Shown here piece after piece: positions 1 to 64,000 of a stretch of DNA of 64,000 nt; positions within the stretch are counted from its first letter, which is position 1, and every line of letters begins with the position of its first letter. The notes beneath the pieces were generated by a model. That model saw only the letters and a program-made list of their open reading frames with translations. It was not told where the DNA came from and searched no databases. The stretch lies in assembly GCF_000721705.1 (NCBI RefSeq), contig NZ_JOJL01000039.1, positions 147,228 to 211,227 on the forward strand, written 5' to 3'. Both the position numbers and the translations under genes were made by a program. Origin of the DNA: Actinoplanes subtropicus (GTDB lineage Bacteria > Actinomycetota > Actinomycetes > Mycobacteriales > Micromonosporaceae).

Positions 1-668
1 GAGGACGAGGACGAGGAGGAGGACGAGCCGCCGCCGGAGTTGCCACCACCGCCCGAGTTGCCGCCCCCCGAGCTGCCGCCCCCCGAGCTGCCGCCGCCGC
101 TCGACGAGGACGACGTGCCGGTGCCGGAGGAGGAGCTGCCGATCGTGCCGTTGACCGCGGTGACCGTCCCGGCGGCCGGCGCCTTGAGCACCGTGCCGTC
201 GACCCCGGCCTGCGCGTCCGAGACGGTGACCTTGGCCTGCGCGACCGCGTCCTCGGCGCTCGACGTGTCCGACCCGGCGTTCTGCGCGCGGGTGAGCGAG
301 TCCTCCGCGGCGGTCAGGTCGGCCTCGGCGGCGCTGAGGGTCCGCTCGGCGTCGGCCGGATCGACCTTCGCGAGCACCTGACCCTTCTTCACCAGGTCGC
401 CGACCTTGACGTCGATCGCGGTGACCGTTCCCCCGGTCACGAAACTGGCGCTCGCCGTGTTCGCGCTCTCGACGGTCCCGTCCGCGGTCACGGTCTTGGT
501 GACCGTGCCCTGCTGGACGGCGATCGACCGGACCGAGGCGCTGGCGGCCTTGGGGGTGGCCGATCCGGACAGGGTCTCGTACGCCCAGAAGGCGCCCGCG
601 ACGAGGGCGACGACGAGGGCGGCGTTGACCGCCACCGTGGGGCGTCGCAGATTGAAGCGCGCTGGCAT
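1..668 (-). CDS. HlyD/RND-type membrane fusion protein, 3' end outside window
   Basis: This is the N-terminal 222 residues of a periplasmic-adaptor-like (HlyD family) subunit of an export pump, open to the window edge. An N-terminal membrane segment (about residues 12-28) is followed by a biotinyl/lipoyl-like half with the motif KVGDLVKKGQVLAKVDPADA, an alpha-helical hairpin rich in Ala/Glu, and the return strand GTVLKAPAAGTVTAV. The known sequence then becomes an extreme Gly/Ser tract ending in poly-Ser. Such adaptors join an inner-membrane permease to outer components; in Gram-positives they usually pair with MacB-like ABC permeases, which should lie to the left. It is downstream of the sensor kinase (65-bp gap) and is probably regulated by that two-component system. 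Confidence 0.8.
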   Translation of the reverse strand, partial: MPARFNLRRPTVAVNAALVVALVAGAFWAYETLSGSATPKAASASVRSIAVQQGTVTKTVTADGTVESANTASASFVTGGTVTAIDVKVGDLVKKGQVLAKVDPADAERTLSAAEADLTAAEDSLTRAQNAGSDTSSAEDAVAQAKVTVSDAQAGVDGTVLKAPAAGTVTAVNGTIGSSSSGTGTSSSSSGGGSSGGGSSGGGNSGGGGNSGGGSSSSSSSS

Positions 669-713
669 GCCGGACACTGTGTCGGGACGGGCTGGGAGGA
701 TCTTCGCCGGAAC

Positions 714-735
714 CTCGGAGCCAGCTCGGAATCTC
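714..735 (+). promoter_or_regulatory. Tandem 11-bp repeat, candidate response-regulator site
   Basis: Two adjacent 11-bp units, CTCGGAGCCAG and CTCGGAATCTC, sit 46 bp upstream of the adaptor start at 668 and overlap the 3' end of the kinase gene. The unit and the 11-bp spacing match repeats at 3038-3059, 4401-4422 and, inverted, 4448-4468. OmpR/PhoB regulators typically bind direct repeats with this spacing, so assignment to the neighbouring regulator is an inference. Confidence 0.55.
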
Positions 736-2257
736 ACGGCGAGTCACCGGAGGTCGGCAGCAGGACCCGGAAAGTCGCCCCTCCCCCGCGTGGCGCGTCC
801 AGCTCGACCCACCCTCCGTGACCATGGACGATGGCCGCGACGATGGACAGGCCCAGGCCGGAGCCGCCGCCCTTGCCGCGGGTACGGCTGGAGTCGGCGC
901 GGTACAGCCGCTCGAAGACCCGGGGCGCGTGCGCGGGCGGCACCCCGGGCCCGTCGTCGGTCACCTCGAAGACCGCCAGCGGCAGCCCGGGCCGCACGGT
1001 GGCCGGCCCGGACAGCACGGTGGTGGACCGCGGCGGGCGGGCCGGCAGCCGGCCGACCCGCACGGTGACCTGGGCCCGGCTCGGGGTGTGCTGCAGCGCG
1101 TTGGCGACCAGGTTGGTGGCCACCTGGCGCAGGCCGTGCTCGTCGCCGAGCACGGTGGCCGGCTCGAACGTCTCGGTGTCGTCCTCCAGCCCGGCCAGCT
1201 TCACCGGCCGGCCGGGGACCCGGGCGTGCGCGTCCCGGATGGTGTCGGCGGCGATCTCGAGCAGGTCGACCGGGCGCAGCGCCGGCGGCCGCTGCCGGTC
1301 CAGCCGGGCCAGCATCAGCATGTCCTCGACCAGCACGCCCATCCGGCCGGCCTCGCCCTCGATCCGGGTCATCGTCTCGTCCAGCGCCGGGCCGGGCGGG
1401 GCGCCGCCGCGCCGGTACAGCTCGGCGAAGCCGCGGATCGAGGTCAGCGGCGTGCGCAGCTCGTGCGACGCGTCCGCGACGAACTGGCGCAGCCGGCGCT
1501 CGCTGGCGGTCCGGGCGTCGACCTCGGCCTCGATCCGGGTCAGCATCGAGTTCAGCGCGAGCCCGAGCCGGCCGGGCTCGGTGTGCGAATCGGTGTCGGC
1601 GACCCGGCCGGAGAGGTTGCCGGCGGAGATGTCGGCGGCCAGTTTCTCCATGTCGGTGAGCGGGCGCAGGCCGAGCCGCACCACGAACCAGGCGCCGCCG
1701 GCCAGCAGGGCCAGCACCAGCGCGGAGACGCCGGCGTCGATGAGCAGCAGCTGGTCGGTGGTCTGCCGGACCTCGGAGAGGGAGAGCCCGACCACCGCGT
1801 AGCCGCCGGTCGTCGCGGGCATCGCGATCGCGATCACCCGCCAGTCGGATCCGCCGTCGGCCGCCTCGATCGTGTACGGCTGTTTCGCCGCCGCGCGCGA
1901 CCTGACCTCGGTGATCGGCTCGACCGGCGGCCGGGTGCTGTCGGCCGTCGAGCTGTGCTCGGGGTCGAGGACGCCGGACGGGAGGTAGACGTACATGACC
2001 TGCTCGGGGCCGAGCCGGGCCAGCCGGTTGGTGGTGCGCGGGACGTAGTTGAACCCGTGCTCGTCGGCGAACGGCCGGCTCATCCCGCGCAGCTGGTCGT
2101 CGACCCGGCCGAGCAGGTACGTACGGATCAGCACCAGCCCGGCGATGTTGGCGACGACCAGGGCGACCGCAGCGAGCGCGCCGACCACCAGCACGAGGCG
2201 GGCGCGCAGTGTCCAATGGCCCCACCGCCGCGGTCGCCAGCGGAGCCGGGAGCTCAC
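734..2257 (-). CDS. Two-component sensor histidine kinase (EnvZ/BaeS type)
   Basis: This 507-residue membrane kinase partners the upstream OmpR-type regulator. A first membrane helix (about 18-40) is followed by an extracytoplasmic sensor of roughly 120 residues, a second helix (about 160-182), a HAMP linker, and the phospho-acceptor motif DASHELRTPLTSIRGFAEL near residue 266. The ATPase part has an N box (NLVANALQH), a G1 box (DDGPGVPP) and GSGLGLSIV. The GTG start at 2257 is chosen because it overlaps the regulator stop as GTGA, the usual coupling in such pairs; an open frame continues upstream but would run inside the regulator. Ligand is unknown. The genomic partners are two export adaptors and a lipoprotein, suggesting an envelope or export stress role. 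Confidence 0.9.
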   Translation of the reverse strand: MSSRLRWRPRRWGHWTLRARLVLVVGALAAVALVVANIAGLVLIRTYLLGRVDDQLRGMSRPFADEHGFNYVPRTTNRLARLGPEQVMYVYLPSGVLDPEHSSTADSTRPPVEPITEVRSRAAAKQPYTIEAADGGSDWRVIAIAMPATTGGYAVVGLSLSEVRQTTDQLLLIDAGVSALVLALLAGGAWFVVRLGLRPLTDMEKLAADISAGNLSGRVADTDSHTEPGRLGLALNSMLTRIEAEVDARTASERRLRQFVADASHELRTPLTSIRGFAELYRRGGAPPGPALDETMTRIEGEAGRMGVLVEDMLMLARLDRQRPPALRPVDLLEIAADTIRDAHARVPGRPVKLAGLEDDTETFEPATVLGDEHGLRQVATNLVANALQHTPSRAQVTVRVGRLPARPPRSTTVLSGPATVRPGLPLAVFEVTDDGPGVPPAHAPRVFERLYRADSSRTRGKGGGSGLGLSIVAAIVHGHGGWVELDAPRGGGATFRVLLPTSGDSP

Positions 2258-3015
2258 TCCTCGCCGCCGCGTGGGAGCCGCAGGGCGTAGCCGACGCCGC
2301 GGACGGTGTGGATCAGCGGCGGATCGGTCTTGTCGATCTTGCGACGGAGGTAGTAGACGTACGACTCGACGATCCGGCCGTCGCCGCCGAAGTCGTACTT
2401 CCACACCCGGTCCAGGATCTGCGCCTTGCTGACCACCCGGCCCGCGTTGATCAGCAGGTATTTCAGCAGGTTGAACTCGGTCGGCGACAGGTCGATCAGG
2501 CGGCCGGCCCGGCGCACCTCGTGCGCGTCCTCGTCGAGCTCCAGGTCGGCGTAGCGCAGCACGCCGGAATCCGCCGAGGCCGCCTCGCCGGCCAGCTCGG
2601 GCTGGCTGCGCCGCAGGATCGCCCGGATCCGGAGCACGACCTCCTCCAGGCTGAACGGCTTGGTCACATAGTCGTCCGCCCCGGCGGACAGCCCGGAGAT
2701 GCGGTCCTCCACGGCGTCGCGCGCGGTCAGGAACAGCACCGGGACGCGGCTGCCGGTGGCCCGCAGCCGCTTGGCGACGTCGAAACCGTCCAGGTCGGGC
2801 AGCATCACGTCGAGCACCACCAGGTCGGGCTCGAACTCCTCGACCGCGACCAGGGCCCGGTGCCCCGAGTCGACCACCCGCACCTCGAACTCGACCAGCC
2901 GGAGCGTGGCGCTGAGCAGGGCGGAGATATTCGGCTCATCGTCGACGACCAGGACCCGGGCGGCCCGGGCCGGAGCGTCGCCGAGAGCGACCGGGGAACG
3001 GGAATCTGTTAGCAC
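2254..3015 (-). CDS. OmpR-family response regulator
   Basis: This 253-residue DNA-binding regulator has a receiver domain (VLVVDDEPN near residue 21, phospho-acceptor Asp in LVVLDVMLPDLDG, conserved Lys in YVTKPF) and a C-terminal winged helix (LSPTEFNLLKYLLINAGRVVSKAQIL, then the VESYVYYLRRKI recognition helix and VRGVGYALR hairpin; only parts quoted). Start is a GTG with no obvious ribosome site. It is translationally coupled to the kinase through GTGA. Tandem 11-bp repeats lie directly upstream (3038-3059), suggesting autoregulation. The overall architecture resembles TrcR/MprA-like actinobacterial regulators; I do not assign a symbol. Confidence 0.93.
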   Translation of the reverse strand: MLTDSRSPVALGDAPARAARVLVVDDEPNISALLSATLRLVEFEVRVVDSGHRALVAVEEFEPDLVVLDVMLPDLDGFDVAKRLRATGSRVPVLFLTARDAVEDRISGLSAGADDYVTKPFSLEEVVLRIRAILRRSQPELAGEAASADSGVLRYADLELDEDAHEVRRAGRLIDLSPTEFNLLKYLLINAGRVVSKAQILDRVWKYDFGGDGRIVESYVYYLRRKIDKTDPPLIHTVRGVGYALRLPRGGEE

Positions 3016-3037
3016 GTGAAAGGGATATCAACGCTAC

Positions 3038-3059
3038 CTAGGAATTCCCTATGAATTCC
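3038..3059 (+). promoter_or_regulatory. Tandem 11-bp repeat upstream of regulator gene
   Basis: The units CTAGGAATTCC and CTATGAATTCC abut each other, 23 bp before the regulator start codon. They align with the repeats at 714 and 4401 (shared CT..GA.TTCC pattern) and have the same orientation relative to the controlled gene. Probably an autoregulatory operator. Confidence 0.5.
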
Positions 3060-3082
3060 GGGAGAGCGAGCTGTACTCCCCG

Positions 3083-4354
3083 TCACCAAGATCGGGCAAC
3101 CTGATCACCCTCGGTGAGACCGGACGTGATTTCCGTGTACTGGTCGCCGCGCAGGCCCACGCCGACCTTGGTCTGCACGCCGCCCTTGAGCACCGTACCG
3201 GTGTCGCCCTGGACGTTGTGCACCGCCGTGCTCGGCACCCGCAGCACGTCGGCCTTCGAGCCGGTGGTGATCTTCACGTTGGCACTCTGGCCGACCAGCA
3301 GGTCCTTGGGGGCGTCGACGAAGGCGAGCAGCACGCCGTACCGGACCATCGTGCCGTCGCTGGTGCCGGTCGGGTCGACCTGCACGACGGTCGCCTTGAA
3401 GCTCGCCCCCGGGTCGTCGGCCAGGGTGATCGCGCCGCTCTGCTTGACCGCCAGCCGGTCGGCGTCGGCCTCCGGAAAGTCGGCGCTGATCTGCATGTCG
3501 TACACGTCGGCCAGGGTGATGAAGGTCGAGCCGGCGCTGACCTGGCTGCCCACCTTGCCGCTGACGCTGATGATCCGGCCGGAGATCGGCGCGGTGATGG
3601 TGGCGCCGTCCAGCGCCTCCTGGGCCTGCTCCAGGGTGGTGGTCGCCTGGGTGACCCGCTCCTGCGCGCTGAGGATCTGGTCGGTGCCGCCGCCCTGCTG
3701 CCCGCCCTGCCCGCTGCCGGAACCGCTCGAACCGCTCGAGCCGGTGCAGGTGCCTCCGCTCTTGGTGCTGCCGGTCGAGCCGCCCCGGGTCGGGGTGGTG
3801 GTCGGGGCCGCGGTTCTGGTGGTGGTCCTGGTCGGCGAGGCGGTGGCGGTCGCGGAGGCCGAGGGAGACGCGCTCGCCGACGCGCTCGCCGAGGCCGACG
3901 GGGAGGCGGTCGGCGAGGTCCAGGCGGCCGCGACGTTCGTGCCGCAGGTGCTGGTCGTCGTCTTGGCGGCGTTGTTGCGGGCCGTGGTCAGCGCCGTCTC
4001 GGCGTCGTCGAGGGCGCTCTGTGCGTCGTTCACGGCGGTGGTCGCGTCGGTGGCGTCCACCTTGGCGAGGGACTGACCGGCGCCGACCGTCGAGCCGGCC
4101 CGCACCGAGATGCTCTCCACCGTGCCCTTCACCGCGAACGAGAGGCTACGCGTCTGCGCCGGCTGCAACGTGCCCGTGGTCGCCACCTCGGTGGTCACGG
4201 CACCGCGATCGGCGGCCACGGTGGCGGCCGCGGCCGGCTTCACGGTGGCGTCCGCCGTCAGCGCGTGCACCACCCCGTACCCGATCAGCGCGAGCACGAC
4301 GACGGCCGCGGCGACCCAGATCCAGCGCCGACGACCGGCCAGAGCTTCACCCAT
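3083..4354 (-). CDS. HlyD/RND-type membrane fusion protein with Ser/Ala-rich hairpin insert
   Basis: This 423-residue adaptor is paralogous to the truncated one at the left edge. It has one N-terminal membrane helix (RRRWIWVAAAVVVLALIGYG), then a lipoyl-like half (VRAGSTVGAGQSLAKVDATD), a coiled-coil hairpin interrupted by about 80 residues of Ser/Ala/Thr/Gly low complexity with two Cys, a second helix, the return lipoyl strand (ATITAPISGRIISVSGKVG) and a beta-barrel/membrane-proximal domain ending RGDQYTEITSGLTEGDQVA. It is the first gene of a probable minus-strand unit followed by the regulator (67-bp gap). Candidate regulator repeats lie 47 bp upstream. No permease is adjacent, so its pump partner may be supplied from beyond position 1. 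Confidence 0.88.
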   Translation of the reverse strand: MGEALAGRRRWIWVAAAVVVLALIGYGVVHALTADATVKPAAAATVAADRGAVTTEVATTGTLQPAQTRSLSFAVKGTVESISVRAGSTVGAGQSLAKVDATDATTAVNDAQSALDDAETALTTARNNAAKTTTSTCGTNVAAAWTSPTASPSASASASASASPSASATATASPTRTTTRTAAPTTTPTRGGSTGSTKSGGTCTGSSGSSGSGSGQGGQQGGGTDQILSAQERVTQATTTLEQAQEALDGATITAPISGRIISVSGKVGSQVSAGSTFITLADVYDMQISADFPEADADRLAVKQSGAITLADDPGASFKATVVQVDPTGTSDGTMVRYGVLLAFVDAPKDLLVGQSANVKITTGSKADVLRVPSTAVHNVQGDTGTVLKGGVQTKVGVGLRGDQYTEITSGLTEGDQVARSW

Positions 4355-4400
4355 GGGGCGGAAGTGTGCCCAACCGATCTCGCCGCCGGCTCGGTCCCAC

Positions 4401-4468
4401 CTCGGAGTTCCCTCGGAGCTCAGATCTTGCGCACAGCTGCGGCACAGGAGCTCCGAGCGAACTCTGAG
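4401..4468. promoter_or_regulatory. Divergent promoter region with mirrored tandem 11-bp repeats
   Basis: On the left, CTCGGAGTTCC and CTCGGAGCTCA lie in tandem at 4401-4422. On the right, the inverse complement of the same pair (GAGCTCCGAGC then GAACTCTGAG) lies at 4448-4468. Each arm faces one of the divergent genes (adaptor at 4354, lipoprotein at 4541), and the whole forms a roughly 21-bp-arm dyad around 25 bp. The unit matches the repeats at 714 and 3038. Best read as two back-to-back sites for the neighbouring OmpR-type regulator. Confidence 0.6.
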
Positions 4469-4540
4469 GAACCGCCCATGTTCTCCGTAGGTAGGCGAGC
4501 TTGGGTGGGGCGTCCCCTTCTATCGAGGAAAGAGGCCATC

Positions 4541-5119
4541 GTGCGCACAACCAGTTCCCGCACGCCCCGCCGTGCGGCGGCGTTGTTCGTCGCGTCCGCA
4601 GCCGTGCTGCTGGTGGCGGCGTGCGGCGGCAACTCGACCTCCTCGAGCGGCGGCACCGGAACCACGGGCACCGGCAACGGCAGCGGTCGTAACAGCGAAT
4701 TCACGGCGTACGTCGAATGCCTGCAGAAGAACGGGGTGACCATCACGCTGCCGTCGCGCGGGCCGCGTCCCTCCGGCGCCCCCCAGGGTGGCGGGTTCCC
4801 GTCCGGTCAGCCGCGTCCCTCCGGCAGCTTCTCCGGGGGCGGCCGCGGGTTCCCGGGCGGTGGCGGCATGTTCCAGAAGCCGGCCGATGTCGACCAGGCG
4901 ACGTGGGACAAGGCGCAGGCGGCGTGCGCCTCGGTGCGGCCCTCGTTCGGCGGCGGCAACCGTGGCGGCGGGATGAACGCGGCCTACCGCAACTGTCTCA
5001 AGCAGCACGGGGTCACCTCGACCGACGGGAAGCTCGACACCAGCAACGCGACTGTCAAGAAGGCCATGGAGACCTGCAAGGTGCTCCGGCCGCAGCCGAG
5101 CGCCTCGCCCAGCGCCTGA
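4541..5119 (+). CDS. Small secreted lipoprotein with duplicated Cys motif
   Basis: This 192-residue lipoprotein has a signal ending in the lipobox VAAC (Cys28), a Ser/Gly/Thr linker, and two related modules. The first has YVECLQKNGVT followed, after a Pro/Gly-rich stretch, by QAACASVRPSF. The second has YRNCLKQHGVTS followed by METCKVLRPQ. Each module thus has paired Cys about 30-70 residues apart. The GTG start is preceded by a strong GAGGAAAGAGG ribosome site at the proper distance; an ATG at 4480 lacks one. It is divergent from the membrane fusion protein and shares its mirrored operator. Function is not known; the linkage suggests an accessory or sensor protein of the export pump. Confidence 0.82.
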   Translation: MRTTSSRTPRRAAALFVASAAVLLVAACGGNSTSSSGGTGTTGTGNGSGRNSEFTAYVECLQKNGVTITLPSRGPRPSGAPQGGGFPSGQPRPSGSFSGGGRGFPGGGGMFQKPADVDQATWDKAQAACASVRPSFGGGNRGGGMNAAYRNCLKQHGVTSTDGKLDTSNATVKKAMETCKVLRPQPSASPSA

Positions 5120-5124
5120 TCCCC

Positions 5125-5167
5125 CACGCCGTCCCTGCCGCTCCCCCGTCGCGGCACGGACGGCGTG
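5125..5167 (+). terminator. Possible terminator hairpin after the lipoprotein gene
   Basis: CACGCCGTCC (5125-5134) pairs perfectly with GGACGGCGTG (5158-5167), leaving a 23-nt loop, immediately after the lipoprotein stop. There is no U-run, as is common in high-GC actinobacteria. Confidence 0.4.
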
Positions 5168-5270
5168 GAGCCTCCCTGCCGGTCGCGCCGCTCTTCGTCG
5201 CGGTACGGACGGCGCGGCACCTCCCTGCCGGTCGCGCCGCTTTCCGTTGCGGCACGGACGGCGCGGCACC
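5156..5270. repeat. Tandem repeat of about 50 bp, two and a half copies
   Basis: The block CGGACGGCG...CTCCCTGCCGGTCGCGCCG recurs starting at 5156, 5206 and 5255. No reading frame is shared between copies, so this is noncoding repeat DNA downstream of the lipoprotein gene. Confidence 0.7.
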
Positions 5271-5336
5271 GATCCCCGGGCTGCTCGCGACGTGGACCTC
5301 CCCCCGGCGCGCCGCGAGCGGCCCGGCTCTGTCCTC

Positions 5337-5681
5337 AGCGGCGGTCTCGGCACTCAGCCGACTGTCCCGCTGGCCTCGGCACTTAGCGGGGGTCCCGCTG
5401 GCCTCCGCACTCAGCGACGGTCCCGCTGGCCTTGGCGCTCAGCCGCGGTCCCGCTGCCCTCGGCACTCAGCGACGGTCCCGCTGGCTTTGGCGCTCAGCG
5501 GCGGTCCCGCTGGCTTTGGCGCTCAGCGGCGGTCCCGCTGGTCTCGGTCCTCAGCGGCGGTCCCGCTGGTCTCGGTCCTCAGCGGCGGTCCCGCTGGTCT
5601 CGGTCCTCAGCGATGGTCCCGCTGGTCTCGGGGTCAGCGGCGGTCTTGCTGGTCTCGGGGTCAGCGGCGGTCTTGCTGGTT
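5337..5681. repeat. Array of about twelve 28-bp hairpin-forming repeats
   Basis: The unit contains CAGCGGCGGTCCCGCTG, whose ends CAGCGG and CCGCTG are inverted repeats around a 5-nt loop, followed by an 11-nt spacer (GTCTCGGTCCT in the most regular copies). Copies at 5524, 5552, 5580 and 5608 are spaced exactly 28 bp; the left half is more diverged and the last two units are shortened by 2 bp. 28 is not a multiple of three. The right end of the array forms the last codons and stop of the minus-strand gene ending at 5661. Confidence 0.85.
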
Positions 5682-6131
5682 GAGCTGGGCCCAGCGGCCG
5701 GCCAGCTGGCGGCGGCGGCAGGCGACCAGGTGGCTGGCGAGGATGGCCGGCTGGCCGCCGCGGACGCAGGCGTCGGCGCCGGCGGTGAGCACCGCGGCCA
5801 CCTTTTCGGCGGGGGCGTTGTCGTCCACCAGCGCTACCAGCTGGGTGCGGTGTGGGAGCAGCCGGCGGGCCAGCGCGATGTCGCGGACCGCCGAGCCGAC
5901 GAACAGCACCAGCTCGTCGGGGTGGACGTCGTCCAGGTCGGCGGCGGCGCGCACCGACCAGCCGGCCGGCAGGTGCTGGGCGAGACCGGTCACCCGGGCG
6001 GCCGGGCCGAGCACGGCCACCACCGGGTGGTGGCCCGTGGTCGCCGGCAGGTGTGCCGGGTTCAGCGGGAGGCCGGTCGCGGTGGCGCTGAAGTCGCGGG
6101 CACCGACGTTGCGGTTGAGCTGCACAAGCAT
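5661..6131 (-). CDS. Hypothetical protein with receiver-like fold
   Basis: This 156-residue soluble protein has alternating strand/helix segments (HHPVVAVLGPAARVTGLAQ, DELVLFVGSAVRDIALA, TQLVALVDDNAPAEKVAAVL, AGADACVRGG) resembling the second half of a response-regulator receiver, where ALVDD-AP--KV-A-L-AGAD is typical. The usual N-terminal Asp pair and phospho-acceptor Asp are not evident, so phosphorylation is doubtful. No DNA-binding domain follows. The last six residues and stop are supplied by the 28-bp repeat array, so the C-terminus may have been altered by repeat invasion. No operon partner. Confidence 0.6.
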   Translation of the reverse strand: MLVQLNRNVGARDFSATATGLPLNPAHLPATTGHHPVVAVLGPAARVTGLAQHLPAGWSVRAAADLDDVHPDELVLFVGSAVRDIALARRLLPHRTQLVALVDDNAPAEKVAAVLTAGADACVRGGQPAILASHLVACRRRQLAGRWAQLNQQDRR

Positions 6132-6225
6132 GGCGCTTTCCCCCTGGGCTGAGCGGGTCGGGTTCGTTAGTCACCTTCACCATTCGCCTTCAGGCTTTGG
6201 CACCCATGTGCCGTGCCTGTGGGTT

Positions 6226-7029
6226 TCATGTACGCCGTTGATCTTGATCGGCTCGCTGCCACTCGTAGGGGGTGGTCGTCGATACCTTGAGCAGGCCGGA
6301 ACGCTCGAGGATCGGGCGGGAGTACTCGGTGGAGTCGCTGTTGATGAGGGTCTTGCCCATTTGCAGGGCTGAGCGGGCGCGTGCGGCGGTCAAGGCCCGG
6401 TAGATGCCCCGGCCGCGCCACTCGGGGCGGGTTGCGCCGCCCCAGAGGCCGGCGAAGGTTGTTCCTGGGACCGGCTCCAGGCGGCCGGCGCTGATGAAAT
6501 GACCGTTGGCTTCCGCCACCCATAGCTCCATGCCGTCGTTGCGGGACAGGCGGCGGAGGAGGGCGTTTGCCGTGTCGTCGCTGATCGGGTCGCCGAAGAT
6601 CTCGTCGGCCATTGCGCTCATCGCTCGGACGTCTCGCTCCTCGGTTACCGTACGCAGGGTTACGCCGTCGGGGAGCGGTACATCGACGGCTAGTGAGCTT
6701 GCCTCGCCGATCATGATGGATTCCTGGTCGCCTTTGGTGAAGCCGTTTGCCAGCAGGGCGTCGTGCAGGCCGGGGGCGTGGTCGTGGCCTCGGGTTTTCC
6801 ATTCGACTCTGCTGATTTCGGGGGTGGCCTGGTAGTGGGAGAGGGCTTCGGGGACCAGGCGGTCGGGGTCGGCTCCATCCAGGCTGCGGTAGGTGATGAA
6901 ACCGCGGCCGCCGGAGAAGGTTACTAAGCGTAGGGGGCCTAGGCGGGTTACGTCTATGGCGCTCGGGGTTTCGGCGTCGGTGCGTAGTTGGTCGTCGTAG
7001 GCCGCCAGTAGCTGGGCCGCATCCATCAT
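6226..7029 (-). CDS. GNAT-family N-acetyltransferase
   Basis: This 267-residue protein has an N-terminal half of GNAT-like but uncertain fold and a C-terminal acetyl-CoA-binding core. Motif A is WGGATRPEWRGRGIYRALT (RGRGIY pyrophosphate loop) near residue 205, followed by LINSDSTEYSRPILERSGLL, which resembles the terminal strand-helix of the family. The substrate cannot be read from sequence. The start chosen is the ATG at 7029 (tandem ATG at 7026); an open frame extends upstream into the 70-bp repeats but with no ribosome site. Codons carry more A/T at third positions than neighbours, e.g. runs of GGT/GCT/ACC, hinting at a less adapted gene. Confidence 0.85.
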   Translation of the reverse strand: MMDAAQLLAAYDDQLRTDAETPSAIDVTRLGPLRLVTFSGGRGFITYRSLDGADPDRLVPEALSHYQATPEISRVEWKTRGHDHAPGLHDALLANGFTKGDQESIMIGEASSLAVDVPLPDGVTLRTVTEERDVRAMSAMADEIFGDPISDDTANALLRRLSRNDGMELWVAEANGHFISAGRLEPVPGTTFAGLWGGATRPEWRGRGIYRALTAARARSALQMGKTLINSDSTEYSRPILERSGLLKVSTTTPYEWQRADQDQRRT

Positions 7030-7088
7030 GGGTGTCACAATGGGGTGGCGGCGGTCTTGGAAGCAAGCTGATTTGGGGGCCTCCGGTT

Positions 7089-7300
7089 GCGGTCGCGTCG
7101 TGGTTACGGCGCTCGCCATGGCCCGGGGCTGCGTGGTTGCTCTGGATGCCGCCCCTTGCGGTCGCGTCGTGGTTGGGCTGCGTTTGCCATGGCCCGGGGC
7201 TGCACGGTTGCTCTGCGTGCCGCCCGGTGCGGTCGCGTCGTGGTTGGGCTGCGTTTGCCATGGCCCGGGGCTGCGTGGTTGGTCTGGGTGCCGCCCGTTT
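7089..7300. repeat. Three tandem copies of a ~70-bp unit upstream of the acetyltransferase
   Basis: The block GCGGTCGCGTCGTGGTT...CCATGGCCCGGGGCTGC recurs from 7089, 7158 and 7229 (spacing 69 and 71 bp). It fills most of the region between the GNAT gene and the start of the small gene at 7407. Small open frames across it exist in several frames and are not conserved between copies. Confidence 0.75.
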
Positions 7301-7406
7301 CGCGTGGCGGCAATTCTCTCCCATCGGTTTTGGCGGGGCGGAAAATGGCATGATCGAGTGGGTTTTCGCGCTTACCACTGTGGTTGTGGAGGTGGGAAAA
7401 TAATGT

Positions 7407-7913
7407 ATGGGGCAGCTGGGGTTGTTTTCCAAGGCTGAATTGGCTGGCATGCGCGATCGTACCAAGTCGCGGCGGTATTCGGCGGAGGCTGAGGCTTTTC
7501 GCCGGGCGCATGCTCGTCGCCGTGACTTCGGTCTTGCGCAGCGGCATGGGTTGAAGCTGATGCGTGCGCGCCTTGAGCGGGCCGAGCTCAGCCCGGTGTC
7601 GGCTGATCACTGGGTGCGTCGGGTGATCGGTTCGCCGGAGACTCGGGATGCGCATTCCACGCCAGCCGCCCGCTGGCCGGAAACGGAAACGGAAACGAAG
7701 CCGGAGCCGCAAACGAAGCGGGAGCCGGAAACGGAAACGGAAACGGAGCGGGAGCCGGAAACGGAGCGGGAGCCGGAAACGGAGCGGGAGCCGGAAACGG
7801 AGCGGGAGCCGGAAACGGAGACAGAAACGGAAACGGAGACAGAAACGGAAACGGAGACAGAAACGGAGTCTGAGCCGGAAACGGAAGCGGAAACGCGCGA
7901 CGCGCATTCCGCG
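7407..7913 (+). CDS. Small basic protein with Glu-Thr/Glu-Pro repeat tail; stop codon not identifiable
   Basis: A convincing start lies at ATG 7407 with a GGAGGTGGG ribosome site 10 bp upstream. About 85 residues of charged sequence follow (GLFSKAELAGMRDRTKSRRY, then FRRAHARRRDFGLAQRHGLK), after which a 6-bp minisatellite encodes ETET/EREPE repeats. The frame has no stop before the convergent lacI-type gene begins at 7914; it stays open antisense through that gene and into the glucosidase. I end the feature where lacI begins, since the further translation looks like antisense noise. The family is not recognised. Repeat expansion may have destroyed the native terminus, so this may be a decaying gene. 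Confidence 0.45.
7676..7897. repeat. Hexanucleotide-based minisatellite flanked by direct repeats
   Basis: Units GGAAAC, GGAGCG, GGAGCC and AGACAG are arranged in higher-order blocks of 18 bp (GGAGCGGGAGCCGGAAAC, four regular copies) and then GGAAACGGAGACAGAAAC blocks. The period preserves frame, giving ET/EP repeats in one frame and Lys/Arg repeats in another. The array is bracketed by two copies of GAYGCGCATTCCRCGYCAG (near 7648 and 7897), the right copy overlapping the end of the lacI-type gene. Confidence 0.85.
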
Positions 7914-8906
7914 TCAGGCGCTCTCCCGGCGGACGAGTTGGATCAGGGTCTCGGTGGGGACGGCGGGGCCGGGTTTGCCGCCGATCGCCGCGACCACCGT
8001 GGCCGACAGGTACGCCGCCATCGCTGCCTGGTCGGTGGTCACCGTGGTCAGCGCGGGGGCGGCCAGGCGGGCCGGCGGGATGTCGTCCACCCCGATCACC
8101 GCCAGGTCCCCTGGAGCATCGAGACCACAGTTGCGTACGCCGGCCAGCACCGCGAGCGCCACCTCGTCGTTGTAGGCGCACACGGCGGTGACTCCGGCGG
8201 CCTGCCAACGGCGTACGCAAGCTGCTGCTTGCGCCGCGTCGAGCGGGACCGTCTCGATCGCCGGACCATCTGTCGCCCGCTCTTGGCACTCGGCCCGGAC
8301 GCCGGCCAGCCTCGGCTCGGCGAAGATGCGCAAGCGGTCGTCGTCGGGGTAGGCGTAGCCGAGGCGGGTGTGGCCGGTGGTGAGCAGATGAGCGGCCTGG
8401 CGGCGGCCGACCAGCTGCTGGGGCACCTCCAGTTCGCGCCGGCCGCGCCGGGGGCCGCGGCCGAACAGCGCCACCACCAGCTCTACGCCGGAGGCGTGCA
8501 TGGCCGCTACCTCGCCCTCGGAGAAGTCGGCGAAGGCGATCACCGCGGCGGGGGTGATCGCCTTCCAGATCTCGGTGATCGGGCGGTCCTCGCGGTTCCC
8601 GGGGTGGGCTACCAGGGTCAGGCCGTGGCGGGCCAGTGCTGTCGACAGGTTGCCGAGCATCGAGCCGACCTCGGGGCCGATCGGCCAGTCGGGCAGCAGG
8701 CAGAGCACCACCTCGGAGCGGCCGATGCGCAGGGCGCGTGCGGCGGCGCTCGGTGCGTAGCCCAGGCGGGCGGCCGCGTCGAGTACCCGGGATCTTGTGT
8801 CGGTGGAGATGGTCTGGCCGGGGGTCTGGTTGAGGACGTAGCTGACCGTGGCCCGGGAGACGCCCGCGAGGCGCGCTACGTCGGCGCTCGTGACCCGGTT
8901 CTTCAC
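7914..8906 (-). CDS. LacI-family transcriptional repressor
   Basis: This 330-residue repressor has an N-terminal LacI helix-turn-helix (VTSADVARLAGVSRATVSYV) with the hinge helix SAAARALRIGRS, followed by a periplasmic-binding-protein-like effector domain (VVLCLLPDWPIGPEVGSML; AYNDEVALAVLAGVR; AVIGVDDIPPARLAAPALT). The GTG at 8906 is preferred because the likely operator (8921-8932) then lies upstream; an ATG at 8937 would place the palindrome inside the gene. It is divergent from the GH3 beta-glucosidase and probably represses that gene, with a glucoside or sugar as inducer. The DNA-binding part fits classical LacI members; the effector is unknown. Confidence 0.9.
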   Translation of the reverse strand: MKNRVTSADVARLAGVSRATVSYVLNQTPGQTISTDTRSRVLDAAARLGYAPSAAARALRIGRSEVVLCLLPDWPIGPEVGSMLGNLSTALARHGLTLVAHPGNREDRPITEIWKAITPAAVIAFADFSEGEVAAMHASGVELVVALFGRGPRRGRRELEVPQQLVGRRQAAHLLTTGHTRLGYAYPDDDRLRIFAEPRLAGVRAECQERATDGPAIETVPLDAAQAAACVRRWQAAGVTAVCAYNDEVALAVLAGVRNCGLDAPGDLAVIGVDDIPPARLAAPALTTVTTDQAAMAAYLSATVVAAIGGKPGPAVPTETLIQLVRRESA

Positions 8907-8920
8907 GGTGACAAGACTAC

Positions 8921-8932
8921 TTACACGTGTAA
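8921..8932. promoter_or_regulatory. Palindromic LacI-type operator TTACACGTGTAA
   Basis: A perfect 12-bp palindrome with a central CG, typical of LacI-family sites, lies between the divergent repressor (start 8906) and GH3 gene (start 8943). It ends 10 bp before the GH3 ATG, which has no visible ribosome site, so the GH3 message may be nearly leaderless and the site would block its transcription start directly. Confidence 0.7.
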
Positions 8933-8942
8933 CCATGGTGCC

Positions 8943-11306
8943 ATGTCCTTCGACGACCTCGTCAAGTCGCTGGATCTGGCCGCCAAGGTGCGGCTGCTCA
9001 CCGGCGCCTCCGCCTTCACCCTGCATGCCGAGCCGGCGATCGGCCTCGGTGAGCTGCGGTTCTCCGATGGGCCGACCGGTGTGCGCGGGCTCAAGTTCTC
9101 CGGGGGGCGGGTGGTGTCGCTGTTCCCCAACGCGACGCTGCTCGCCTCCTCCTGGGACCCGCACGCGCTGTACGAGGTCGGGGGGCTCCTGGCCGAGGAG
9201 GCGATGGCCCAGGAGATCCACGTGGTGCTCGGTCCGACGATCAATTTGCATCGCACGGCGCTCGGCGGGCGGCTCTTCGAGGCGTACTCGGAAGATCCGC
9301 TCCTGACCGGCAAGCTGGCCGCCGCCTACGTGCGTGGCATGCAGGACAACGGGATCGCCGCCTGCCTCAAGCATCTGGTCGCCAACGAGTCCGAGACCGA
9401 GCGCAACACCGTGGAGAGCGTGGTCGACGAGGCTACGCTGCGCGAGCTGTACCTGTTGCCGTTCGAGATCGCCGCGCTCGACGGGGGCGCCTGGTCGATG
9501 ATGGCCGCCTACAACGACGTCAACGGGTCGCCCGCCACCGAGCAGCACCATGTGATCAACGAGGTGGTGAAGGGCGAGTGGGGCTATCCGGGCCTGGTCA
9601 TGTCCGACTGGTTCGCCACCAAGTCGGCCGCGCCGGCCGCCAACGGCGGGCTCGACCTGGTCATGCCGGGGCCCGGCGGGCCGTGGGGTGAGGCGCTGGT
9701 CGCCGCCGTCCACCAGGGACTGGTCACCGAGGACGTGATCGACGATCACCTGTCCCGCCTGCTCCTGCTGGCCCAGCGGGTGGGCGCGCTGGGTGCCGAG
9801 CGGTCCTGGCCGTCGTCGCTTCCCCGACCCGATTCGGCCGTACGGCGGGAGCAGCTCACCCGGCTCGCCGCGTCGGGGATGACCGTCCTGAAGAACGAGA
9901 GCGACGTCCTGCCCCTGGATCGTTCCGTGCGGGTCGCGCTGATCGGGCGGCACGCCGTCGAGACGATCGGCATGGGTGGCGGCTCGGCCCAGGTCAACCC
10001 GCCGCACCAGGTCAGCGTGGCGACCGGGCTGAGCGAGCTGCTCGACGTGACCGTGGTGGACGGCGTGGAGGTGCGCACCCGGCCCGTCCCCAGCCGGTTC
10101 CTCACCGACCCGGTCTCGGGGGTCGCCGGCATCCGGGCGACCCTGTACGACGCCGACGGTGCGGTGCTCGAGGACCGGTTCTGCCCCCGGTCCACGACGA
10201 TGGTGGGCATGGACGACGACTTTCCCGGCACCGTCGCGTCGATCCGCCTCGCCGGGCGGGTCGGTGCGGACGGGCCGGTGGAGCTGGGTGTCCTCGGGGT
10301 CGGTTCGTGGACGGTCGGCGATGCGTCGTTCTCGCTCGAGGCCGACGGTCACGGCTTCGGCGAGGAGGTGCTCACTCCCCCGCTGTGGACCGGCCGCTAC
10401 GACGTCGCGCCGGGCTTCCTCTTCGAGGCGACGGTCACGCCGGCCTTGCCCATGGGGCTTTTCGGGCTCATCGGTCACAGTACTCCCCGGGCCACGGTCG
10501 ACGTGATCGACGACGCGGTCCGGGCGGCCGCCGCCGCGGAGGTGGCCGTCGTCGTGGTCGGCCTCACCGAGGAGCAGGAGACCGAGTCGGTCGACAAGTC
10601 CACGCTGCGCCTGCCCGGCGCCCAGGACGCCCTGGTCGAGGCGGTGGCCGGCGCGGCGCGCCGCACGGTCGTGGTGGTCAACGCGGCGACGCCGGTGCTG
10701 ATGCCGTGGCTGTCCCGGGTGGACGCGGTGCTGTGGGCGGGCCTGCCCGGCCAGGAGGGCGGCCATGCGGTCGCGGCGGCGCTGCTCGGCGACATCGAGC
10801 CGGCCGGGCGGCTGGTCACCACGTTCCCGGCCGCCGACGGGGCGGCGCCGGCCTGGTCCGTGACGCCGGTCGACGGGAAGTTGCGGTACGACGAGGGCAC
10901 GTTCATCGGGTACCGGGGGCACTACGCGGAGCGGGCGCCGGAGCCGGCCTTCTGGATGGGGCACGGCCTCGGGTACGGCACGTGGGAGTACTCGGACGTG
11001 CGCCTGGCCGCCGGCGACTCGCCCGCCGTCACGGCGACGGTCAAGAACGTGGGGGCGCGACGCAGTCGCGAGGTGGTCCAGGTGTACTGGCAGCCGGACG
11101 AGGCGGATGAACCGGTTCGGCTCGTGGGGTGGTCGGCGGTGACCGTCGAGCCGGGCGAGTCGGCCCTGGTCACGGTCCAGCCGGACGAGCGGTTGTGGCG
11201 TCGGTGGGATTCGGCGGCGTCGTCATGGCGGCGCCTGGCGGGTGGCGGGGAGTTTCTGGTGGCGCGGGGACTCGGGGACATCCGGGCGACGGTCAGTGGA
11301 AAGTGA
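8943..11306 (+). CDS. Glycoside hydrolase family 3 (beta-glucosidase-like)
   Basis: This 787-residue intracellular enzyme (no signal peptide) should cleave beta-linked sugars from oligosaccharides. The N-terminal TIM-barrel has FSDGPTGVRG, GPTINLHRTALGGRLFEAYS, the substrate-binding CLKHLVANESETER and the nucleophile loop GLVMSDWFATKSA (Asp near residue 222). A PA14-like insert (about 375-510) interrupts the C-terminal alpha/beta domain (VVVGLTEEQETESVDK, AVLWAGLPGQEGGHA), and a fibronectin-III-like domain ends the protein (VTATVKNVGARRSREVVQVY). This is the GH3 layout of PA14-containing beta-glucosidases. The start at 8943 matches the family N-terminus (FDDLVKSLDLAAKVRLLTG). Regulated with the divergent LacI-type gene. 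Confidence 0.93.
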   Translation: MSFDDLVKSLDLAAKVRLLTGASAFTLHAEPAIGLGELRFSDGPTGVRGLKFSGGRVVSLFPNATLLASSWDPHALYEVGGLLAEEAMAQEIHVVLGPTINLHRTALGGRLFEAYSEDPLLTGKLAAAYVRGMQDNGIAACLKHLVANESETERNTVESVVDEATLRELYLLPFEIAALDGGAWSMMAAYNDVNGSPATEQHHVINEVVKGEWGYPGLVMSDWFATKSAAPAANGGLDLVMPGPGGPWGEALVAAVHQGLVTEDVIDDHLSRLLLLAQRVGALGAERSWPSSLPRPDSAVRREQLTRLAASGMTVLKNESDVLPLDRSVRVALIGRHAVETIGMGGGSAQVNPPHQVSVATGLSELLDVTVVDGVEVRTRPVPSRFLTDPVSGVAGIRATLYDADGAVLEDRFCPRSTTMVGMDDDFPGTVASIRLAGRVGADGPVELGVLGVGSWTVGDASFSLEADGHGFGEEVLTPPLWTGRYDVAPGFLFEATVTPALPMGLFGLIGHSTPRATVDVIDDAVRAAAAAEVAVVVVGLTEEQETESVDKSTLRLPGAQDALVEAVAGAARRTVVVVNAATPVLMPWLSRVDAVLWAGLPGQEGGHAVAAALLGDIEPAGRLVTTFPAADGAAPAWSVTPVDGKLRYDEGTFIGYRGHYAERAPEPAFWMGHGLGYGTWEYSDVRLAAGDSPAVTATVKNVGARRSREVVQVYWQPDEADEPVRLVGWSAVTVEPGESALVTVQPDERLWRRWDSAASSWRRLAGGGEFLVARGLGDIRATVSGK

Positions 11307-11328
11307 ACAGGCGCGGGCCGGGCGGGAG

Positions 11329-11925
11329 TCAGGGACGGCCGGTTTCCGGGCGGCGCGACATCCCGACCCGGAAGCGGGCGTCGCCGGGGGCGCAGAAGGC
11401 CAGCTCGGTGTAGCCCTCGGCGCGGAACTGGGAGCGGACCTCCCGGCTGGGGTCGGCGTCGTCGCGGCGGCCGCGGGTCCAGATCACGGTCGCGCCCGGC
11501 TTGGTGAGGGCGGGCAGCGCGGCCACCGTCCGGCACATGTCCTCGTGGCTCACGTTGCCGAAGACGCCGCAGGCCAGCAGGATGTCGGCCGGCTCCAGGC
11601 CGGCGTAGGTGGCCGTCGCGCCCGCGTCGGCGGCGCGGACCTCGACCCTCGGCAGGTCGAGGCCGGCCGCGGTGGAACGCGCGCGGGCCGCCAGGACCGG
11701 GGAGAGCTCGACCAGCACCGCGGGCACGTCTCGGCCGCCGTCCTGGGCGGCCAGGACGGGCAGCACGTCCCGCCCCTCGCCGGCGCAGATGCTGAGCAGC
11801 CGCACGGGCGCCGCCGCCGACGCGAGTGCCGAGCTCAGATATTGCCGCACGACGACGAGCCGGCGCGCCAACGAGGACTCCGTGACGTCGTAGCCCGCGT
11901 GCCATCCGACCCAGTCCCGGCCCAT
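11329..11925 (-). CDS. Class I SAM-dependent methyltransferase
   Basis: This 198-residue protein has the SAM-binding motif I RLLSICAGEGRDVLPVL near residue 45, an acidic ribose-binding end of strand 2 (AVLVELSP), motif II-like ADILLACGVFGN and a post-motif region EDMCRTVAALPALTKPGATV. Its substrate is not evident; similar small actinobacterial methyltransferases are uncharacterised. The start codon follows the stop of the upstream 141-residue gene without a base between (TGA then ATG), so the two are probably co-transcribed and coupled. Confidence 0.85.
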   Translation of the reverse strand: MGRDWVGWHAGYDVTESSLARRLVVVRQYLSSALASAAAPVRLLSICAGEGRDVLPVLAAQDGGRDVPAVLVELSPVLAARARSTAAGLDLPRVEVRAADAGATATYAGLEPADILLACGVFGNVSHEDMCRTVAALPALTKPGATVIWTRGRRDDADPSREVRSQFRAEGYTELAFCAPGDARFRVGMSRRPETGRP

Positions 11926-12351
11926 TCAGGGAGTGACCTGCAGGAGGGGCTGTTCGTGGGCGTGGGCCGCCCGCAACAGCGGCGCCACATTGAGCGGCGT
12001 CATGTAGGGCTGGAGGCGGCGGACGTACTCCGCCTGGTTGAGGACGGTGGTGCGCAGTTCGGCGAGACTCCCCGCTCCGCTGCGGACGTTTTCCGCGGAG
12101 CCCAGCGCCGCCCCGGCCACCAGCGCCGGGAGGTCGGCGGTGAAGCGGGCGGCGCCCAGCACCTTGGTCACCCGGGTGGTCACGGCGTGCGTGACCGGGT
12201 CGAGGGAGATCTGGTAGCTGACGTCGTTGCCGATGTACGCGACCGCGGACGGGCCGCCGGTCGACGGGCCGGACATGCCCAACTGGGCGACCAGGAAGTG
12301 GAAGGCCTTCGCGACCTCGGTGTCGAAGGATTTTGCCAAGTGCACAGCCAT
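11926..12351 (-). CDS. Hypothetical protein, co-transcribed with methyltransferase
   Basis: This 141-residue soluble protein is not recognised. It begins MAVHLAKSFDTEVAKAFHFL, has a strand-rich middle (VAYIGNDVSYQISLDPVTHAV) and ends in helices with LQPYMTPLNVAPLLRAAHAH. There are no membrane segments or Cys clusters. Codon use is typical of the genome and it directly abuts the methyltransferase gene, supporting a real coding region. Confidence 0.65.
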   Translation of the reverse strand: MAVHLAKSFDTEVAKAFHFLVAQLGMSGPSTGGPSAVAYIGNDVSYQISLDPVTHAVTTRVTKVLGAARFTADLPALVAGAALGSAENVRSGAGSLAELRTTVLNQAEYVRRLQPYMTPLNVAPLLRAAHAHEQPLLQVTP

Positions 12352-12498
12352 GCCGAACCCCGATCCCGGCGGAAGAACGGATTAGATCGACGAAAGCAGA
12401 TGCACTGCCGGTGCGCAACGGGTTCCGCCGACGATCTTCCCTGTGGTGGTGCGCACGACGCGGAGCGCGCGGGGCGGGTGGCGGGTAGAAAGGAGGGC

Positions 12499-13062
12499 AT
12501 GGCGGAGATCGTGCTGATTCGGCACGGGCAGACGGAGTGGAGCGCGGCCGGGCGCCACACCTCGTACACAGACCTGGAATTGACCGCGGAGGGCGAGCGG
12601 CAGGCCCGCGCAGCCGGTGAGCGACTCGCCGGGCGGAAGTTCGCCGCGGTGATCTCCAGTCCGCGCAAGCGTGCGCTGCGGACCGCCGAGCTGGCCGGGC
12701 TGCAGGTCACCGAGGTGACCGAGGATCTGGCGGAATGGAACTACGGCGAGTACGAGGGGATCACCACGGCCACGATCCGCGAGTCGGATCCGTCCTGGTC
12801 GCTGTGGACGGACGGCGCGCCCGGCGGGGAGTCCCCCGAGCAGGTGGCCGCGCGGATCGACCGGGTCCTCGCCCGCGCCACGGAGTTGCTGGCCGAGGGC
12901 GACGTCGCGCTGGTCGCACACGGGCATTCGCTGCGGGTCACCGGCGCGCGCTGGATCGGGCTGCCGGCGAGCGGCGGCGGGAAGCTCGCCCTGGGCACCG
13001 CGACCTTGTCCACGCTCGGCTTCGAGCACGGCAACCAGGTGATCGACTCCTGGAACGCCTGA
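12499..13062 (+). CDS. Histidine phosphatase (phosphoglycerate mutase-like)
   Basis: This 187-residue enzyme of the histidine phosphatase superfamily has the catalytic RHG motif at the N-terminus (IVLIRHGQTEWSAAG), the second conserved Arg in ISSPRKRALRTAELAG, Glu in EWNYGEYEG and the second catalytic His in VALVAHGHSLRV. It hydrolyses or transfers phosphate from small phosphoesters; the short length and absence of extra loops favour a broad phosphatase over glycolytic mutase. The ATG follows an AGGAGG ribosome site unusually closely (2 nt). The MFS gene begins one base after its stop, so the two form an operon. Confidence 0.9.
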   Translation: MAEIVLIRHGQTEWSAAGRHTSYTDLELTAEGERQARAAGERLAGRKFAAVISSPRKRALRTAELAGLQVTEVTEDLAEWNYGEYEGITTATIRESDPSWSLWTDGAPGGESPEQVAARIDRVLARATELLAEGDVALVAHGHSLRVTGARWIGLPASGGGKLALGTATLSTLGFEHGNQVIDSWNA

Positions 13063-13063
13063 C

Positions 13064-14446
13064 GTGACCGGCGGTGCGCGCTGGCTGGCCCTGCTGGTGG
13101 CCGGGGCGTTCTTCATGGAGATCCTGGACGCCACCGTGATCGCGCCGGCGGCGCCGCACATCGCCGAGGACCTGCACGTCACGGCCGTTTCGATCAATGT
13201 CGCGATCACCGCGTACGTGCTGACCCTGGCCGTCCTGATCCCGATCAGCGGATGGCTCACCGAGAAGTTCGGCGCGCGCCGCGTCTTCGGGCTCGCGGTG
13301 GCCCTGTTCACGCTGGCGTCGGCCGGGTGCGCCGCGGCGACCAGCCTGCCGATGCTGGTGGCGACCCGGGTGCTGCAGGGGGTCGGCGGGGCGATGATGG
13401 TGCCGGTCGGCCGGCTCGTGGTGATCCGGACGACGGCGAAGACCGACCTGGTGCGCGCGATCGCCTACCTGACCTGGCCGGCGCTGGTCGCGCCGCTGGT
13501 CGCGCCCGCGCTGGGTGGGGTGCTCAGCACGTACGCCTCCTGGCGGTGGATCTTCCTGGTCAACGTGCCGCTCGGCGTGGTCGCGCTCGTGCTGGCCCGG
13601 CGGCCGGTGCCGGACGTGCGCTCGGAGGATCCGGGGCGGCTGGACGTACGCGGGTTCCTGCTCGCGGCGTGCGGGATCGCGGCCCTGGTGTTCGGGCTGG
13701 AGGGGGTGGCGGCGGAGCGGCCGCGCTGGGCGGTGGCGGCCGGCGCGCTGGTGGTCGCCGTGCTCGCGCTGGCCGGCACGGTGCGGCACCTGCTGCGCGA
13801 CGACCGGCCGCTGGTCGACCTGCGGATCCTGGCGCTGAAGACGTATCGGGTGACGGCGCTGGGCGGGTCGGCGTTCCGGGCGGTGATCACGGCGATCCCG
13901 TTCCTGCTGCCGCTGTTCTTCCAGCTCGGCTTCGGGTGGAGCGCCGCGCGGGCCGGCCTCGTGGTGATCGCGCTGTTCGCCGGCAACGTCGGGATCAAGC
14001 CGGCCACCACGCCGCTGATGCGCCGCTTCGGCATCCGCGCGGTGATGCTCGGCTCGGTGCTGCTGTCGGCGGCGTGCCTGGGCGGGATCGCGCTGCTCGA
14101 GCCGGGCACTCCCCTGCCGCTGCTGCTCGGGCTGCTGTTGCTGAGCGGGATCTTCCGGTCCACGGGGTTCACGACCTACAACACGGTCGCGTTCGCGGAC
14201 GTGCCGACGTCCAGGATGACGAGCGCGAACACGCTGATGTCGACGGTCCAGGAACTCGGCGGCGGCCTCGGCGTGGCGGTCGGGGCGCTGCTCGTCCGGC
14301 TGGGCGCCGGGGTGGGCGCGGCCGGGATGGCGGCTTATCGGTTCGCGTTCGTGGTGCTGGCGGTGCTGCTGGCGGTGCCGGCGCTGGAGGCGTTCCTGCT
14401 CCCCCGGACGGCGGGCAACGTGGTGGCCGGCCGCGCGGAAGCCTGA
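13064..14446 (+). CDS. MFS drug exporter, DHA2 (EmrB/QacA) type
   Basis: This 460-residue permease has about 14 hydrophobic helices and DHA2 family motifs: FFMEILDATVIAPAAPHIA in helix 1 (the LD-TIVNVALP-type motif), SGWLTEKFGARRVF (motif A), ATRVLQGVGGAMMVPVGR (motif B/C region) and SWRWIFLVNVPLG in helix 6. The family exports amphipathic drugs or metabolites by proton antiport. GTG start one nucleotide after the phosphatase stop. Substrate unknown; no TetR-type regulator adjoins it. Confidence 0.92.
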   Translation: MTGGARWLALLVAGAFFMEILDATVIAPAAPHIAEDLHVTAVSINVAITAYVLTLAVLIPISGWLTEKFGARRVFGLAVALFTLASAGCAAATSLPMLVATRVLQGVGGAMMVPVGRLVVIRTTAKTDLVRAIAYLTWPALVAPLVAPALGGVLSTYASWRWIFLVNVPLGVVALVLARRPVPDVRSEDPGRLDVRGFLLAACGIAALVFGLEGVAAERPRWAVAAGALVVAVLALAGTVRHLLRDDRPLVDLRILALKTYRVTALGGSAFRAVITAIPFLLPLFFQLGFGWSAARAGLVVIALFAGNVGIKPATTPLMRRFGIRAVMLGSVLLSAACLGGIALLEPGTPLPLLLGLLLLSGIFRSTGFTTYNTVAFADVPTSRMTSANTLMSTVQELGGGLGVAVGALLVRLGAGVGAAGMAAYRFAFVVLAVLLAVPALEAFLLPRTAGNVVAGRAEA

Positions 14447-14638
14447 CCCGCGGGTGGTACCACGTTCGGGTGGGGCGGTCGGCGGAAGGTTGCCGCGCAC
14501 AAGGTTCTCATCTGCGTGAATGGCCCACGGACGGAACGGGTGGACCGTTCCGGCTACCGCCCAGGCGGGACGCGGAAAGAACCGAAATGGCTTACGTTCT
14601 TTCCCATGCTCGGCGATGGCGTTGGGGAGGCCAAAACC

Positions 14639-15022
14639 ATGATTACGTACGCAAGCGTTCCCGGCCGGGGGATCGTAGTGGCGGTGTGCGTGCTGCTCGT
14701 CGCGATCACCGTGGTGGTCGTGCGGCTCGGCCGGCGCGCCCGCCCACGCCCGGTCGACCCGCCGGCCGGGAGCGCCGCCATCCTCGCGCCACCCGCTATG
14801 GGCGGCCCGCCCGCCGTCACTCAGCCGACCGCTGCGGGTGGGCTGGCCGCTGTTAGTGAGGTGGCCGCTGTTAGTGAGGTGGCCGCTGTTAGTGAGGTGG
14901 CCGCTGTTAGTGAGGTGGCCGCTGTTAGTGAGGTGGACGTGGGGCCGCGGCGCACGGAGGGGACCCGGCCGGTCGGGGCCGCGCGGTCGCGCCGGGGCGC
15001 TGGGCGGGGAGACCGGGACTGA
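14639..15022 (+). CDS. Small single-pass membrane protein with AAVSEV repeats
   Basis: This 127-residue protein is not recognised. A membrane helix (GIVVAVCVLLVAITVVVV) near residues 10-28 is followed by basic residues (RLGRRARPRP), giving an N-out/C-in topology, then a Pro/Ala-rich segment. Five perfect 18-bp repeats (14845-14934) encode AAVSEV, then an Arg/Gly tail. The ATG at 14639 has a GGGAGG site 8 bp upstream; an upstream in-frame start is possible. The identical nucleotide repeats imply recent expansion, so the tail length is probably variable among strains. Confidence 0.6.
   Translation: MITYASVPGRGIVVAVCVLLVAITVVVVRLGRRARPRPVDPPAGSAAILAPPAMGGPPAVTQPTAAGGLAAVSEVAAVSEVAAVSEVAAVSEVAAVSEVDVGPRRTEGTRPVGAARSRRGAGRGDRD
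14845..14934. repeat. Five perfect 18-bp tandem repeats within a gene
   Basis: GGCCGCTGTTAGTGAGGT is repeated five times without a single change, encoding AAVSEV in frame. The multiple-of-three period keeps the frame open. The unit contains TTAG, unusual for this GC-rich genome. Confidence 0.95.
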
Positions 15023-15084
15023 CCACCCACTTCGGCCCGGCGGCGGCGCTACGGCCCGGTGTTGCAACCAGGCCGCCGGCTCAC

Positions 15085-15100
15085 CGGGGACTTGTCCCCG
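15085..15100. terminator. Bidirectional hairpin between convergent genes
   Basis: CGGGGA, loop CTTG, TCCCCG lies between the repeat-containing membrane protein (ends 15022) and the oppositely oriented FMN reductase (ends 15109). Position between convergent stops supports termination of either transcript. Confidence 0.5.
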
Positions 15101-15108
15101 CCGTACGA

Positions 15109-15732
15109 TCACATGGTTTTCAGAAGGTCTTCGAAGTTGGTTGTCAGGGCGAACGGGTCGAGGACCGCCACCGGGTCGCGGCGTTCCAGTTCGCGGGCCA
15201 TCTCCTCGGCGGCGCGGGTGATGCGGGAGCGGAGCGTGCCCCCGGCGGAACCGGCTGTATCCGTGCCGAAGTCGTCGGTGGCGGCGAAGACGGCTGTCGG
15301 CAGGACCACGGCGTGCAGGTAGGCGAAGAGCGGGCGCAGCGCGTGCTCGAGGGCGAGCGAGTGCCGCGCGGTGCCGGCGGTGGCGGCGATCAGCACCGGC
15401 TTGCCGGCCAGGGTGTCCTTCTCCAGGACATCGATGAACGACTTGAACAGGCCGCTGTAGCTGGCCGTGAAGATCGGGGTGACCGCGATCAGCGCGTCGG
15501 CGGCGGCCACGGCGTCGGTGGCCTCCTTGAGCGCGGCCGGCGGGAAGCCGGTGAGCAGGTTGTTGGCGATGTCGTGCGCGAGGTCGCGCAGCTCGATCGT
15601 CCGCACCTTCAACTCGATGCCCTTCTCCGCCGCGGCCTTTGTCGCGGCCGCGGAGAGCTGGTCGGCCAACAGGCGCGTCGAGGACGGCTGGCTGAGGCCG
15701 GCCGAGATGACGACGACGGTGCGCTGGTTCAT
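15109..15732 (-). CDS. NADPH-dependent FMN reductase
   Basis: This 207-residue flavodoxin-like protein has a nucleotide loop (VVISAGLSQPSSTRLLADQL), AVTPIFTASYSGLFKSFIDVL with the FMN-contacting SYSG region, and GKPVLIAATAGTARHSLALE. It belongs to the CE1759-type FMN reductases that partner an LLM flavin-dependent monooxygenase. The reductase would supply reduced FMN to the oxygenase encoded just upstream; the ATG overlaps that gene's TGA (ATGA), giving coupled synthesis. Family assignment is from memory of the gene pair; the substrate is unknown. Confidence 0.9.
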   Translation of the reverse strand: MNQRTVVVISAGLSQPSSTRLLADQLSAAATKAAAEKGIELKVRTIELRDLAHDIANNLLTGFPPAALKEATDAVAAADALIAVTPIFTASYSGLFKSFIDVLEKDTLAGKPVLIAATAGTARHSLALEHALRPLFAYLHAVVLPTAVFAATDDFGTDTAGSAGGTLRSRITRAAEEMARELERRDPVAVLDPFALTTNFEDLLKTM

Positions 15733-16808
15733 GCGGTGACCTTCTTCTCGAGCAGCGACGCGTGCGTGGGCGCGTCGGGAACGTGGGCCGGCTTGCGGGC
15801 GGCGAACTCCTTGCGCAGCACCGGGACGACCTCGCCGCCGAGCAGGTCGAGCTGTTCGAGGACGGTCTTCAGCGGCAGACCGGCGTGGTCGAGCAGGAAC
15901 AGCTGGCGCTGGTAGTCGCCGACGTAGTCGCGGAAGCCGAGCGTACGGTCGATGACCTGCTGCGGGCTGCCGACGGTCAGCGGCGTCTCCCGGGTGAAGT
16001 CCTCCAGCGACGGGCCGTGGCCGTAGACCGGGGCGTTGTCGAAGTACGGGCGGAACTCGGTCACCGCGTCCTGGCTGTTCCTGCGCATGAAGACCTGGCC
16101 GCCGAGGCCGACGATGGCCTGGTCGGGGTCGCCGTGGCCGTAGTGCGCGAAGCGCTCGCGGTAGAGCGCGACCATGCGCTGGGTGTGCGAGGCGGGCCAG
16201 AATATGTGGTTGGCGAAGAAGCCGTCCCCGTAGTAGGCGGCCTGCTCGGCGATCTCGGGCGACCGGATCGAGCCGTGCCAGACGAACGGCGGCACCTCGT
16301 CGAGCGGGCGGGGTGTCGAGGTGAAGCTCTGCAGCGGAGTACGGAACTTGCCCTGCCAGTCGACCACTTGCTCGCGCCAAAGCCGGTGCAGCAGCGCGTA
16401 GTTCTCGATGGCCAGCGGGATGCCGGCCCGGATGTCCTTGCCGAACCAGGGGTAGACCGGCCCGGTGTTGCCCCGGCCGAGCATCAGGTCGACCCGGCCG
16501 TCGGCGAGGTGCTGCAGCATCGCGTAGTCCTCGGCGATCTTCACCGGGTCGTTGGTGGTGATCAGCGTGGTGGCGGTGCTGAGCAGCAGCTTCTCGGTCT
16601 GTGCGGCGATGAACGCGAGGGTCGTCGTCGGGGACGAGGAGAAGAACGGCTCGTTGTGGTGCTCGCCGAGCGCGAAGACGTCGAGGCCGACCTCCTCGGC
16701 GTGCTTGGCGATGGTGACGATGTTCTTGATCCGCTCGCCCTCGGTCGGCGTCTGCCCGGTGGTCGGGTCGGTGGTGATGTCGCTGACGCTGAAGATGCCA
16801 AACTGCAT
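15729..16808 (-). CDS. LLM-class flavin-dependent oxidoreductase
   Basis: This 359-residue bacterial-luciferase-like monooxygenase (CE1758-type) has a TIM-barrel start MQFGIFSVSD, AEEVGLDVFALGEHHNEPFF (typical EHH motif), LLSTATTLITTNDPVKIAEDY, and GRVDLMLGRGNTGPVYPWFG for flavin phosphate binding. It uses reduced flavin and oxygen to oxidise an unidentified small molecule, with electrons from the coupled FMN reductase. First gene of a two-gene minus-strand operon. The start ATG is the first codon of the conserved barrel strand. Confidence 0.92.
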   Translation of the reverse strand: MQFGIFSVSDITTDPTTGQTPTEGERIKNIVTIAKHAEEVGLDVFALGEHHNEPFFSSSPTTTLAFIAAQTEKLLLSTATTLITTNDPVKIAEDYAMLQHLADGRVDLMLGRGNTGPVYPWFGKDIRAGIPLAIENYALLHRLWREQVVDWQGKFRTPLQSFTSTPRPLDEVPPFVWHGSIRSPEIAEQAAYYGDGFFANHIFWPASHTQRMVALYRERFAHYGHGDPDQAIVGLGGQVFMRRNSQDAVTEFRPYFDNAPVYGHGPSLEDFTRETPLTVGSPQQVIDRTLGFRDYVGDYQRQLFLLDHAGLPLKTVLEQLDLLGGEVVPVLRKEFAARKPAHVPDAPTHASLLEKKVTA

Positions 16809-17225
16809 GACCCGCTCCTGAGCTTGTCGGCGTTGCGCTTACAGCCGCCACAACGCAGCCGGTCCCGGAAGTATTTCAAATCTAAAGGACATCGGCTGCG
16901 TCCGGGGTCACACCGTGGAAGATTCCCTGGCCAGGGCTCACCCGTACGGCTGGCAGGATCCCCGAGTTGGCACCCGGAGCGGCTGCGGCGAGTTAGGTTA
17001 CGGGCAAAGAAGAGAAAATTAAGTCGGCCTTCAGATCCGACGCCACCCGGGTGCCGTATCGCCATGTGCAGAGCGATGTCCTAATGTGCATGCGGCAACG
17101 CCGAACGATCGGAAAGTGGAGCACGACCGAGCGGGCCTCTACCCTGGAGGGTGCCCGCAGTCTGTGCTTGCTTCTCGCACTCGGCCGCCGCTGATCGTCC
17201 ATGGCCCGAAAGGCGGAGGATTTCC
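16809..17225. other. Intergenic region between divergent LLM oxidoreductase and SCO2525-like gene
   Basis: No coding sequence is supported. It must hold the divergent promoters. The only structure seen is the GC-rich stem-loop at 17131-17158. A ribosome site GGAGGA lies at 17215-17220, five bases before the GTG at 17226. Confidence 0.6.
17131..17158 (+). promoter_or_regulatory. Stem-loop in the leader of the conserved island
   Basis: GCGGGC (17131-17136) pairs with GCCCGC (17153-17158), and ACCC/GGGT stacks inside with a TGGA loop and a CTCT bulge. It is about 70 bp upstream of the methyltransferase start and could be a leader hairpin or terminator; direction and role are uncertain. Confidence 0.3.
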
Positions 17226-18029
17226 GTGCCCGAAAGTGATCCATCCACAGCAACCGAGGTCATCGCCGAACGAGCACAGGGCAACCCTGAGCCCTCGCCG
17301 CCGCTCGGCAACGCCGACGTCAACTGGGACACTTTCGAGTCGGACGACTACTTCAAGCACAACTACGGGCAGCTGCGCTGGGACGACGCGGAGATCATCC
17401 GGATCATCGCGGACTTCTTCGAGCGGAACCAGCCGCGGGAGTTCAGCGAGGCGATCGACGTCGGCACGGGCACGAACCTCTACCCCGCGCTCACCCTTCT
17501 GCCCTACGCCGCACGGGTGACGATGTACGAGCGGGCCTTCACCAACCGGCAGTGGCTGACCAAGACGCTGGACGCTCCGCAGTCGTCCTGGAACGACTTC
17601 TGGGAGGCGATCAGCAAGGGCCGGCCGCCCTACGACCGGATCAACAAGCCGTTCAACGTGCTCGCCGATCGGGCCGAGGTCGTCAAGGGCAACGTCTTCG
17701 AGCTCGAGCGCGACCGGTACGACCTCGGCACGATGTTCTTCGTCGCCGAGTCGATCACCACGCGCGACGCCGAGTTCGCCCGGGCCGCCCGCAAGTTCGT
17801 GGTCTCGTTGAAGCCCGGCGCCCCGTTCGCGGCCGCCTTCATGCGCAACTCCTCCGGCTACCTGGTGGGCGGTCAGTTCTTCCCGGCGTGCTCGATCGAC
17901 AAGGCCGACGTCGAGGAGGCCCTTGCCCCGGTCGCACAGAGAGTGGAGATTAAGACAGTGGAGAGCAACGACCTCCGGGACGGCTACTGCGGCATGATGG
18001 TCGCGACCGGCCGGCGGAAACTCTCCTAG
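17226..18029 (+). CDS. SCO2525-family SAM-dependent methyltransferase
   Basis: This 267-residue methyltransferase of the NNMT/PNMT/TEMT-like group has motif I EAIDVGTGTNLYPALTLLP near residue 77, an acidic strand-2 end (VTMYERAF), and a motif IV region YDLGTMFFVAESITTRD. A conserved preamble WDTFESDDYFKHNYGQLRWD lies at about residues 35-55, where family members bind substrate and SAM. GTG start with a good GGAGGA site. It is the first gene of the conserved island, 53 bp ahead of the SCO2524-like gene. In S. coelicolor the homologous genes are neighbours numbered SCO2521-SCO2525; substrate is unknown. Confidence 0.85.
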   Translation: MPESDPSTATEVIAERAQGNPEPSPPLGNADVNWDTFESDDYFKHNYGQLRWDDAEIIRIIADFFERNQPREFSEAIDVGTGTNLYPALTLLPYAARVTMYERAFTNRQWLTKTLDAPQSSWNDFWEAISKGRPPYDRINKPFNVLADRAEVVKGNVFELERDRYDLGTMFFVAESITTRDAEFARAARKFVVSLKPGAPFAAAFMRNSSGYLVGGQFFPACSIDKADVEEALAPVAQRVEIKTVESNDLRDGYCGMMVATGRRKLS

Positions 18030-18082
18030 CACCGGAAGGCCGGAAGGCCTGAGCTGTCAAGCAGACCCACGGACGGGTAGCC

Positions 18083-19936
18083 ATGCAGATCAAGCCACGT
18101 CAACAGCTCCTCGACATCTGGCGGGCCACGGCCCGGATCTCCTTTCAGGACGAAAAGTGGGTCCCGGGCGGCCGGGACGGCAGCAACTCCATCAGCGACG
18201 CCGAGCAACTGCTGTGCATCATGGCGCCGGCCACGGAGATCCCGCTGTTCCGCCTCGACCAGCCGGACACGGTCACCGACGACGTGCTGGACGCGCTGCG
18301 CCCGCTCGGCGACAACCTCCAGATACCGCAGCGGCTGCTGCGCATCCTGACCGAGTACATCGAGCGCTACACCGCCGAGGACGGCACGCCGCTGTTCTCC
18401 GGGGGCAGCTACTTCCAGTCGTACGTGCCGGGTGAGGAGATCTCGCCCGAGCAGCGCGACCTGGACGTGGTCGACTCGTTCTCGATCTCGGTCAACCTGA
18501 TGCTGGCGATCGTCGGGTTCACCAAGATCTTCCGGCAGGTGGTCACCCGGCCGAAACTGCTCGAGCAGGTGGAGCTGCTGGAGCGGATGGCGAACCGGCG
18601 GTTGTCGGCCGCCATGGCCGGCCTGCTGCGCAGTTTCACGGTCAACGTGTTCACGGCGGACAGCAGCGACGGCCAGGAACTGATCCGCACGGTCAACCAG
18701 GAGCGCCGCCCGACCCACCAGGTGGTCGACGAGCTGCGCGAGGGGCTGCGGCAGATCAACGCCCGGCTGCGCGACGACGTCACGATCGGTTCCGGCGCCG
18801 CCGAGGGCAGCGAGCTCGACAACCCGAACCGGTTGTTCGAGTGTGGATGGTCGTGGGGCGTGGTCCGCGACGCCCCGAAGATCGAGACGACCGCCGACGT
18901 CGGCGTGCAGCGCGACGGCGTCGCGCAGAACGCGCCGTACCTGTACTTCACGACCGTGGCGCTGGACGCGATCCAGGCGCTCTCGTCGGAGCGGACCCGT
19001 CTGCTCGGCCTGCTCGACACCGAGCAGGCCCGTCTCGCGCAGTCGCTGCAGTTGCGCTTCGAACTGACCCGGTCGTACTGGGCCACGATCGCCACCTTCG
19101 GCTCCGGCCGCTGGCCGCTGGAGGACCTGCCGTGGCGGGCCACCGACGGCCGTGAGGCCGACTACTACAGCCAGCTGGTCAGCGGCATGGTCCTGCAGAA
19201 CATGCTGTCCGCCCGCGCGTCCAACGCGAACATGCGCCGGGTCGCCGACGTGCTGGCCGAGCTCGCCAACCGTGGCCGGCTCACCCGGCGCTCGACCGAA
19301 CCGGAGACCGCGATCGCGGTGCACTACCCGGGCCTGCACTTCCCGCTGGAGGGCAGCGAGAGCGCCGGCGGCCCGCGTCTGCAGTGGACGGTCACCGACA
19401 TGTCGCCCACGCTGTTCCGGCGCACGCTGACCCTCGCCGGGATGAGCACCGACGGCCCGACCCGCAGCAGCCTGATCGACCTGTCCGACGCCATCTGGCA
19501 CCACCTGAGCCTGCGGATCATCCGGCACGGCGACGACCACGGCCTGTGGGACTGGCCGGCCGGCGTGTTCACGTACGTGCGGGAGGGCGTCACCCAGGTC
19601 TCCTGGTACTACACCAAGCGGGTGGTCGACTGCCTGGTCACCGCCGCCAACATCATCAACGACCCGCCGCTGCGCAGCGAGGTGCTGCTGCAGATCGCGA
19701 GCGACCTGCTCAACGAGGCCGACCACCTGTACGACCGCGAACTGCTCAACGGCACCACGACGCGCGGCGAGACCCTCCGGCTCGAGCTGCAGCGAATCGG
19801 CTCGGAGCTGAGCCGGGCCCGCTCGGTCGTGCGCGAGCGGCCCGGTGTCGCGGTGGCCGTCGCCGAGGAGGTGCTGCGCAAGCTCGACCGGCTTTCCGCC
19901 GCCCGGCGGGCCGACAGCGGGATGGGCCCGCAATGA
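18083..19936 (+). CDS. SCO2524-family protein
   Basis: This 617-residue, predominantly helical protein has no signal peptide or clear membrane segment and no known catalytic motif. It begins MQIKPRQQLLDIWRATARIS, has aromatic-rich conserved-looking patches (SGGSYFQSYVPGEE; FECGWSWGVVRD; DEKWVPGGRDGSNS), and ends in a long charged helix rich in Leu heptads (about 550-610) that may form a coiled coil. The length and position before the variant P-loop gene agree with the SCO2524 family as I remember it. Its TGA overlaps the next gene's ATG (ATGA), implying matched production and possibly a complex with the P-loop protein. Confidence 0.8.
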   Translation: MQIKPRQQLLDIWRATARISFQDEKWVPGGRDGSNSISDAEQLLCIMAPATEIPLFRLDQPDTVTDDVLDALRPLGDNLQIPQRLLRILTEYIERYTAEDGTPLFSGGSYFQSYVPGEEISPEQRDLDVVDSFSISVNLMLAIVGFTKIFRQVVTRPKLLEQVELLERMANRRLSAAMAGLLRSFTVNVFTADSSDGQELIRTVNQERRPTHQVVDELREGLRQINARLRDDVTIGSGAAEGSELDNPNRLFECGWSWGVVRDAPKIETTADVGVQRDGVAQNAPYLYFTTVALDAIQALSSERTRLLGLLDTEQARLAQSLQLRFELTRSYWATIATFGSGRWPLEDLPWRATDGREADYYSQLVSGMVLQNMLSARASNANMRRVADVLAELANRGRLTRRSTEPETAIAVHYPGLHFPLEGSESAGGPRLQWTVTDMSPTLFRRTLTLAGMSTDGPTRSSLIDLSDAIWHHLSLRIIRHGDDHGLWDWPAGVFTYVREGVTQVSWYYTKRVVDCLVTAANIINDPPLRSEVLLQIASDLLNEADHLYDRELLNGTTTRGETLRLELQRIGSELSRARSVVRERPGVAVAVAEEVLRKLDRLSAARRADSGMGPQ

Positions 19937-20847
19937 TCATCTTCGCGACCAGCGACAAGGGTGGCACCGGCCGGTCCGTGACCAGCAGCAATCTGGCGTA
20001 TCGGCACGCGCTGCAGAGCAATGACGCCGTCTACCTCGACTTCGACTTCGGCTCGCCGACCGCCGGGGCGATCTTCGACCTGTCCGACGCCCAGGCCGGG
20101 GCGGACAGCAACGGCCTGCACAGCTATCTGGTGGACGGCGCTCCCCCGCGCCGGATCAACGTGTGGGCCGAGACCCAGCGGGAGGCCCTGCGCAACCGGC
20201 CGGCCGGCACCGGCCGGCTCACCCTGCTGCCCGGCGACCGGGGCCGCGGCGAGTTCGTCTCCTCGCCGTCTATCGTGGAGCGCTGCGCCGACCTCCTGGT
20301 CCGGGTCGACGAGGAGTACGACCTGGTTCTGGTCGACCTGAGTGCCGGCCGGTCGTACGCCACCGAGATCGTGCTGGCCGCGACCGCCCGGCCCGAGCTG
20401 CGCGAGGCCGCGTTCCGCTGGGTGGTGTTCCACCGCTGGACCCGGCAGCACATCGTGGCCGCGGGCAGCCTCGTGCACGGCGCCCAGGGCATCCTGGAGA
20501 CCGGCGCGCAGCACGGGCACGACCCCACTCAGCTGCGTGAGCGGATCGGCTTCGTCCGCACCGCGGTCCTCGACCCGGCCGCGCCCGGCCAGAACGGCCT
20601 GCGCCCCGAGCAGCTGGCCTGGCTCGACGTGTGCAACACCCGGCTGCAGGATCTCGCCGGCCGGCACGGGGTGGGCCGGGTGCGCCTGCTCGGTGAGGTG
20701 CCGCTCGACCCGGTGCTGCAGTGGCAGGAGCAGCTGCTCACCAACGACGACGTCTGGCTGCACCGCACCGCGAACGAGCGTACCGTCAACGCCTTCGAGG
20801 ACCTGGTCAAGAAACTCGTGGACGAGAACGACTGGGTGGGGCTGTGA
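19933..20847 (+). CDS. SCO2523-family variant P-loop (MinD/ParA-like) protein
   Basis: This 304-residue protein has the fold of deviant-Walker-A ATPases that position or assemble partners. The N-terminal loop reads SDKGGTGRSV: the signature Lys9 of KGGxGK[ST] is kept but the phosphate-binding Lys is Arg14. An A'-like motif VYLDFDFGSPTAG (residues 33-45) and a Walker-B-like strand LVLVDLSAGRS (near 134) follow. No membrane-targeting amphipathic tail typical of MinD is obvious; the protein ends AFEDLVKKLVDENDWVGL. ATP hydrolysis may be weak or absent. It overlaps both neighbours (ATGA upstream, GTGA downstream), so it is the centre of a tightly coupled operon. Confidence 0.88.
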   Translation: MIIFATSDKGGTGRSVTSSNLAYRHALQSNDAVYLDFDFGSPTAGAIFDLSDAQAGADSNGLHSYLVDGAPPRRINVWAETQREALRNRPAGTGRLTLLPGDRGRGEFVSSPSIVERCADLLVRVDEEYDLVLVDLSAGRSYATEIVLAATARPELREAAFRWVVFHRWTRQHIVAAGSLVHGAQGILETGAQHGHDPTQLRERIGFVRTAVLDPAAPGQNGLRPEQLAWLDVCNTRLQDLAGRHGVGRVRLLGEVPLDPVLQWQEQLLTNDDVWLHRTANERTVNAFEDLVKKLVDENDWVGL

Positions 20848-21788
20848 CCACCGCGGACGACCTGTTCGTCGAGGCGAGCGCGGTGCCGGTGGTCCGCTCG
20901 GTGGCGCTCTCGCACCTGTCGATCGAGCTGGGCCACCTCTACATGGACGACTTCCGGCTCGGCCCCGAGCGGCTGCGCGAGCAGTTCCGCCGGGTCGCGC
21001 CGTGGGCCCACGCCGCCGCCGGCCAGGTCCCCTCGAGCCGCCCCCGGGTCAGCACGTGCTTCCTCATCGACGACTACTTCACCCGGTTCTCCACGCCGCG
21101 GGAGGTGGTCGCCGCGCTGGTCGACGCGGCCGGCTCGGCGGGCCTGACGATCGACTACGTGGCACGCGAGTCCGGCTGCGCGCGGGCCGGCGGGGTCGAC
21201 GTGGCCGCGGTGGTGCGGGAGCATCTCGTACACGAGCCGGCCGAGGGGGTCAACGGCGGCCGTCCACCGGCGACCGAGACCGGCTGGCTGACCAACGGCG
21301 AGCGCTCACCGTCCGCGGCCGCCGGCGCCATGGCCGCGCCGAGGCCCTGGCAGCCGCCGCGGCAGAGCGCGGTGCAGAACCATTCGATCTTCGTGGACAT
21401 CGAGCTGTGGAGCGAGACCGCCGGCGGCCTGCTGTGGTCGTGCCCGTTCCTGGCCGCGGTCTGGCAGCTGCAGCGGCTCGGCCTGCTGCGGCACCTGGGC
21501 GAGCCGATCGCCGAGCCGGAGCCGGCCACCCCCGGGACGCTGCCGGAGAGCTGGGACGACATGCCGGCGATCGTGCAGCTCAACCCGGCGGCCACGCCGC
21601 TGCGGGCGTACCGGACCTTCACCGCGCTGGACGGCCGGTTCCTGCCGATCGAGCTGGCCGTGCGGACCATCCTGGGCCAGGTCTGGATCGACCCGGCGGT
21701 CGACGCGCAGGTGCGCGAGCGGGCCCTCGCCGAACGCCAGCCGCTGCCGGCCGAGCCGGTCGGCCGGATCGGTTACGCGTTCATCTGA
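20844..21788 (+). CDS. SCO2522-family protein
   Basis: This 314-residue soluble protein follows the variant P-loop gene with a GTGA overlap. It starts with a SHLSIELGHLYMDDF segment, has RPRVSTCFLIDDYFTRFSTPREVV (acidic DDYF patch near residue 75), a long Ala/Pro-rich loop (about 140-170), SIFVDIELWSETAGGLLWSC (near 180) and a C-terminal region FLPIELAVRTILGQVWIDPA. The repeated acidic/aromatic patches suggest a nucleotide- or metal-dependent enzyme, but no recognised catalytic signature is present and I infer no reaction. Its end overlaps the convergent membrane-anchored gene by 16 bp. Confidence 0.8.
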   Translation: MTTADDLFVEASAVPVVRSVALSHLSIELGHLYMDDFRLGPERLREQFRRVAPWAHAAAGQVPSSRPRVSTCFLIDDYFTRFSTPREVVAALVDAAGSAGLTIDYVARESGCARAGGVDVAAVVREHLVHEPAEGVNGGRPPATETGWLTNGERSPSAAAGAMAAPRPWQPPRQSAVQNHSIFVDIELWSETAGGLLWSCPFLAAVWQLQRLGLLRHLGEPIAEPEPATPGTLPESWDDMPAIVQLNPAATPLRAYRTFTALDGRFLPIELAVRTILGQVWIDPAVDAQVRERALAERQPLPAEPVGRIGYAFI

Positions 21789-22771
21789 CCGTCCCGGGCG
21801 GGCGCGTTCGCGTCCAGCTCGCGGGCCAGCTCCCAGAGCTCCCGGAACAGCCGCGAGTGCTCCTTGACCCGGTCGTTGTTGAGCACCAGCCGGGTCTCCG
21901 CGATCTGGGCCACCTGCGGGTCGGCCGGGGTCGGCGTCGTCTCGTACGCGAGGATGTCGTCGAACAGGATCAGATCGCGCACCTGGACCCGCAACGGCGG
22001 CGGCACGTCGAGCCGGTCCAGCAGCCGCACGTCGATCCGCATCCCACGCTGTTCGTGGTAGGCCTGCCGCAGGTACGGGTCGTCGGCCATGCTCGGCTTG
22101 TCCAGCAGGAAGATCCGCCGGACCCGCTTGCCGTCGGCCGCCGCCAGGCGCTGGGCGTCCAGGTAGCGCTGGCCGATCTCGCTGCTCCACAGGTCGTGGT
22201 CGACCGCGCCCAGGCTGATCGCGTCGATGCTGACGGTGGCGTTGCGGGTCAGGCCGAGCAGCCAGTCGCGGTCCTCGCCGTCGTACGTCGCGGTGCCGCC
22301 CTCGGCGATCTGCTTGAGGAAGTCCGACGTCTCCTTGATCTTGGCCTGGACGAACTGGTAGACGATCGGCGGCGAGGTCGGCGAGATCCGGGTCGAGTTG
22401 CGGACCAGCTGGGTGATCAGGTCGGTCTGCAGCGCCGACCGCTCGATCAGGCCGAACAGCTCGGTGGCCTCGCTGATCTCGTCGAACGCCTCGCCGATCA
22501 TCCGCTTGAGGTCGGCCATGCCGTCCTTCTCCAGCTGCTCCACCGCGGCCAGCCGATTTTCGAAGTCCACGAGAAATCGCACCATCAGCGCGAAACCGCC
22601 GATGAGGACGGACAGCAGGATGCAGATCGCCGGCGACTGGTTCAGCCCGTTGGTGATCAGGAAGGTGAGGCCACCGCTGACCACGGTCAGCGCCGCGGTC
22701 CGGATGACAGTCGAGCTGTCCCATACCCGCTGCGGTCGCCGATCCATGCCCACGGCGGCGTCGCCGCTCAC
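21773..22771 (-). CDS. Membrane-anchored protein of the conserved island
   Basis: This 332-residue protein has two close N-terminal membrane helices (VIRTAALTVVSGGLTFLITN and AICILLSVLIGGFALMVRFL) and a large cytoplasmic part starting with a coiled-coil-like stretch (DFENRLAAVEQLEKDGMADL). The remainder resembles small effector domains with HDLWSSEIGQRYLDAQRLAA and RVRRIFLLDK, which recalls phospholipase-D-fold regulatory modules, but no HKD motif is complete. The GTG at 22771 gives a GTGA overlap with the upstream gene; ATG 22747 is an alternative. It probably tethers the island's products to the membrane. Confidence 0.75.
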   Translation of the reverse strand: MSGDAAVGMDRRPQRVWDSSTVIRTAALTVVSGGLTFLITNGLNQSPAICILLSVLIGGFALMVRFLVDFENRLAAVEQLEKDGMADLKRMIGEAFDEISEATELFGLIERSALQTDLITQLVRNSTRISPTSPPIVYQFVQAKIKETSDFLKQIAEGGTATYDGEDRDWLLGLTRNATVSIDAISLGAVDHDLWSSEIGQRYLDAQRLAAADGKRVRRIFLLDKPSMADDPYLRQAYHEQRGMRIDVRLLDRLDVPPPLRVQVRDLILFDDILAYETTPTPADPQVAQIAETRLVLNNDRVKEHSRLFRELWELARELDANAPARDGQMNA

Positions 22772-23706
22772 TGCCGGATCGCCGCGGAGAGCGCCGCAAC
22801 GGCCCCGGCGGACAGCTGGTCGCGTATCCGGTAGACGAGCAGGTTCCACTGCCGGCTGAGGCCGACGCGGTTCTCCAGCACCGACCAGAGCGCGCGGGCG
22901 AGGTCGTCGTCGGTCGTCCTCGGCAGCCACAGGTGCAGCAGGTAGTCGATGGCCGGCAGCAGCCGGCGGATCACCTCGTCGCGCGGGAGCACGCCGATCG
23001 CGGCCTTGCGCACCTCCTCGAGCAGCACGGTCAGCAGCCAGTCGTGCAGCGCGATGTCCTCGGCGACGACGGCCACCCGGCGAGCGGCCACTTCGGACAC
23101 GGTGAAGCTGAGCACCCGCAGGTCCTCGCCGTACGTGGCGAAGTGGACCTCGCAAGGGCTGGGGTCGCACGGCTCGACCAGGGCCGTCCAGCGCAGCCTG
23201 GTACGGGCGGCGCGCAGGCCCGGGCGGCCGCCGGCCCGGTGGTTGCGCTGCACCCGGTCGGCCGCCTGCCCGGCGATGCCGCCCAGGTCGAGCGCGTCGG
23301 CGTCGCGGACCGGCGCCGCGAACGCGTCGGCCAGCTCCTTCCACCGGGTACGCCCGACGCTCTCGATCACCCCGGGCCGGGTCATGTAGTACGACCAGGG
23401 CTGCCGCGCGCTCTGCTCGGCGCGGCGGATCGTCGCGTACGCGGACCCCTGGACCACGTGACCGTCCAGAATGGCGGCTCGCTGCCAGGCCGTGCCGATG
23501 CCGCGAGGCCGGCGGTTCGGCCCGGACGCGCCGATCGGGCAGTCCACCCCGACCGGCTTGTCGGGGGCCCGCACGTAGGACCGCGGGCGCTCGGAGACCA
23601 GCACCGCCTCGCCGGTCACCAGGTCGACCAGGCGGGCGGCGACATCGCCGGTCACCGGGCCACCCCCGCGAAGCACGCCGGTCTGCACCTCACCAGCGAT
23701 GAGCAC
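22768..23706 (-). CDS. SCO2521-family protein
   Basis: This 312-residue protein matches the SCO2521 family by position and by pattern. It starts VLIAGEVQTGVLRGGGPVTG, with a strand-rich N-terminal domain carrying GRVLVS-like segments (GEAVLVSERPRSYVRAPDKP), and a helical C-terminal half (RWTALVEPCDPSPCEVHFA; AIDYLLHLWLPRTTDDDLA). No signal peptide or catalytic motif is seen. A GTG at 23706 with GGGGG upstream is the start used. It leads the minus-strand pair with the membrane-anchored gene and converges on the four-gene plus-strand operon, so both arms belong to one locus. Confidence 0.78.
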   Translation of the reverse strand: MLIAGEVQTGVLRGGGPVTGDVAARLVDLVTGEAVLVSERPRSYVRAPDKPVGVDCPIGASGPNRRPRGIGTAWQRAAILDGHVVQGSAYATIRRAEQSARQPWSYYMTRPGVIESVGRTRWKELADAFAAPVRDADALDLGGIAGQAADRVQRNHRAGGRPGLRAARTRLRWTALVEPCDPSPCEVHFATYGEDLRVLSFTVSEVAARRVAVVAEDIALHDWLLTVLLEEVRKAAIGVLPRDEVIRRLLPAIDYLLHLWLPRTTDDDLARALWSVLENRVGLSRQWNLLVYRIRDQLSAGAVAALSAAIRQ

Positions 23707-23999
23707 GTCAAGGCCCCCTATCCTCGACGGCGGGGACCCGGGAAGGAGCGATGGACGCGGCACGATCAGCGATGACCTTGACTTCCCGACGGCACGTCCC
23801 CGGCCGCACGACGTCAGCCGTTCGATTGGAACCCAAAGGTCCGCGGAATGCAACCCTGTGTGACTGCGCGGAAACTTCGGGTCATAGTTCCTACCATCCA
23901 AACGGGATAACGGACAAGCATGTGACGCCATTGTCTTCAGTCGCCGTAGTTTTCTTCCCGGCCCTATGATCATCCATCGACCGTCGTTAGCGTCGTAGC

Positions 24000-24968
24000 G
24001 TGGCCCAAATCCGTCCCCACGCGCTGATCATCGGCGCCGGCGTCTCCGGCCTGACCACGGCCGTGCGCCTGGCCGAGGAGAACGTGCGCGTCCGCGTCCG
24101 CGCCGAGAAGGACCCGGGCCATACGAACTCGGCCGCCGCCGGGGCGATCTGGGACCCGATCTACGCCAACCATCCGAAGGTCGGGGCGTGGGCCGCCCGC
24201 AGCTACGAGGTCTTCCGACGGATGGCGGAGGAGGACTTCCCCGGGGTGCGGCTGGTCGACGGCGTGGAGGCGTCGCGCGAGCCGATCACGTCGCCGGACT
24301 GGGCGCGGGGGCTGCCCGGGTTCCGCGAGTGCACGCCCGACGAGCTGCCCGCCGGCTTCGCACACGGGTGGCACTACACGGCGCCGATCATCGACATGCC
24401 GCCGTACCTCGCGGCGCTCGAGGCGATGGTCCGGGCGCCCGGCGGCGACCTGCGCTTCGGCAGCCGGCTGTCGTCGCTCGAGGAGGGCTTCGCCGACGCC
24501 GACATCGTGATCAACTGCAGCGGCGCCGGCGCCCGGGAGCTGGTGCCCGATCCCGAGGTGCGCCCGATCCGCGGGCAGCTGGTGGCGATCGACAACCCGG
24601 GGCACGCCGAGTTCTTCGCCGAGCACACCGTGGAGCTCGGCGAGATGATCTACCTGCTGCCGCAGGGCGACACGCTCCTGCTGGGCGGCAGCGCCGAGGA
24701 GGGCATCGCCGATCCCGAGCCGGACCCGCGGGTGGCCGACGAGATCGTGAAACGCTGCGGCGACATCTTCCCCGAGATCCGGAACGCGCCGATCCTCGGC
24801 AACCGGGGTGGCATCCGCCCGTCGCGCTCGATGATCCGCCTGGAGCACGAGGACCGCGGCGACCGGCACATCGTGCACAACTACGGGCACAGCGGCGCCG
24901 GGGTGAGCCTCTCCTGGGGCTGCGCCGACGACGTCACGGCGATCGTGCTGGGCCTACTCGGGCGGTGA
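24000..24968 (+). CDS. D-amino-acid oxidase
   Basis: This 322-residue FAD enzyme deaminates D-amino acids to keto acids, giving hydrogen peroxide. The N-terminal dinucleotide motif is ALIIGAGVSGLTTAVRLAE; family signatures follow: AGAIWDPIYANHP, DIVINCSGAGARELVPD, VRPIRGQLVAID, GNRGGIRPSRSMIRLE (substrate-binding Arg) and VHNYGHSGAGVSLSWGCA (C-terminal FAD signature). Length matches bacterial DAAO. GTG start; no strong ribosome site. Its last 15 bp overlap the convergent regulator gene. It has no evident link to the preceding island. Confidence 0.94.
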   Translation: MAQIRPHALIIGAGVSGLTTAVRLAEENVRVRVRAEKDPGHTNSAAAGAIWDPIYANHPKVGAWAARSYEVFRRMAEEDFPGVRLVDGVEASREPITSPDWARGLPGFRECTPDELPAGFAHGWHYTAPIIDMPPYLAALEAMVRAPGGDLRFGSRLSSLEEGFADADIVINCSGAGARELVPDPEVRPIRGQLVAIDNPGHAEFFAEHTVELGEMIYLLPQGDTLLLGGSAEEGIADPEPDPRVADEIVKRCGDIFPEIRNAPILGNRGGIRPSRSMIRLEHEDRGDRHIVHNYGHSGAGVSLSWGCADDVTAIVLGLLGR

Positions 24969-25487
24969 CGCCACCGGGAAGAGGATCGGGCTGAGCAGGT
25001 GCGGGCGGCGGCCCTCCCCCGGGCCGTTCCCGAGCACCGGGAGGATCGCCTCGCGCAGGCCGGCGATCAGCTTCGCCCGCTCGTCCTCGGTCAGCCAGAT
25101 CGCGTGCTGCCGGTAGCCGACCAGGTCGGCCGCCGGGTCCGGGTCGCCGTCCAGATAGGAGCCGAACTCGGCCAGCAGCACGGCCATCGCGGTGGCGAAC
25201 ACCCGCCGGTGGTCGTCGACCGTCGCCGACGCCGCCTCCTCCGCGGAGATGACCGCCCGCTCGGGCCGCAGCCGGTAGCTGCGCTCGACGAAGCCGCGCA
25301 CCCGCTGCTCCCCCGCCACCTCGAGGATGCCGGCGTCGGTGAGCGTTCCCACGTGCCGGTAGACGGTGGCCTGCGAGACGTCGGGCAGGCGGGCGCACAG
25401 CTCGGCCGTCGTCACGGTCCGGCGGCCCGAAAGAGCATGCACGATCCGCAGCCGTACGGGATGAAGGAGAAGCTCGACCGGGTCCAT
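24954..25487 (-). CDS. Winged-helix transcriptional regulator (ArsR-like HTH)
   Basis: This 177-residue regulator has an N-terminal winged helix: LLLHPVRLRIVHALSGRRTV, TTAELCARLPDVSQATVYRHV (recognition helix) and TLTDAGILEV, followed by a C-terminal effector/dimer region with WLTEDERAKLIAGLREAILP. This is the HTH_20/ArsR layout common in actinobacteria. It is divergent from an alpha/beta hydrolase with 36 bp between starts. Two copies of TGTTCGCA in that space are candidate operators, so it may repress both genes. Inducer unknown. Confidence 0.88.
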   Translation of the reverse strand: MDPVELLLHPVRLRIVHALSGRRTVTTAELCARLPDVSQATVYRHVGTLTDAGILEVAGEQRVRGFVERSYRLRPERAVISAEEAASATVDDHRRVFATAMAVLLAEFGSYLDGDPDPAADLVGYRQHAIWLTEDERAKLIAGLREAILPVLGNGPGEGRRPHLLSPILFPVASPPE

Positions 25488-25493
25488 TCCCCT

Positions 25494-25521
25494 ATGTTCG
25501 CACACCTGATAATGTTCGCAG
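25494..25521. promoter_or_regulatory. Direct repeat ATGTTCGCA in divergent promoter
   Basis: ATGTTCGCA occurs at 25494-25502 and again at 25512-25520, an 18-bp period, between the divergent regulator and hydrolase starts. A partial inverse copy (GAACA) lies at 25527. Candidate operator for the ArsR-like regulator. Confidence 0.45.
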
Positions 25522-25523
25522 CC

Positions 25524-26366
25524 ATGAGAACAATGGTCGACGGGGTGGCCACCTATCCGAGCGGCACGGGTGGCCCGAGCGTGCCGTATCTGCCCGGGGC
25601 GGGCCTGGTCGGGCTCGACTTCCTCAACCTCACCGAGACGCCGGGGGCCGCCCATCTGCTGTACGACCGGGGCGGCACCGGCTGGAGCGACCCGGTGCCG
25701 CTGCCGCGGAGCGCGGCCTCGGTGGCCCGCGAGCTCGACCGGGTCGCCGGTCCCGGGCCGCACGTGCTCGTCGGACACTCGATGGGCGCCGTGTATGCCC
25801 GCCGATTCGCCCAGATATATATGGATAAAGTGGCTGGAATGCTGTTGCTGGACCCGGGGCACGAGGATCTCTTCGACTACCTGCCGCCCGAGGCGGCGGC
25901 CCTCAACGACCAGATGAAACCCGACCCGACGGAAATACCCGACTTGTCGCCCGAGCAGCACAACGCGGCGCTGGCCGCCTGGCGCAGGATGCTGGCCGCC
26001 TGGCCGGACGGCATCCGCGAGGAACTCGCCGCCCACCACGTCGAGCACTGGCGGACCGGGCTCGCCGAGTCCGCCAACCTGGAGAGCGAGGTCTACGGCG
26101 AGCTCCGCCGCGGCGGCCCGGTCCCGGACATACCGACGATCGTGCTCTCGGCCGGCGCCGGGAACCCGGCCTGGTCCTCGTTCGGCTCCCCCGACCTGGT
26201 CCGACGGGCGCTCGACGGGATTCGCGAGCTGCACGCCGGGATGGCCAAGGCGGCCACCCGCGGCGAACACCGCGTACTGGAGGGCGCCACCCACCAGTTC
26301 CTCCACCTCGAACGGCCGGACGAGGTGCGCGGCGCCCTCCGCGATCTGCTAGCGGCCCTCCAGTGA
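25524..26366 (+). CDS. Alpha/beta-hydrolase
   Basis: This 280-residue hydrolase has the nucleophile elbow VLVGHSMGAVYARRFAQ (Ser near residue 90), an acid-bearing strand DIPTIVLSAGAGN and a C-terminal His in LEGATHQFLHLERPDE. The N-terminal part is strand-like (PYLPGAGLVGLDFLNLTE), so the fold is complete. Esterase or lipase activity on an unknown small ester. ATG start at 25524; no clear ribosome site. Divergent from, and likely controlled by, the ArsR-like gene. Its 3' end overlaps a chitinase remnant on the other strand by 18 bp. Confidence 0.88.
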   Translation: MRTMVDGVATYPSGTGGPSVPYLPGAGLVGLDFLNLTETPGAAHLLYDRGGTGWSDPVPLPRSAASVARELDRVAGPGPHVLVGHSMGAVYARRFAQIYMDKVAGMLLLDPGHEDLFDYLPPEAAALNDQMKPDPTEIPDLSPEQHNAALAAWRRMLAAWPDGIREELAAHHVEHWRTGLAESANLESEVYGELRRGGPVPDIPTIVLSAGAGNPAWSSFGSPDLVRRALDGIRELHAGMAKAATRGEHRVLEGATHQFLHLERPDEVRGALRDLLAALQ

Positions 26367-26698
26367 CTTCACGTTGTCGCCGAAGGTCCAGCCCTTCGAG
26401 CCGTCCCAGTTGATCGACCAGGTCATCACGCCCTTGATCGAGCTGACGCTGTGGTACGCCTGGGACACCAGCGACGGCGTCATGTAGCCGCCGCCCGCCC
26501 CGGACTGGGCGGGCAGGCCCGGGACCTGCTTGTCGTACGGCACCTTGATCGTCGTGCCCTGGATCGTCAGCCCGCTGTTGAGGCACTGGGTCTGCACGGT
26601 GAAGCCCTGCACGGTCCCGGCCGAGTACGAGTCGTCCGAGCAGCCGTACATCGAGCCGTTGTAGTACTGCATGTTCAGCCACCACAGCCAGAAGGTCT
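26349..26698 (-). pseudogene. C-terminal remnant of a GH18 chitinase
   Basis: The minus frame from just after an in-frame TAG near 26698 encodes LNMQYYNGSMYGCSDDSYSA, then TIQGTTIKVPYDKQVPGLPA, PSLVSQAYHS, IKGVMTWSINWDGSKGWTFG and stop. This matches the last third of secreted GH18 chitinases (the MNYYNS substrate strand and GVMTWSINWD barrel end). The signal peptide and the catalytic DxxDxDxE strand are missing, so it cannot be active. Upstream DNA is a decayed mobile-element region, suggesting that an insertion or deletion removed the 5' part. Confidence 0.8.
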
Positions 26699-26789
26699 AA
26701 GCCAAGATCAAAGCCCCGCTGAAGTGCAGAAACACTGGCCACCCGGTCCGGGAGTACCGGAGTTGGTGGCTTAACCGCAGGAGATCCGC

Positions 26790-27087
26790 ATGCGAGACAC
26801 AAGCGCTTGGCGAAGCTACGAACGCTACCTCCACAGGAGGGGACGGACCCCCAAAGGACCATCGAAAGCTACCGATGGAGCTTCACTCGCCGGGTCGAGT
26901 GGGCGGACGGATGTCCCGTCCTGGAGCTGGATCGCGCCGACCTGGAGGACTTCGTCGACGACCGGATGCAGGAGGCTAGTAGGACCGCCGTCCGAAAGAA
27001 CGTCATGGACCTGAAATCTTTCACGCCCAGAGGGGAGGCAGATCCGGATAGTGGGGTGAGTCCCCAGAACCAGGAGGTCGTCAAGTG
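26790..27087 (+). pseudogene. Frameshifted N-terminal fragment of a tyrosine recombinase
   Basis: Two frames together read like the core-binding domain of a phage-type integrase: MRDTSAWRSYERYLHRRGRT in one frame, then QRTIESYRWSFTRRVEWADG, LELDRADLEDFVDDRM and RTAVRKNVMDLKSF in the next, joined by a one-base shift near 26850. No downstream catalytic R..HxxR..Y domain is found in the window. Codon use is less GC-biased than in neighbours. Probably the relic of an integrated element. Confidence 0.6.
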
Positions 27088-27208
27088 AAGCCGCAGGAGC
27101 TCGATCGGCTCCGGGGTCGCCATCTGGTCGCGGCAGCGGGCCGGCGCAGGACGCCACCGACGAGTTCGTCACCGACCTGGAGCAGTGCGAGATCACTGAC
27201 GAGTACGC

Positions 27209-27257
27209 CCTGCTCTGCCGGGACACGCAGAAGCCCTGCTCTGCCGGGATACGCAGA
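27209..27257. repeat. Short tandem duplication in decayed region
   Basis: CCTGCTCTGCCGGGAYACGCAGA is present twice (27209 and 27235, 26 bp apart). It lies in the non-coding zone after the recombinase remnant. Confidence 0.6.
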
Positions 27258-27659
27258 GCGCCTTGCCGCAGACGAGGTTCGCCGAGGCGTCAAATCCCAG
27301 CCGAAGATCAGCAGCCGCAAGATCGACGACAGAATATTTCGGAGTGTGTACGACAATCGTCGGCGACGGTCACCGCTTCACTGACGATGAGCACGGGTTT
27401 TGGTCGACCACCACACCTTTACCCCCAGTAGTCCGGTGGCCCAGCGGCATGCTAAAGCATGTTTCCCCTGATCGCCGCAAGCATAAATCAGCCGAGTAAA
27501 GGAGTCCCGACGAAGGCCGCTCTCCCGGGGACCAACTCGGCCTCATAGCGCCAACTTGCTCCGCTGCGAGGCCGTCCACACTGCACTGAAAGCCGCAGGC
27601 CGCCTCGGCTAATTAGCTCCGCGCAGGTCATCGTCACGAGGGCCTTCGCGCAAAAGCGA

Positions 27660-27890
27660 TTGTCTGTACTCGGGAATCATCCAGCAGCTGGGAGAACTCC
27701 TGCGCGTGCCGTGCATACCTGCCGGCGCCGGCAGCATTGCCCGGTCACGTCCGGCTCGTACTTCCCGGACTGGCTGTTAGAGCACCGCGGCCGCGCCGAA
27801 CAAGCTCTCGTCAGCGTGGTGGTCACCAGCTATCTGCTCGGGGTCTCCACCCGGCGCGTCTAGAAGCTGGTCGAGCAACTGGGGAACTTC
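27660..27890 (+). pseudogene. IS256-type transposase remnant
   Basis: The frame contains GSYFPDWLLEHRGRAEQALV and VVTSYLLGVSTRRV followed directly by an in-frame TAG, after which KLVEQLG continues the family pattern. This corresponds to the region GSYFPxWLLExRRRAEQAL...YxxGVSTRRVEKL of IS256-family (Mutator-type) transposases. The start, the DDE residues and terminal inverted repeats were not identified; the sequence on either side has no open frame of family length. Confidence 0.65.
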
Positions 27891-28540
27891 CGGGGGTGGG
27901 CCTATGCCAGCTCGAGCGTGGCACTGTTGTCGTGGGCCGCAGTGGCGTCGAAAGCCGGATGAGCCGGACCGACGTAAGCGTTGTTGTGATCACGTTACGG
28001 CTGACCAGGCGCATGAGCTTCGCGCGGGCGCCTACGACGTCCTTTGGGGCGGCTCGATGTCGAGCGCAATGGAGATGTCTTCGGCGCGCATCGGCGGTGA
28101 ACTCGGCCGCGGCCTGAGCGCAGCCTGCTGCGGGTGGTCGTCGGGTCAGCCAGTCAGTGTCGAGGCGGGTGAGTTCGCTGCTGAGCGCAGCGATCTGGGC
28201 GCAGACAGGTCGGGCCGGCGGTGCCCAGCGCTTTCGTGTCCGGCGATCAGGCCGAGGATCGTGTCGGGGTGCACCGCGAACCTACCGGTGTCACAGGGTC
28301 CGGGTGCTGGTCTTGGTCAACCGGCGGACCATGGTCGCCATCGACGGCCACGGCGTCCGCGAGACCGATGATTCCGGTCTGCTCCATATATCCCGAGCCG
28401 GGTCGAGCCACCGGCCCGCGACCTTCAGAGTTGCATGCCTGATCGTCGAGGCTTGCAGCGACTTCGCGCCCATTGGATATTCACAGGAATGTAACCGTAG
28501 TGTGACCTCTCTATTTCCATTGACATCCTTGACGGCGTCA
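27891..28540. other. Decayed non-coding region
   Basis: No convincing gene is seen. Short frames change phase frequently, stops are common and GC content drops towards 28480-28560. It probably contains further mobile-element debris; none was identified. Confidence 0.5.
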
Positions 28541-28556
28541 GTGTTAGCGTTCACAC
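28520..28556 (+). promoter_or_regulatory. Candidate promoter with LacI-type operator
   Basis: A -35-like TTGACA (28520-28525) precedes GTGTTAGCGTTCACAC (28541-28556), an imperfect palindrome with central GCG like the TGTTAGCGCTAACA-type sites bound by LacI-family regulators of actinobacterial glycan genes. It would serve the GH43 gene at 29147, leaving a 590-bp leader. Confidence 0.5.
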
Positions 28557-29146
28557 TCTTGCCACGTCATCAAAACGTAACGACCCCGTATACCTGTCCT
28601 GAACCGGACCAGGCTGGCAATGGTCCACCGGCGAGCTCCCGCCATGGAGCTCGCCGAGTTGTACCTGGCCCGCTCGGCACGAACGTTTCTCTCAATTCTC
28701 TTAATTGTTCGGCTGCGCGAAGCAGCTCGTCGGTGGCAAATCGGAAGTGGAGGTGTCGGCATGACCACCGTGGCCCGGTCAGCGGGCCGACGGACGCCGT
28801 GTCGTTGCAAGCTGTTCCCTGGAGACCGTCCCCCGGCGCGCGCCCGCTGAAGCCGGGTACGACCGCCGCACGCGGCACGCCGCCAGGTGAGATCCATCCG
28901 CTGACATCGCTTACTGGAGTGTATCCGCTCCGCCCACGAAATCGACCTCGTGGCCTGGGCGACGCCCGTTGCCGAACTTTGCTACTTGCCCAGCCATGTG
29001 GGCTTCCGTCACCGACCCCATAAAAGGCCTGAATACCCGCACGTCTCCGAATCGTCCCGCCCAGCACCAGGAGGTGGGCCCGGTTCGGCGCGCCTATGCC
29101 CCTTTCTCCCTCCCGTGTCTCATTCCGCCGCTCGAAGGAATAAGTT
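28557..29146. other. Long region between LacI-type site and GH43 gene
   Basis: No supported gene. It may be a long 5' leader or the relic of an interrupted gene. A minus-strand frame with FRFATDELLRAAEQLRELRE gives a helical segment but no start, domain or ribosome site. The only clear signal is the AAGGAA ribosome site at 29135-29140 before the GH43 start. Confidence 0.45.
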
Positions 29147-32122
29147 ATGCGACTACGTATTGGGGATGCGACGCGTCGCCGTCCGGCCCGCTGGTCCGCG
29201 TTGAGCGTCGTGGCCCTTCTGCTTTCCGCGATGGCCGTGCCGGTTCCGGCCGGAGCGGCCCAGGCCGCCGCGACCGCCGATGGCCTGGTGTTGTGGTACA
29301 AGCTCGACGAGACGTCCGGGTCGGTGGCCACCGACTCCTCCGGCAACGGAAAGGACGGCACGGTCAACGGGACGGCTTCGTGGACCGGCGGCGACGGTCT
29401 GACGTTCGACGGGTCGAGCACGTACGTGAAGGTTCCCGACAACATCATGTCCGGCCTCGACTCGATCTCCGTATCGTTCAACGTCTACATCGATCCGGCC
29501 CAGACCTCGCCGTACTTCCTGTACGGGTTCGGGAACACCGACAGCTCGACCGGCTACGGCAATGGCTACCTGTTCGCCACCGGCAACAGTTTCCGCGCCG
29601 CGATCGCGACTGGGAAATGGACGACCGAGCAGAACACCACGGCCTCCGACGGGACTCTCGCGCGCGGCGAGTGGAGGAACGTCACGTACACCCAGACCGG
29701 CGGCAGCGCCGTCCTCTACGAAGACGGCGTGCAGGTCGGGACGAACACCGGGATCACCATCAAGCCCGGCGACGTCGGCGGCGGCGTGACCACTGCCGAC
29801 TACATCGGCAAGTCCGACTACACCGGGGACAACCTCTTCAAGGGAGCGATCAAAGACTTCCGGGTGTACGACCGGGCGCTGACCGCCGACGAGGTGTACG
29901 ACATCGGAGGCAGCACCACGGCGATCCTCGGCGCCGCCGAACCGTCGCTGAAGGTGAGCGCGATGGTCAACCGGACCGCTGGCACCGTGCTCCTGCCGGT
30001 CGTTCCCGGCACCGACGTGCACCGGCTCGCGCCGACCTTCAAGCTGCCGACCGGCTCGACGATCTCGCCGGCCTCGGGCAGCGTTCAGGACTTCGGCAAC
30101 CCGGTCACGTACACCGTCGCCGACACCACCGGCGCCAGTCAGGCCTGGACCGTCTCGGCGACCGTGATGGGCAGCCCGGTCATCCCCGGCTATTACGCCG
30201 ACCCGGAGGTCCGCTACTTCAACGGGAAGTTCTACATCTACCCGACCACCGACGGGTACGACGGCTGGTCCGGCACCCAGTTCCACGCGTTCTCGTCCAC
30301 TGATCTGGTGCACTGGAGCGACGAGGGCGTGATCCTGGATCTCGGCCCGGACGTCTCCTGGGCCGAGTCCCGCGCCTGGGCGCCCAGCATGGTCGAGCAC
30401 AACGGGAAGTACTACTTCTACTTCTGCGCCGAGGCTCAGGTCGGCGTCGCGGTCGGTGACTCGCCGACCGGGCCGTTCGCCGACGCCCTCGGCAAGCCGT
30501 TGCTCGCCTCCGGCGATTTCTCCGGGCAGATGATCGACCCCAACGTTTTCATCGACACCGACGGGCAGCCGTACCTGTACTGGGGCAACGGCCACGCGTA
30601 TGTCGTAGCGCTGCACGACGATATGATCTCGTTCGACAAATCCGACGTCGCGGAGATCACGCCGAACGGGTACAACGAGGGCTCGTTCGTCTTCAAGCGT
30701 GGCAGCACCTACTACTTGAGCTGGTCGCAGAACGACACCCGGGACGTGAACTACCAGGTCGCGTACGCCACCGGGTCCTCGCCGTACGGGCCCTGGACCA
30801 AACAGGGCGTGATCCTCTCCAAGAACAGCAACCTCGGCATCCTCGGCACCGGCCACCACTCGGTCGTCCAGGTGCCGGGCCGGGACGAGTGGTACATCAT
30901 CTACCACCGGTTCGCGATCCCGAACGGGGATGGCATGCACCGTGAGACGACCATCGACAAGCTCGAGTTCAACACGGACGGGACGATCAAGACCGTCGTG
31001 CCGACCCTGGAGAGCATCAAGCCGGTCGACATCACCGCCCCGGCGGCGACCGGCAGCGTCTCGCCCGCCGCGCCGGACACCGGCTGGTACACCACACCGC
31101 CGACGGTCACCGTCACCGCCACCGATGAGACCGACGGCAGCATCGTGCCGCAGGTCCGGACGGACGGCGGCGACTGGGTTTCCACCCGCGCCCCCGTCAC
31201 GCTCAGCGCGGACGGGACGCACGTCGTGGAGTACCGCGCCACCGACGCGGCCGGGAACACCTCGGCCACCGGCCGGCTGACCGTCCACGTGGACACGACG
31301 GCACCGGTGTCCAAGGCAAGCGTCGACGCCCGCGCCCGTACAGTGACTCTCACCGCGGCCGACTCGACCTCGGGGATCAGCCGGATCGAGTACTCCCTCG
31401 GCAGCACGACCTGGACTCCTTATCAAGGCCCGATAGCGGTCGGCAGCAAAACGACGACGGTGCGATACCGCGCGGTCGACGTGGCCGGGAACGTGGAATC
31501 CGCCAACAGCGCCGAGCTACCGGCCGCCGGTACGCCCCTGGTGGCGACCACGACGACGCTCACCGGGTGCGGCACCGTCGCGTATGGGACGCCGTGCACC
31601 GTGAAGGTGCGGGTCAAGGCCGCCGCCGGTACCCCCAGCGGCAGCGTGCGGGTGCTCGACGGCGCGCGTCTGGTCGGGGTCGGCGATCTCACGGGCGCGA
31701 AGAGCTCCGTCACGCTGACCGCGGACCTGGCGGTCGGCCGGCACAACCTGCGCGTGCTGTATGCCGGCAACGAGCGGTTCGCCCCCTCGACCGCGGCCGG
31801 CTCGGTGACGGTCACCAAGGTCGCCACCCGCGCGACCCTCGTCGTCACCCCGCAGTCGGTGAAGAAGGGCCACTCGGTCAAGGCCGTCGTCACGGTCAAG
31901 GCGGTCAACGGCGTACCCGTCACGGGCAAAATCACGATCGACGCGGTGCACGGTTCCACCAGGATCAAGCGGGTGGCGACTGTGGTTGCGGGCGGCAAGA
32001 TCACCCTGTGGCTCGGCCCGCTCGCGAAGACCGGGAGCTACGTGGTGACCGCCATCTATGCCGGGTCCCGCACAGCGAAGTCCGCGAAGTCAGCGTCCGT
32101 ACGGATTCGCGTCCGCGCGTAA
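29147..32122 (+). CDS. Secreted GH43 glycosidase with LamG and Ig-like domains
   Basis: This 991-residue exported enzyme is likely active on arabinose- or xylose-containing side chains. Order: signal peptide (1 to about 40), LamG/concanavalin-like carbohydrate module (45-255, LVLWYKLDETSGSVATDSSG), a linker domain, five-bladed GH43 catalytic domain from about 345, then Ig-like repeats including an OmpL47-type unit (RIEYSLGSTTWTPYQGPIAV) and cell-wall-style C-terminal Ig domains. Catalytic residues are visible: Asp base in GYYADPEVRYFNGKFY, Asp modulator in MIDPNVFIDTDG and Glu acid in NEGSFVFKRG. The ATG has an AAGGAA site. A second, related gene follows 81 bp later. Confidence 0.93.
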   Translation: MRLRIGDATRRRPARWSALSVVALLLSAMAVPVPAGAAQAAATADGLVLWYKLDETSGSVATDSSGNGKDGTVNGTASWTGGDGLTFDGSSTYVKVPDNIMSGLDSISVSFNVYIDPAQTSPYFLYGFGNTDSSTGYGNGYLFATGNSFRAAIATGKWTTEQNTTASDGTLARGEWRNVTYTQTGGSAVLYEDGVQVGTNTGITIKPGDVGGGVTTADYIGKSDYTGDNLFKGAIKDFRVYDRALTADEVYDIGGSTTAILGAAEPSLKVSAMVNRTAGTVLLPVVPGTDVHRLAPTFKLPTGSTISPASGSVQDFGNPVTYTVADTTGASQAWTVSATVMGSPVIPGYYADPEVRYFNGKFYIYPTTDGYDGWSGTQFHAFSSTDLVHWSDEGVILDLGPDVSWAESRAWAPSMVEHNGKYYFYFCAEAQVGVAVGDSPTGPFADALGKPLLASGDFSGQMIDPNVFIDTDGQPYLYWGNGHAYVVALHDDMISFDKSDVAEITPNGYNEGSFVFKRGSTYYLSWSQNDTRDVNYQVAYATGSSPYGPWTKQGVILSKNSNLGILGTGHHSVVQVPGRDEWYIIYHRFAIPNGDGMHRETTIDKLEFNTDGTIKTVVPTLESIKPVDITAPAATGSVSPAAPDTGWYTTPPTVTVTATDETDGSIVPQVRTDGGDWVSTRAPVTLSADGTHVVEYRATDAAGNTSATGRLTVHVDTTAPVSKASVDARARTVTLTAADSTSGISRIEYSLGSTTWTPYQGPIAVGSKTTTVRYRAVDVAGNVESANSAELPAAGTPLVATTTTLTGCGTVAYGTPCTVKVRVKAAAGTPSGSVRVLDGARLVGVGDLTGAKSSVTLTADLAVGRHNLRVLYAGNERFAPSTAAGSVTVTKVATRATLVVTPQSVKKGHSVKAVVTVKAVNGVPVTGKITIDAVHGSTRIKRVATVVAGGKITLWLGPLAKTGSYVVTAIYAGSRTAKSAKSASVRIRVRA

Positions 32123-32203
32123 CGCATCCCGCGTCCGTCGCCGATCCCGGCGGCGGGCGGGCCCGCCCTCGTCACGTCCCCCGGTCCGAAGGAGAACTCC
32201 CTT
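32123..32203. other. Spacer between paired GH43 genes
   Basis: The 81-bp gap contains a palindromic GGGCGGGCCCGCCC near 32154 and a GAAGGAG ribosome site (32188-32195) before the next ATG. Genes are probably co-transcribed. Confidence 0.4.
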
Positions 32204-35200
32204 ATGTCCTGGCTCCTGCGGCGCGAACCGGAGGCGCGCCCCTCGTGGCGGCGCACGGCTCGCTCGCTCGTCCTCGGTTCGTTCATCGCTATGCTGTCCG
32301 CCGGACTGCTCACCGCCCCGGCGCGGGCCGATCAGAGCACCGCCGATGCGATCACCAGCGGTCTCGTGGCGTGGTACAAGCTCGATGAGGCGGCGGGAGC
32401 GGTGGCCACCGACTCCTCCGGCAACGGTAGGAACGGCACGATCAACGGCACCGCGACCTGGTCGGGGGCCGACGGACTGGCGTTCGACGGGTCGAGCACC
32501 TACATCAAAGTCCCGGACAACATCATGTCGGGACTGAACTCGATCTCGGTCTCGTTCGACGTGAACATCGACGCCACCCAATCGACGCCGTACTTCCTCT
32601 ACGGGTTCGGCAACACCACGAGTTGGTACGGCGACGGTTACCTGTTCGCCACCGGCACCAACTTCCGGGCCGGAATCGCGAGCGGGAACTGGTCGACCGA
32701 GCAGAACACGAGTGCCTCGTCGTCCGACGTGCTGGACCGCGCGATCTGGAAGCACGTGACGTACACCCAGACCGGCAACACCGCCACGCTGTACGAGGAC
32801 GGCGTCGCGATCGGAACCAACTCCTCGGTCACCATCACGCCGGGTTCGATCGGCGGCGGGACGACCACGGCTAACTACATCGGCAAGTCGGACTACCCCG
32901 GTGACAACCTGTTCAAGGGCACGATCAAGGACTTCCGGGTCTACGACCGGGCGCTGAGCACGGCCGAGGTGAGCACTTTGGCCGAGCCAGTGGTCACCGC
33001 CGGGCTGGCGGCCGACGCGCAGGCCCTTGATCTTGGGGACGTCTCCGCCCTGATCGCCAACCTGGCACTGCCGTCGACGGGCGCCCACGCCTCGGCCATC
33101 ACCTGGGCGACGAGTGACCCCTCGGTGATCACTGCCGACGGCGTCATCACCCGCCCAGCGGCCGGGGAACCCGACTCGACCGCGACACTCACTGCCACAC
33201 TCACCCGCGGCGGGCAGAGCACTACCCAGTCCTTCCCGGTGACCGTGAAATCGGCGTTCTCCGACGAGGAGGCAGCAGCGGCGGCCGCGGCCTCGATCGC
33301 CGTGCACAACATCGACGACGTGCGCGGCAACCTGACCCTGCCGGCGAGCGGCGACTACGAAACCACGATCACCTGGTCGTCGAGCGACCCGAACGTCATC
33401 GACAGCGCCGGCGTCGTGCACCGGCCGGCGGCCGGTACCGCCAAGGTCACCCTGACCGCCAAGGTAACCGCCGGTGCCGCCTCGGCCACCCGGGACATCA
33501 CCGCCACAGTGCCGGAGCTGCCGCGGGCAAAGGCCAAGACCGGATATCTGTTCAGCTATTTCACCGGCGAGGGCACCGCGAACGGCGAACAGATCTACAA
33601 CGCGGTGAGCAAGGCGAACGACCCGCTGTCCTACCGCGAGGTCGACAACTCCCAGCCGGTGCTCACCTCGACCCTGGGCACCACCGGTCTGCGTGACCCG
33701 TTCATCATCCGTTCCCCGGAGGGCGACAAGTTCTACCAGATCGCCACCGACCTGAAGATCTACGGCAACGGCGACTGGGACGCCGCACAGCGCAGTGGCT
33801 CCAGGTCGATCATGGTGTGGGATTCCACCGACCTGGTGCACTGGACCAACCAGCGACTGGTCAAGATCTCGCCGGACACCGCGGGCAACACCTGGGCGCC
33901 CGAGGCGTACTACGACCCCAGCATCGGTTCCTACGTCGTGTTCTGGGCGTCGAAGCTGTACGACGCGAACGACACCAACCACACCGGTAGCACCTACAAC
34001 CGGATGATGTACGCCACGACCCGTGACTTCTACACCTTCAGCGCGCCGCAGGTGTGGAAGGACCCGGGATACTCGGTGATCGACTCGACCATGATCGAGC
34101 ACAACGGGACCTACTACCGGTTCACCAAGGACGAGCGGAACAACAGCTCCAGCTCGCCGTGCAGCAAATTCATCATCGAGGAGAAGTCGGCCTCGATCCG
34201 CAGCACCGACTACGGCTTCGTCAGCGAGTGCATCGGCTCCGGCGCGATCAGCGCCGGCGAGGGACCGCTGGTGTTCAAGTCGAACACCGAGGACCGGTGG
34301 TATCTGTTCATCGACGAGTACGGCGGTCAGGGTTACGTGCCGTTCACCTCGACCGACCTGGACTCCGGAGTCTGGACGAAGGTCGCCTCTTCCTCCTTGC
34401 CCGCCAGTCCCCGGCACGGCACCGTCCTGCCGATCACCCAGGACGAGTACGACCGCCTGTTGACCGCATACCAACCGAATCTGCTGCCCGCCAGCGTGGA
34501 TCCGGTCTCGGTGACGACGCACGCGGGCACGGCGCCGACCTTGCCCTGGCGAGTCACGGTGCACTACGCCGACGGCTCCTCGGCGAAGACCACCGTCACC
34601 TGGGACGCGGTTCCCGCGTCCGCCTACGCCCAGCCGGGCACGTTCACCGTCTCCGGCACCCTCGACGAGAGCCAGAACGTCAAGGCCACCGCGGTCGTGG
34701 CCGTTCCGGACGAGGGCGCACCACAACTCAGCGCCACGGTAACGCCGGGCACGCCGGCCAGTGGATGGTTCACCGCCCCGGCGCAGGTGGCGGTGACCGC
34801 GACCGACGCGGTCGACGGCCCGGTGGTCCCGCAGGTGCGGGTCACCCGCCTCGGGGAGCCGGCCGGGGCATGGGTCGACCAGACCCAGCCGCTGACGCTC
34901 AGCCTCGACGGCACCTACCTCGTCGAATACACCGCCACCGACAAGCAGGGCAACAACTCCGGAACAAGTGCGCTGACCGTCCGGATCGACACGACGCCGC
35001 CGGTGTCCCAGGCGGTTCTCGACGCGACCGCCCGCACCGTGACTCTGCGGGCGGCCGACGGCGGCTCGGGTGTCGCCCGGATGGAGTACTCGCTGACCAA
35101 CGGGTCGACCTGGCAGGCGTACACCACGCCGCTGAGCCTGGGCCGTGCCGAGAGCGTCGTGCTCTACCGGGCGATGGACGCCGCCGGGAACCTCGAGCCG

Positions 35201-35827
35201 GCCAACAAGGCCGTGTTGCCGGCCGTCGGCGTGGTCCTCGCGAAGACGACGACGAGCGCGTCGCTGGTTGCCGCGAAGGTGCCCTACGGCAGGTCCGCGG
35301 TGGTCAAGGTGAAAGTCGGCGGTGCCCTCGCGCACAAGCCCTCGGGCAGCGTGCGGGTGCTGGCCGGCTCGACCTCGGTCGGATTCGGGCAACTGGTCAA
35401 CGGAAAAATCACGATCCGGTTGAAGAACACCATCGGCGTGGGCGCCACCACCCTGCGGGTCGTCTACTCCGGCGACGACCGGTACGCCGTCTCCTCGGCC
35501 GACGTCGTTCTCAAGGTCGTACCGGCCGCCTCGACGAGCAGGGTTTCGGCCGGCGCCGGCACGGTCCACGTGGGAAAGAAGGTGCATCTGTCCATGAAGG
35601 TGACCAGCGCGACGGGCGCCGCACCGTGCGGCACAGTGCGGATCACCGCCGTCAACGGCACGACCAAGATCGTGCGGACCGTCCGCCTCGGCGCCCGTGG
35701 CACGGCCGTACTCGATCTGGGACCGCTGGCCAAGAAGGGCACCTACAAGATCACGGTGGCGTACCTCGGCTCGGCCACCGTCACCGGGTCAACCAGCCCG
35801 GCCATCAAAGTCAAGGTGGTTCGCTGA
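32204..35827 (+). CDS. Second secreted GH43 glycosidase with LamG and Ig-like repeats
   Basis: This 1207-residue paralogue of the preceding gene has signal peptide (1-43), LamG (about 47-255, nearly identical in layout, KVPDNIMSGL shared), two atrophied bacterial Ig-like units (SALIANLALPSTGAHASAIT; DDVRGNLTLPASGDYETTIT), GH43 catalytic domain from about 445, a Big_4 domain (VSVTTHAGTAPTLPWRVTVH), an OmpL47-like repeat and two terminal Ig-like domains. Catalytic-type residues are in GLRDPFIIRSPEGDKFYQIA, VIDSTMIEHNGTYYRFTKDE and ISAGEGPLVFKSN. Likely an arabinan/arabinoxylan-active arabinofuranosidase; substrate is uncertain. The extra domains suggest wall or polymer anchoring. Confidence 0.92.
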   Translation: MSWLLRREPEARPSWRRTARSLVLGSFIAMLSAGLLTAPARADQSTADAITSGLVAWYKLDEAAGAVATDSSGNGRNGTINGTATWSGADGLAFDGSSTYIKVPDNIMSGLNSISVSFDVNIDATQSTPYFLYGFGNTTSWYGDGYLFATGTNFRAGIASGNWSTEQNTSASSSDVLDRAIWKHVTYTQTGNTATLYEDGVAIGTNSSVTITPGSIGGGTTTANYIGKSDYPGDNLFKGTIKDFRVYDRALSTAEVSTLAEPVVTAGLAADAQALDLGDVSALIANLALPSTGAHASAITWATSDPSVITADGVITRPAAGEPDSTATLTATLTRGGQSTTQSFPVTVKSAFSDEEAAAAAAASIAVHNIDDVRGNLTLPASGDYETTITWSSSDPNVIDSAGVVHRPAAGTAKVTLTAKVTAGAASATRDITATVPELPRAKAKTGYLFSYFTGEGTANGEQIYNAVSKANDPLSYREVDNSQPVLTSTLGTTGLRDPFIIRSPEGDKFYQIATDLKIYGNGDWDAAQRSGSRSIMVWDSTDLVHWTNQRLVKISPDTAGNTWAPEAYYDPSIGSYVVFWASKLYDANDTNHTGSTYNRMMYATTRDFYTFSAPQVWKDPGYSVIDSTMIEHNGTYYRFTKDERNNSSSSPCSKFIIEEKSASIRSTDYGFVSECIGSGAISAGEGPLVFKSNTEDRWYLFIDEYGGQGYVPFTSTDLDSGVWTKVASSSLPASPRHGTVLPITQDEYDRLLTAYQPNLLPASVDPVSVTTHAGTAPTLPWRVTVHYADGSSAKTTVTWDAVPASAYAQPGTFTVSGTLDESQNVKATAVVAVPDEGAPQLSATVTPGTPASGWFTAPAQVAVTATDAVDGPVVPQVRVTRLGEPAGAWVDQTQPLTLSLDGTYLVEYTATDKQGNNSGTSALTVRIDTTPPVSQAVLDATARTVTLRAADGGSGVARMEYSLTNGSTWQAYTTPLSLGRAESVVLYRAMDAAGNLEPANKAVLPAVGVVLAKTTTSASLVAAKVPYGRSAVVKVKVGGALAHKPSGSVRVLAGSTSVGFGQLVNGKITIRLKNTIGVGATTLRVVYSGDDRYAVSSADVVLKVVPAASTSRVSAGAGTVHVGKKVHLSMKVTSATGAAPCGTVRITAVNGTTKIVRTVRLGARGTAVLDLGPLAKKGTYKITVAYLGSATVTGSTSPAIKVKVVR

Positions 35828-35861
35828 CCACCGACCGTACGGCTGCGGCTCCCCGGACTCA

Positions 35862-35877
35862 GGGGGCCGCGGCCCCC
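35862..35877 (+). terminator. Candidate terminator after second GH43 gene
   Basis: The near-perfect GC palindrome GGGGGCCGCGGCCCCC lies 35 bp after the GH43 stop. No U-run follows. Confidence 0.4.
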
Positions 35878-36021
35878 GGTCAGTGGGTCCGCGACCGCGT
35901 AGCTGGCGGTGACGGCCTTGTAGTCGCTGCTAGCGCATGCAACCCCTCGCTTCCGTTCAGGGCAAGACGCTTGTTCACACCCCTCTCCCGTAATCCCTCA
36001 GCCCCGATATGAGGTTCCACC

Positions 36022-37773
36022 ATGCGCAAAATCCTGGCCGGCACCGTCGCCGCGGCTCTCGCTGCGCTCGGTCTGTCGGTCGTGTCGGCCGCACCCGCTC
36101 ACGCGGCCGCGGCCGCGGGTACGTTCAGCGTGCTCAGCTACAACGTCGCCGGCTTGCCGCAGGCAGTCAACAGTGCGTCGACGGAACGGACGTCGGCCAC
36201 CACCGCGATCGGCCGGCGGCTGAGTCCCTACGACATCGTCCACGTGGAGGAGGACTTCAACTACCACGCGGCCCTATACGCCGCCGATTCCCATCCGTAC
36301 CGCACCCCGACCAGTGGCGGCGCCGGCATCGGCAGCGGGCTCAACTCGCTGTCCAACTACCAGTACGACGAGGACGACTTCGAGCGCGTGCACTGGAACT
36401 CGTGCCAGTACGACTCCGGCGACTGCTTGACCCCGAAGGGCTTCACCTTCATGCGTGTCCGGCTGTCCGAGGGGGTGTACGTCGACTTCTACAACTTGCA
36501 CACCAACGCCGGAACGAACGACGGCGACGAGCAGTCCCGGGCCGACAACCTCAGCCAGCTGACCTCCTTCATCCAGAGCCACTCAGCGGGCAACGCCGTG
36601 GTGGTGATGGGTGACACCAACACCCGGTACACCCGGTCCGCGGACACCATCGCCGACTTCGTAGCCAACAACCAGCTCGTCGACTCCTGGGTGCAACTGG
36701 AGCGCGGCGGCGTGGCGCCGGCGAAGGGCAGCGCGACGCTGGGGTGCGACGAGTCGAACATCACCAACACCTGCGAGGTGGTCGACAAGGTGATGTTCCG
36801 CGGCAGCAAGTACATCAACCTCTACGCGACCTACTACAACAACGAGCACTCGAAGTTCCTGGAGGACGGCACCGGCCTGATGTTGTCCGACCACGACCCG
36901 ATCACCGTCAGGTTCGCCTGGTCGACCAACCCGGCGTTCACGTTCAGCGATCAGTACGGCGGTCCGCACGGCGATTACTACAACGACATCGACAGTGTGC
37001 CGGAGGGCGCACAGGCGACGGCCATCTCGCTGCGCGCCGCGGAGCGTGTCGACCAGGTCGGGGTGACGCTTTCCAACGGCACCACGCTCACGCACGGCGG
37101 CACCGGCGGCTCGTACTCGTCGCTCTCTCTCGGTGGTAACGAGTACGTCAAAACCACTTACCTGTGCCAAGCCGAATACAGCGGCCATACCAGAATCTTC
37201 TACGCCAAATTCACCACCAACCTCGGCCGCACCCTGGCCGGCGGCTCCACCACATCGGACTGCGTCACCCGCACCGCGCCGCCCGGCTGGCAGATCGCCG
37301 GCTTCACGGGCCGCTCCGGCGACGAGCTCGACAAGGTCGGCTTCATCTACACCCCGGCGGCCGTCATGCTGGTCAACCGGGCCACCGGCAAGTGCCTGGA
37401 CGTGTCGGACTGGTCCACCGCAGACGCCGCCAACGTCCAGCTCTGGGCCTGTCACGGCGGTGCGAACCAGCGGTGGCGGATCGAGCCGCTGGCCGACGGC
37501 ACCAGCCGGATCATCAACCTCAACAGCGGCAAGGCGCTCGACGTGGCCGACTGCGGCACCGCCGACGGCACCAACATCCAGCAGTACGAGTGGTGGAACA
37601 ACGCCTGCCAGCGGTGGTCCACCACCGAGACGGACAACGGCTGGGTCCGGCTGCTGAACCCGAACAGCGGCAAGGTCGCCGACGTAGCCGACTGCAACGC
37701 AGCGGACGGGACGAACGTCCGATTGTGGACTTGGCTGAACAACAACTGCCAACAGTTCAAACCGACGCTCTGA
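36022..37773 (+). CDS. Secreted endonuclease/exonuclease/phosphatase-fold enzyme with jacalin-like and ricin-B domains
   Basis: This 583-residue exported protein has a signal peptide (to about residue 30) and an EEP (DNase I/sphingomyelinase-like) domain. Catalytic motifs are present: SYNVAGLP, HVEEDFNYH, DFYNLHTNAG, VVMGDTNTRY and LSDHDPITV. A jacalin-like lectin strand set (TFSDQYGGPHGDYYND to GDELDKVGFIY) spans about 310-450, and a CBM13/ricin trefoil (KCLDVSDWSTADAANVQLWA; QQYEWWNNACQRW) ends the protein. Such enzymes hydrolyse phosphodiesters in nucleic acids or lipids; two lectin modules suggest targeting to glycosylated surfaces. It has a good GAGG ribosome site. It is unusual amid pectin-degrading genes. 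Confidence 0.88.
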   Translation: MRKILAGTVAAALAALGLSVVSAAPAHAAAAAGTFSVLSYNVAGLPQAVNSASTERTSATTAIGRRLSPYDIVHVEEDFNYHAALYAADSHPYRTPTSGGAGIGSGLNSLSNYQYDEDDFERVHWNSCQYDSGDCLTPKGFTFMRVRLSEGVYVDFYNLHTNAGTNDGDEQSRADNLSQLTSFIQSHSAGNAVVVMGDTNTRYTRSADTIADFVANNQLVDSWVQLERGGVAPAKGSATLGCDESNITNTCEVVDKVMFRGSKYINLYATYYNNEHSKFLEDGTGLMLSDHDPITVRFAWSTNPAFTFSDQYGGPHGDYYNDIDSVPEGAQATAISLRAAERVDQVGVTLSNGTTLTHGGTGGSYSSLSLGGNEYVKTTYLCQAEYSGHTRIFYAKFTTNLGRTLAGGSTTSDCVTRTAPPGWQIAGFTGRSGDELDKVGFIYTPAAVMLVNRATGKCLDVSDWSTADAANVQLWACHGGANQRWRIEPLADGTSRIINLNSGKALDVADCGTADGTNIQQYEWWNNACQRWSTTETDNGWVRLLNPNSGKVADVADCNAADGTNVRLWTWLNNNCQQFKPTL

Positions 37774-37780
37774 CCGGAGC

Positions 37781-37810
37781 GGCGCCGGCTCCCCCGCGGG
37801 AGCCGACGCC
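37781..37810 (+). terminator. Strong hairpin after EEP-lectin gene
   Basis: GGCGCCGGCTCCC, loop CCGC, GGGAGCCGACGCC (37781-37810), just downstream of the stop, with one mismatch in the stem. It separates this gene from the convergent esterase. Confidence 0.65.
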
Positions 37811-37915
37811 GTCCGCCCGTGCAAACCCATCGGGGCAGGGATCTGCGCCGCCACCGGCGTCTGGCCCGACGGGTGCGGCGCGAAGAACCAGGTCCCAAAG
37901 GGTGGCGGTACGGGG

Positions 37916-38734
37916 TCAGGCCGGCCAGACGATCAGCGAGTCGGCCAGGTTAGTGGTGGTCAGGCGCCGGAAGTCGGCCGCGGGCAGGACGCCCTGGTTG
38001 TGCAGCGGCGTGGCGACCAGCCGGGCCACCTCGATCGCCCCGTGGGCCTTGAAGTGAGTGTCGTCCTGCACACCGCTGGGGTAGTTGGGGCTCTCGCCGG
38101 CGTTGAGGTAGAGGAAACAGGTCTTCGTCCCGGTGGAACCGAGGCTGTTCCACAGCGCCAGGCTGGAGGCCGACAGGTCGACCAGCGGGGTGCCCTTGGC
38201 GGCGGCCAGTTCCCGCATCGCGCCCGGGTAGGCGCCGTGTGACGTCACGGCCCTGCCTAAGCTGTCGAACCGGCGCCGCTCGACCGGCGTGACCAGCACA
38301 GGCTTGGCGCCTTTGGCGCGGGCCCCGTCGACGTACATGCTCAGGTACTGCTTGTAGGTGGTCTCCGGGTCGGTGTGCAGGTCGGTGTCGGTCTTCTCGT
38401 CGTTGTGCCCGAACGAGATGAGCAGGATGTCGCCGCTGGTGATTTTGGCGAGGATCTGGGTGAGCCAGCCCTCGTCGACGTAGCTTTTCGAGCTGCGCCC
38501 GGACTTGGCCATGTCGACCACCGACACCGCGGAGGTCGTGAAGATCGGCAAGGCCTGGCCCCACCCGGCGCGCGGGGCATGTGAGGTGGTGTAGATCGAG
38601 GCCGTCGAGTCGCCGGCCACGTAGATATGCACTGTCGTCGCCGCGTTGGCAAGGTTGGCCCGGCCCACGACGGCTGCGGCACCCACGACTCCGGCGGCGG
38701 TCAGCAGGCTCCGGCGGGTTGAGCGGACGGACAT
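37916..38734 (-). CDS. Rhamnogalacturonan acetylesterase (CE12, SGNH hydrolase)
   Basis: This 272-residue exported enzyme removes acetyl groups from rhamnogalacturonan. Tat-type signal (STRRSLLTAAGVVGAAAV) with cleavage after ANA. SGNH blocks: AGDSTAS with nucleophile Ser, a Gly in block II region (VDMAKSGRSSKSY), SFGHNDEKTD with the Asn, and VQDDTHFKAHGA holding the Asp-His pair. The CE12 layout and length fit YxiM/RgaE-type esterases. The ATG at 38734 has a GGAGGA site 5 bp upstream; longer upstream starts would break the Tat signal. Flanked by a PaaX-type regulator and, further on, a second esterase. Confidence 0.92.
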   Translation of the reverse strand: MSVRSTRRSLLTAAGVVGAAAVVGRANLANAATTVHIYVAGDSTASIYTTSHAPRAGWGQALPIFTTSAVSVVDMAKSGRSSKSYVDEGWLTQILAKITSGDILLISFGHNDEKTDTDLHTDPETTYKQYLSMYVDGARAKGAKPVLVTPVERRRFDSLGRAVTSHGAYPGAMRELAAAKGTPLVDLSASSLALWNSLGSTGTKTCFLYLNAGESPNYPSGVQDDTHFKAHGAIEVARLVATPLHNQGVLPAADFRRLTTTNLADSLIVWPA

Positions 38735-38864
38735 GGTTCCTCCAAGGTGTGACATCGGGCCGGCGCAGCCACTGGCGCTACTGACGAGGGCGTACACAGA
38801 AAGGGACCCGAGCCGGCCGCAAAACGCGGGGGCGCCGGGGAATCGCGGCGCACGCGATCAGCCT

Positions 38865-38884
38865 ACATCGATGTCACTCGATGT
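38865..38884. promoter_or_regulatory. ACATCGATGT palindrome upstream of CE12 gene
   Basis: A perfect 10-bp palindrome ACATCGATGT (38865-38874) is followed by the half-copy TCGATGT (38878-38884). A related ACATCGATTG occurs at 40088, on the other side of the PaaX-type regulator gene, upstream of the CE1-type esterase. Confidence 0.4.
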
Positions 38885-38963
38885 CTGATTCAACTCCGGC
38901 ACCTGAGTGGACTGGGCATCGGCCACCCGCGCACTCTCAACCCGATCTGCGCGCTTGGCGAGG

Positions 38964-39962
38964 TCACCCTGACATAGAAGGCCGGTCGATCCGCTCGGAG
39001 GACGACGTCTGGCGTACGCCGGCGAGGAGATCGGCGACGCGGTGGGCCTCGATGCCGGGTGGCGGGCCGTCGGCGAAGCGCGCCGCGACGACCCTTACGT
39101 GGTCCTGGGTGGCTTCGGCCAAGCCGTCGTAGACGCCAGCGAATACCGTCGCGGCGGGTTCTCGCAGCCAGCCAGCCGGCAGCAGTTCGACCGGGAGTTG
39201 GGGATCGATGAGGGGAAAGCGGCGGTAGGTGTCCATGACCTCGGTGCGGGCGCGGACCGCCTCGACTCCGCGGAGATCCTCGGCGGCTATCCGGGGCAGC
39301 AGGGGGCTCCATCGCCGGACGAAGGCCTCGTACTGTCCGGCAATGGCCTCGGTGCCCCAGGCGTCCAGGGGATCGCGGCCGGCCATCGCGTCCAACTCGA
39401 TCTGCCGGGCGCTGAACGCCGTCACCGTGCCGAGGGTGAGTTGAGCGAGTTGGTCCTTCGCCTTGCGAGTGAGGCCGTGCGGTGAGATCCAGAGACCGTC
39501 GTACAACGGCGCGTATCCCAGCCACCGGAGCTGATCACGCAGCGCTCGGCGTTGCATGTTGCGCTCCTGCGGCAGGGAGAACGCCACGAGCGTCCACCAG
39601 CCGTCCCAGGCCGGCACCTCGATCATCGACGTGACAACCCATCGCCCGCCGACCGACAGGCTGGCGGCGGCCGCCTCGGTCAGCCGGTACAAACTGCGCC
39701 GCCCGTTCCGGCTGCCCTCCAGCACCCCGCGGCGCGCCAGCCGGCTGATGGCAGCCCGGGCGCCGGCGTCACTCACACCGGACTCGGCGAGCAGCGCGAC
39801 GATCGCCGCCGACGGTAGCCAGGCGCGGGTGCGCAGCGTGTAGTCGGCCAGCAAGGTCACCGCCAGGCCCTGCGGCGAACTGCCGGTTTGCCGCCGGGGA
39901 AGGCGCACCGACCCGGCCGCGTCATCGGGGAAGATCTCCTCGATGTCGAAGGGACTTGTCAC
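38964..39962 (-). CDS. PaaX-family transcriptional regulator
   Basis: This 332-residue regulator has an N-terminal winged helix (PQGLAVTLLADYTLRTRAWL; SDAGARAAISRLARRGVLE; NGRRSLYRLTEAA), a central domain (AWDGWWTLVAFSLPQERNMQ; LRWLGYAPLYDGLWISPHGL) and a C-terminal region. This is the PaaX layout known for phenylacetyl-CoA catabolism but also used for other regulons. The GTG at 39962 has a GGAG site. It lies between two plant-cell-wall esterase genes that share ACATCGAT motifs, suggesting that it controls them rather than phenylacetate genes. Confidence 0.86.
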   Translation of the reverse strand: MTSPFDIEEIFPDDAAGSVRLPRRQTGSSPQGLAVTLLADYTLRTRAWLPSAAIVALLAESGVSDAGARAAISRLARRGVLEGSRNGRRSLYRLTEAAAASLSVGGRWVVTSMIEVPAWDGWWTLVAFSLPQERNMQRRALRDQLRWLGYAPLYDGLWISPHGLTRKAKDQLAQLTLGTVTAFSARQIELDAMAGRDPLDAWGTEAIAGQYEAFVRRWSPLLPRIAAEDLRGVEAVRARTEVMDTYRRFPLIDPQLPVELLPAGWLREPAATVFAGVYDGLAEATQDHVRVVAARFADGPPPGIEAHRVADLLAGVRQTSSSERIDRPSMSG

Positions 39963-40415
39963 GCAACGCTCCGGCGGGACTGAAGACGGACACCCGAAGG
40001 GTTCGACCGGCATCGATCATCGCACGGACCGGGAGGCGAGTGCGAAAGGGGACGCCGATAGCGAGCGCCACGGCTCCCTATTGATTAACATCGATTGACA
40101 GTTATCAGTCCGCAGAGCACACTATGTGCCGGACGATGGTTGTGGAGCCGGGCCGCAAAGGTCAGACGCAACGCGCCGGGCCTGCCCGGCGCAGGGTCAC
40201 GTGACATCGAGGGCAATGTCACGCATCCCTGGGGATTCCGCCGGCCCATACCGACGGATCGACCGACGCTCATGCCGGCCGGCGCACCCACGCATAGATC
40301 AGCTGACGCAGCGCGGCCCGCGAGAGCCCCGCGGCGGCCAGCCACGCGCGTCGGCCTTTCACCCCGACACGGCGAGCGCTCCCCATCGCGCCAAGCAACA
40401 AGAGGAGTCAGACGC
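39963..40415. promoter_or_regulatory. Promoter region of the CE1-type esterase
   Basis: No gene in 453 bp. It holds ACATCGATTG (40088-40097) overlapping a TTGACA -35-like hexamer (40095-40100), and an AGAGGAG ribosome site (40401-40407) before the ATG at 40416. Confidence 0.4.
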
Positions 40416-41750
40416 ATGAGAATCAAACGAAAGCTTGTGTACGCCGCGGCCACGTCGCTGGCCGCGATCGGCCTGGCCGTTCCGTTGGCCCAACCCGCGT
40501 TCGCGGCATCGCTCGTCCAGGTGACCGGCTTCGGCAACAACCCGGGCGGCATGGAGATGCACATCTACGTGCCGGACTCCCATCCGGCCAAGCCGGCGAT
40601 CGTGGTGGCCATGCACGGCTGCGGCGGCTCGGGCCCGGGTTTCTATTCGGGCAGCGAGTTCGCCTCGCTGGCCGACCGGTACGGGTTCATCGTCATCTAC
40701 CCGAGCGCGGAGCAGCAAGCCGGCTTCGGCAAATGCTTCGACACCTGGTCCGCCGCCAGCAAGGTGCGCGGCGGCGGCAGCGACCCGGTCTCGATCGTGT
40801 CGATGGTGACCTACGCCGAGCAGCAGTACGGCGGCGACCCGAACCGGGTTTACGCCACCGGCTCGTCGTCGGGCGGGATGATGACCGACGAGATGCTCGC
40901 CCTCTACCCGGACGTCTTCAAGGCCGGGGCGGCGTTCATGGGCGTTCCCTTCGACTGCTTCGCCAACGCGGCCGACTACCCGCCCGGCAGCAGCAAATGC
41001 ACCGGCGGCAGCATGGACCGGACCCCACAGGACTGGGGCAACCGGGTCCGGTCGGCATACCCGGGCTACACCGGCACCCGCCCGCCGATCCAGCTGTGGC
41101 ACGGCACCGCCGACACCCTCGTGCCGTACTCGCTGCTGCAGGAGGACATCGAGCAGTGGACCAACGTGTTCGGGCTGAGCCAGACACCGACGTCCACCGA
41201 CACCCCGGTGTCGAGCTGGAACCGCCGCCGCTTCGCCGACTCCGCCGGCCACGTCGACGTCGAGGCCTACAGCATCCAGGGCGCCGGGCACAGCCTGCCG
41301 GCCAGCGGCATGGCCGCGTACGCGATCGCGTTCTTCGGCCTCAGCGGCGGCACCACCACACCGCCCACGACACCACCCACCACGGCACCGACGACACCGC
41401 CCACGACTGTTCCGACCACGCCGCCGAGTTCGGGCGCGTGCCGGGTCGCCGACACTGTCAGTTCCTGGAACACAGGCCTGACTGAGAGCATCACCATCAC
41501 CAACACCGGCAGCACGGCGGTCAGCGGCTGGTCGCTGGCCTTCACCCTGCCGAGCGGGCAGACCATCACCTCCGGCTGGAACGCCACCTACTCGCCGGCC
41601 TCCGGGGCGGTGACCGCGAAGAACCTCAGCTACAACGCGGCCATCGCACCCAACGCCTCGGTCAGCATCGGCTTCCAGGCCAACCACACCGGCAACACCG
41701 CCAAGCCCACATCTTTCACCCTCAACGGCGCGTCCTGCTCCATCACCTGA
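40416..41750 (+). CDS. Secreted PHB-depolymerase-type esterase (CE1-like) with CBM2
   Basis: This 444-residue enzyme has a signal peptide (to about residue 31), an esterase domain of the PHB depolymerase/CE1 group, a Pro/Thr linker (residues about 305-335) and a C-terminal cellulose-binding CBM2 (CRVADTVSSWNTGLTESITI; SGWSLAFTLPSGQTITSGWN). Triad: Ser in ATGSSSGGMMTDEM, Asp in WHGTADTLVPYS and His in GAGHSLPA. Such proteins are usually acetylxylan or feruloyl esterases; deacetylation of hemicellulose or pectin is inferred from the locus. The ATG is preceded by AGAGGAG. Confidence 0.9.
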   Translation: MRIKRKLVYAAATSLAAIGLAVPLAQPAFAASLVQVTGFGNNPGGMEMHIYVPDSHPAKPAIVVAMHGCGGSGPGFYSGSEFASLADRYGFIVIYPSAEQQAGFGKCFDTWSAASKVRGGGSDPVSIVSMVTYAEQQYGGDPNRVYATGSSSGGMMTDEMLALYPDVFKAGAAFMGVPFDCFANAADYPPGSSKCTGGSMDRTPQDWGNRVRSAYPGYTGTRPPIQLWHGTADTLVPYSLLQEDIEQWTNVFGLSQTPTSTDTPVSSWNRRRFADSAGHVDVEAYSIQGAGHSLPASGMAAYAIAFFGLSGGTTTPPTTPPTTAPTTPPTTVPTTPPSSGACRVADTVSSWNTGLTESITITNTGSTAVSGWSLAFTLPSGQTITSGWNATYSPASGAVTAKNLSYNAAIAPNASVSIGFQANHTGNTAKPTSFTLNGASCSIT

Positions 41751-41795
41751 TCGAGGGTCGGCGCCGGCACGACCCGGAATCCTGACGATCGCCGC

Positions 41796-41826
41796 GGCCG
41801 TCCACGCTCGCTGGGCGCGGACGGCC
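41796..41826 (+). terminator. Candidate terminator after CE1-type esterase
   Basis: GGCCGTCC (41796-41803) pairs with GGACGGCC (41819-41826) around a 15-nt loop, 46 bp after the stop codon. Confidence 0.5.
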
Positions 41827-41969
41827 ACGGCACCCGCCACCGTTGGTGACCATCCATCTCGCCTCACCCTTTCTGCCCCAAGTTGGTGGTCCGCCGATCG
41901 ACGCAACCAAATGCGCCGTTGTCGCCGACGATTGACGTCGACGTAATACCAGTCCATGGCCGCGTGCAG

Positions 41970-44768
41970 TTATCGAGGGCCGTCGTCCAGCAGTGCCCGC
42001 ATCCGATCCGCGCCCGGGTTGAAGCCGCCGCCGGTTGCCGCGTCGAGCAGCGCACTCGCCGGCGCGTCGAGGAAGCGGGCCAGACGCCCGGCGAGGGCAG
42101 CCTCGCCGGGCGCCACCCCGGACTCGGTGGCCGCCCACACGATCCGGTCCCACCCGGGCTGGTGGTCCATCAACTGGCGGATCGTCGGCTCCGTCGGGCT
42201 CGAGGTCTCCTCGGCGTACGGGTCGGGCAGCATCCAGAAATGACGTCCGTGCCGAACGGTGACGTCCTGCTGCCGGCCAGGCAGCGACACGACCGCCGAG
42301 GCGCCCACCGGGACCACGACGGTAATCCGGAGCTTCCCGTCGGCCCGATCCCAGGAGACCGACGCCTCCCCGTACGGTGTCAGATGCCGTGCCGCGGCCC
42401 GCGTCAACCGCCGACCCGGCAGGGGGCGCACCTCGATCACCCGGTAGCCGGGTGCCCCCGGGGCCAGCCCGGCCACCCGCCGGTGCAGCCAGTCGGCGAC
42501 GGCGCCCAGCGCGTAGTGGTTGAACGATGTCATCTTGCCCGGGTTGATGCTGCCGTCCGGGAGCATGCTGTCCCAGCGCTCCCAGACCGTGGTGGCGCCC
42601 ATGGTAACCGGGTAGAGCCAGGACGGGCATCCCGTCTGCAGCAGTAGCCGGAAGGCCAGCTCCGGCTCGCCCGCGTCGGCCAGGGCGTCGGTCATCAGCG
42701 GGGTGCCGACGAAGCCGGTGCTGATCCGGAAACCGGCCGCCCGGACCAGGTCGGCCAGCCGTTGCCCGGCGCGGCGGCGCTGTTCCGGATCGGGCAGCAG
42801 CGCCCACTGCAGGGCCAGGGCATACGTGGTGGCCGCGTCGCCGAGCACCCGCCCGCCTGCCGTCACGTACTCACCGGCGAACGCGTCGCGCACCCGGGCG
42901 GCCAGGTCGCCGTACTCGCGAGCGTGCGCTTCGTCGCCGATGACTCCGGCGGCCAGGGCCACGATCTCGGCCGAGCGGGCCAGGTAAGCGGTGGCGATGA
43001 CATCCGGGTCGGCCTTGGCGCGGAAGGGTTCCGCCGGTGGCGCCGTCGGGTCGAGCCAGTCGCCGAACTGGAACCCGCCCTCCCGCAGCAGCGGGTCGCC
43101 GGCCAGCCCGGCCACCCGGTTCACCCAGGCGAGCATGCTCGGCAGCTGGCGCGCGAGCAGGTCACGGTCGCCGGTGCGCTGGTAGAGCACCCAGGGCACG
43201 ATGGTGGCGGCGTCACCCCAGGCCGCGGTGGCCGGCCCCGGCCGGGGCATCACGTCCGGTACCACGAATGGCACCGAGCCGTCCTTGTGTTGCTCGGCGG
43301 CCAGGTCGGCGAGCCAGCTGCCGAGGAAGCCCGCGGTGTCGAACAGGAAGCTTGCGGTGGGGGCGAAGACCTGGATGTCGCCGGTCCAGCCGAGCCGCTC
43401 GTCGCGCTGCGGGCAGTCGGTGGGCACGTCGAGGAAGTTGCCGCGCATCCCCCAGACGACGTTCTCGTGGAACCGGTCGAGCAGCGCGTGCGACGACTCG
43501 AACCACCCGGTCCGCCGCAGGTCCGATCCGACGACGACGGCCTCGAGGTCGCCGATGGTGAGACCGGGAACACCGCTGACCTCCGCGTAGCGGAAGCCGT
43601 GGAAGGTCAGCTCGGGCTCCAGAGTGGCCTCGGGCTCGCCGCTCAACACATAGGTGTCGGTGGCCTTGGCGCTCCCCAGGGGCCGGACCCCCAACTCCCC
43701 GTCCTCGAGCACCTCGGCGTGCCGCACTGTCACCTCGTCGCCGGCCACACCACCGCGCACCCTCAGCCGCACCCACCCGACGAGGTTCTGCCCGAAGTCG
43801 ACAAGCGTCTTCCCGGCCGGCGACGTGCTCACCGCCACCGCCGGCAGCACCTGAGTAACCCGAACAGGAGGCCCCTCGGGCGCCACGAGCCGCCCCAAAT
43901 CCGTGTCGAGCACGTCGACCGGGTGCTGCCCTCCCGCGGCCTGGTCGCGACGGCGCAGGTCGGTGCGCTGACCGTCGTACAGGTCGTCGGCGACGATCTC
44001 GCTCTCCCGGGCGGTCCACGAGCCGTCGGTGTGCAGCACGTGGGTAGCGCCGTCGACGGTCGTGACCTCCAATTGGGCGAGCGCGGCCAGCCGGTCGCCG
44101 TAGATGGCCCGCCGGCCCTGGAAGCCGAGCCGGCCGCGGAACCAGCCGTTGCCGAGCAGAATTTCCAGGTGGTTCGTGCCGGCCTGGAGCAGACCGGCGA
44201 CGTCGTGGGTCTGGTAACGCAGCCGGTGCTGGTAGGCGGTCCAGCCCGGGGCGAGCCGTTCGTCGCCGACCCGGTTGCCGTTGAGCCGGGCTACGTAGAC
44301 GCCGTGCGCGGTGAGGTGGAGCCGGGCCTTCACGACGCCACCGGGCAGTTCGATCGAGCCCGAGAGGATCGGCGCGGGGGCGCCGTTGCCGGCGATGTCG
44401 CGCGGACTCACGAAACGGGCGGTCCAGTCGGCCGGCGCCAGCAGGCCGGCCTCGACGACCGCGGGCTCACTCCAATCGCTCCGGGAGACGGCGTCGGCGA
44501 CGCGGACGCGTACGGTTGCCGACACCCGCGCCGTCAGTGGCGCACCCGGCCAGGGCAGCAGAATCTGCTCGCCGCCCTGACCGGCGAAGACTTCCGGCTC
44601 CGCGCCCTCGCGAGTGATCTCTATTTCGTAGCGCTGTTGGGTGTAACCGTCGGGAGCCGTCGGCACCTGCCACGAGATGCGCGGCGTGGCGGTGCCGATG
44701 CCCAGCACTGGCCGATCGGCCGGGTGGTGGTCGAAGCGGAGAGCGACGGGTGCGGCGAGCTCGGGCAT
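41970..44768 (-). CDS. Alpha-L-rhamnosidase (GH78)
   Basis: This 932-residue intracellular enzyme removes terminal rhamnose, as from rhamnogalacturonan fragments or flavonoid glycosides. N-terminal beta-sandwich (PAPILSGSIELPGGVVKARL; YVARLNGNRVGDERLAPGWT) precedes the alpha-rhamnosidase domain with GWVRLRVRG, the (alpha/alpha)6 barrel with DVPTDCPQRDERLGWTGDIQ (catalytic region, near residue 455) and TVWERWDSMLPDGSINPGKM with the second acid, and a C-terminal beta domain. No signal peptide, so substrate must be imported. A LacI-type TGAAACGATTCA lies 18 bp upstream. Operon-free, divergent from an esterase. Confidence 0.95.
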   Translation of the reverse strand: MPELAAPVALRFDHHPADRPVLGIGTATPRISWQVPTAPDGYTQQRYEIEITREGAEPEVFAGQGGEQILLPWPGAPLTARVSATVRVRVADAVSRSDWSEPAVVEAGLLAPADWTARFVSPRDIAGNGAPAPILSGSIELPGGVVKARLHLTAHGVYVARLNGNRVGDERLAPGWTAYQHRLRYQTHDVAGLLQAGTNHLEILLGNGWFRGRLGFQGRRAIYGDRLAALAQLEVTTVDGATHVLHTDGSWTARESEIVADDLYDGQRTDLRRRDQAAGGQHPVDVLDTDLGRLVAPEGPPVRVTQVLPAVAVSTSPAGKTLVDFGQNLVGWVRLRVRGGVAGDEVTVRHAEVLEDGELGVRPLGSAKATDTYVLSGEPEATLEPELTFHGFRYAEVSGVPGLTIGDLEAVVVGSDLRRTGWFESSHALLDRFHENVVWGMRGNFLDVPTDCPQRDERLGWTGDIQVFAPTASFLFDTAGFLGSWLADLAAEQHKDGSVPFVVPDVMPRPGPATAAWGDAATIVPWVLYQRTGDRDLLARQLPSMLAWVNRVAGLAGDPLLREGGFQFGDWLDPTAPPAEPFRAKADPDVIATAYLARSAEIVALAAGVIGDEAHAREYGDLAARVRDAFAGEYVTAGGRVLGDAATTYALALQWALLPDPEQRRRAGQRLADLVRAAGFRISTGFVGTPLMTDALADAGEPELAFRLLLQTGCPSWLYPVTMGATTVWERWDSMLPDGSINPGKMTSFNHYALGAVADWLHRRVAGLAPGAPGYRVIEVRPLPGRRLTRAAARHLTPYGEASVSWDRADGKLRITVVVPVGASAVVSLPGRQQDVTVRHGRHFWMLPDPYAEETSSPTEPTIRQLMDHQPGWDRIVWAATESGVAPGEAALAGRLARFLDAPASALLDAATGGGFNPGADRMRALLDDGPR

Positions 44769-44785
44769 GACACTCCAGATAATTA

Positions 44786-44797
44786 TGAAACGATTCA
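44786..44797. promoter_or_regulatory. LacI-type operator-like site upstream of rhamnosidase
   Basis: TGAAACGATTCA is a near-palindrome with central CG (one mismatch pair from TGAAACGTTTCA), 18 bp before the GH78 start codon. The regulator is not identified; the LacI-type gene at 48000-49016 is a candidate. Confidence 0.4.
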
Positions 44798-44953
44798 AGA
44801 ATCTACCGCGGTGGCGAACATTGTGCTCCGGTTGGTGGTGTGTAAGTCCGCAAACATTGATTGCCGAATCCGGGCGATGCCCATCTCTCGCGGGCCGGCG
44901 TCCGCAACCGCAAGATCCTGGAGGCACGCCGAATCTCCCGTCAGGAGCCCTCG

Positions 44954-45925
44954 ATGGACGTCTCCCGCCCCCACCCGCCGTTCGATCCGGAACTCGCCGC
45001 GGTTCTCGACGCACTGCCAGCCGGGATGAAACGCCCGCTGAACCTGGAAACCGTCGCCGCTGACCGCTCGTGGTCCGAAGGCGCCGTCCCGGACGAGTTG
45101 CTGCGCCGCGACGGCGCCGTCGACGTCGAGGAACGCCGAGTGCCGGGGCCGACCGGCGCGCCCGACGTCTCGGCGCTGATCCTGCGCCCCGCCGGCCTGG
45201 CCCGACCGGTTCCCGGCATCTACCACGTCCACGGTGGCGGGATGGTCATGGGCGACAACCGCACCGGCATCGTCGACCTCGTCGACCTCGTCGTCGACCG
45301 GGGCGTCGTCGTGGTGTCGGTCGAGTATCGGCTGGCCCCCGAGCACCCGCACCCGGCGCCGGTCGAGGACTGCTACGCCGGCCTGGTCTGGACCGCGCAG
45401 CACGCCGCGGAACTGAACATCGATCCGGCACGGCTGCTGATCTACGGGGCCAGCGCCGGTGGCGGGCTGTCCGCCGCGACCGCATTGCTCGCCCGCGACC
45501 GGGGCGGCCCGGCGCTCAGCCACCAGATCCTGCTCTGCCCCATGCTTGACGACCGCGGCATCACCGCGTCCAGCCAGGAGCTCGACAACGAGGGCATCTG
45601 GGACCGCAACGCCAACCGCACCGGCTGGACCGCGCTGCTCGGCGACGCCCGCGGCGGCCCCGATGTGGCCCCGTATGCCGCACCGGCCCGAGCGGCGGAC
45701 CTGTCCCACCTGCCCGCCACGTTCATCGACGTCGGCGCGGTGGAGACCTTCCGCGACGAGACGATCGACTACGCCGCCCGGCTCGCCCGTGCCGGCGTCT
45801 CGGTGGAACTGCACGTCTGGGCCGGCGCGTTCCACGGCTTCGAGACCTTCGCACCGCAGGCGGCCGTCAGCCGCGACTCCCGCGCCGCCCGCCTCGGCTA
45901 CCTGCGCCGCGCGCTGGGCGTCTGA
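44954..45925 (+). CDS. Alpha/beta-hydrolase of the hormone-sensitive-lipase type
   Basis: This 323-residue esterase has the oxyanion motif HVHGGGMVMGDN, EYRLAPEHPHPAP after the first core strands, the nucleophile elbow LLIYGASAGGGLSAATA (Ser near residue 165), Asp in TFIDVGAVETFRDE, and His in WAGAFHGFETFAP. HSL-family enzymes cleave short acyl esters. The ATG at 44954 has an AGGAG site. Divergent from the GH78 gene, so it probably removes acyl groups from imported sugar fragments. Confidence 0.9.
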   Translation: MDVSRPHPPFDPELAAVLDALPAGMKRPLNLETVAADRSWSEGAVPDELLRRDGAVDVEERRVPGPTGAPDVSALILRPAGLARPVPGIYHVHGGGMVMGDNRTGIVDLVDLVVDRGVVVVSVEYRLAPEHPHPAPVEDCYAGLVWTAQHAAELNIDPARLLIYGASAGGGLSAATALLARDRGGPALSHQILLCPMLDDRGITASSQELDNEGIWDRNANRTGWTALLGDARGGPDVAPYAAPARAADLSHLPATFIDVGAVETFRDETIDYAARLARAGVSVELHVWAGAFHGFETFAPQAAVSRDSRAARLGYLRRALGV

Positions 45926-45931
45926 CCGTGC

Positions 45932-45969
45932 TGTGCCGGGCCGCATGCGGTGGCGTGCTGTCCGGCACA
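45932..45969. terminator. Candidate terminator between convergent genes
   Basis: TGTGCCGG (45932-45939) and CCGGCACA (45962-45969) form a stem with a 22-nt loop, directly after the HSL-type hydrolase and ahead of the convergent GH27 gene end. Confidence 0.45.
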
Positions 45970-46052
45970 CGGCGAGAACGGCCATCGATCGGACATGAAC
46001 CGAACGGGTCCGTCAGGGCGCCCGCCCGCGGGGCGGGCACCGAACCGGGATT

Positions 46053-47693
46053 TCAGAGGCGGCCCCAGCGTTGGTTCGCGGCGGCGGAGCAGGTCCACAG
46101 GATGAGCGGGGTGTTGTTGGCGGTGGCAGCCTCGTTCACGTCGATGCACCTGCCGGATTGCACGCCTCGGATGGTGCCGTCGTCCTGCATCGCCCACTGT
46201 TGATTGGTGCCGGCGCCGCAGGTCCAGACGATCACCCTGGTGCCATTGACGGTGCCGTTGCCTTCGGCGTCCAGGCACTTGCCACTGATGCGCAGCTGGC
46301 CGGAGACCGCGGTGACGACCTGGGTGAAGCCGCCGTTGCAGTCCCAGATGACCGCCTGGGTGCCGTCGTTCGGGGCGCCGCCGAGCACGTCCAGGCAACG
46401 ACCAGAACCGGCGCCGCGCAGGCTGAACGAGTCGGTCGCGATCGCCGAGCCGGTTCGGACCCGATACATCACCACACCGTGTGGCGGGACGGTCGCGCTG
46501 ATCGCGCCCGTGGTGTTCCGGATCGCCTGGGTCCAGACTTCGTAGGTGTGGTAACCGCTCGCCGCGGGCATACCGGCCGCGGTAGCGGTGGTGGACACGG
46601 TCGCGGTGGCGGCCGAGCGGTTCAGCAGGGCGACAGCGGCCGAGCCGTCGCTGAGCGTCTTGGCCCAGACCTCGGTCTCACCGGAGTCGCTGACGCGCTG
46701 GGCCTGCCGGCCGGCGCTGTCCTGGTCGATGGCCAGCACGTCCGGGTTGATCAGCACGGTGCGTACGTCGGCGGGCATCGAGGTGATGTCGTTCCCGGCG
46801 ATCAGCGGCGCGGCCATCATGGCCCACATGCTCAGGTGCGCCCGGTTCTCGGTCGGGGTGAATGTGCCGTGGACACCGACTTCCAACATGTCGGGGTCGT
46901 TCCAGTGCTGCGGTCCGGCCCACGAATAGAGAGGTGCCTGGACGTCGAGGATCTCGGTGATACCCATGAAGCAGTCGCCGGCGCAGCCGGTGCTCCAACT
47001 GTCGGTGATGTCCTCGGTGGTGCGCCACATGTCCGCCACCGAGCTCCAGTTGTAGAGAGCCCCGGTGTTGGCGTGGGCGCTGTTGGGGTTGATCGAGTAG
47101 ACGATCGGCCTCCCCGTGGCGCGTAGCGCGTCGCGCATCGTCGAAAAGCTCGCGATCTGGTCGTCCAGGGTGCCCCACGGGGAGCACCAGTCGTACTTGA
47201 GGTAGTCGACTCCCCATGAGGCGAACGTGTTGGCGTCCTGCTGTTCGTGACCGAGCGCGCCGGTGGCGCCGCCGATCGAGTTGAAGTACTGCGCGCAGGT
47301 CTGCTCGCGGGGTGCCTGGTAGATGCCGAACTTCAGTCCTTTGCCGTGGATGTAGTCGCCCAGCGCCTTCATACCCGACGGGAAACGGTCCCCGTCGCCC
47401 CGGAGGTTGCCGGAGGCGTCGCGCGTGGTCGCCTGCCAGCAGTCGTCCACGACGACGTACTGGTACCCGGCCGCACTCATCCCGGAGCTGACCATCGCGT
47501 CCGCCGCTGCACGGATCTTGGACTCGTTGATGTCGCAACCGAAGGTGTTCCAGCTGTTCCAGCCCAACGGCGGCCGCACGGCCGGGCTACCCGCTGCGGC
47601 GGAGGCGGGCGAGACGGGGACCAGTGGCGTACCTGCCAAGGCGGTGACAGCCAAGGCGATTGTGGCCGTCAACGGCCGGACACGAGTTCTCAT
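46053..47693 (-). CDS. Secreted alpha-galactosidase (GH27) with ricin-type CBM13
   Basis: This 546-residue exported enzyme cleaves alpha-galactose from galactomannan or related side chains. Signal peptide to about residue 33; GH27 barrel with PPLGWNSWNTFGCDINESKI, nucleophile in VDYLKYDWCSPWG (Asp near 168) and acid/base in HWNDPDMLEVG (near 267); a beta-sandwich; and a CBM13 trefoil with three repeats (GRCLDVLGGAPNDGTQAVIW; KCLDAEGNGTVNGTRVIVWT; RCIDVNEAATANNTPLILWT). An AGGAG site precedes the ATG. The secreted counterpart of the locus's intracellular glycosidases. Confidence 0.95.
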   Translation of the reverse strand: MRTRVRPLTATIALAVTALAGTPLVPVSPASAAAGSPAVRPPLGWNSWNTFGCDINESKIRAAADAMVSSGMSAAGYQYVVVDDCWQATTRDASGNLRGDGDRFPSGMKALGDYIHGKGLKFGIYQAPREQTCAQYFNSIGGATGALGHEQQDANTFASWGVDYLKYDWCSPWGTLDDQIASFSTMRDALRATGRPIVYSINPNSAHANTGALYNWSSVADMWRTTEDITDSWSTGCAGDCFMGITEILDVQAPLYSWAGPQHWNDPDMLEVGVHGTFTPTENRAHLSMWAMMAAPLIAGNDITSMPADVRTVLINPDVLAIDQDSAGRQAQRVSDSGETEVWAKTLSDGSAAVALLNRSAATATVSTTATAAGMPAASGYHTYEVWTQAIRNTTGAISATVPPHGVVMYRVRTGSAIATDSFSLRGAGSGRCLDVLGGAPNDGTQAVIWDCNGGFTQVVTAVSGQLRISGKCLDAEGNGTVNGTRVIVWTCGAGTNQQWAMQDDGTIRGVQSGRCIDVNEAATANNTPLILWTCSAAANQRWGRL

Positions 47694-47999
47694 GAGGACT
47701 TGCTCCTGAGGTGGTGGGGACTACCCCGGACGGGCGCGAGGAACACCTGGGTCAGGGGTGGGAAGGGACGAACGACCGGTGTGACGCCGGGGGGAGAGAC
47801 AGCCACACCGGGTAGCGAGATCGACGTACGAGCGGTGGCACAGCACACCGTTGAACGTTCTCCGAGGAGTTTCTCTGTAATGGCCGAAGCAGTCAATAAC
47901 GGGCTGCGTGTCCGACCTCGCCCGGCTATCGAGAGCGGCACCCGGCGCTTCAGACCGTCAGCCCACGGCACGCACGCGCCGTGGCCTGGGTGGAAGGCG
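47694..47999. promoter_or_regulatory. Promoter region of the alpha-galactosidase gene
   Basis: No gene in 306 bp. GAACGTTC (47853-47860), a palindrome with central CG, about 157 bp upstream of the GH27 start, may be a LacI-type site. The right boundary is the end of the LacI-type gene. Confidence 0.35.
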
Positions 48000-49016
48000 T
48001 CATGCAGTGCGTTCGGGAGCGGGCGCGGTGGTGCCGCGTTTGACCAAGTGCACCGGGAGCACCGAACGGAGGGGCCCGTTGTCGGTGCCGTCGAGGATGG
48101 CCAGCAACCGGCGGACGGCCTCTGTTCCGCTCTCCCTCAGGGGCTGGTGCATGGTGGTGAGCTGGACCAGGTCGGCGGCGTCTATGTCGTCGTAGCCGAC
48201 GACCGACAGGTCGCGCGGCACATCGAGCCCGCGCTCCCGGGCGGCGGCGAGCACCCCGAACGCAAGGGTGTCGTTAGCGGCGACAATGGCGGTCGGCGGA
48301 TCGGGGCGGGACAGGATGGTCCGCGCCGAGTCCTGGCCCCCCGCTCGGGAGTGCTCGCCCTCGACGATGTGTTCCGGCGCGATGCCGAGACCGCGTTCCT
48401 GGAGCGCTTCGATGACGCCGCGCAGTCGCATCCGACTGGACTGGACGCCCAGTGCCGGGCGTGGCGGATCGCCGACGAAGCCGATCCGGGTGTGCCCGAG
48501 TTCGAGCAGGTGGCGACCCACGAGGCGGCCGCCCTCGACGTCGTCGCTGACGACCCGGGGCACGCTGCGGTGGTGGGCGTCGATCAGCACGACCGGGAGC
48601 CCCGACCGGCGGATCCGGGCGAGTTCCTCCGCCCCGGGGGCCAGGGAGATGAAGATGGCCCCGTCGATCCGGTCCGTGCGCGCGATCTCGCGGACGGCCT
48701 CGTTGCGCCGCTCGACCGTCTCCACGTTGCGGATGATCAGATCCAGGCCGGCGGCCGTCAGCGCCCGCTCGATGCCGTGGATCCGCTCGATCACGGAGGG
48801 GATCACGATGTGTATCGAGGCGACGGCGATCGTGTTGGTGCGCCGCAGAGAGAGCTGGCGAGCGGTTGCGCTGGGCACGTAGTCGAGTTCGGCTATCGCC
48901 GCCAGCACCCGGGCGCGAGTTTCCGGCCCCACCTTGGGCTGGTTGTTCAGCACCCGACTGACCGTGCCGACTCCCACGCCGGCTCGCCGGGCGACGTCTC
49001 CGATGGTTGTCGGCAC
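48000..49016 (-). CDS. LacI-family transcriptional regulator of the ABC sugar operon
   Basis: This 338-residue repressor has a LacI helix-turn-helix (TTIGDVARRAGVGVGTVSRV; hinge SATARQLSLRRT), then a sugar-binding domain (AVASIHIVIPSVIERIHG; GAIFISLAPGAEELARIR; TAIVAANDTLAFGVLAAARE; SVVGYDDIDAADLVQLTTM). The GTG at 49016 with a GGAGG site 4 bp upstream is used; upstream in-frame codons lack a site. It is divergent from the solute-binding protein gene. Two palindromes in the shared region (49061 and 49120) are its likely operators; inducer probably an imported oligosaccharide. Confidence 0.92.
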   Translation of the reverse strand: MPTTIGDVARRAGVGVGTVSRVLNNQPKVGPETRARVLAAIAELDYVPSATARQLSLRRTNTIAVASIHIVIPSVIERIHGIERALTAAGLDLIIRNVETVERRNEAVREIARTDRIDGAIFISLAPGAEELARIRRSGLPVVLIDAHHRSVPRVVSDDVEGGRLVGRHLLELGHTRIGFVGDPPRPALGVQSSRMRLRGVIEALQERGLGIAPEHIVEGEHSRAGGQDSARTILSRPDPPTAIVAANDTLAFGVLAAARERGLDVPRDLSVVGYDDIDAADLVQLTTMHQPLRESGTEAVRRLLAILDGTDNGPLRSVLPVHLVKRGTTAPAPERTA

Positions 49017-49060
49017 GTCACCTCCGATCACGAGTGGTGCGGGCAGCATACGTCACCTGC

Positions 49061-49072
49061 GGAACCGGTTCC
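49061..49072. promoter_or_regulatory. LacI-type operator GGAACCGGTTCC
   Basis: A perfect 12-bp palindrome with central CG, 45 bp upstream of the repressor start. A second copy with one changed pair lies at 49120, so the repressor can act on both divergent promoters. Confidence 0.7.
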
Positions 49073-49088
49073 ACCGATGCCCGTGCTC

Positions 49089-49131
49089 TTGACAAGCGTG
49101 TTACGTTCCTCACCAAAGTGGAAGCGGTTCC
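49089..49131 (+). promoter_or_regulatory. Promoter -35 and operator of the ABC operon
   Basis: TTGACA (49089-49094) precedes GGAAGCGGTTCC (49120-49131), 33 bp upstream of the lipoprotein ATG at 49165. The operator would overlap the transcription start region. Confidence 0.6.
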
Positions 49132-49164
49132 ACCATGTTTCCCCTGGTGAGGGAGAGGAAGAAT

Positions 49165-50469
49165 ATGCTTAGGAAGTCCTCGGTGTTGGCTGCCGGCCTA
49201 ACGATGCTCCTGGGCGCCTGCAGTGCGGCCGGTCCGTCGGGTGACTCGTCCACGGCGAAGGACGGCGCGGTGAAGTTCACCGGATTCGTCGGCGGCCCGG
49301 GGATCCTCACGCAGACCCAGGACGCCATCAAGGTCTTCAACAAGGAAAATCCCCAATATCAGATGACCTTCGTCCAGGGCCAGCTGAACCAGGCGCCCTA
49401 CCAGCAACTGCTGACGATGTACGCGTCGGGCAACGTGCCGACCATCTTCGTGGTCGACGCCGGCGACGTCGCCAAAGTCGCCGACAAGGTGGTCGACCTC
49501 TCCGGCGAGAAATGGGCCCAGGAGGAGTATCCGTGGGCCCGTCAGCAGGGCGCGGTGGACGGCAAAGTGCTCGCGGCACCGCAGTCGGCCACCGGCATTG
49601 GCCTCGCCTTCAACCGGAAGCTCGTCGAGGCCGCGATCGGCGGGGCGTTCGATCCCACGACCATCAAGACCCGCTCCGACCTCGCCGCGCTGTTCGCCAA
49701 GATCAAGGCAGCCGGCACCGCCCCGGTGATCGTGTCGCCCCTGCCCTGGCTGCTCGCCGGCCAGTTCCTGACCAAGATGTACGACGCACAGGGGGACGAT
49801 TCCGCTCGGGCCCGGTTCATCGCCCAGCTGAAGGCGGGTACCGCCGACCTGGCCAGGGACAAGGTGTTCAACGGACTCATGGACACCTTCGACCTGACCC
49901 TGAAATACAACCTCAACGCCGCGCGGCCGATCGCCGGGACCATCGACACCGACGCCAAGGCGTTCGCCGACGGCAAGGCGGCGTTCTGGTTCATCGGCGA
50001 CTACCAGTGGCCGCAGCTGCAGGCCCTCGGAGCATCGCCCGACGGTGACGGGTACGGCATCATGCCGGTCCCGGTCAGCGACGACCCCACCGACCCTTGG
50101 AACCAAAAGGTCGTGGCGACGTCATCGTTCATGATGGCCATCGACAAGACCGTGAACACGCCGGCTCAGCAGGACGCCGCCAAGGCCTACCTCGACTGGT
50201 ACGTGCACAGCGCAAGCGGCCAGGACTTCATGGTGAACAAGACCGGCGGCGTGCCCGCGTACCGCAACGTGACACTGCAACCGAGCAACCCGATCGGCCG
50301 TATGGTTGCCGCCGATCTGCAGAAGGACCGGACCTACACCCCGATCTCCGGTCTGCCGGCCGACCACTGGAACGTCCTCGGCGACCAAATGATCAAGTAT
50401 ATGGCCGGCAAGATCGACCGGGCCGGGCTGGCGAAGGCCATCACCGCCTACTGGAAGACACAGAAATAG
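49165..50469 (+). CDS. ABC sugar transporter solute-binding lipoprotein
   Basis: This 434-residue lipoprotein binds extracellular oligosaccharide for import. Lipobox LLGAC (Cys19) and a family 1 solute-binding fold: FTGFVGGPGILTQTQDAIKV, NPQYQMTFVQGQLNQAPYQQ, ASGNVPTIFVVDAGDVAKVA, and WFIGDYQWPQLQALGASPDG. The ATG at 49165 has a GAGAGGAAGA site; an upstream ATG at 49135 lacks one. First gene of a five-gene plus-strand operon with two permeases and two hydrolases. Substrate is not determinable from sequence. Confidence 0.92.
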   Translation: MLRKSSVLAAGLTMLLGACSAAGPSGDSSTAKDGAVKFTGFVGGPGILTQTQDAIKVFNKENPQYQMTFVQGQLNQAPYQQLLTMYASGNVPTIFVVDAGDVAKVADKVVDLSGEKWAQEEYPWARQQGAVDGKVLAAPQSATGIGLAFNRKLVEAAIGGAFDPTTIKTRSDLAALFAKIKAAGTAPVIVSPLPWLLAGQFLTKMYDAQGDDSARARFIAQLKAGTADLARDKVFNGLMDTFDLTLKYNLNAARPIAGTIDTDAKAFADGKAAFWFIGDYQWPQLQALGASPDGDGYGIMPVPVSDDPTDPWNQKVVATSSFMMAIDKTVNTPAQQDAAKAYLDWYVHSASGQDFMVNKTGGVPAYRNVTLQPSNPIGRMVAADLQKDRTYTPISGLPADHWNVLGDQMIKYMAGKIDRAGLAKAITAYWKTQK

Positions 50470-50552
50470 CCGCCCGCTCTCCCGCCGCGCCGGGGCCGAC
50501 CCCTACCCGAGACCGGCCCCGTGCCCGGCAGCAACCAAGGAGAACAGCAACG

Positions 50553-51428
50553 ATGAGGCGCTCCTGGAACAACATCGGCGGATTCCTCGTCTTCGCCGGT
50601 CCGTCGACGTTCGCCTTTCTCTCGATCACTATTGTGTCCTTCCTCGCCGGGCTCATCCTGACGTTCACCAACTGGAACGGGCTGAGCGACGACCTTTCGT
50701 TCGTCGGGCTCAGCAACTACGCCGTCGCCATCGCCGACGGACAGTTCTGGCAATCGCTCGGGCTCACCGCGCTCTACGTGGTGGTCGTCGTCGTGCTCGC
50801 CAACGCCCTGGCGTTCGCGCTCGCCTACGGGCTGTCCGGCCGCATCCGGTTCCGGGGCGCGCTGCGCGCCGGCTTCTTCACGCCGAACCTGATCGGTGGC
50901 GTGATATTGGGCTTCATCTGGTATTTCATCTTCTCGCAAGGTGTGGTCGCGGTCGGCGCCGCCCTGGGCATCGACGCTCTCGCCACGCCCTGGCTCGCCT
51001 CGCCGACGCTGGCTTTCTGGGCACTGGTCATCGCCACGGTGTGGCAGGTCGCCGGCTTCCTTGTGGTCATCTACCTGGCCGGACTCACCACCCTGCCCCG
51101 CGACGTCCTGGAGGCGGCCAGCATCGACGGCGCCGGTGGCTGGGCCTGGATGCGGTCGGTGGTGCTCCCGCTGATGCGCCCCACCTTCACGATCTGCGTG
51201 TTCCTCACGATCGGCCGCTCGTTCATGACGTACGACATGAACCTGACGCTCACCAACGGTGGCCCGTACGGGTCTACCGAACTCGTGGCCATGCACGTCT
51301 ACCAGAAGGCCTTCGTGTCCCAGCAGTTCGGCACCGGGCAGGCCGAGGCACTGGTCCTGTTCCTGATCGTCGCCGTGATCTCGGTGCTGCAGGTGTCGGT
51401 CAGCCGTCGTCGAGAGGTGGATCTGTGA
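50553..51428 (+). CDS. ABC sugar transporter permease 1 (MalF-like)
   Basis: This 291-residue inner-membrane permease has six predicted helices and the EAA loop LEAASIDGAGGWAWMRSVVLP that docks the ATPase. Start ATG after AAGGAGA. Downstream gene overlaps its stop by GTGA. No ATPase gene is present in the operon; many actinobacteria use a shared MsiK-type ATPase encoded elsewhere. Confidence 0.93.
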   Translation: MRRSWNNIGGFLVFAGPSTFAFLSITIVSFLAGLILTFTNWNGLSDDLSFVGLSNYAVAIADGQFWQSLGLTALYVVVVVVLANALAFALAYGLSGRIRFRGALRAGFFTPNLIGGVILGFIWYFIFSQGVVAVGAALGIDALATPWLASPTLAFWALVIATVWQVAGFLVVIYLAGLTTLPRDVLEAASIDGAGGWAWMRSVVLPLMRPTFTICVFLTIGRSFMTYDMNLTLTNGGPYGSTELVAMHVYQKAFVSQQFGTGQAEALVLFLIVAVISVLQVSVSRRREVDL

Positions 51429-52306
51429 CCGTTCAGATGCAATCCCGCCGCCAGGCGGCCGAGGTGCCCGCCGCCGGCCGGCCCCGGCGGCGCCGGTCGT
51501 CCGGTCTGAGCCGGTCCGGCGGGATGTTTCTCGTGCTAGTGGCCTACGCGGCACCGGTACTGCTGGTCGTCTCGAACTCGTTGAAGTCCGATCAGGAAAT
51601 CCTCGACGACCCGCTCGGCCTGCCGGCCTCTCCGACGCTTCACAACTACACCGAAGCCGCGCGCACCATGTACTACCTGGGCGCCTTCTGGAACACCTTG
51701 GTCCTGACCGTGACCAGCGTCGTCGTCCTCTGCTTCTTCGGCTCGATGACGGCCTACTTCCTCACCCGCGTGCGGTGGCGGTTCAACCAGGTCGTCTTCT
51801 ACCTGATGATCGCGGCGATGCTGCTGCCGTTCCAGGTGCTGATGATCCCAATGATCAAGTTGCTGGGCAGCACCGGCATGCTCCAGCAGAGCTGGAGCAT
51901 CGTCTACATCTACTTCGCGACCGGGGTGCCGCTGGCGGTCTTCATGTACGCGGGCTTCATCCGCAGCATTCCACGGGAAATGGACGAAGCCGCGATGCTG
52001 GACGGCTGCAACCGGCTCCAGACGTTCTTCCGGGTCGTACTGCCGCTGCTGCGGCCGGTGACGCTGACGATCGCGATCCTCGACGCGTTGTGGATCTGGA
52101 ACGACTTCCTCATGCCGTTCCTGGTGCTCCGCCGGCCCGAGCAACGCACCCTGACCCTCGCGACGCTGGCGTTCGTGCAGAGCCACACCACCGACTATGG
52201 GCCGATGATGGCCGCGCTGGTCCTGACCGTTCTGCCCATCCTCGTCGCGTACCTGTTCATGCAGCGACACATTGTCGAGGGACTGACCAAAGGAGCCGTC
52301 AAGTGA
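51425..52306 (+). CDS. ABC sugar transporter permease 2 (MalG-like)
   Basis: This 293-residue permease has an Arg-rich N-terminal cytoplasmic stretch, six helices and the EAA loop MDEAAMLDGCNRLQTFFRVV. The GTG at 51425 overlaps the previous stop (GTGA), and its own TGA overlaps the following hydrolase start the same way. It pairs with permease 1 and the binding lipoprotein to form the importer. Confidence 0.93.
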   Translation: MTVQMQSRRQAAEVPAAGRPRRRRSSGLSRSGGMFLVLVAYAAPVLLVVSNSLKSDQEILDDPLGLPASPTLHNYTEAARTMYYLGAFWNTLVLTVTSVVVLCFFGSMTAYFLTRVRWRFNQVVFYLMIAAMLLPFQVLMIPMIKLLGSTGMLQQSWSIVYIYFATGVPLAVFMYAGFIRSIPREMDEAAMLDGCNRLQTFFRVVLPLLRPVTLTIAILDALWIWNDFLMPFLVLRRPEQRTLTLATLAFVQSHTTDYGPMMAALVLTVLPILVAYLFMQRHIVEGLTKGAVK

Positions 52307-53232
52307 GCACCTCCGAAGCCGAGCAGGAGCCCGGCATGTTCGCCGGCCTCGCCGACATCCACGCCTTCCGGCAGGGTGCCCGTGAGTTCGGCGCGACGGC
52401 ACCGCGAGCCCTCGCGCACCTGCCGACCGGCACCTACGACACGATCCCGGTGCCCGCCGAAGCCGGCGTGCCCGAACTGATGCTGTATCGCCCGGCCGGC
52501 GTGCCCGGGCCCTGGCCGGTCTACGTCAACCTCCACGGCGGCGGGTTCGTGCTCGGCGACTGGGAGCCCGACGACCCGTACTGCCGCTTCATCGCCGACA
52601 CCGCCGGGTGCGCGGTGGTGAACCTCGACTACGTCACCGCGCCGGAGCATCCTTTCCCGGCCGCGATCGACCAGACGTACACGCTGCTCACCTGGCTGCA
52701 CCGGCACGGCAGCGACCTGGGCCTCGACGGCGACCGGCTGGCCGTGGGCGGCCACAGCGCGGGCGGGAACATCAGCGCCGCGGTGAGCCTGCGCGGGGCG
52801 GGGCGTGCGGACTTCCCGCTGCGCGGCCAGATTATCGACTACGCCCCACTGGATCTGATGATCAGCCCGCGCGCCAAGCCCGACCCGGATCCGGCGCCCG
52901 ACCCGGTGTGGCGCGAGTTCGTGCTGCGCTCCGCCGAGCGGTTCAACACCTGGTACCTCAGCGATCCCGAGCAGGCCCGCGATCCGCTCGCCTCGCCGAT
53001 CCTGGCGCCGGACCTCAGCGGGCTGCCACCGGCACTGGTGATCACCGCGGGCCTCGATGTGCTCGGCGCGGAAGGCGACGCCTACGCCACGCGCCTCGAG
53101 CAGGCCGGCGTGCCCACCGAGCACGTCTCCTACGACGGCTGCACGCACGCGTTCACTCACATCGGCCCGGAGGACGCCGCCCTCGACGCCTGGCAGCGGA
53201 TGGCCGCGTTCCTCCGGCGCGTGCTGGCATGA
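52303..53232 (+). CDS. Alpha/beta-hydrolase (HSL-type esterase) of the sugar-import operon
   Basis: This 309-residue esterase has the oxyanion motif NLHGGGFVLGDWEPDD, DYVTAPEHPFPAA, nucleophile elbow VGGHSAGGNISAAVS (Ser near 150), Asp in ALVITAGLDVLGAEG and His in GCTHAFTHIG. No signal peptide. Coupled by GTGA to the permease, so it is translated with the importer; it likely deacylates imported acylated sugars. This differs from the paralogue at 44954 in its nucleophile region and in having no separate promoter. Confidence 0.9.
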   Translation: MSTSEAEQEPGMFAGLADIHAFRQGAREFGATAPRALAHLPTGTYDTIPVPAEAGVPELMLYRPAGVPGPWPVYVNLHGGGFVLGDWEPDDPYCRFIADTAGCAVVNLDYVTAPEHPFPAAIDQTYTLLTWLHRHGSDLGLDGDRLAVGGHSAGGNISAAVSLRGAGRADFPLRGQIIDYAPLDLMISPRAKPDPDPAPDPVWREFVLRSAERFNTWYLSDPEQARDPLASPILAPDLSGLPPALVITAGLDVLGAEGDAYATRLEQAGVPTEHVSYDGCTHAFTHIGPEDAALDAWQRMAAFLRRVLA

Positions 53233-54425
53233 TCACCGCCGGCGGACCGCGGCGGCCGATCGCGATCCAAGGCGGCGCCGAGGACGGCTTCGGACGCGTC
53301 GTCGACACCTTCGCGGAGAACTTCCGCGACCGCGGGGACCTCGGCGCCGGCTGCGCCGTCTACGTCGAGGGCCGGAAGGTGGTCGACGTCTGGGCCGGCG
53401 TGGCCGACGCCCGCACCGGGCGGCCCTGGCAGGAAGAGACCGCCGCCATCCTGTTCTCCTGCACCAAGGGAATCCTCTCGTTCTGCTGCTACCTGCTCGT
53501 CCAGGACGGCCGGCTCGACCTCGACGTGCCGGTCACCCATTACTGGCCGCACTTCGCCGCCGCCGGCAAGGAATCGATCACCACGCGCCATATCCTCGCC
53601 CACCGCGCCGGACTCCCAGCGATCGAGGCCGATCTGAGCCGGGCACAACTCTGCGCCTGGGATCCCGTCGTCCGGGCCCTGGAAGGCCAGCGGCCACTGT
53701 GGGAACCCGGCACCACGCACTCCTACCACCCCCTCACGTTCGGCTGGCTCATCGGCGAGATCATCCGGCGCATCACCGGCCACACACCCGGGCGATTCCT
53801 CCGCGAGACCGTCGGCGACCCGATGGACCTGCACCTCTGGATCGGGCTCCCGGAATCGGCGCGGGACACGGTGGCGTGGATGGAGCCACCGCTGCCGGAC
53901 GAGGACTCCGCGGTGATCCGTGAGGTGGCCGCCGTCCAGGCGACCGCGACGGTCAAACAGGCCATGACCGTTGGCGAGGCCCTGCCGTTCCCCACCGAGA
54001 ACGGCATCGTCACGATCAACGACCCGGCCCTGCAAGCCGCCGAACTGCCCGGCGTCAACGGGATCGCCACGCCCCGCTCGCTGGCCCGCCTGTACGCCGG
54101 TTGCGTCTCGAAGATCGGTGGACCCCGGCTTCTCACCCCCCGTACCGTCGCCGACGCAATGGTGCCGCGATCCTGGGGACAGATGCTGCTCGGCGACCCG
54201 GATCTCGGCCAGCGCTGGGGAACGGGGTTCATGCTGTCTTCCCCTCCATCGCGTCCCATGCTGGGCAGCGGGAGCTTCGGACACGACGGTGCGGGCGGGC
54301 AGCTCGGGTTCGCCGACGAAACTCACCGGGTCGGATTCGCCTACCTCAGCAACCAGATGGGCCCGACTCTGGACCAACGCGCCAACAAGCTCACCAGCGC
54401 GCTGGCCAGTTGCCTCGGCACTTGA
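53229..54425 (+). CDS. Serine hydrolase, beta-lactamase/esterase class C fold
   Basis: This 398-residue cytoplasmic protein has the SxxK motif in ILFSCTKGILSFC (Ser near residue 78) and a Tyr motif SYHPLTFGWLIGEII in place of canonical YxN (YHP here; the Asn equivalent is absent). A later G-x-D-G loop (FGHDGAGGQLGFADE) matches the third motif. This is the EstB/beta-lactamase-type esterase family (serine hydrolases) rather than a drug-resistance enzyme. ATGA overlap with the preceding esterase ends the operon. Probably deacylates sugar or aromatic esters. Confidence 0.88.
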   Translation: MITAGGPRRPIAIQGGAEDGFGRVVDTFAENFRDRGDLGAGCAVYVEGRKVVDVWAGVADARTGRPWQEETAAILFSCTKGILSFCCYLLVQDGRLDLDVPVTHYWPHFAAAGKESITTRHILAHRAGLPAIEADLSRAQLCAWDPVVRALEGQRPLWEPGTTHSYHPLTFGWLIGEIIRRITGHTPGRFLRETVGDPMDLHLWIGLPESARDTVAWMEPPLPDEDSAVIREVAAVQATATVKQAMTVGEALPFPTENGIVTINDPALQAAELPGVNGIATPRSLARLYAGCVSKIGGPRLLTPRTVADAMVPRSWGQMLLGDPDLGQRWGTGFMLSSPPSRPMLGSGSFGHDGAGGQLGFADETHRVGFAYLSNQMGPTLDQRANKLTSALASCLGT

Positions 54426-54492
54426 GAAACGATGGCGACCGACCGGTCAGCGCCGGCGGCCGGGCAGTCCTCCTCGTAGTGCTCTGTCGTGT

Positions 54493-56310
54493 CTACTTCG
54501 CGACGGTCTGCTTCACCCAGGCGATGAAGTTGGCCGTGGCGTTACCCGTGCGTTCGGCCATCGTGTGGCTCTGGCCCCAGACGGTGGCGAAGTCGACGTC
54601 CTTGACGCCGAAGTTCCGCAGGGCCAGCGCGAGATTGACCTCGGTCGTGCTCGCCGTGTCGCCCTGCATGATGCCGGTGCGGATGCGCCAGTGCGACGCG
54701 ACCTTCCCGCTCTTGTAGCCCTGGTAGAAGCCGCTCAGGTAGTACATCGGGTTGTACATGTTCACCCGGTGGGCCATGTCTTCGCCGACGCTATCGGTCT
54801 TCTTGAAGTCACTGGTGTACTGGGCGGCGGCGTACGAGGCCTGCCAGCCGGAGATCTTCGCGTACGCGGCCTCGTTCGCCTCGATGACCTGCTCGGCCAC
54901 CGGCGAGAAGTGCAGGCCGCTGGTGCCGTTGCCGAACACGACGTTCTCGGTCATGTTTCGGTCCGGCCCGTCGAACGCCCCGACGCTCTTGGACGCGCTC
55001 TTCTGGCTCTGGACGAAGCCGGCCAGGCCGGCGACCTTCGCGGTGTTCGACGCGGCGTCGTAGGTGACCCAGGTGCCGGAGCTGTTCAGGTGCGCGATGT
55101 ACTCCTTGACCGTCTGATAGGTGGTTGACGCCTGGCTCGTGGTGCTGCCACCGGGTGGGGTACCGCCGCTCGGCATGGCTCCGCCGGGTGCAGCGCCCGC
55201 CGGTGCAGCACCGCCCGCGCTCATACCCGCCATGGTGGAGTTGGAGGGGGTGTACGGGAACGTGGTGTCCTTCAGGAAGTTGTTCAGCGACTCGCCGACC
55301 ACCGAGACCAAATGGTCGTAGTAGCTGCCGGTGAGGTAGACGCCGGCGGTGGACTTGTCGAGCCGCAGCAACCGGCCCGACGAGTCCTTCAGACCGAGCT
55401 TGTTCTGGTAGGCCGCGAACGCCTTGGCCAGATCCGTCGAGTAACTCTTCGTCCAGGTCCCGGCCGCGCGGGTGTCGGTGCTGGCGAACTGACCCATGTT
55501 CCACTCGTAGGACGCGTTGGCGTAGTCGAGGGTGGTGATCGGGCACCAGCACATGGCGCCGGCGATCGCGTCGCTGATCGTCTTGCCGTTGGCGTCGGTC
55601 ATCGCCGCCCCGAGGCTTTTCAGATACGGCGTGTACAGCTCGCTGTCGCCGGAGGCGCCCATGATCGCGCTCTGGGCGCCGCCCCCGCTGTGGCCGAAAC
55701 AGACGATGCGGTCCTTGTCGCCCGGGATCAGGCTCGCGTTGTAACGGAGGTAGCGCACCGCGGCCTTCAGGTCGGTGACGCCCCACGGCGCGTTGCCGGT
55801 GTAGCTGCTGGTGTTGCTGTCCTTCCCCCGCAGGCCGGCGTGCACATAGACAAAACCAGCCTTCAGGTACGCGGAGACGTCATCGTAGCTGTAGGCGGTC
55901 AGCGGCTTCTGCGCGGCGTATCCGGGCGTGTTGACCGGGAAGACGATCGGCGCGGTACTCGCCGTGAACCCGCCGACCTTGCCCGAGGCGTCGACCGCGG
56001 CGGTGTACGTGCCGTCGCTGTTCTTGGTGCCCTTCAGGTACTTCCCGGGAACCATGACGCCGAGCGTCTCGTAGTCCTCGGCGGCCGGTTTCGCCACGTA
56101 GTATCGGCCGATCTGGTAATACACGTCGTTCGTCGCATCGTAATTCCACGCCTTGCCGCTGAACGTCAACGACGGCGTCCCCGACGATGATTTCGTGTTC
56201 GAGGCCGACGACGAATCCGAGTCCGAGCTGGTGCATGCGGCCAGCCCGAGAACGGTGACCACGGACGCGGCCGTTCCTTGCAGAAAAGTTCGCCTACGCA
56301 TTTCGCTCAT
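54493..56310 (-). CDS. Tannase-like lipoprotein (subtype A tannase / feruloyl esterase group)
   Basis: This 605-residue exported lipoprotein has a Tat-like twin Arg (MRRRTFLQGTAAS) and a lipobox LAAC (Cys26), then an alpha/beta-hydrolase with DRIVCFGHSGGGAQSAIMGA (nucleophile Ser near residue 207) and a long insertion containing Ala/Gly/Pro repeats (about 370-420). C-terminal GKVASHWRIRTGIMQGDTAS and DFATVWGQSHTMAERTG carry the probable Asp and His. These features match tannase/feruloyl esterase family proteins, which release gallic or ferulic acid from plant polyphenol esters. The promoter region has a 16-bp dyad (56398-56413) also found near the two-component genes. Confidence 0.87.
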   Translation of the reverse strand: MSEMRRRTFLQGTAASVVTVLGLAACTSSDSDSSSASNTKSSSGTPSLTFSGKAWNYDATNDVYYQIGRYYVAKPAAEDYETLGVMVPGKYLKGTKNSDGTYTAAVDASGKVGGFTASTAPIVFPVNTPGYAAQKPLTAYSYDDVSAYLKAGFVYVHAGLRGKDSNTSSYTGNAPWGVTDLKAAVRYLRYNASLIPGDKDRIVCFGHSGGGAQSAIMGASGDSELYTPYLKSLGAAMTDANGKTISDAIAGAMCWCPITTLDYANASYEWNMGQFASTDTRAAGTWTKSYSTDLAKAFAAYQNKLGLKDSSGRLLRLDKSTAGVYLTGSYYDHLVSVVGESLNNFLKDTTFPYTPSNSTMAGMSAGGAAPAGAAPGGAMPSGGTPPGGSTTSQASTTYQTVKEYIAHLNSSGTWVTYDAASNTAKVAGLAGFVQSQKSASKSVGAFDGPDRNMTENVVFGNGTSGLHFSPVAEQVIEANEAAYAKISGWQASYAAAQYTSDFKKTDSVGEDMAHRVNMYNPMYYLSGFYQGYKSGKVASHWRIRTGIMQGDTASTTEVNLALALRNFGVKDVDFATVWGQSHTMAERTGNATANFIAWVKQTVAK

Positions 56311-56397
56311 CGAAGTCTTCCTCTCACGCTTCTCTTCACCCGACAAGCGTGACGATTCCAGTCTCCTTTGTCGTCGACCGGTGGAAGCCATTATCGC

Positions 56398-56413
56398 TAC
56401 TACTGGAGTAGTA
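56398..56413. promoter_or_regulatory. Dyad TACTACTGGAGTAGTA upstream of tannase gene
   Basis: Perfect inverted repeat TACTAC-N4-GTAGTA, 88 bp upstream of the tannase start. Two further matches to TACYAC-N4-GTRGTA occur at 56438-56453 and 58381-58396. It resembles BlaI/MecI-type operators; no such regulator gene is in the window, so the adjacent NarL-type regulator is an alternative. Confidence 0.55.
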
Positions 56414-56437
56414 TTTTTCAGAGGATTCCCGGTGCGC

Positions 56438-56453
56438 TACCACTGTGGTGGTA
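56438..56453. promoter_or_regulatory. Dyad TACCACTGTGGTGGTA at end of response-regulator gene
   Basis: A perfect inverted repeat (CTACCAC...GTGGTAG over 56437-56454) of the same class as 56398, immediately downstream of the regulator stop and upstream of the tannase gene. It might add an upstream site for the tannase promoter or act as a terminator. Confidence 0.5.
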
Positions 56454-56454
56454 G

Positions 56455-57132
56455 TCAGCTCTGGTCACCGGGCCGGACCAGCCCGCTCTGATACCCGATG
56501 ACGACCAGCTGCGCCCGGTCGCGGACCCCGAGCTTGGTCATCGCCCGGTGCACGTGCGTCTTGGCGGTCAGCGGCGACAGCACGAGCAGCCCCGCGATCT
56601 CCTCGTTCGACCGGCCCAGCGCGACCAGGCGCAGCACCTCCCGTTCCCGGTCGGTGAGCGTGGCCAGCGCGACCGGCGGCTCCACCGGCGACGGCTCCTC
56701 GGGCGAGGCGAGGAAACGGTCGATCAGGCCGCGGGTGGCCCGGGGCGTCAACAGCGCCTCGCCGGCCGCGACGACCCGGATCGCCCGCAGCAGCTCCTCC
56801 GGCTCGACGTCCTTGCTGAGGAAGCCGCTGGCGCCGGCCCGCAACGCGGCCAGCACGTTCTCGTCGGCGTCGAAGGTGGTGAGCACGACGACACGTACGC
56901 CCTCGAGGTCGTCGGCGGCAACGATGCGCCGGGTCGCCTCGACGCCGTCCACGCCCGGCATCCGGATGTCCATGAGCACCACGTCGGCGTGGGCGCTGCG
57001 AGCCAGCTCCACCGCCTCGGCGCCGTCCGACGCCTCGCCGACCACCTCCATGCCGTCGGCCAGGTCGATGATGAGCCGGAAGCCGGCGCGGATCAGCTTC
57101 TGGTCGTCGGCGAGCAGTACCCGGACGGTCAC
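56455..57132 (-). CDS. NarL/LuxR-family response regulator
   Basis: This 225-residue regulator has a receiver (RVLLADDQKLIRAGFRLIID; phospho-acceptor Asp in DVVLMDIRMPGVDGVEA; Lys in GFLSKDVEPEEL) and a LuxR-type HTH (LTDREREVLRLVALGRSNEE; LTAKTHVHRAMTKLGVRDRA). The GTG at 57132 overlaps the kinase stop (GTGA). Partner of the downstream-encoded kinase; likely controls the tannase gene through the TACYAC dyads and its own promoter (58381). Confidence 0.92.
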   Translation of the reverse strand: MTVRVLLADDQKLIRAGFRLIIDLADGMEVVGEASDGAEAVELARSAHADVVLMDIRMPGVDGVEATRRIVAADDLEGVRVVVLTTFDADENVLAALRAGASGFLSKDVEPEELLRAIRVVAAGEALLTPRATRGLIDRFLASPEEPSPVEPPVALATLTDREREVLRLVALGRSNEEIAGLLVLSPLTAKTHVHRAMTKLGVRDRAQLVVIGYQSGLVRPGDQS

Positions 57133-58355
57133 GGCTGGTCCTCCTGCTGCTGCCACGGTGCCGGGAGCTCGACTCGTACGGTGAAACAGTTCGCCGCGCT
57201 CGGGCGCGCGTCAACCGTGCCGCCCGCCGAGGCCGCACGCTCGCTCATGCCGATCAACCCGTAGCCGGAGCCGTCGCCGGCCGCGGGACGACCCGCTGCC
57301 ACCCCATTGGTGATCTCGATGGACAGGCGGTCCCGAGCGTACCGGAAGCACACCCGCACCGGCCCGCCGTCGCCGTGCTTACGCGCGTTGGTCAGTGCCT
57401 CCTGGGTGATCCGGTACGCGGCGAGGTTGGCCGCCGCGGGCAGCGGCCGGGACTCGCCCTCCTGCGCATACTCGACCCGTACTCCGGCGGCGACGAACCC
57501 GTTGAGCAACTCGGGAAGCCGCGCCAGGTCCGGCGCGGGCCCGCCGTCGCGGTCCCCGGGCGCGCGCAACAGCCCGACGATCGCCGCGAGCTCCTTCACC
57601 ACGACGCTGGACGCCCGGCGGATGTGGGCCAACGGCGGACCGGCCGACTCCGGCCGGCGAGTCAGCGCGTACGCCGCGGCCCCGGCCTGCACATTGATCA
57701 CCGCGATGTGGTGCGCCACCACGTCGTGCAGCTCCCGCGCGATACGCAGCCGCTCCTCCCCCACCCGGCGGCGCACCTCCTCCTCGCGGCTCTGCTCCAC
57801 CCGCCGCGCCCGGTCCTCCACCGCGGCCGCGTACGCGCGCCGGCTGCGGACCGCATCTCCCGACGCCGCCGCCATGCCGGTCCATGCGAACAGCCCGAGA
57901 CTCAACGGATTCCACCAACCGGTGTGCGACCCGTAGCCGGACGCCACCCAGCACAGCGCGCCACACAACAGCGCGGCGATCCAGGCGAACCGTCGCTCCG
58001 CGCGCACCGCCAGCTGGTAGATCGCCACCACCATGGCGAACATCGGGGCGGGCGACCCCCAGCCGCGTACCAGAAAGACGATCTCGGTGGCCGTCGAGAC
58101 GACCAGCACCGGCAGCGGAAACGTGCGGCTCAGCCCGATCGCCACGGCCCCACCGCCGGCCGCCGCGATGTCCGCCGCCAGCGGCATGCCCGGACCCGGG
58201 CCGGGGCCGCCGCCGCGGTCCTGGTAGACCCGCATGACGGCGCCGATCGCGCTGAGCACCCCGATCGCGACGCCCGCCAGCCAACCGCGCGCCGCGCTGC
58301 TCAGCGGCTGGGGAAACGGCACCCACCCACCGTACGGGCGAAACGCCGCCGCCAC
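57129..58355 (-). CDS. Two-component sensor kinase (DesK/NarX-type, HisKA_3)
   Basis: This 408-residue kinase has N-terminal membrane segments (about residues 20-150 in six hydrophobic stretches), a dimerisation segment with catalytic His in RIARELHDVVAHHIAVINVQ, and a short HATPase domain (QEALTNARKHG N box; GSGYGLIGMSERA G box). Start is uncertain: GTG at 58355 is used, TTG at 58361 is possible, neither with a clear ribosome site. It precedes the regulator and is linked by GTGA. A TACYAC-type dyad lies 26 bp upstream, compatible with autoregulation. Confidence 0.88.
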   Translation of the reverse strand: MAAAFRPYGGWVPFPQPLSSAARGWLAGVAIGVLSAIGAVMRVYQDRGGGPGPGPGMPLAADIAAAGGGAVAIGLSRTFPLPVLVVSTATEIVFLVRGWGSPAPMFAMVVAIYQLAVRAERRFAWIAALLCGALCWVASGYGSHTGWWNPLSLGLFAWTGMAAASGDAVRSRRAYAAAVEDRARRVEQSREEEVRRRVGEERLRIARELHDVVAHHIAVINVQAGAAAYALTRRPESAGPPLAHIRRASSVVVKELAAIVGLLRAPGDRDGGPAPDLARLPELLNGFVAAGVRVEYAQEGESRPLPAAANLAAYRITQEALTNARKHGDGGPVRVCFRYARDRLSIEITNGVAAGRPAAGDGSGYGLIGMSERAASAGGTVDARPSAANCFTVRVELPAPWQQQEDQP

Positions 58356-58380
58356 GTCCAACGGCAGCGGTATCCCGGGC

Positions 58381-58396
58381 TACTACCGCGGTGGTA
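58381..58396. promoter_or_regulatory. Dyad TACTACCGCGGTGGTA upstream of sensor-kinase gene
   Basis: TACTAC-CGCG-GTGGTA fits the TACYAC-N4-GTRGTA pattern seen at 56398 and 56438. It is 26 bp upstream of the kinase start used here. A half-site TACCAC is at about 58513. Confidence 0.55.
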
Positions 58397-58806
58397 ACGC
58401 CAGTTCCTCCTCGCCGGTCGGCTGGGCGCGCGGATCGGCAGGCCGCCCACCGTCGACCGCCCCCACGAACGGTGGTGGGCACGACGATCGCGCCCGGGAC
58501 GTCACACTCAGTTACCACTGAAATGAGCGCCTAAAACGATCACGACGGAGAGCAATAGCTTATGAGTGACGTTTGAAATCGCTATCAACCAGCTATGAAA
58601 AGAATCGTTCCTGTTTCATCCGACGCGGACTTCGGTTCACATTTCCCCAGTTGGCGGCTGTTCAAAAAACTGCCGCGGCCAGTGACTTGCATTTTATCAA
58701 TGATACTGTCGACAATCTTGTAGCGAGTCGCCGGACCACGGATGCCGGAGGCGCTCGACGGATCGGCGAGAAGAAGCCATCGATCAACAATCACTAGGAG
58801 TAATTG
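58397..58806. other. Non-coding region upstream of the DUF3500 gene
   Basis: 410 bp, GC content lower than average from 58560 to 58800, no convincing gene. The only clear element is the AGGAG ribosome site at 58796-58800 preceding the GTG at 58807. Confidence 0.45.
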
Positions 58807-60090
58807 GTGAACAAGGAAGCGGGCCAGCACGCCCGTCCCTCCCGGCGGCGCTGGCGTGGCGCCGCCGTGGCCGCCGCGGCGGTCCTCCTGGTCGGCGGCG
58901 GGTACGCCACGGCCAACGCGGCGACCGCCAAGGGCGCGAGCACCAAGCCGGCCGCCGCCCGGCCGCAGGTGCGTGGCACCGGCGTCGCCGCCGTGGTGAA
59001 CGCCGCCAACGCGTTCCTGGCGACCCTGAGCGACGACCAGAAGGCCCAGGTCCTGCTCGACTTCTCCCAGGCCAACGCCACCAACTGGTCCAACCTCCCG
59101 GAAGGCATCGTCACCCGGGTCGGCATCCAGCTCGGCACGCTCGACGACGAGCAGCTGGCCGCCGCCAAGGCCGTGGTCAAGGCGGCCACCGGCACCGGCA
59201 AGGGCACCGGCTTCGACCAGGTCACCCAGATCCTCAAGGCCGACGACATCCTCGCCGCAGCCGAGGCCGGCAGCACGTCCTCGGCGACGGCCGACCCCAG
59301 CGTGACCGCTACGGCGGACCCCACGGACAGCGCTACGGCGGAACCCACGGACACCGCGACTGCCGACCCGTCCGCCAGCGCTTCCGACGCCCCGACCGGC
59401 ACCCCGCCGTCCGGCGGACCCGGCGGCGGCGGTGGCCTCAACTACGGCAGCGGCATCTACTTCCTGTCCTTCCTCGGCACCCCCTCGCTCACCGGCACCT
59501 GGCAGCTGCACTTCGGCGGCCACCACCTCGCCCTGAACATCACCTTCAAGGACGGCAAGGTCACCGGCTCCACCCCGTTCTTCATCGGCGTCGAGCCGAC
59601 CAGCTTCACCACCGACGGCACCACCTACCAGCCGCTGTCGGCCCAGCGTGACGGCATGCTCAAGCTGCTCGGCAGCCTCACCACGGCGCAGCAGGCCACG
59701 GCGAAGCTGACCGAGTCGTTCGGCGACGTGCTCCTCGGGCCCGGCCAGGACGGCCAGTTCCCGACCACCAAGGAGGGCATCGCGGTCAGCCAGCTGTCCC
59801 CCGCCCAGAAGAAGCTGGTCCTGGCGGCCATGCGCCCGTGGGTCTCGATGGTCGACAACGCCACCACCCGGATGCTGCTCACCACGTACGAGAAACAGCT
59901 GAACCAGACCTTCGTGGCGTTCTCCGGCGGCACCGGCCTGGACACCCAGGGCGACTACGTCCGCATCGACGGCCCGGGGGTCTGGATCGAGTTCATCTGC
60001 CAGAACGGCATCGTCTTCCAGAGCCAGATCCACTTCCACACGGTCTACCGGGACCACACCCGCGACTACGGCGGAGAGTTCACCTTCTGA
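58807..60090 (+). CDS. DUF3500-domain secreted protein
   Basis: This 427-residue protein has a signal peptide (RWRGAAVAAAAVLLVGGGYA region) and a long Ala/Thr/Asp/Pro-rich linker (ATADPSVTATADPTDSATAE and more, about residues 160-205) inside the DUF3500 fold. Recognisable family segments are FLATLSDDQKAQVLLDFSQA, GSGIYFLSFLGTPSLTGTWQ, FGGHHLALNITFKDGKVTGS and AMRPWVSMVDN. Function of DUF3500 proteins is not established; several conserved His may bind metal. The GTG at 58807 has an AGGAG site. Its stop overlaps the HupE-like gene (TGATG), so the two are expressed together. Confidence 0.9.
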   Translation: MNKEAGQHARPSRRRWRGAAVAAAAVLLVGGGYATANAATAKGASTKPAAARPQVRGTGVAAVVNAANAFLATLSDDQKAQVLLDFSQANATNWSNLPEGIVTRVGIQLGTLDDEQLAAAKAVVKAATGTGKGTGFDQVTQILKADDILAAAEAGSTSSATADPSVTATADPTDSATAEPTDTATADPSASASDAPTGTPPSGGPGGGGGLNYGSGIYFLSFLGTPSLTGTWQLHFGGHHLALNITFKDGKVTGSTPFFIGVEPTSFTTDGTTYQPLSAQRDGMLKLLGSLTTAQQATAKLTESFGDVLLGPGQDGQFPTTKEGIAVSQLSPAQKKLVLAAMRPWVSMVDNATTRMLLTTYEKQLNQTFVAFSGGTGLDTQGDYVRIDGPGVWIEFICQNGIVFQSQIHFHTVYRDHTRDYGGEFTF

Positions 60091-61490
60091 TGCGCACACC
60101 GCTGATCTCGCTGTGCCGCATGCTGGCCGGGATCGCGGTGGCGGTACCGGCGGCGCTCCTTTCCGGAGCGCCGCCGGCGGCCGCCCACCCGATGCCCCAC
60201 TCGGTCGTCCTGCTCGACGTCCACGAAACGGCGGTCGCCGCGCACCTCGAGCTGCCGGTCGACGAACTACGCCGGGCCAGCGGCATCGACCTGCGCACGA
60301 TCGCCGCCACCGACATCCCCGCCGACGCGCTGCGCACCTACCTCACCGCGCACATCCGGCCCACCACAACCAACGGCCAACCCTGGACCGTCACGATCGG
60401 CGACCTCTCGCTGAGCCAGAACCAGCAGACCGCCACCGGCCCGTACCAGGAACTTCTCGCCCAGGCCGTGCTCACCCCGCCGGCCGGCGCCGACGTGCGA
60501 AACTTCACCTTCGGCTACGACGTCATCATCCACCAGGTGGTCACCCACATCGCCCTCGTCTCGGTGCGACAGGACTGGGCGGCCGGCCGGATCGGCGAGG
60601 GTGGCGACAGCGCCGAGCAGGTCGGCACCATCCGCATCGACACCCGGACCATGACGGTCCCGCCGCTGCGCGTCGACCTCGGCACGGGCAGCGCGTGGCG
60701 GGGCTTCCTGGCCATGGTCCGGCTGGGCGGCACCCACATCCTGACCGGCACCGACCACCTGCTGTTCCTGCTGATTCTGCTGCTGCCGGCCCCGCTGCTG
60801 GCGATCCGCGGCCGCTGGCGGGAACCGGCCGGCGCCCGGACCGCGCTGACCCGCATCGGCCGGACCACCCTCGCCTTCACCGCCGGCCACTCGATCGCGC
60901 TGGCGCTCAGCTCGTTCGGCCGCCTCGACATCCCGTCCTGGCCGGTCGAGGCCTTCATCGCGGCCAGCATCCTGGTCGGCGCCGTGCACGCGATCCGCCC
61001 CCTCTTCCCGGGCCGAGAGGCCGCCGTGGCCGGCCTGTTCGGCCTCGGCCACGGCCTGGCCTTCTCCTTCGTGCTGGCCGAGATGCAACTGTCCACCGGC
61101 CGGCTCGCGCTCAGCCTGCTCGGCTTCAACCTCGGCATCGAGCTGGTGCAGATCCTGCTGGTCGCCCTGGCCCTGCCGCCCCTGCTGGTGATCGCCCGCC
61201 TACGGGCCGGACCCCGCCTGCGGGTGGCCGGCGCCCTGCTGACCGGCACCGCCGCCACCGGCTGGCTGGCCGACCGCCTCGGCCTGCCCAACCCGATCGC
61301 CCGCATCGCCGACAGCGCCGGCGAACACACCACGCCCATGGTGGCCGGCCTGGCGGTCACCGCGACGCTGGCCATCGCCTGGACCCTGGTCAACCGCCGA
61401 ACCCGCCCCACATTGGAAATACTGTCCAAGGAAGGCTGCCAGCGTCCCGCCACCAGCAAATCGATCACCATCACCGTCCCTGGTCACTGA
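60090..61490 (+). CDS. HupE/UreJ-family membrane protein with long extracellular domain
   Basis: This 466-residue protein has a signal peptide (to about 31), an extracytoplasmic beta-rich domain (about 32-200) and a C-terminal membrane domain with six to seven helices. HupE/UreJ motifs are visible: THILTGTDHLLFLLILL (H-x5-D-H), FTAGHSIALALSSFG and LGHGLAFSFVLAEMQ, whose His/Asp line a metal path. Known HupE proteins are nickel or cobalt permeases; a similar role is inferred here, and the N-terminal domain might deliver or bind metal or the DUF3500 protein. It starts in the overlapping TGATG of the preceding gene and its end overlaps the LuxR-type gene by 20 bp. Confidence 0.88.
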   Translation: MRTPLISLCRMLAGIAVAVPAALLSGAPPAAAHPMPHSVVLLDVHETAVAAHLELPVDELRRASGIDLRTIAATDIPADALRTYLTAHIRPTTTNGQPWTVTIGDLSLSQNQQTATGPYQELLAQAVLTPPAGADVRNFTFGYDVIIHQVVTHIALVSVRQDWAAGRIGEGGDSAEQVGTIRIDTRTMTVPPLRVDLGTGSAWRGFLAMVRLGGTHILTGTDHLLFLLILLLPAPLLAIRGRWREPAGARTALTRIGRTTLAFTAGHSIALALSSFGRLDIPSWPVEAFIAASILVGAVHAIRPLFPGREAAVAGLFGLGHGLAFSFVLAEMQLSTGRLALSLLGFNLGIELVQILLVALALPPLLVIARLRAGPRLRVAGALLTGTAATGWLADRLGLPNPIARIADSAGEHTTPMVAGLAVTATLAIAWTLVNRRTRPTLEILSKEGCQRPATSKSITITVPGH

Positions 61491-63771
61491 CCCAACGGGC
61501 GATCTGGGCACGCGTGGTGAAGCCGAGCTTCGCCAGGATGTGCTGGGCATGGGACTCCGCCGTACGCCTGGAGATGACCAGGCGGGCGGCGATGTCGCGG
61601 TTCGTCATTCCCTCGGCTATCAGCTCGGCGATCTGATATTCCCGCCGGGTCAGCAAGCCCGGACCGGACGAGCGGTGCGGCGGCGCGGTGGCGCCCATCG
61701 CGAAGTCGGCCGCCTCGTCGAGCGTGTAGCGGGACGCCTCGGCGAATGCCGCGGCATAGCCGGCCTCGCCGAGCCCGCCGCGGACCTCGCGAATGCAGCG
61801 GTCGTGATGCTCGGCGTACGACCCCTGCTCGGCCAGCGCCGCGCCGTCGCGACGCTTGATCGCCTCGCAGGCGCCGAGCAGTCGCGCCGCACGCTCGTGC
61901 CGGCCGGCCGCCGAGGCGGTCCAGGCCAGGACGGCGAGGCAGATGCCGGCGCCCCAGGAGTCCCGCAGCAGCCGGATCGTCGGCAGCGCCTCCCGGACGA
62001 GGGCCTCCGCGCGTTCCCCGTCACCGTCGGTCCACGCGGCCAACGCGAGCACGGCATTGGCCCAGGACCGCGTCCATGTCGCCTGGTGCGTTTCGCACAG
62101 CGCCCGGCACTGCTCGGCGTGCTCCGCCGCACGGCCGTCGCCGACCAGACCGGCGACGGCGGCCAGCGACAGCAGGGAGTTGGCGACTCGTCGCAGGTCG
62201 CCGCAGGCCCGGGCGGCCGCCAGCCCATCCTCGAGGAGGTCGACAGCGCGGGCGAGATCCGGCGGCCGGCTGGTCAGGGCCGCCACACCGGTGAAATGCG
62301 CGACGCAGACGTGCAACGCCGGATCCCCCAGTCGCCGATCCAGCAACCGCGCCTCGGCAAGCATCCGCTCGCCGGCCACGGTGTCGCCCAGCCTCAGGGC
62401 CGCGTAGCCCGCCTCGGCCAACGCCACGCCCCGGAGCGCGGTGGGATCGGGAGCATGTTCCAGCGCGCGGGTGGTCCAGTGCAGGCCCTCGCGGTAACGC
62501 CCGGTGCCGTACCACAGGTCACGGGCGGCGACGGCGATCTGCAGCGCCTCATGGGCGGCCCCGGGCTCGGCCAGGGCGGACTGGACCGCGGCCCGCACGT
62601 TGGCGTGCTCCCGCCGCAGCCGCAGCAGCCACCCGACCTGATCAGACGACATGAACGCGGCGTCGGCCCGCACGACCAGCTCGCGGTAGTACGAGCGGTG
62701 CCGGCGGACCAGCGCGTCGTCCTGTCCCGATTCGGCCAGTATCCGCCGCCCGTACTGCCGGACCGTTTCCAGAAGGCCGTACCTGGCCGCCTCGCCCGGC
62801 TCCGGCTCACGAACCAGGATCGACTTGTCGACCAGCCCGGCGACCAGATCGAAGACCTCCCCCGGATCGATTCCCGCGCCAACACACACCTGCTCAGCGG
62901 CTGCGAGATCGAATCCGCCCGCGAACACCGACGACTCCGCCCACATCACCCGCTCCCGCGGCGAACACAGGCCATAGCTCCAATCCAGCGCGCTCCGCAA
63001 CGTCCGGCGGCCCCGCGGTCCCGCCCGGGCGCCGGCCTGCAGCGCCTGCGGCTGATCATCGAGACGAGACAGAAGCTCCTCGGCGGACAGAACCCGCAGC
63101 CGCGCCGCAGCCAGCTCGAGAGCCAACGGCAAACCATCCAGGCGCCGGCAGATCGCGGCGATGGCCGTACGGTTGGCCGCGGTCACCTCGAACGTCGGCA
63201 GCACCGCCCCCGCACGCTGGACAAGCAGCTGCACCGCCTCGAACTCGGAAAGGTTGCCCGGCGGCAATGACTCCAGGTCAGGCAGCGACAGCGGAGGCAG
63301 GCTCAGCACCCACTCACCCTCCAGCCGCAACGGCTGCCGGCTGGTGACCAGCACCCGCAGCCCCGGCGCGGCCGCGAGCAGCTTGCCGGCCAGGACCGCA
63401 CACTCGTCCAAGAGGTGCTCACAATCGTCGAGCACCAACAAGGTCTGCTTGTCCCGCAGATATTCGGCCAGCGACGCCAGCACCGACGTCGCGGCTCGGT
63501 CCCTCACCCCGAGCACGCCCGCCACGCAGGAGGCGACCAGGTCGGGCTCCGTGACCGCGGCCAACTCGACCAGCCACGTGCCGTCGGGATAGGCCCGCAG
63601 TTGCCGCGCCACCTGCAACGCCAACCGCGTCTTGCCGACGCCTCCCGGTCCGGTCAGCGTCACCAGGCGGCCGGCGCCCAGCAGGCGTTTGAGCTCCGCG
63701 ACCTCGCGTCGCCGCCCCACGAAGTCGCTCAGCTCCGCAGGCAGATTGCTCCTACGTAACGTCGGCCCCAT
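61471..63771 (-). CDS. Large ATP-binding LuxR-family transcriptional regulator
   Basis: This 766-residue regulator starts with an NB-ARC-like ATPase: VGRRREVAELKRLLG, Walker A TLTGPGGVGKTRLALQVARQ (near residue 43), Walker B TLLVLDDCEHLLDECAVL, and FEAVQLLVQRAGAVLPTFEV in the lid. A helical TPR-like middle follows (about 380-650), then a C-terminal LuxR HTH (LLTRREYQIAELIAEGMTNR; SRRTAESHAQHILAKLGF). This is the signal-transducing ATPase-LuxR layout of many pathway-specific or stress regulators in actinobacteria. ATG at 63771 with a GGGAG site is chosen over GTG 63780. No adjacent target gene is obvious. Confidence 0.9.
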   Translation of the reverse strand: MGPTLRRSNLPAELSDFVGRRREVAELKRLLGAGRLVTLTGPGGVGKTRLALQVARQLRAYPDGTWLVELAAVTEPDLVASCVAGVLGVRDRAATSVLASLAEYLRDKQTLLVLDDCEHLLDECAVLAGKLLAAAPGLRVLVTSRQPLRLEGEWVLSLPPLSLPDLESLPPGNLSEFEAVQLLVQRAGAVLPTFEVTAANRTAIAAICRRLDGLPLALELAAARLRVLSAEELLSRLDDQPQALQAGARAGPRGRRTLRSALDWSYGLCSPRERVMWAESSVFAGGFDLAAAEQVCVGAGIDPGEVFDLVAGLVDKSILVREPEPGEAARYGLLETVRQYGRRILAESGQDDALVRRHRSYYRELVVRADAAFMSSDQVGWLLRLRREHANVRAAVQSALAEPGAAHEALQIAVAARDLWYGTGRYREGLHWTTRALEHAPDPTALRGVALAEAGYAALRLGDTVAGERMLAEARLLDRRLGDPALHVCVAHFTGVAALTSRPPDLARAVDLLEDGLAAARACGDLRRVANSLLSLAAVAGLVGDGRAAEHAEQCRALCETHQATWTRSWANAVLALAAWTDGDGERAEALVREALPTIRLLRDSWGAGICLAVLAWTASAAGRHERAARLLGACEAIKRRDGAALAEQGSYAEHHDRCIREVRGGLGEAGYAAAFAEASRYTLDEAADFAMGATAPPHRSSGPGLLTRREYQIAELIAEGMTNRDIAARLVISRRTAESHAQHILAKLGFTTRAQIARWVSDQGR

Positions 63772-64000
63772 CGCTCCCACTCTAGACGCCCCGGACGTGT
63801 CCGCGCGTCACTCGAAGGTGACCGGAAGAAAGGACCATGTCGAGGCCCCGCGCAGCGAGGAGCTCCGATCCCCGGCAACCCCGCCCGATCGAGAGCAGAC
63901 AGCACGGGCACGGCAAAGTCGGAGAGTACGCGACTGAGGGCTCTGTGTTGATGTCCAGAGTGGATTTGACGGGGCGGGCACGGCTCCGGTGATCTTGAGG
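63772..64000. other. Non-coding right edge of window
   Basis: No gene supported in the last 229 bp. It contains the upstream region of the LuxR-type regulator; nothing else is visible before the edge. Confidence 0.5.

Follow-up and report, generated by a model that had tools for sequence, protein, structure and literature searches.

The closest described relatives of the locus reported here are the proteins grouped in the NCBIfam families SCO2521-SCO2525 (NF040564-NF040568), whose models have locus-tag names only and which include neither the membrane protein (TM6) and oxidase of the locus nor its STAND alternative. Three papers refer to earlier work on SCO2525, which is reported to affect growth and morphology and so to have a role in development; the first of the three cites Gehring et al. 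2004, about twenty years old, and sco2521-sco2526 is described as a HupS-dependent operon. The original prediction was wrong for SCO2525 in stating that none of the five families has a published role. Cassettes built in a similar way, with exchangeable modules, STAND proteins and MinD/ParA-like domains in multicellular bacteria, are found among the conflict systems of Kaur et al. 2020 (PMC7159879), although that text mentions neither DUF4062 nor DUF6879. Scans with NCBIfam, Pfam and PADLOC found no vWA, MoxR or effector-associated domain in the six proteins first described in the window (the whole 64,000-nucleotide stretch of DNA analysed). FxSxx-COOH peptide systems have ATPases with a KGGVGR motif, the same KGGxGR P-loop variant that occurs in SCO2523. 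The SCO2523 protein of the window nevertheless scores 39.5 bits against the model for those ATPases (NF047398, AAA_KGGVGR), below its cut-off of 90, and the term KGGVGR was not found in the literature searched.

Gene content and layout of the locus

The genes and junctions of the locus are as follows.

17226..18029, plus strand: SCO2525 family SAM-dependent methyltransferase, NNMT/PNMT/TEMT superfamily (NF040568)
18083..19936, plus strand: SCO2524 family protein, predicted (alpha/alpha)6 toroid
19933..20847, plus strand: SCO2523 family variant P-loop (SIMIBI/MinD-like) protein, motif KGGTGRS (NF040564)
20844..21788, plus strand: member of the SCO2522 family with a predicted Rossmann fold like that of class I aminoacyl-tRNA synthetases
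21773..22771, minus strand: TM6, membrane protein with C-terminal DUF6879, GTG start at 22771-22769
22768..23706, minus strand: SCO2521 family protein (NF040565)
24000..24968, plus strand: D-amino-acid oxidase of the DAO family (FAD), encoded by a seventh gene that points away from SCO2521
21773..21788: 16 bp over which the reading frames of SCO2522 and TM6 overlap convergently
23707..23999: gap of 293 bp separating SCO2521 from the oxidase gene, the two being divergent

Every frame of the six genes originally described is present in the sequence, together with the convergent overlap, an ATGA overlap between SCO2524 and SCO2523 (19933-19936) and GTGA overlaps between SCO2523 and SCO2522 (20844-20847) and between TM6 and SCO2521, which run in the same direction (22768-22771). 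The SCO2521 frame stays open upstream to an ATG at 23973, and the start at 23706 is a choice. The family assignments made for five of the genes are borne out, since these five of the seven genes score above the curated NCBIfam cut-offs (bits/cut-off: SCO2525 320.6/240, SCO2524 895.5/300, SCO2523 463.4/200, SCO2522 448.2/200, SCO2521 282.2/150). The interval first delimited, 17226..23706, is probably too short, as the oxidase gene appears to belong to the locus as well. Judging from the coordinates, the gap between SCO2521 and the oxidase is likely to be their shared promoter region.

Conservation of the gene set and exchange of the membrane protein

Loci were chosen by SCO2524 and comprise the best 79 of 438 relatives, the window and hand-picked genome regions. 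Dropping the copies L145 (of L073) and L152 (of L060) gave 116 loci; further dropping the near-copies L219, L220 and L223 gave the 113 used for tree and overlap counts. Protein alignments contained 22-35 rows hand-picked for diversity, and distance matrices were built from 30 loci having all seven genes, with near-copies removed. Across the 113 SCO2524-anchored loci, SCO2523 is present in 113, SCO2522 in 111 and SCO2521 in 109, a grouping far beyond chance. TM6 is found in 84 of them, including 8/8 loci of the Streptomyces-like genus g24. These figures support the view that the six genes are conserved together as a single system and that the membrane gene is its missing component.

Among the 29 loci without TM6, 17 encode a STAND protein of DUF4062-NACHT-HEAT architecture, and TM6 and the STAND protein occur together in 0/113. 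Both are absent from the remaining 12; the ratio of 84:17:12 (TM6:STAND:neither) is no population frequency, the hand-picked regions having been partly selected for missing TM6. In the 116-locus set the corresponding counts are TM6 85, STAND 19, both 0 and neither 12. The replacement of TM6 by the STAND protein marks a sister lineage and needs only two changes on the SCO2524 tree, so a Fisher statistic for TM6 versus STAND is not independent evidence. At least 28 STAND matches of at least 700 bits were found in at least 22 Micromonosporaceae genomes, all 22 of which have SCO2524, with 23 of the 28 lying within 12 kb. The composition of the cassette, its linkage and the swap of its module can thus be read directly from the loci. 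Certain flanking gene families are also common to groups of genera.

The four constant proteins

SCO2524, originally described as a helical partner, is instead predicted to adopt an (alpha/alpha)6 toroid of enzyme type. It may share such a toroid with N-acylglucosamine 2-epimerase and D-mannose isomerase (6-12% identity), but there is no epimerase family among its Pfam matches at E<=1, and the same fold is found in non-enzymes such as complement C4 and alpha-2-macroglobulin. The best match of its profile to solved structures (YacP, E 0.015) is unconvincing.

In SCO2523 the stretch S7-D8-K9-G10-G11-T12-G13-R14 is invariant in an alignment of 35 rows. The MinD/ParA Walker A motif with both lysines, KGGxGK[T/S], is therefore absent, the second lysine being replaced by Arg (KGGTGR) in 35/35 rows, while the signature lysine K9 and the aspartates D36, D38 and D135 are invariant. 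In the PDB the protein is best matched by Mrp-type iron-sulfur carriers and by MinD-type proteins; against the minD_bact model the score is 20.8 bits, with a cut-off of 212.9.

SCO2522 is predicted, from one model and without sequence support, to have a class I aminoacyl-tRNA-synthetase-like fold of Rossmann type. The model has no Foldseek match at E<=0.001, the profile finds nothing among solved structures up to E 5, and comparison with an ArgRS profile (a quick alignment of 45 matches including pieces) gave a probability of 0.1. The protein thus differs from MshC and the class I aminoacyl-tRNA synthetases, lacking the HIGH (HxGH) and KMSKS motifs and an ArgRS profile match; it ends at the last strand and, with 314 residues, is too short for a separate tRNA-binding domain. 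An 'ELGH' sequence was ruled out as a HIGH motif, lying inside predicted strand 1 with Glu as its first residue in 34/34 rows. Conserved residues are D76, D77, D104, R108 and E109. For SCO2521 the best match to solved structures (E 0.36) is unconvincing, and profile comparisons of SCO2523 with SCO2522, SCO2521 with TM6 and SCO2521 with SCO2522 revealed no kinship.

The membrane protein TM6

The window TM6 has two hydrophobic N-terminal segments and matches DUF6879 (PF21806) over residues 203-321 with 29.7 bits (gathering cut-off 23.9), as does TM6 of the Streptomyces-like locus L121 with 32.7 bits; no NCBIfam cut-off is reached. At least one hydrophobic N-terminal segment is present in 83/83 near full-length relatives and at least two in 52. 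The DUF6879 domain aligns weakly with a PLD profile (hhalign probability 28.5, P 6e-4, 148 columns, one template). There is no conserved HxK of the HKD motif (HxKxxxxD) in a 32-row alignment and none at the PLD-aligned place, and on sequence grounds the domain is possibly an inactive PLD-like one. The best match of the TM6 profile to solved structures (E 0.086) is unconvincing.

Strong TM6 genes (52 matches of at least 296 bits, plus one of 235 in the 12-kb linkage count) were found in at least 49 of 150 Micromonosporaceae genomes, of which 47 have SCO2524, relatedness being ignored in the statistic; matches at E<=0.001 occur in at least 60 genomes. At most 15 (TM6), 14 (oxidase) or 3 candidates were scored per genome, and the counts are possibly too low. 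At the TM6-SCO2521 junction, 52/76 same-strand pairs show [AGT]TGA, a possible stop-start overlap, compared with 15/51 at the 2522-2521 junction and 9/59 at the 2525-2524 junction. TM6 is very probably a component of the system. The original prediction had staked the existence of one system on co-conservation and co-evolution; for TM6 the former holds but the latter is weak, its distance-matrix r with the other genes being 0.34-0.52, against 0.78-0.91 for the other six among themselves (30 loci).

The methyltransferase and the D-amino-acid oxidase

The SCO2525 protein matches PF01234 (NNMT/PNMT/TEMT) with 37.4 bits (cut-off 25), and its PDB matches are PNMT, NNMT and INMT with E down to 6e-7. 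The motif DxGxGxNLYP is kept, with D78, G80 and G82 invariant in a 26-row alignment, and in sequence the protein resembles small-amine N-methyltransferases. Counting matches over the cut-off only, it occurs in 47/150 Micromonosporaceae genomes, all 47 with SCO2524, relatedness again being ignored; 64 genomes had some match.

The oxidase matches PF01266 with 151.7 bits and the solved D-amino-acid oxidase 6kbp at E 7e-42. Its GAGVSGL, RPSR (RPxR) and HNYGH stretches are aligned and kept, and we take these to be the FAD-motif and substrate-Arg stretches. At a threshold of 200 bits, at least 82 relatives were counted in at least 75 genomes (at least 104 genomes have a match at E<=1e-30), and one lies within 12 kb of at least 40 of 41 TM6-type cassettes in the 150 Micromonosporaceae genomes. 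Displaced TM6-methyltransferase pairs carry the oxidase in 5/5 cases, and displaced TM6 genes without the methyltransferase (L149, L150, L213, L215-L217) have such an oxidase in 0/6 cases in the DNA examined. The oxidase is a linked seventh gene in Micromonosporaceae. Near the cassette, the D5-type oxidase is found in Micromonosporaceae, related MAGs and one Frankia (L093), and in 0/8 Streptomyces-like loci. A ThiO-like oxidase (DAO6) lies near the cassette in 26/116 loci, mainly of Streptosporangiales; it was not counted as a component and may reflect ordinary synteny, other flanks being shared too.

A model for the system and its alternatives

These neighbouring genes seem to form one so far undescribed system of many filamentous soil bacteria. 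We tentatively propose, as a serious possibility that falls somewhat short of probable, a constant four-protein engine with an exchangeable module, acting on a small molecule that derives from an amino acid or amine and is sensed at the membrane. The engine would consist of the SCO2524 toroid, the SCO2523 KGGTGR P-loop protein, the synthetase-like SCO2522 and SCO2521; the module would here be TM6, the SCO2525 methyltransferase and the D-amino-acid oxidase, and in the sister lineage the STAND protein. The engine would produce or handle the small molecule, with SCO2522 activating or binding it and SCO2524 modifying it; SCO2525 might N-methylate it and the oxidase remove it. SCO2523 could act as a nucleotide-dependent assembly switch, while SCO2521 could dock the complex to TM6. 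The DUF6879 domain of TM6 would bind the ligand at the membrane and relay its state to growth and development. We infer this mechanism from the kinds of protein involved, and several observations weigh against it: the methyltransferase is absent from 50/113 loci, and TM6 and STAND together from 12/113; 29/82 oxidase matches (at least 200 bits) are near neither SCO2524 nor TM6; the oxidase does not accompany the six displaced TM6 genes that lack the methyltransferase or the Streptomyces-like cassettes; TM6 tracks the other genes poorly; and the SCO2522 fold comes from a single model, while the toroid of SCO2524 is known from non-enzymes too. A bolder version, a signalling system of multicellular actinobacteria, appears unlikely. 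Here an amino-acid-derived messenger would be made by a class I synthetase-like fold working outside translation, an epimerase-type toroid and an N-methyltransferase, destroyed by the D-amino-acid oxidase, read by interchangeable receptors (membrane DUF6879 protein or STAND NTPase) and controlled by a SIMIBI switch without the second Walker lysine, and would govern development and possibly self-sacrifice.

The original prediction saw in the genes a complex at the membrane that positions or modifies proteins, with a MinD/ParA-like ATPase as its driver. The retained K9 and invariant aspartates of SCO2523, its Mrp- and MinD-type structural matches and the membrane location of TM6 are consistent with this, but the arginine in place of the second Walker lysine, the low MinD score and the enzyme-type partners argue against it, as does the description of MinD-like domains in conflict systems as inactive (Kaur et al. 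2020, PMC7159879), and we consider it unlikely. A predicted toroid, a predicted Rossmann-type protein, a methyltransferase resembling small-amine enzymes and a linked amino-acid oxidase suggest chemistry on small molecules rather than positioning. We favour the making or turnover of a signal that derives from an amino acid and is perceived at the membrane. The same enzyme-type folds would also suit a metabolic cassette without signalling, devoted to breaking down or synthesising a single amine or D-amino acid, with TM6 as a mere membrane anchor. This is improbable: library scans (NCBIfam/Pfam) found no transporter or known-pathway enzyme among the constant four, and a STAND protein in place of TM6 is hard to reconcile with plain metabolism.

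That replacement would suit a conflict system (anti-phage or programmed death), in which a constant NTP-dependent core would work with a swappable sensor or effector: the membrane protein in some loci, the STAND NTPase in others. The systems of Kaur et al. 2020 are likewise NTP-dependent and occur mainly in prokaryotes that are multicellular; the MinD/ParA-like domains found in some of them are predicted to be inactive. Presence of the cassette is patchy (29/296 class genomes, 84/150 Micromonosporaceae genomes), and rows named Actinoplanes need 6 changes on the SCO2524 tree, which indicates transfer or paralogues inside Micromonosporaceae. Set against this, the tree groups genus labels together (48 changes, against a mean of 88.3 after shuffling), and a recO-type and a leuA-type gene occur side by side with the cassette, within 18 kb, in 5/8 Streptomyces-like loci, which therefore share a chromosomal place. 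A known defence system was rejected: PADLOC models scored an unconvincing 13.3-24.3 bits against the six window and four STAND proteins (best OloA, on one STAND), and SCO2524 matches no phage or plasmid collection record at E 1e-5, although one locus (L077) is titled plasmid. The SCO2525 effect on growth and morphology is reported without any phage. A conflict function is conceivable but rather doubtful, and we favour one chromosomal system with mostly vertical inheritance between families. That the genes are neighbours by descent only, without joint function, is most improbable. Shared flanking families within groups of genera would suit it, but core gene order is constant across families while most flanks differ, TM6 remains although it shifts position (between 2523 and 2522 in L128, L130 and L132) and strand, and displaced TM6-methyltransferase-oxidase trios exist.

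Significance

SCO2525 was reportedly tied to the development of the model organism S. coelicolor about twenty years ago, and the five adjacent families still have locus-tag names only. If the genes are one system, the phenotype reported then acquires partners whose chemistry can be tested (an amine-type methyltransferase, a D-amino-acid oxidase, a synthetase-like protein and a toroid) and a candidate membrane receptor. That a STAND protein can take the place of the membrane module beside an unchanged core would then link a developmental system to immune-type switches.

Composition of the cassette

All six genes lie in the window at the positions given in the original prediction, the ATGA/GTGA overlaps and the 16-bp convergent overlap are both present in the sequence, and the five genes it had assigned to families pass the curated NCBIfam cut-offs for SCO2525 (a methyltransferase) to SCO2521. 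The sixth gene encodes a membrane protein with a DUF6879 domain (TM6), and an adjacent oxidase is taken as part of the cassette system.

21773-22771, minus strand: TM6, with two hydrophobic segments at the N-terminus and DUF6879 at the C-terminus
24000-24968, divergent to SCO2521: D-amino-acid oxidase by its nearest solved relatives, seventh gene

Excerpts of PMC11472566 place the operon sco2521-sco2526 in the HupS regulon and cite Gehring et al. 2004 on SCO2525, which is also named where an excerpt of PMC3017869 discusses SAM, differentiation and antibiotic production. In the open-access literature searched, the locus tags SCO2521-2525 matched three papers; KGGVGR, DUF6879 and three of the SCO252x family names gave no match there, which does not imply absence from print. 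Gehring et al. 2004 reportedly attributed to SCO2525 an effect on how colonies grow and develop.

An alignment search of genome contigs with SCO2524 returned 438 relatives, and the best 79 loci were kept; with the window and regions from further genomes, and with copies removed, these form a set of 113 loci, all carrying SCO2524, in which SCO2523 (113), SCO2522 (111) and SCO2521 (109) form the core with it and the methyltransferase occurs in 63.

TM6 as a probable cassette component

The original prediction had cast TM6 as a possible missing component. Its co-conservation held (84 of the 113 loci), but its co-evolution with the other families is weak. TM6 lies mostly 3' of SCO2521 in the same orientation, and the pair is flipped as one unit, being convergent to the other cassette genes in most Micromonosporaceae and collinear with them in Streptosporangiaceae, Frankia and eight Streptomyces-like loci; in L128, L130 and L132 TM6 sits between SCO2523 and SCO2522. 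A possible stop-start overlap ([AGT]TGA) is present at 52/76 junctions from SCO2521 to TM6 on the same strand and at 91/107 from SCO2523 to SCO2522, compared with 9/59 from methyltransferase to SCO2524, 15/51 from SCO2522 to SCO2521 and 40/113 from SCO2524 to SCO2523. When distance matrices from the 30 loci carrying all seven genes were compared, without species-tree control, the six other families agreed among themselves at r 0.78-0.91, whereas TM6 agreed with them at only 0.34-0.52, a main result against a tight TM6 partnership. Faster evolution or paralogue choice may account for this poor agreement.

Extra TM6, methyltransferase or SCO2524 copies adjoin the main cassette at L045, L046, L056, L114, L115, L040-L042 and L047-L050, some of the TM6 copies being partial or in two pieces. 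L072 has a luciferase-like monooxygenase gene (13752-14660) between SCO2522 and TM6, and the TM6-type cassette L077 (Sphaerisporangium sp. TRM90804) is on a contig titled plasmid in its record.

Across 150 Micromonosporaceae genomes, counted as independent with relatedness ignored, SCO2524 is present in 84, strong TM6 genes in 49 (47 with SCO2524) and the methyltransferase, above cut-off, in 47, all with SCO2524; 37 genomes have SCO2524 without strong TM6. Of 52 strong TM6 genes, 41 have SCO2524 no more than 12 kb away, and five of the other 11 are within 4 kb of a methyltransferase. The SCO2524 match in G296, G384 and G370 is broken into separate open pieces, two or three per genome, suggesting gene decay or a sequencing error. 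Actinoplanes solisilvae (L068 and L092) and G408 each have two SCO2524 loci; SCO2524 and SCO2523 are the only cassette genes found in the fetched DNA of L092.

Exchange of TM6 for a STAND protein

Beyond this composition and coupling of genes, the loci display a module swap. Of the 29 loci lacking TM6, 17 instead encode a roughly 1450-residue protein that combines DUF4062, NACHT and HEAT repeats (STAND; domain content verified on two proteins, the other loci assigned as relatives), most often between SCO2522 and SCO2521. TM6 and STAND occur together in none of the 113 loci. The STAND state needs only two changes on the SCO2524 tree, consistent with a single gain and a single loss, and the exclusion is therefore not repeated evidence. 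In the genomes, 28 STAND matches of at least 700 bits fall in 22 of 150. Each of these 22 genomes has SCO2524, and 23 of the 28 matches are within 12 kb of it. STAND-type genomes can hold a trio of TM6, methyltransferase and D-amino-acid oxidase elsewhere: G351 (L140, L141), G330 (L153, L154) and G385 (L219, L210). Twelve loci have neither protein, among them L105, which reaches a contig end.

Streptomyces-like loci

Because recO-type and leuA-type genes lie near the cassette, as in the S. coelicolor neighbourhood, the eight Streptomyces-like loci, all of one genus, are taken for Streptomyces. By gene cluster lists, annotated from one representative of each cluster, both genes are within the fetched 18 kb in 5/8 loci and at least one in 7/8. 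In Streptomyces, TM6 would then flank the family genes on the side of SCO2520; no mention of SCO2520 was found in the open-access literature searched.

The oxidase and a possible role

The closest solved relatives of the window oxidase are D-amino-acid oxidases (E 7e-42), and the RPxR and HNYGH stretches are retained. At a threshold of at least 200 bits and a linkage distance of 12 kb, an oxidase accompanies 40 of 41 SCO2524 loci with TM6 versus 8 of 45 without, and 46 of 53 TM6 genes, in the 150 genomes. It is present at all five TM6-methyltransferase pairs that lie away from the SCO2524 cassette (L141, L154, L210, L211, L212); none was found in the fetched DNA of six likewise displaced TM6 genes without methyltransferase (L149, L150, L213, L215, L216, L217) or of the eight Streptomyces-like loci. 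Of 82 oxidase matches, 29 are linked to neither SCO2524 nor TM6; these fall in 17 genomes that lack SCO2524 and 10 that have it.

In 26 of 116 loci (three near-copies still counted), mostly of Streptosporangiales, a distinct ThiO-like FAD oxidase is close to TM6 or SCO2521, possibly a parallel recruitment (L058-L109, L117, L135; for example L079:15652-16857). A GNAT/RimI-like acetyltransferase family, annotated from one representative, is near the cassette in 19 loci (L093-L101, L114, L119-L136; for example L133:6146-6781).

From its gene content, the cassette may carry out small-molecule chemistry; this chemistry would yield a messenger, for which TM6 would act as the receptor.
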